Source: Candidatus Komeilibacteria bacterium RIFCSPLOWO2_01_FULL_45_10 (GTDB taxonomy: Bacteria > Patescibacteriota > Patescibacteriia > UBA1558 > UBA10009). From it: a DNA stretch of 13,122 nt. A program made the position numbers and the translations under genes. The DNA lies in the NCBI GenBank assembly GCA_001818835.1, contig MHKL01000039.1:917-14038 (forward strand), in the 5' to 3' direction. Each line of letters opens with the position of its first letter. Position 1 is the first letter of the stretch. Shown piece by piece: positions 1 through 13,122 of this stretch. Below the pieces are notes generated by a model, which searched no databases, had not been told where the DNA came from, and saw only the letters and a program-made list of their open reading frames with translations.

Positions 1-488
1 GTGGTTTTGTTCTTTAAATCCTGGTTGGTGGTTTTGGCGCCGGACTGGCCAAAGGAAAGGGCGCGGTTATTGGCGCCCTGCACCTGGCGCATCATCATCC
101 AGATAAAGGCGGCAATAAACAGAAAAGGAATCAAAAACGGCAGAATCGTGCCCAGCCAAAGCGACAGGGAAGAATCTTCCTTAATGCTGATGTTTAAGCC
201 CCGAATTTTTTCCGCCGGCACATCCAAGTTTTTCAGCAGGGCGCTCAATGATTCACCGGGCTCCTTAAGAGTGGTTTTTTCGCTCTCATCGTTCAGTTTT
301 AACTTGATTTTATCGCCGTCAACTTCAATGCTTTTTATTTCCTGGTTGTTGATTAAGTTGACCATTTCGCCCAAGGAGATTTTTGCCGGCGTCTGGGTTT
401 TGGCGTTGTATAAGCTGAAAATCGCCCCGATTAAAACAAAAATCAGGAAAAAAGTCAGGAAATTTTTAAAAAGAGAAGGAGTTTTCAT
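1..488 (-). CDS. ftsH: ATP-dependent zinc metalloprotease FtsH, N-terminal part (cut by window edge)
   Basis: FtsH is a membrane-anchored AAA+ protease that degrades damaged membrane proteins and short-lived regulators. The reverse strand is open from an ATG at 488 to the window edge, giving 162 residues. A first membrane helix lies at about residues 8-27, an extracytoplasmic FtsH_ext-type domain at about 28-107, and a second helix at about 108-131. It is followed by the family's juxtamembrane segment (MMMRQVQGANNRALSFGQS). The AAA and zinc-protease domains lie outside the window. The ATG was chosen because the helix follows directly and a promoter stands just upstream. No SD is visible, and the predicted 5' leader is only about 7 bases. 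Identification is strong despite truncation. Confidence 0.93.
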   Translation of the reverse strand, partial: MKTPSLFKNFLTFFLIFVLIGAIFSLYNAKTQTPAKISLGEMVNLINNQEIKSIEVDGDKIKLKLNDESEKTTLKEPGESLSALLKNLDVPAEKIRGLNISIKEDSSLSLWLGTILPFLIPFLFIAAFIWMMMRQVQGANNRALSFGQSGAKTTNQDLKNKT

Positions 489-501
489 ATTTAGTTATCT
501 T

Positions 502-530
502 ATTATAATAGAGGATTGATTTTTTGACAA
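502..530 (-). promoter_or_regulatory. ftsH promoter
   Basis: Read on the minus strand, TTGTCA (525-530) and TATAAT (502-507) are separated by exactly 17 bases. Transcription should start near 495, about 7 bases before the ftsH ATG at 488, leaving no room for an SD. Confidence 0.8.
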
Positions 531-544
531 GAACAGGAATAAGA

Positions 545-570
545 GAGGGGCGCAAAGTTTTGCGCCCCTC
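545..570 (-). terminator. Rho-independent terminator after rpsA
   Basis: A 12-base perfect inverted repeat (GAGGGGCGCAAA, 545-556, against 559-570) lies just downstream of the rpsA stop. The minus-strand tail TCTTATTCC is moderately T-rich. The plus side reads ATTTTTAAT, so it could work in both directions. It separates rpsA from the ftsH promoter. Confidence 0.8.
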
Positions 571-587
571 ATTTTTAATCCTCTTTC

Positions 588-1778
588 TTATTCCTTATTT
601 TCCTTGTCCGCCGAAGCCCGCAGGGCGGAGGCGGAAGCTTTTTCTTCGGTTTTCGGTTCCTCGGGTTTTTCCTCCCGGTCTTTAGGTTTTTTTAAGGAAA
701 GGCCAAGGCGGTGTTCGGCCGGCTCCAGAGAAATAATATAGAAGTCATTGGTTTCGCCTTCTTTGAGTTCAACTTTATGGTCTTTACCGGAGAGCTCGGA
801 AATGTGGATTAGGCCGTGGATGTCCTTGTCCAGCTCCACAAAAGCGCCGAAAGGATTGAGCTTCAGGACTTTGCCCTGAACTTTCTGGCTAACCTTGTAT
901 TTTTCCGTTACGTTTTTCCAGGGGTCGTCCGTCAGTTTTTTCATGGAAAGGGAAATCCGGCCTTCTTGAACATCAATAATGGCCGCTTTTACCTTGTCGC
1001 CGACTTTGACGATTTGCTTGGGGTCGTCAATCCGCTGCCAGGCCAGTTCGGAAATGTGGATCAGGCCTTCCAAAGCGTCTTCGCTTTCGCCGAACTCCAC
1101 AAAGGCGCCGAAATTGGTGACGCCGGTGATTTTGCCTTCCACGACGTCGCCGATTTTGTAGCGGGCCAGCGTTTTTTGCTGCTTTTCGTCCCAGGCCGCC
1201 TTTTCGGAAACAATCAGCTTTTCTTCCTGCTCGTTAATGTCAATCACCTTGACTTTCAGGGGCATGCCGATGAATTTTCTTAAGGCCGAAAGAATCTTGG
1301 TTTTGTCGCCGCCTTCCACCCGCGGATAGTTTTCAATGGAGAGCTGGGAAACGGGCAAAAAGCCGATGACGTTGCCGAGCTTGACCATTAAGCCGCCTTT
1401 ATTGGCGTCAATGACTTTGGCCGGGGTGACCGCCTGGGTTTTTAAGAGATTTTCCAGATTGTTCCAGGCCTTTTGGTGGCCGGCAAACCGGAACGAAAGT
1501 TCCATTTCGCCGTTTTCGTTTTCCATTTCCAGAACGGTGGCGGTAACGCGGTCGCCGACTTTAACTTCGGAATATTCGCCGGATTCGTCGTAAATTTCTT
1601 TGCCCCTGACCACGCCGGTGGTCAGCCCGTCAATGTCCACGTAAACTTCGTTTTTGGCGACGGAGAGAACGGTGCTTTCCACCAGATCGCCGGTTTTAGG
1701 GATGGATTTGGCTTCCGCCAGCAAGAGCAAATCATCCATGACTTTGCTCTTTTTGGGAGCGATTTTAGTAATTTTCAT
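588..1778 (-). CDS. rpsA: 30S ribosomal protein S1 (four S1 domains)
   Basis: Ribosomal protein S1 binds mRNA on the 30S subunit and promotes initiation. The 396-residue protein carries four S1/OB-fold repeats, at about 28-97, 115-192, 209-280 and 297-364. The last two have the canonical GAFVE and GLIHISEL signatures. Four repeats with a charged tail (365-396) fit the shorter S1 of Gram-positive and CPR-type bacteria rather than the six-repeat E. coli form. The ATG at 1778 (MKITKIAPKK) is preferred over an upstream TTG at 1793. No SD precedes it. A consensus promoter and a roughly 94-base leader lie upstream. The tail contains a palindromic in-frame segment encoding SASALRASAD. Confidence 0.92.
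   Translation of the reverse strand: MKITKIAPKKSKVMDDLLLLAEAKSIPKTGDLVESTVLSVAKNEVYVDIDGLTTGVVRGKEIYDESGEYSEVKVGDRVTATVLEMENENGEMELSFRFAGHQKAWNNLENLLKTQAVTPAKVIDANKGGLMVKLGNVIGFLPVSQLSIENYPRVEGGDKTKILSALRKFIGMPLKVKVIDINEQEEKLIVSEKAAWDEKQQKTLARYKIGDVVEGKITGVTNFGAFVEFGESEDALEGLIHISELAWQRIDDPKQIVKVGDKVKAAIIDVQEGRISLSMKKLTDDPWKNVTEKYKVSQKVQGKVLKLNPFGAFVELDKDIHGLIHISELSGKDHKVELKEGETNDFYIISLEPAEHRLGLSLKKPKDREEKPEEPKTEEKASASALRASADKENKE
607..635. repeat. Palindrome inside the rpsA C-terminal tail
   Basis: TCCGCC (607-612) pairs with GGCGGA (630-635), and GCCC (616-619) with GGGC (623-626), around a GCA loop with a 3x3 internal mismatch. It is in frame and encodes residues about 382-391 of S1, in a probably disordered tail. 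Confidence 0.7.
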
Positions 1779-1872
1779 AAGTTTTATAAACAAAAAAATT
1801 GCCTTAACCTTCTTTTAAAGAAAGTCCTGCCTAGCTCTCTCAAAATCAATAGGCAGGGTTTTTAAGGAGAGC
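1779..1872 (-). promoter_or_regulatory. Structured 5' leader of rpsA
   Basis: The predicted transcript start near 1872 leaves about 94 bases before the ATG. The leader holds a perfect 8-base-pair hairpin (CCTGCCTA, 1826-1833, with TAGGCAGG, 1850-1857; 16-base loop), then a small TTCTTT palindrome and a T-run. S1 mRNA leaders are autoregulated in enterobacteria; a similar role here is inference. Confidence 0.5.
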
Positions 1873-1878
1873 AGGGGG

Positions 1879-1907
1879 ATTATAATATAAGGGGTGGTTT
1901 TTGTCAA
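1879..1907 (-). promoter_or_regulatory. rpsA promoter (perfect consensus)
   Basis: Minus-strand TTGACA (1902-1907), 17-base spacer, TATAAT (1879-1884). All twelve consensus positions match sigma-70, as expected for a highly expressed ribosomal protein gene. The -35 box lies beside the divergent -10 box at 1918-1923, so the two promoters probably compete. Confidence 0.9.
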
Positions 1908-1917
1908 TAATTTAAGC

Positions 1918-1923
1918 TATAAT
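1918..1923 (+). promoter_or_regulatory. -10 box for a probably leaderless mRNA
   Basis: TATAAT ends six bases before the ATG at 1930, which places the expected transcription start on or next to the A of the start codon. The -35 position (TGGTTT, 1895-1900, 17-base spacer) is weak. Confidence 0.6.
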
Positions 1924-1929
1924 TTAATC

Positions 1930-2463
1930 ATGAATCCCCAACCTAATCGGTTTTCTTTTAAAGAAGTCGCCAAACAAACCGGCGCTTCGGGCTTAAAATT
2001 GGCCAGAAAGGACTTTCGGGACCAGGCCGGCGAGGCCTTAAGAAAAGGGGGTTTTGGCAAGGTTGAAACCGAGGCGATTTTAAAAGGTACGCGTAAGCTG
2101 CGGCCGGAAAAGCTGAAAAAAGTTTTTAAGACGTTAAGGAGCGAGCGCTTGATTAAAAAAGGGCGCGAAGCGGTTACCGCCTTTGTTCAAAAAGAAAAAA
2201 TCCGGCAAAGGGAGGGCTCCCAGGAAACCAAGGAGGCGGAGCAGCGCAATTTAAGAATGCGTTTAAGGGAGAGGATGGCGGAAGAGGAACAAACCAATGA
2301 AAGGATGAAAGCGGCTTTAACCAAAGTGCCAGCCGGGTCAGCCGCACCGGCATCTGCACCGGCGCCGGTTATTCCCGTTTCTCCGGACGAGTCCGTTGTC
2401 GAAAATACGGCGCCGAGCGAGTTGGCGGCTAAGGCGGAAAAGCAGGATTTGCCAATAACTTAA
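1930..2463 (+). CDS. Hypothetical basic, helix-rich protein with Pro/Ala linker
   Basis: The product (177 residues) is not recognised. Residues 8-90 are lysine/arginine-rich and contain GASGLKLARKDFRDQAGEAL and a run of Arg/Lys/Leu-rich helices. Residues 90-130 are strongly charged with coiled-coil character (RLRERMAEEEQTNERM). Residues 134-150 are a low-complexity Ala/Pro linker, followed by an acidic, probably disordered tail. No signal peptide or membrane helix is seen. The ATG at 1930 was preferred over a GTG at 1894, which lies upstream of the -10 box at 1918-1923. The net positive N-terminal half could bind nucleic acid, but that is inference only. The gene is divergent from rpsA. Confidence 0.7.
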   Translation: MNPQPNRFSFKEVAKQTGASGLKLARKDFRDQAGEALRKGGFGKVETEAILKGTRKLRPEKLKKVFKTLRSERLIKKGREAVTAFVQKEKIRQREGSQETKEAEQRNLRMRLRERMAEEEQTNERMKAALTKVPAGSAAPASAPAPVIPVSPDESVVENTAPSELAAKAEKQDLPIT

Positions 2464-2481
2464 GGCCTTTTTTAGGGTTTA

Positions 2482-2521
2482 CCCTGAAGTAGGCCGAATA
2501 CAATGAGGCCTTACTTCAGGG
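2482..2521. repeat. CCCTGAAGT hairpin element, copy 1
   Basis: CCCTGAAGTAGGCC (2482-2495) pairs with GGCCTTACTTCAGGG (2507-2521), with one bulged T and an 11-base loop. It lies 18 bases after a stop codon but has no T-run, so it is not a standard terminator. A second short hairpin (CTTAACA, 2523-2529, with 2544-2550) follows immediately. Confidence 0.8.
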
Positions 2522-2554
2522 GCTTAACAAAATCAGGTTTTTATGTTAAGATTG

Positions 2555-2649
2555 AGAGGGAATTTATCCCGCACCACTTTTGTTGTCCAACGGTTATTGA
2601 TTATTTTCTATAACATCGTTTAACAAAAGTGGTGCGGGATTCACCCTCT
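2555..2649. repeat. Long imperfect hairpin with 19-bp perfect arms
   Basis: ATCCCGCACCACTTTTGTT (2566-2584) is perfectly complementary to 2622-2640. Pairing continues outward (AGAGGG, 2555-2560, with CCCTCT, 2644-2649) and inward (AACG 2589-2592 with CGTT 2617-2620; GTTAT 2593-2597 with ATAAC 2610-2614). The outer stem runs into a T-rich stretch, so it may terminate the upstream gene. It is far longer than a normal terminator and could be a MITE-like remnant or a hairpin RNA. Confidence 0.75.
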
Positions 2650-2674
2650 TTTTTAAATATTTTTACCAGTGATT

Positions 2675-3298
2675 ATGAATATCTTTTATTACGGCCTGTC
2701 CTGCTTCAGGATCCAGAATGGCGACCTTTCGCTTTTGATTAATCCTTACGAAGAGGCATCCGGCCTCAAATTGCCGCGCCAGCAAAATGACGTCATTCTC
2801 TATTCCGAGCATCAGGATTATTTGCCTAAAAAGGAAAATACCCTGATAGTTGACACGCCCGGCGAATACGAAGTGAAGGGGGTTTTTATTTACGGCTTAA
2901 GAGCCAATGGCGAGGCGGGCCCGGGCGGCCAGGTGGTTTACCTTATTGAAATGGAAGGCATCAGTTTGGTTTATCTGGGCAACATCAAAAAGACGGAATT
3001 TTCCGCCAGCCAATTGGAGCGGCTGGAAGACGCGGATATTTTAATGGCGCCGGTCGGTGGCGGCGAGTCCCTTTCCGCCAAGCAAGCCACGGAACTGGTG
3101 AGCGAACTGGAACCGCGCCTGGTTATTCCCATGAATTACCATTTGCCGGGCCTGAAGGCCAAGCTGGAACCGCTGGACAAGTTTAAAAAAGAAGTCGGCG
3201 CCAAGTTTGAAACAGTTGATAAGCTGAAAATCTCCAAAAAGGATTTGCCCGCCGAAGAAACCAAGTTCGTGGAAATTGATTTAGCACGTAGCACGTAG
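2675..3298 (+). CDS. Metallo-beta-lactamase-fold protein with degenerate active site
   Basis: The 207-residue protein resembles the COG2220/UPF0173-like metallo-beta-lactamase-fold hydrolases. It opens with YYGLSCFRIQ, continues with a VDTPGEYEVKGVFIYGL strand (59-75), LVYLGNI (98-104) and a helix-strand ending in RLVIPMNYH (148-156). In active relatives the metal ligands are SHxHxDH, GD and PMHY. Here the first motif reads SEHQDY (44-49), GD is GN (102-103) and PMHY is PMNY, so most ligands are lost and catalysis is unlikely. The ATG at 2675 is preferred over a GTG at 2669 because the conserved N-terminus starts there; no SD is seen. The last residues (ARST) are encoded by a heptamer repeat. 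Confidence 0.75.
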   Translation: MNIFYYGLSCFRIQNGDLSLLINPYEEASGLKLPRQQNDVILYSEHQDYLPKKENTLIVDTPGEYEVKGVFIYGLRANGEAGPGGQVVYLIEMEGISLVYLGNIKKTEFSASQLERLEDADILMAPVGGGESLSAKQATELVSELEPRLVIPMNYHLPGLKAKLEPLDKFKKEVGAKFETVDKLKISKKDLPAEETKFVEIDLARST

Positions 3299-3339
3299 CA
3301 CATAGCAATATTCACAAAACTTATGATACGTGCTACGTG
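3284..3339. repeat. GCACGTA heptamer array with inverted copy
   Basis: Three tandem heptamers (GCACGTA, GCACGTA, GCACATA; 3284-3304) overlap the stop codon of the upstream gene. CACGTAGCACGTA (3285-3297) is the exact reverse complement of 3327-3339, giving a 13-base-pair stem with a 29-base loop. There is no T-run, so it does not look like a terminator. Confidence 0.8.
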
Positions 3340-3346
3340 ATTAAAT

Positions 3347-3691
3347 ATGAACCACCCCACGCTCGAGCAGAAAAAAATAATGTGGGTTTATATTATCCTG
3401 CTTTTACTGGTTATTGTGGGGCTTTGGCTGTTTTTTCTTAAGGAAGAGATTGGTTTGAAAATTAAGGAAAACGCTTCGCCGGGCTTGGGTGAAGTTTTAA
3501 ATGAATTCAAGGATTCCATCGGTCAGGGCGCGGTTTATTTAAAACAAGCCGGTACTGAACTAAAGCGTTTGGCTTTGCCGGCGGCCACCACCACGCCGGA
3601 ACAAATTAATTTAAGCGATGAGCAGAAAGCTGATTTACTTCAAAAGGTGCAGGAGAAGCTAAAAGAATCGCCCGCCGCCGATACCCCCTGA
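3347..3691 (+). CDS. Hypothetical single-pass membrane protein (114 aa)
   Basis: The family is not recognised. A short cytoplasmic-type N-terminus (MNHPTLEQKK) precedes one strong membrane helix at residues 11-30. A hydrophilic domain of about 80 residues follows, with amphipathic helices at about 45-70, a threonine/proline segment near 76-82, and a charged C-terminal helix. This is typical of a membrane-anchored accessory protein. The ATG at 3347 lies directly after the CGTGATTAAAT end of the repeat array, and no SD is visible. It has the same direction as the next small ORF and gyrA and may be cotranscribed with them. Function unknown. Confidence 0.75.
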   Translation: MNHPTLEQKKIMWVYIILLLLVIVGLWLFFLKEEIGLKIKENASPGLGEVLNEFKDSIGQGAVYLKQAGTELKRLALPAATTTPEQINLSDEQKADLLQKVQEKLKESPAADTP

Positions 3692-3719
3692 TAATTAATC
3701 AATTAAAATATCTAATTTT

Positions 3720-3827
3720 ATGAAATTTATGACTAAACACCTGCCATTTTTAATTGTCGTGGCCATCAGCATTGCCGCCTTTAACGTTTTGCTGACGGTA
3801 ATGATGATGGCTTACGTTAATTTTTAA
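3720..3827 (+). CDS. Small hydrophobic membrane protein (35 aa)
   Basis: This ORF runs from ATG 3720 to TAA 3825-3827. The first residues are basic (MKFMTKH) and residues 8-34 form one continuous hydrophobic segment without charge, rich in Ile, Val, Leu, Ala and Met. That is what a genuine single-pass small membrane protein looks like. It lies 28 bases after the 114-residue membrane protein and 33 bases before gyrA, on the same strand. A start at the second ATG (3729) is also possible. There is no SD. It is not a known family, and support is composition and position only. Confidence 0.55.
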   Translation: MKFMTKHLPFLIVVAISIAAFNVLLTVMMMAYVNF

Positions 3828-3860
3828 TGTTGCGCCAGCATTTTAAGAAATTATTTTTTT

Positions 3861-6380
3861 ATGGTTCAGCCACCGGATAAAACAGAAAAAAACCAGCCGG
3901 CCAAAAACGCCAAAGAAAAATCCCCGGCCGTCTCACGCAACGTCGGCCAATTGGAGAGACAGCCGATTGTGGAAGAGCTTAAAACCTCCTATTTAGATTA
4001 CGCCATGAGCGTCATCGTGGCGCGGGCCCTGCCGGACGTGAGGGACGGCTTAAAGCCGGTTCACCGCCGGATTTTGTACGCCATGTGGAGCGTCGGCTTA
4101 AGGGCCAGCGCCAAGTTCAGAAAATCGGCCACGGTGGTCGGCGAGGTTTTGGGCAAATACCATCCGCACGGCGACGCGGCCGTTTACGATTCCATGGTCA
4201 GGATGGCGCAGGATTTTGCCATGCGCTATCCCTTGGTTCATGGCCAGGGCAATTTCGGATCCATGGACGGCGACGCGGCCGCGGCCATGCGCTATACCGA
4301 AGCCAAGCTGACGCCGCTGGCGGAAGAACTGCTGTTTGATTTGGAAAAAGAAACCGTTGGTTTTACGCCCAATTACGACGGTTCGCAAGTGGAGCCAATC
4401 GTGCTGCCGGCCAAGCTGCCCAACCTTTTGCTTAACGGCTCGGTGGGCATTGCCGTGGGCATGGCCACCAATATTCCGCCCCATAATTTAAGCGAGCTCA
4501 TTTCCGGCATTATTTGTTTAATTGAAAATCCCGACGCCTCTACCGACGAGCTGATGGCATTCGTCAAGGGGCCGGATTTTCCGACCGGCGCCACCATTTA
4601 CGACCAAAGCGAAATCAAGGCGGCTTATTCAACCGGCAAGGGCGCCATTGTCATGAGGGCCAATGCCGAGATTGTGGAAGGGAAGGGCGGCGCTTTCAAC
4701 ATTATCGTTTCCGAAATTCCCTATCAGGTGAATAAGGCGGCGCTTTTGGAAAAAATCGCGGAACTGGTTAAGGACAAAAAAATCGACGGTATCAGGGATT
4801 TGCGCGATGAATCTGACAAGGAAGGGGTGCGGATTGTCATTGAATTGAAAAAAGACGCCTATCCCAAAAAAGTCCTTAACGCCTTATACAAGCATACCCA
4901 GTTGCAGGACACTTTTCACGTCAATTTGCTGGCCTTGGTGGACGGTTTGCAGCCCAAGGTTTTAAGCTTAAAAATGGTGCTGGAGGAATATTTAAAGCAC
5001 CGCCGGAACGTGGTTACCCGGCGCACCCAGTTTGAACTGACCCGCGCCCGCGACCGCGCCCACATTTTGGAGGGCTTGGTGATGGCCTTGGAAGACATTG
5101 ATAAGATTATCGCCACCATCAAAAAATCCAGGGATAAAGACGAGGCCAAAATCAATTTAATTAAAAGGTTCAAGCTTTCGGAAAAGCAGGCCGTGGCCAT
5201 TCTGGAAATGAAGCTTTCCCAGCTGGCCAATCTGGAGCGCTTAAGAGTGGAGGAGGAGTTAAAGGAAAAGAAACGTTTAATTAAAGAGCTTTCCGAAATT
5301 TTACAAAGCCCCAAAAAGATTTTAGAGGTGATTAAAAGCGAGCTGAAAGGGCTTAAAGAAAAATACGGCGATGCCAGAAAGACCAAAATCGTCAAAGGAG
5401 CGGTAAGCAAGCTAACCACCGAGGATTTAATCGCCAACGAGCCCACGGTGGTAATGGTAACCAATGACGGCTATATCAAGCGCCTGCCGCCCGATACCTT
5501 TAAAGTGCAAAGCCGGGGCGGCAAGGGCGTGATTGGCCAAACCACCAAGGAAGAGGACATTGTCCAGCATCTCTTTACCACCGCCACCCACGCCGATTTG
5601 ATGTTTTTCACTTCCCGCGGCCGTTTGTTCCAGCTTAAGGCCTACGAAATTCCGCCGTCCAGCCGGACGGCCAAGGGCCAGGCCATTGTCAATTTTCTGC
5701 AGCTCTCGCCGGAGGAAAGGGTTTCGGCCGTGCTCTCCGCCGAAGACATGAGCGCTTTTAAATATCTGGTGATGGTGACGACCGGCGGCCTGATTAAAAA
5801 AGTGGGCATTGACAAGTTCCAAAATGTCAGAAGGTCCGGCTTGATCGCCATTAAATTAAAAGGCGACGACCAATTGAGGTGGGTCAAGCCCTCGGGCGGC
5901 AAAGACAATGTGATTTTAGTGACGGCCCAGGGCCAGGCCATCAGATTCAGGGAGGAAAACGTTCGCGAAATGGGCCGGGGCGCAGCGGGCGTGCGGGGCA
6001 TTAAAATCAAAAAGACCGGCGACGAAGTGGTGGGCATGGATATTTTAGACCAGGGCCGGGCCAGCGCCGATGAACAGCTTTTGGTGGTTATGAGCAATGG
6101 CTTTGGCAAGCGCACCTCCCTTAAGGAATACAAGGTTCAGGGCCGGGGCGGCAGCGGCATTAAAACCGCTTCCGTTACCGCCAAAACCGGTCCGGTGATT
6201 TCCTCTTTTATCGTTAACGCCAAGCGGGCCAACGAGGATTTAATCGTGATGGCCGAAAAAGGTCAGGTGATTCGCCTGCCCTTAAAATCGGTTTCCGTGA
6301 TTGGCCGGGCTACCCAAGGGGTGCGGCTGATGAAATTCAAGGAAGCGGAGGATAAGGTGGCGAGCGTGACTTTCGTTTAA
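3861..6380 (+). CDS. gyrA: DNA gyrase subunit A
   Basis: GyrA is the breakage-reunion subunit of DNA gyrase, which introduces negative supercoils with GyrB. The 839 residues match the family length. A hydrophilic N-terminal extension of about 23 residues is followed by the winged-helix region with [12 protein letters not shown] (99-110) and the catalytic tyrosine Y145 in AAAMRYTE. The tower and coiled-coil region ends near 505, and a six-bladed C-terminal beta-pinwheel occupies about 525-839. A GyrA-box-like QSRGGKG at 550-556 and a degenerate QGRGGSG at 760-766 favour GyrA over ParC. The position of E. coli Ser83 is Ala106, while Asp87 is kept as Asp110. There is no SD at the ATG, and the gene ends just before a strong terminator. 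Confidence 0.95.
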
Positions 6381-6416
6381 CGCGGATTGCGCGGATTAAT
6401 TTAGATTTTGCGGATA
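6381..6416. repeat. Nonamer-like direct repeats after gyrA
   Basis: CGCGGATTG, CGCGGATTA, ATTTAGATT and TTGCGGATA follow each other directly after the gyrA stop, and three of the four contain GCGGAT. It resembles a decayed short tandem repeat. Confidence 0.4.
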
Positions 6417-6423
6417 AAAAAAG

Positions 6424-6451
6424 AGCGGCCTTGGTAAAAACCTTGGCCGCT
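6424..6451. terminator. Bidirectional terminator between gyrA and the 93-aa gene
   Basis: AGCGGCC (6424-6430) pairs with GGCCGCT (6445-6451), with an inner GGT/ACC stem. It is followed by TTTT on the plus strand and, read in reverse, by CTTTTTTTAT. It serves the converging gyrA and minus-strand orphan gene. Confidence 0.85.
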
Positions 6452-6460
6452 TTTAAGTCA

Positions 6461-6742
6461 TCAGGCGACGCATAAGAGCTCCGCGCTGACATGGGGCTGG
6501 GTGCTGATGATATTGTCAATGGGGCCGACAGCAAAGATGATTTGCTGGCCTTTTTTGGCAATGATGCAATCGCCCTGATGCGGCGTGGTTGACAGCCGGG
6601 AGTTTCGTCCCAGTTGGCCAAAGCCGATTTGGTCAGCGCCATTACAGCCCGGTTCCGGCGCAAGATGACCACGTTGTCTCAAGATATTTCCCTCCACCTC
6701 ATAAACCATTGAACCTACGCTGACTACAACAAATGTGCTCAT
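6461..6742 (-). CDS. Hypothetical protein (93 aa), orphan minus-strand gene with strong SD
   Basis: The family is not recognised. The product starts MSTFVVVSVGSMVYEVEG, then has a Gly/Gln/His-rich middle with two cysteines (Cys33 and Cys59), and a hydrophobic IIFAVGPIDNII stretch that is too short and mixed for a membrane helix. It looks soluble and beta-rich. The case for a real gene is its signals: AAGGAGGT (6746-6753 in reverse) ends three bases before the ATG, a TTGACA promoter lies 40-70 bases upstream, and a terminator follows the stop. An overlapping minus-strand frame (6337-6672) lacks these and was discarded. It converges with gyrA and diverges from the NIF3-like gene. Confidence 0.7.
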   Translation of the reverse strand: MSTFVVVSVGSMVYEVEGNILRQRGHLAPEPGCNGADQIGFGQLGRNSRLSTTPHQGDCIIAKKGQQIIFAVGPIDNIISTQPHVSAELLCVA

Positions 6743-6783
6743 TTTACCTCCTTATTGAAGATGAGACGAACAGTTAGCACCTC

Positions 6784-6813
6784 ATTATTGAACAAAATTG
6801 CGGTACTTGTCAA
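6784..6813 (-). promoter_or_regulatory. Promoter of the 93-aa orphan gene
   Basis: Minus-strand TTGACA (6808-6813), 18-base spacer, AATAAT (6784-6789). Transcription should start near 6777, giving a leader of about 35 bases that carries the SD at 6746-6753. Confidence 0.75.
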
Positions 6814-6878
6814 GTCCCGCGGGATATGATAGATTTTTAGAGTTAATAATTGAAAAACACGAAGAGGCACAAAGTTGA

Positions 6879-6964
6879 CACGAATAACCCGCGGAGAACT
6901 CACGAATTAGTCAAGCTAAGCTTAATTTGTGAGTCATTAGTGCGTCATTTGTGGACTATTCGTG
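6879..6964. repeat. Nested inverted repeat before the NIF3-like gene
   Basis: The outer arms CACGAATA (6879-6886) and TATTCGTG (6957-6964) enclose a 12-base-pair hairpin, ACTCACGAATTA (6898-6909) with TAATTTGTGAGT (6923-6934), with one G-U pair. CACGAA words recur on both sides. It ends eight bases before the ATG at 6973. Confidence 0.7.
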
Positions 6965-6972
6965 ATTAAAAT

Positions 6973-7944
6973 ATGTTGACTATCAAACAAATCTACAATT
7001 TAGCCATTGAGTTGGGCATTAAAAACGATTTGCGGGGCCAGGCCTTAGTCAGGCACAAGCTCGTCAGGGTGAAAAAGCAGTATGACGATTTAAAATCAGC
7101 TCATCAAGCTGAGTTTGACAGGGAACGCTTGATCAATCCTTTTTCCGACACCCGCTTTTTCGGCAATCCCGATAAAAAAATCAAAAGAATCCTGGCCGGC
7201 ATTGACATTGACGTTTCGGAACTGCTTTTGGCAAAAGAATTGGAAAAAAGCGGCAAGCCCATTGATTTGGTGCTGGCCCATCATCCCCTGGGCCCGGCTT
7301 TAGCCGGCCTGCACGAAGTGATGGATTTACAGGTGGAGCTGATGGCGTTTTATGGCGTGCCCATTAACATTGCCGAAAGTTTGACCCACATCCGGATGAG
7401 CGAAGTGGCACGCGGCCTTTCGCCGGTTAACCATAACCGCGTCATTGACGCGGCCAAACTTTTGGGAATGGATTTAATGTGCGTCCATACTCCGTCAGAC
7501 AACTTAGTGGCCAACTATTTAAGCCGGGCCATCAAGAAAAATCAGAAAAAGTTTGAAACCATCGGCGAATTAATGGATTTTTTGAAGAAAATTCCCGAAT
7601 ACCATGAAGCCATTAAACACAAAGCCGGACCCAGATTGTTTTCCGGCAAAGAATCAAATTACACCGGCAAAATCGCTTTGACCGAAATCACCGGCGGCAC
7701 CGAAGGCGGCAAGGAAATTTACCAGCACATTGCCCAGGCCGGCATCGGCACTATTGTGGGCATGCACATGAAAGAGGAAAACCGCGAGGAAGCGGAAAAG
7801 GCGCATTTAAACATCCTGATTGCCGGCCACATGTCTTCGGACTCCATTGGCATGAATTTGTTTTTGGATGAATTGGTCAAACGGGGGATTGAGGTAGTTC
7901 CTTGCTCGGGGTTAATTAGATATTCTAGAATTAAAAAGAAATAA
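6973..7944 (+). CDS. NIF3-like dinuclear metal-centre protein
   Basis: NIF3/YbgI/YqfO-family proteins bind two metal ions in a conserved pocket; their biological role is unsettled, although they are often called GTP cyclohydrolase I type 2-like. The 323-residue protein shows the metal-site signatures: AGIDIDVS (75-82), the double histidine in VLAHHPLGP (100-108), a central ITGGTEGGKEIYQ segment, and the C-terminal IAGHMSSDSIGMN (283-295). The N-terminal 70 residues are an extension relative to the bacterial YbgI core and resemble the longer CPR forms. The ATG at 6973 has no SD and follows a nested inverted repeat. Family membership is likely; the substrate is unknown. Confidence 0.8.
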   Translation: MLTIKQIYNLAIELGIKNDLRGQALVRHKLVRVKKQYDDLKSAHQAEFDRERLINPFSDTRFFGNPDKKIKRILAGIDIDVSELLLAKELEKSGKPIDLVLAHHPLGPALAGLHEVMDLQVELMAFYGVPINIAESLTHIRMSEVARGLSPVNHNRVIDAAKLLGMDLMCVHTPSDNLVANYLSRAIKKNQKKFETIGELMDFLKKIPEYHEAIKHKAGPRLFSGKESNYTGKIALTEITGGTEGGKEIYQHIAQAGIGTIVGMHMKEENREEAEKAHLNILIAGHMSSDSIGMNLFLDELVKRGIEVVPCSGLIRYSRIKKK

Positions 7945-7956
7945 ATTATTATAGAT

Positions 7957-7998
7957 AGCCCTGAAGTAGAACTCGCTTCGCTCGTTCACTTCAGGGCT
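7957..7998 (+). terminator. CCCTGAAGT hairpin element, copy 2, acting as terminator of the NIF3-like gene
   Basis: AGCCCTGAAGT (7957-7967) pairs perfectly with ACTTCAGGGCT (7988-7998), with an inner GAAC/GTTC stem. TTTTATTTTT follows at once. In reverse orientation it is nearly identical to copy 3 at 11509-11551. Confidence 0.9.
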
Positions 7999-8032
7999 TT
8001 TATTTTTCCCTTAAAAATGTTAAATTGCTGAT

Positions 8033-9058
8033 ATGACCGATAAAGAGCGCATCATCACTGCCAAGGAAAAACAGGAGGATAAAACCCTGGACGCCACTTT
8101 AAGGCCGACCAACCTTAAGGAATTTTTTGGCCAGCAAAAAATCAAGGATAATCTGCTGATTTTTATGGAAGCCGCGCGCCAAAGAAGCGAGCCGATTGAG
8201 CACGTTTTGCTTTATGGCCCGCCGGGCTTGGGCAAAACCACTTTGGCGCACATCATTGCGCATGAAATGGGCTCAAGCATTCGCGTCACCAGTGGGCCGG
8301 CTATTGAACGGGCTGGCGATTTGGCCGCCATTTTAACCAATTTACAGGATGGCGACATTTTGTTCATTGACGAAATCCACCGCCTGAACAAAGTGATTGA
8401 GGAAGTTTTATATCCGGCCATGGAGGACTATGCCTTGGACATTGTCATCGGCAAAGGCCCGTCCGCCAGAACTTTGCGGCTGGATTTGCCCAAGTTCACC
8501 ATTATCGGCGCCACCACCCGTTACAATCTTTTATCCTCGCCCTTAAGAAACCGGTTTGGCTCAACCTACCGCCTGGATTATTACGACCAGCCGGAAATTG
8601 AACAGATTTTGCATCGGAGCGCCAGAATTCTGGCCATTGAATTGCTTAAAGAAGCATGTCAGATGATTGCCGCTAGATCGCGCCTGACCCCGCGCGTGGC
8701 CAACCGCCTGTTAAAACGGGTCAGGGACTATGTGCAGGTTAAGGGGGACGGCAAAATCAGTCCTGACTTATGCGCTGAAGCCCTCTCGCTTTTGGACGTT
8801 GACCAGGAGGGACTGGATACTTTGGACAGGAAGATTTTGGAAGCCATTATCCAGAAGTTCAAAGGCGGGCCAGTGGGCGTAAATTCCATTGCCGCGGCCA
8901 TTCAGGAAGAAGAAGGCACCATTGAAGAAATTTACGAGCCCTACCTGATGCAGCTTGGGTTTTTAATGAGAACACCGCGGGGCAGGGTGGTTACCGAATT
9001 GGGCTATAAGCATTTGGGCTTGGAAGTGCCCAGTGAGCTGCAGTCAAAGTTATTATAA
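8033..9058 (+). CDS. ruvB: Holliday junction branch migration DNA helicase RuvB
   Basis: RuvB is the hexameric AAA+ motor that drives branch migration of Holliday junctions with RuvA before RuvC cleavage. The 341 residues are the usual length. The large AAA domain has Walker A GPPGLGKT (62-69), Walker B FIDEIH (111-116), sensor 1 GATTR (159-163) and the arginine-finger segment LRNRFG (171-176). A winged-helix domain occupies roughly 260-335, with the family's [23 protein letters not shown] and RTPRGR motifs. The ATG at 8033 has no SD; a weak TTAAAT sits at 8020-8025. ruvA and ruvC are not in the window, so the ruv genes are not clustered here. Confidence 0.97.
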
Positions 9059-9067
9059 ATAAAAAAA

Positions 9068-9088
9068 TCCTCTTTTTGCGGAAGAGGA
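9068..9088 (-). terminator. Terminator of the 82-aa membrane protein gene
   Basis: TCCTCTT (9068-9074) pairs with AAGAGGA (9082-9088). On the minus strand the hairpin is followed by seven T residues. On the plus strand, after ruvB, there is no T-run. Confidence 0.8.
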
Positions 9089-9100
9089 CCTTGATGATTG

Positions 9101-9349
9101 TTAACCTTGATGAAGTTCAGGGGTGCTGGCGAAGCATATAGCCAGTCCAATGACGATGATGATGAAAATGACAAGAGCAATGGGCCAAAGAATTGTCAGT
9201 AAAAGAGGGCACCAACTTTTTTTCAGATTAAATAATTCTTTGGTAAATCCCCGCAGGGATTTAATGAATTTTTGATCAGCGGGCATGATTAATAATCCTA
9301 AGATTAAAAGAATAATTATCCCGCAGATGTAAATCCACAGCCAAATCAT
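9101..9349 (-). CDS. Hypothetical two-helix membrane protein (82 aa), orphan gene with SD
   Basis: The family is not recognised. Two membrane helices are clear, at residues 3-22 and about 47-73, joined by a basic loop (KFIKSLRGFTKELFNLKKS) that probably faces the cytoplasm; the tail is short. The ATG at 9349 is preceded by GGAGGAG (9352-9358 in reverse), and a TTGACA promoter lies upstream. A terminator with a seven-T tail follows the stop. Like the 93-residue orphan, it sits alone on the minus strand between housekeeping genes and has an SD, which they lack. Function unknown. A holin- or small-toxin-like role cannot be argued from sequence. Confidence 0.75.
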   Translation of the reverse strand: MIWLWIYICGIIILLILGLLIMPADQKFIKSLRGFTKELFNLKKSWCPLLLTILWPIALVIFIIIVIGLAICFASTPELHQG

Positions 9350-9387
9350 TTCTCCTCCATTTTTAAAAAGACCTGTTGATTAATTTC

Positions 9388-9416
9388 ATCTTATCTTTTT
9401 AATGATTTTGTGTCAA
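9388..9416 (-). promoter_or_regulatory. Promoter of the 82-aa membrane protein gene
   Basis: Minus-strand TTGACA (9411-9416), 17-base spacer, TAAGAT (9388-9393). The -35 box lies four bases upstream of the queH ATG, so it may interfere with divergent queH transcription. Confidence 0.65.
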
Positions 9417-9419
9417 ACT

Positions 9420-9974
9420 ATGTCAAAACTTCTGCTTCACGTTTGTTGCGGCCCGTGCGCCGTTTACGTGGCTAAGAAGTTGTTAGAGGACTATCAAGGG
9501 GCAGATTTAAAATCTGCCCCTACATTGTTTTTTTATAACCCCAACATCTATCCTTTTGAGGAATATCAAAGGCGTTTTCAAACAGTCAAAACCTGGGCAA
9601 AAAAAGAAAATTTTGAACTTATTGAAGGCCGGTTTAATCAGGAAGATTGGTTTGAAAAAGTTAAGGGCCTGGAGAATGAGCCGGAAGGCGGAGATAGATG
9701 CCCAGTTTGTTTTAGGGTGCGCTTGGAAGAAACGGCTAGGACTGCCAAAGAAAACGGCTTTGAGTTTTTCGCCTCCACTTTAACCATTGGTCGGAATAAA
9801 AAAGCCGAGGTCATTAATCCCATTGGTGCTGCCTTGGCTCAAAAATACGGTTTAAAATTCATTGAAGCGGACTGGAAAAAGCAGGGCGGGCAGGAAGCGT
9901 CAAATCAATTGTCAAAACAAGAAAATATGTATCGCCAGCATTATTGCGGCTGTAGGTTTAGCGTGAGAAATTAA
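9420..9974 (+). CDS. queH: Epoxyqueuosine reductase QueH
   Basis: QueH reduces epoxyqueuosine in tRNA to queuosine, the last step of the pathway, using an iron-sulfur cluster. The 184-residue protein (formerly DUF208) has the N-terminal HVCCGPC motif (Cys9, Cys10, Cys13), FFYNPNIYPFEEYQRR (37-52), CPVC (94-97), TLTIGRNK and the C-terminal QHYCGC (Cys176, Cys178), all expected for the cluster and its adjacent iron site. The ATG at 9420 was chosen over 9402 because the family motif begins a few residues after it. Residues 26-34 (QGADLKSAP) are encoded by a perfect palindrome, in a position where homologues have a variable loop. It lies five bases upstream of queA and is probably in one operon with it. 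Confidence 0.92.
   Translation: MSKLLLHVCCGPCAVYVAKKLLEDYQGADLKSAPTLFFYNPNIYPFEEYQRRFQTVKTWAKKENFELIEGRFNQEDWFEKVKGLENEPEGGDRCPVCFRVRLEETARTAKENGFEFFASTLTIGRNKKAEVINPIGAALAQKYGLKFIEADWKKQGGQEASNQLSKQENMYRQHYCGCRFSVRN
9497..9521. repeat. Perfect 25-base palindrome in frame inside queH
   Basis: AGGGGCAGATTT (9497-9508) and AAATCTGCCCCT (9510-9521) are exact reverse complements around a single A. The segment stays in frame and adds about nine residues between two conserved regions. Confidence 0.85.
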
Positions 9975-9979
9975 AAATT

Positions 9980-11053
9980 ATGAAACTTTCAAATTTTGAT
10001 TATTATTTACCCAAAGAGCTGATTGCCCAGCAGCCGGTTAGTCCGCGCGATAGCTCACGGCTGATGGTTGTTGACCGCCGAAAAAAGAAAATTGAGCATA
10101 AGCATTTTTATGATATTTTTGATTACCTTAAAAAAGGCGATATTCTGGTTTTAAATGATACTAGAGTGTTTCCCGCTCGTTTAATTGGTCATCGTGAAAA
10201 AACAGGAGGGAGGGTAGAAGTGTTTTTATTGGCAAGAAGCAAAGAACAAAAAGCAAAAAACAAATATGAAACATGGGAGGCATTGATTGGGAATCGCAGA
10301 AAGAAAGTCGGGCAGATTATTGAGTTTGGTCGGGGGCTGGAATGTCAAATTTTAAAAAGGATTGATGAATCGGTGTGGGAAGTGAGGTTCAATAAATCAG
10401 GCCGTCAATTGGAGAAATTGATTGATAAGATGGGTAACGTTCCTACGCCACCATATGTAAAAACTAAAAACTTAAAACTAAAAACTGAAAAGTTGAAGAA
10501 TGATTATCAAACGGTTTACGCGAAACATCGTGGATCGGTGGCGGCGCCGACGGCCGGGTTTCATTTTACCAAGCCGTTAATCAATAAATTAAAAAGGAAG
10601 GGTGTGCAGTTTGCATTTATTACCCTGCACGTCGGTTTTGGAACTTTTGAGCCGGTCAAAGTTCAGGATATTTTAAAGCACAAAATGCATGCGGAAGTGG
10701 CGGTTTTGGATAAAAAAACGGCTGAAAAGTTGAATGAGGCGAAAAAGGATGGCCGGCGGATTATTGCCGTGGGAACAACGACGGTAAGAACATTAGAAAC
10801 ATTTGTTAGGCGCAGCGGAAAGCCTGGCTTTCCGCTGCGCCAGGGCAACCGCTGGACGGATATTTTTATTTATCCGGGCTATAAATTCAAATTCGTTGAT
10901 GCCATGATAACCAACTTTCATCTGCCCCAGTCAACTTTATTGATGTTAATTTCTGCTTTTGCCGGCCGTGGATTTATTCTTAAGGCCTATCAGGAAGCGA
11001 TTAAAAAGCAATACCGGTTTTATTCGTTTGGCGACTCTATGTTCATTTATTAA
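9980..11053 (+). CDS. queA: S-adenosylmethionine:tRNA ribosyltransferase-isomerase QueA
   Basis: QueA transfers and isomerises the ribosyl part of S-adenosylmethionine onto preQ1 in tRNA, producing epoxyqueuosine, the substrate of QueH next door. The 357 residues include the N-terminal FDYYLPKELIAQQP, ILVLNDTRVFPARL (55-68), VAAPTAGFHF (187-196), LHVGFGTFEPV (216-226), VGTTTVRTLE (264-273), TDIFIYPGYKF and TNFHLPQSTLLMLISAFAG. All main family motifs are intact. Three non-conserved segments are repeat-derived: residues about 86-95 and 161-172 (heptamer arrays, Lys-rich) and 277-288 (palindrome). The ATG at 9980 has no SD and is five bases from the queH stop. Preceding steps (preQ1 synthesis or uptake, Tgt) are not encoded in this window. 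Confidence 0.96.
   Translation: MKLSNFDYYLPKELIAQQPVSPRDSSRLMVVDRRKKKIEHKHFYDIFDYLKKGDILVLNDTRVFPARLIGHREKTGGRVEVFLLARSKEQKAKNKYETWEALIGNRRKKVGQIIEFGRGLECQILKRIDESVWEVRFNKSGRQLEKLIDKMGNVPTPPYVKTKNLKLKTEKLKNDYQTVYAKHRGSVAAPTAGFHFTKPLINKLKRKGVQFAFITLHVGFGTFEPVKVQDILKHKMHAEVAVLDKKTAEKLNEAKKDGRRIIAVGTTTVRTLETFVRRSGKPGFPLRQGNRWTDIFIYPGYKFKFVDAMITNFHLPQSTLLMLISAFAGRGFILKAYQEAIKKQYRFYSFGDSMFIY
10234..10261 (+). repeat. Heptamer tandem repeat inside queA (first)
   Basis: Four units, AAGAAGC, AAAGAAC, AAAAAGC and AAAAAAC, run without gaps and encode a Lys/Gln/Ala-rich loop around residues 86-94. The seven-base period is not a codon period. Confidence 0.7.
10459..10493 (+). repeat. Heptamer tandem repeat inside queA (second)
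   Basis: Five units, AAAAACT, AAAAACT, TAAAACT, AAAAACT and GAAAAGT, encode the Lys/Leu/Thr segment at about 161-171, between conserved PPYV and YQTVYA. Confidence 0.75.
10809..10841. repeat. Perfect 33-base palindrome in frame inside queA
   Basis: GGCGCAGCGGAAAGCC (10809-10824) and its exact reverse complement (10826-10841) flank one T. It encodes RRSGKPGFPLRQ (277-288), between the conserved TVRTLE and WTDIFIYPG motifs. Confidence 0.88.
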
Positions 11054-11091
11054 TTTCAAGTTTTAATTTTAAAATTTTAGGAATCATATTT

Positions 11092-11151
11092 TCCGCCACA
11101 GCCAGAGGCTGATAAGCCTATGGCTTAAGAGGCGGATTGGCCTTTGGCCAA
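11092..11151. repeat. Three-way-junction palindrome plus hairpin after queA
   Basis: The outer stem TCCGCC/GGCGGA (11092-11097, 11131-11136) encloses two perfect 5-base-pair hairpins: CAGCC/GGCTG (11099-11103, 11107-11111) and AAGCC/GGCTT (11114-11118, 11122-11126), each with a three-base loop. A further TTGGCC-TTT-GGCCAA hairpin (11137-11151) adjoins directly. It may end the queA transcript, although the tail (AGTTTTCC) is only weakly T-rich. Confidence 0.7.
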
Positions 11152-11185
11152 AGTTTTCCACATTCTTATTTCAATAGTAATTCTG

Positions 11186-11191
11186 TATAAT
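11186..11191 (+). promoter_or_regulatory. -10 box upstream of candidate RNA
   Basis: A perfect TATAAT in an AT-rich setting. The -35 position (TTCTTA, 11163-11168, 17-base spacer) is weak. Transcription should start near 11198. Confidence 0.55.
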
Positions 11192-11255
11192 TAAATTAAA
11201 CAAGAACATTTAATCAGGAGGGTTTTAGGATCCCTCTTTTTAAAGTGGAGGTTGG

Positions 11256-11384
11256 ATGCGGTATCATAACCGTCCCCATTGGTTCCACCGTTTGAGATGG
11301 TTTCAACTAAGATTGCTTCATATCCTCCCACCTTTAAAATTTCGGAGGAAGTATGTCACTAAATCTCTTTCAACCGTCAATTGA
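11256..11384 (+). CDS. Possible 42-aa basic peptide
   Basis: ATG 11256 to TGA 11382-11384, preceded by GGAGG (11247-11251) four bases before the start. The peptide is rich in Arg, His, Trp and Leu (for example PHWFHRLRWFQLRLLH) with no acidic residues, and matches no family I know. Its SD would be masked by the long-range stem 11238-11251/11324-11339. The SD favours translation, while the strong RNA structure and unusual composition argue for a non-coding RNA. Confidence 0.35.
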   Translation: MRYHNRPHWFHRLRWFQLRLLHILPPLKFRRKYVTKSLSTVN

Positions 11385-11397
11385 CCCGGTCTTTTGA
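11353..11397 (+). CDS. Possible 14-aa peptide overlapping the 42-aa ORF
   Basis: ATG 11353 to TGA 11395-11397 in the +1 frame relative to the 42-residue ORF. GGAGG (11344-11348) lies four bases upstream. It encodes MSLNLFQPSIDPVF. Its stop codon overlaps the 16-base anti-16S motif. It could be a leader peptide, but evidence is limited to the SD. Confidence 0.25.
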   Translation: MSLNLFQPSIDPVF

Positions 11398-11411
11398 AAG
11401 GAGGTGATCCA
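11396..11411 (+). promoter_or_regulatory. Extended SD complementary to the 16S rRNA 3' end
   Basis: GAAAGGAGGTGATCCA is the exact reverse complement of TGGATCACCTCCTTTC, the common bacterial 16S 3' terminus. Normal SDs use 4-8 bases. No ATG follows at a usual distance; GTG at 11405 lies inside the motif and ATC-TAG follows. Confidence 0.6.
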
Positions 11412-11437
11412 TCTAGGAGCGCCTCCTTGGTTGCTCC

Positions 11438-11469
11438 CTGCCAGGCAAACTTTGCTTGGCAGTTTTTTT
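11438..11469 (+). terminator. Strong Rho-independent terminator of the candidate RNA
   Basis: CTGCCA-G-GCAA (11438-11448) pairs with TTGC-T-TGGCAG (11452-11462), including one G-U pair, and is followed by seven T residues (11463-11469). Confidence 0.88.
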
Positions 11470-11508
11470 ACCGCCCAAAGTCAATAAACTCGGGCTCCAG
11501 TTCGGGAC

Positions 11509-11551
11509 AACCCTGAAGTGAACGAGCGATAGCGAGTTCTACTTTAGGGTT
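11509..11551 (+). repeat. CCCTGAAGT hairpin element, copy 3
   Basis: AACCCTGAAGT (11509-11519) pairs with ACTTTAGGGTT (11541-11551) through one G-U pair, with an inner GAAC/GTTC stem. An eight-T run follows after GA. The right edge supplies the first two bases of the next promoter's -35 box. Read as reverse complement it almost equals copy 2. Confidence 0.85.
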
Positions 11552-11578
11552 GATTTTTTTTGAAAAGTGTGCTATACT
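11550..11578 (+). promoter_or_regulatory. Promoter of the 73-aa membrane protein gene
   Basis: TTGATT (11550-11555), 17-base spacer, TATACT (11573-11578). Transcription should start near 11585, right before a hairpin, leaving a leader of about 138 bases. Confidence 0.75.
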
Positions 11579-11585
11579 TAACAAT

Positions 11586-11696
11586 GTAAGCTAAAATAAG
11601 CTTACAAAACAAAAACTAAAATCAAAGCAGGTTAGCTCGGCCAGGAGCCGGACGACCAGCGCGACATTCGGAATTATTTTAAGATGCTTTGATTTT
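11586..11696 (+). promoter_or_regulatory. Structured 5' leader of the 73-aa membrane protein gene
   Basis: GTAAGCT/AGCTTAC (11586-11592, 11599-11605) forms a 5' hairpin. AAAATCAAAGCA (11618-11629) then pairs perfectly with TGCTTTGATTTT (11685-11696), closing a 55-base domain. Inside it, GGT (11630-11632) with ACC (11655-11657) and CGGC (11638-11641) with GCCG (11647-11650) form an inner arm. TTTTGTTT at the 3' side resembles a terminator tail. It could be a riboswitch, an attenuator or a small RNA; no known class matches. Confidence 0.5.
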
Positions 11697-11722
11697 GTTT
11701 CAAGGCATTTTTATTTTTTAAA

Positions 11723-11944
11723 ATGACCAAAGCGATTAAAAACAGAAGAGAATTATCACCGCTCCTCACCGTCATCTTAAGCCTCGTTATTATTGCGACG
11801 GCCAGCCAATTACTGGTTTTAGCCAGGAATTCTTTTGAGGAAAATCAGATCGTTTCTGCCGAAGAGCTGACAGTTCTGCCTTTGGAAATAAATCAAAATC
11901 AAGTTAGATATCTAATTGAAGACGGCTATTTGTCTTTGCCTTAA
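11723..11944 (+). CDS. Hypothetical single-pass membrane protein (73 aa)
   Basis: The family is not recognised. A basic N-terminus (MTKAIKNRRE) precedes one membrane helix at about 14-34, and a hydrophilic, mildly acidic outer segment of about 39 residues ends in DGYLSLP. By the positive-inside rule the N-terminus should be cytoplasmic. The ATG at 11723 has no SD. A good promoter and a structured leader lie upstream. Two hairpin repeats follow the stop instead of a classical terminator. Composition and promoter support a real gene; nothing indicates function. Confidence 0.65.
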   Translation: MTKAIKNRRELSPLLTVILSLVIIATASQLLVLARNSFEENQIVSAEELTVLPLEINQNQVRYLIEDGYLSLP

Positions 11945-11960
11945 AGACAAATTTCGGGCC

Positions 11961-11998
11961 ACCCCGAAGTAGCCCGCCGTTGGCGGACACTTCAGGGT
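11961..11998. repeat. CCCTGAAGT hairpin element, copy 4 (degenerate)
   Basis: ACCCCGAAGT (11961-11970) faces ACTTCAGGGT (11989-11998) with one C-A mismatch. Inside it is a perfect CCGCC-GTT-GGCGG hairpin (11974-11986). No T-run follows. Confidence 0.7.
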
Positions 11999-12044
11999 AA
12001 AGATCGCTCTTTCAAAAAATAAAAGTGAATAACCTCGCTTGCCA

Positions 12045-12061
12045 GTCAAGCTTAGCTTGAC
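12045..12061. repeat. Short palindrome GTCAAGCT-T-AGCTTGAC
   Basis: Exact 8-base arms around one T. A related word, GTCAAGCTAAGCTTAA, occurs in the loop region near 6910, inside the nested repeat before the NIF3-like gene. Confidence 0.5.
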
Positions 12062-12082
12062 GAAAACAAAAATAAAAAGGGT

Positions 12083-12111
12083 CCCTGAAGTACAATAAAT
12101 TGACTTCAGGG
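12083..12111. repeat. CCCTGAAGT hairpin element, copy 5
   Basis: CCCTGAAGT (12083-12091) pairs with ACTTCAGGG (12103-12111) around an 11-base AT-rich loop. GTAAA follows immediately, as in copy 4, which suggests the two arose by duplication. The rest of 11945-12242 shows only A-rich low-complexity sequence. Confidence 0.8.
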
Positions 12112-12191
12112 TAAAATTAAATAGATCGGCTATCCAAAACGATCAAATTTAAAAACCAACAAAGCAGGCGAGATGATTCAAAAATAAAAAC

Positions 12192-12222
12192 AAAAACCTC
12201 AGCGTTGATTCGCGGGGTTTTT
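12192..12222 (-). terminator. Terminator after ychF
   Basis: AAAAACCTC-A-GCG (12192-12204) pairs with CGCGGGGTTTTT (12211-12222), with one bulged A. On the minus strand the hairpin is followed by GTTTTTATTTTTG. It lies about 20 bases downstream of the ychF stop and may also stop plus-strand transcription. Confidence 0.8.
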
Positions 12223-12242
12223 GTTATATTAGAATATTCATT

Positions 12243-13122
12243 TTACTTATTAAACAGAAAATAGGCCACGTCGCCGTCTTTCATGACGTAATCTTTGCCT
12301 TCGGTTTTTACCAGCCCCTTTTCCTTGGCTTTAGTTTCGCCGCCGGCTTCGACTAAATCGCGCCAGTTGGTAATTTCCGCCCTGACAAACCCCTTTTCAA
12401 AATCGGTATGAATGGCGCCGGCGGCTTGGGGAGCTAAAGTTCCCTTGGTAATGGTCCAGGCATGCGATTCTTTGGGCCCGGCCGTAAAGAAAGTAATCAG
12501 GTTTAAGAGTTTGTAAGATTCAACAATCAAACGGTCCAGACCGGTTTGGTTAATGCCGGCCGCGGCCAGATATTCTTTAATTTCTTCATCTGAAAGAGAA
12601 GCAAGTTCCGCTTCCAATTTAGCGCAAATTCTCAACTGTTCTCCCGGCTCCCTTCGGCCCGACTCAGGGCAGGCTTTATTTAATTCATTTTCATCAACAT
12701 TATAAACATACATAATCGGTTTGGCCGTTAAAAGATTGAGTTCTTTGATGAAATGTTCGTCTTCTTTGCCCGCTGTGCCGCCGGCCTTGCCGCCAGGCAG
12801 GCGAGGCGAGGCCACGGCCAGCTGGTTGGCGAATTTTTCCTGCTCCAGGATGTTTTTCAGTTCTTTTAAAACCTCAATATTTTTTAAAAGTTCTTTGGCC
12901 GCGGCGCCTTTGGCCTGTTTTTCCAGGTTAGACAGGCGCTTGCTGACCGTTTCCAAATCGGCCAGAATCAGTTCCAGGTTAACGGTTTTAATGTCGCTGT
13001 CCGGATCAATCTTGCCGGCGACATGGACAATGTCATCGTTGGCAAAGTCCCTGACCACTTCCACAATGGCGTCAACTTCGCGGATGCGCGCCAGGAACTT
13101 ATTGCCCAGCCCTTCGCCTTCC
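12243..13122 (-). CDS. ychF: Obg-like ATPase YchF, C-terminal part (cut by window edge)
   Basis: YchF/OLA1 is a ribosome-associated P-loop protein that prefers ATP over GTP. The frame is open to the window edge, giving 292 residues without the N-terminal Walker region. Visible are the EGEGLGNKFLARIREVDAIV segment, a coiled-coil helical domain, and MYVYNVDE with the NxxE-type G4 motif that explains loss of guanine specificity. Next come YKLLNLITFFTAGPKE, WTI..GTLAPQAAGAIHTDFEKGF, and the C-terminal TGS domain ending KDYVMKDGDVAYFLFN. The internal ATG at 13064 is not the start. Two non-conserved insertions, VASPRLPGGKAGGTAG and NKACPESGRREPGE, coincide with GC-rich palindromic DNA. Confidence 0.95.
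   Translation of the reverse strand, partial: EGEGLGNKFLARIREVDAIVEVVRDFANDDIVHVAGKIDPDSDIKTVNLELILADLETVSKRLSNLEKQAKGAAAKELLKNIEVLKELKNILEQEKFANQLAVASPRLPGGKAGGTAGKEDEHFIKELNLLTAKPIMYVYNVDENELNKACPESGRREPGEQLRICAKLEAELASLSDEEIKEYLAAAGINQTGLDRLIVESYKLLNLITFFTAGPKESHAWTITKGTLAPQAAGAIHTDFEKGFVRAEITNWRDLVEAGGETKAKEKGLVKTEGKDYVMKDGDVAYFLFNK
12650..12669. repeat. Short palindrome inside ychF (first)
   Basis: CCCT-TCG (12650-12656) pairs with CGA-CTC-AGGG (12660-12669) with a three-base bulge. It is in frame and encodes part of CPESGRREPG, next to the G4 motif. It resembles the CCCTTCGAC...CTCAGGG type of dispersed bacterial repeat. Confidence 0.5.
12784..12802. repeat. Short palindrome inside ychF (second)
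   Basis: GCC-T-TGCC (12784-12791) pairs with GGCA-GGC (12796-12802), with one bulged T and a GCCA loop. It is in frame within the Gly/Ala/Pro-rich insertion of the coiled-coil domain. Confidence 0.45.

Follow-up and report, generated by a model that had tools for sequence, protein, structure and literature searches.

Next to queA, the window (the whole 13,122-nt stretch that was analysed) holds a unit at 11198-11469 that we suggest is an RNA element binding the 30S subunit through the 16S rRNA tail without starting a protein. On the sequence evidence, we give this reading a probability of about 45%. The unit carries a perfect complement to the 16S 3' end of its order, and elements of this class are found mostly in viruses of bacteria. 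The recurrent element would consist of the 16S complement AAAGGAGGUGAUCC, a spacer of 0-5 nt, AUCU, and then structured sequence or a terminator.

The unit and its complement of the 16S tail

The unit lies on the plus strand of a 22.7-kb contig from an assembly of 594 kb that is 72.75% complete. It is preceded by queA (Pfam Queuosine_synth) and followed by a 73-codon ORF, and it is a single copy in its own genome. To judge from the genome sizes of relatives and from the 16S end, the source is probably a candidate-phyla bacterium (Patescibacteria). A first, sequence-only reading had proposed a -10 box and a seven-T terminator at its ends. A TATAAT, a possible -10 box, can be read directly at 11186-11191 (+), but it is missing from the promoter-scan list. 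The terminator was listed by the scan at 11438-11469 (+), with a stem of 11 pairs (11438-11462) and the run of seven T; the scan finds two terminator-like sites in the region, compared with a mean of 1.0 in shuffles. The strong folding that had been claimed is borne out, with a predicted energy of -90.9 kcal/mol versus -69.5 ± 5.1 kcal/mol for shuffled sequences (z = -4.2), and none of 200 shuffles equals it. We take the unit to be a putative short transcript. A search of the unit against Rfam gave nothing at the gathering score, the best match being NsiR1 with 22.7 bits versus 39.

GGAGG occurs four times in the unit, at 11217-11221, 11247-11251, 11344-11348, and 11400-11404, all on the plus strand. 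The mean in 5000 dinucleotide shuffles is 0.39 (P = 0.0002), in agreement with the earlier claim of a concentration of SD-like motifs. The two CCTCC motifs also noted are present (11324-11328 and 11422-11426), although their number is unremarkable by itself (shuffle mean 0.47, P = 0.07); the joint counts were reached by none of the 5000 shuffles. Two of the GGAGG motifs precede putative small ORFs on the plus strand, one of 42 codons (11256-11384, GGAGG at 11247-11251) and one of 14 codons (11353-11397, GGAGG at 11344-11348), with predicted 16S pairing of -10.5 and -9.5 kcal/mol. This is stronger than for the other genes of the window, where the best pairing upstream of ten ORF starts, assigned mechanically, ranges from +0.9 to -8.4, and the weak SD pairing ascribed to those genes is thus confirmed. 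A Pfam search with the 42-codon ORF gave no match. The TGA of the 14-codon ORF (11395-11397) overlaps the start of the anti-16S motif.

The anti-16S motif had been described as 16 nt long, but it extends to 18 nt, 11396-11413 (+). Among 18 genomes of the order that were searched, 12 had a 16S match, and in all 12 the 16S gene ends ...GTGGATGGATCACCTCCTTTCTA, with 18 bases of which the window string pairs without a gap. A search of the window's own assembly gave no 16S match, so the fit of the complement to the bacterium's own ribosome is judged from the 16S ends of its relatives. The predicted duplex of motif and 16S tail has an energy of -35.9 kcal/mol, while opening the motif within the whole unit would cost 10.9 kcal/mol; these modelled values leave room for the 30S pairing that had been raised as a possibility. 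The motif is predicted to be hidden in a hairpin at 11398-11428 (+), where 11398-11406 pairs with 11420-11428. The inner stem of this hairpin (11398-11404/11422-11428) was checked and is perfectly complementary. It is one of the two stems named in the sequence-only reading; the other, 11238-11251/11324-11339, is also complementary, with two extra bases on the 3' side. The alternative intramolecular partners of the motif are the local CGCCUCCUU and, in the full-length minimum-energy fold, the distant GGAUCCCUCUUUUUAAAG. A 16S gene or an antisense fragment of one is not supported, because the antisense strand in relatives continues CATCCACAGC while the window continues CATCTAGGAG, and the likeness to 16S ends at 18 nt.

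A recurrent motif in viral genomes and its possible action

The pattern AAAGGAGGTGATCC, 0-5 nt, then ATCT is present in at least 120 IMG/VR contigs, compared with 13 for a control pattern with CTTA, 6 with ACCT, and 13 with a scrambled core and ATCT, all counted as contigs that include mutual relatives, before de-duplication. The contig count is also inflated by copies embedded in ORFs; at 20 of these loci, and at more elsewhere, the ORFs look alike and have 226-239 codons. In L178, L182, L183, and similar loci, the motif is in frame near the 3' end of these viral ORFs, and another ORF usually follows soon after. The 19-mer GAAAGGAGGTGATCCATCT is found in 5 viral contigs, L017 and L020 among them, and GAAAGGAGGTGATCCAD in 112. 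When these 112 were viewed by eye, they proved to be ribosome-binding sites with a near ATG or GTG, a coding family, and copies with ATCT close behind. The motif core is identical to a universal 16S reverse primer. Contamination with primer was rejected, since the sequence beyond the core is unlike 16S and the core is also present in annotated phage records.

Near-duplicate loci were left out before the detailed counts were made. The 72 de-duplicated cases have spacings of 0, 1, 2, 3, 4, and 5 nt in 6, 18, 18, 18, 10, and 2 instances. Of 73 de-duplicated copies, 42 lie within ORFs according to a rough gene caller, and 31 do not. The 50 nt after ATCT in the 31 non-coding copies have a median fold z of -2.05, versus 0.02 in 22 controls without ATCT (P = 0.0002; L118 was too short and was left out), and the 50 nt upstream of the same 31 copies have a median z of -0.72. 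For the window, the 50 nt downstream of the motif give z = -4.9. A looser terminator test did not separate the classes (20/31 versus 13/23). All 33 records examined for repetition, 32 viral and one cellular (L137), have a single match to the shorter core followed by ATCT; they were chosen for holding the motif, and many are fragments from which variants would escape, so that this result speaks for a lack of repetition and not for conservation. Rfam searches of eight related loci returned tRNAs and one tmRNA, and no family at the gathering score for the motif.

When a sequence with an ATCT form was searched against 50,697 phage records, 220 gave a match at E up to 10, some over no more than 16-17 nt; 174 of the 220 are Pseudomonas phages. 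PaP1 and PAK_P4 have the motif in the interval from tRNA-Asp to tRNA-Cys; in the P. putida phage Kassivere, it is within a tRNA cluster. The PAK_P1 record has no annotated gene over the motif, and in Ruegeria V21 and Erwinia Y3 it is located between genes. Other records, including Ruegeria V13 and a number of Erwinia and Dickeya phages, annotate a hypothetical protein across the match, and that of Stenotrophomonas phage Summit annotates it as a ribosome-binding site. Among the viral contigs, L018 has the motif directly 3' of a gene with a PHROG endolysin match, and L017 has it after a 44-codon ORF, near another gene with such a match.

Chromosomal copies like that of the window exist but are rare. 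A spaced form was found in 3 of 380 genomes of the class, and the reversed control in none. A genome scan for ...CATCT gave 12 contigs, ten of which are by eye 16S ends, so a T after CATC does not exclude 16S. The remaining two, L137 and L140, are not 16S ends; L140 resembles an SD or coding sequence. The Saccharibacteria contig L137 carries the unspaced form GAAAGGAGGTGATCCATCTATCTA at 134-154, followed by a strong hairpin. A short way downstream is a gene with a SPOUT methyltransferase (RlmH-type) domain, and tsaD is nearby.

Two explanations of the AUCU half were considered. AUC as a start codon was rejected because, in 41 hand-picked viral loci, the AUC frame is no longer than the other frames, the median number of codons to a stop being 14, 13, and 18 in the three frames. 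A role of AUCU merely as the hairpin partner of AGGU is disfavoured by the rarity of the better-pairing ACCU (6 contigs) and by the C that follows ATCT in 25 of 72 cases. The AUCU half is a specific, unexplained constraint. AUCU opens no protein and does not seem to be simply a hairpin partner. A non-initiating clamp on the 30S subunit is the favoured reading.

In the mechanism that we propose, pairing of the strand with the 16S 3' tail would hold a 30S subunit, or else a ribosome that has finished termination, on an RNA that offers no usable start codon at the clamp site. In the window, the competing hairpin would have to open first, so that binding would be gated. The effect may be to draw 30S subunits, to mask the anti-SD, or to protect the RNA end. 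The lack of repetition and the tRNA-cluster cases lean toward action in trans, and contact with a stop codon leans toward action in cis. A broader proposal is that of an undescribed RNA class that is phage-borne, occasionally cellular, and at one locus per genome. Its members would combine an extended 16S-tail complement, an obligatory AUCU, and a stem-loop, and would redirect translation by seizing 30S subunits or masking the anti-SD. We consider this proposal less likely than not. A literature search that covered few subscription journals found no description of the bipartite motif or of an anti-16S phage RNA, and the accessible part of a review on phage sRNAs does not mention 16S.

If the clamp reading is right, a short RNA directed, independently of a start codon, against the part of the rRNA with which bacterial ribosomes choose messages is common to many phages, which would be a compact means of steering host translation. 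The conserved anti-SD of candidate-phyla bacteria would gain a use beyond ordinary initiation. Under the broader proposal, in a lineage with few SDs before its housekeeping genes, the RNA would be selective for SD-led messages, for example those of invading phages.

Origin of the window copy

Positions 11397-11414 of the window match AAAGGAGGTGATCC plus ATCT at spacing 0, with AUCU at 11411-11414 (+) directly after GAUCC, and the order of the parts (complement, AUCU, structure) is the viral order. Spacing 0 is found in only 6 of the 72 de-duplicated copies, and at this spacing three of the four AUCU letters are also part of the 16S complement. For these reasons, the membership of the window copy in the viral class, which is argued from its anatomy, falls short of proof. 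AGGAGGTGATCC occurs once in the incomplete 594-kb assembly. The window shares 33 nt at 94% with L017 and L020, with nothing in common beyond; these two contigs, which are alike over the stretch read, were retrieved with the motif as the criterion, so the additional identity counts as modest evidence and the E-value is meaningless. Upstream of the window motif, no sequence is in common. A BLAST search of the whole element against phage records gave seven records at E of about 3, and one with a 32-nt query gave no match.

Conservation in relatives, on which the sequence-only reading had staked its proposal, was not observed. A blastn search of 53 genomes found the unit in its own genome, while 51 of the other 52 gave no match and the remaining one matched at the true end of its own 16S gene. 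By eye, the queA intervals of the relatives G002, G003, and G004 contain nothing resembling the unit. When 11041-12240 was compared by blastn with 30 queA loci, none of the first 40 matches listed covered more than 15 nt inside the unit, except for two that touch its left edge. The exact 19-mer AAAGGAGGTGATCCATCTA is present in 1 of 379 genomes of the phylum, that of the window itself. A conserved RNA beside queA was rejected on the blastn search, the 19-mer scan, and the queA intervals. Because the relatives searched lack the unit, the window copy was probably gained or newly formed.

The 73-codon ORF (window 11723-11944) has a clear homologue at 2 of 29 other queA loci, those of G002 and G003, where its orientation to queA is reversed. 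To judge from this arrangement, the spot next to the unit is rearranged, with the adjacent segment inverted in one lineage. The unit may have no function and be a young, SD-rich spacer that formed where the sequence was rearranged, and it may include a stray 16S 3' end on the minus strand. Its absence from the relatives searched, the inversion of the neighbouring ORF, and the identity of the 18 bases to the minus strand of the relatives' 16S end are all consistent with this explanation. However, no further 16S sequence surrounds the motif, no SSU match was found in the window, and the fold (z = -4.2), the GGAGG excess (P = 0.0002), and the anatomy in common with viral copies speak against it. 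We consider this explanation unlikely.

An inverted repeat, CACCACTTTT...AAAAGTGGTG, lies at 2572-2634 of the window and is also seen at L146 3421-3467 and L005 1327-1429. These two other sites are downstream of queA in G002 and close to the G005 16S gene. The window copy has a weak, chance-level mir-153 match in Rfam. The repeat is possibly a mobile hairpin of the order.

Relation to known 16S-binding elements

The STAB-SD of the Bacillus thuringiensis cry3A mRNA resembles an SD and base-pairs with the 3' end of 16S rRNA without initiation (PMC4113751), and in this it is like the element proposed here. The STAB-SD, which raises mRNA stability, sits near the 5' end, whereas the window motif is in the 3' part of the unit. 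The recurrent element also has a longer complement, is followed by AUCU and structure, and is located in tRNA clusters or where genes end. A counterpart of STAB-SD on the 3' side can nevertheless be envisioned, in which a 30S subunit held after the stop codon would shield the 3' end of the mRNA from exonucleases and so act in cis on the preceding gene. That STAB-SD binds the 30S subunit without initiating (PMC4113751) lends this some support. The motif begins no more than a few bases from a stop codon in 9 of the 31 non-coding copies (versus 3 of 23 non-ATCT controls), as with the 14-codon ORF of the window; structure or a terminator lies downstream; and the next gene is on the opposite strand in 16 of 31 copies, versus 7 of 23 controls. 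On the other hand, 22 of the 31 non-coding copies are away from a stop codon, the motif is between tRNA genes in three Pseudomonas phage records, and a general device at operon ends should recur, while each of the 33 records has one copy. We consider such a counterpart of STAB-SD distinctly unlikely.

Extended Shine-Dalgarno sequences are known at regulated starts. In Bacteroidia, that of rpsU is a real start site read by ribosomes lacking bS21 (PMC9976891), and it resembles the recurrent motif in being an unusually long 16S complement where genes are mostly without SDs; a coding start follows there, and none follows the recurrent motif. In Staphylococcus aureus, an extended SD opens genes with the non-canonical start codons AUA or AUU (PMC13009471). 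The likeness lies in extended pairing with a weak codon at start-codon distance, but the AUC of the recurrent motif opens no gene. The motif could likewise be an ordinary extended Shine-Dalgarno sequence at which translation starts, perhaps under the control of weak start codons or of the state of the ribosome, as for rpsU or infC. This is suggested by these systems, by the many non-ATCT copies that simply serve as ribosome-binding sites ahead of an ATG or GTG, and by the two SD-led small ORFs inside the unit. It is very unlikely given that, in the window, no ATG, GTG, or TTG at the right distance after the motif opens a frame that could be used (UAG comes directly after AUC), that the rough gene caller places a same-strand start within 15 nt in 1 of 31 non-coding ATCT copies versus 5 of 23 controls, and that no ORF runs from AUC in the 41 hand-picked loci.

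The non-initiating clamp that we favour can also be compared with PAK_P4sRNA1, an sRNA of Pseudomonas phage PAK_P4 annotated by RNA-seq. It is on the same strand as the phage's motif and ends 36 nt before it, so the annotated sRNA excludes the motif, and the likeness to the window is known for the motif alone. The PAK_P4 stretch from the sRNA to the tRNA folds no better than shuffles (z = -0.44). Unannotated inter-tRNA stretches with the anti-16S/AUCU motif are seen in Pseudomonas phages at L143 (PAK_P4) 1820-2056 and L283 1000-1200, and they are possibly an unclassified phage RNA.
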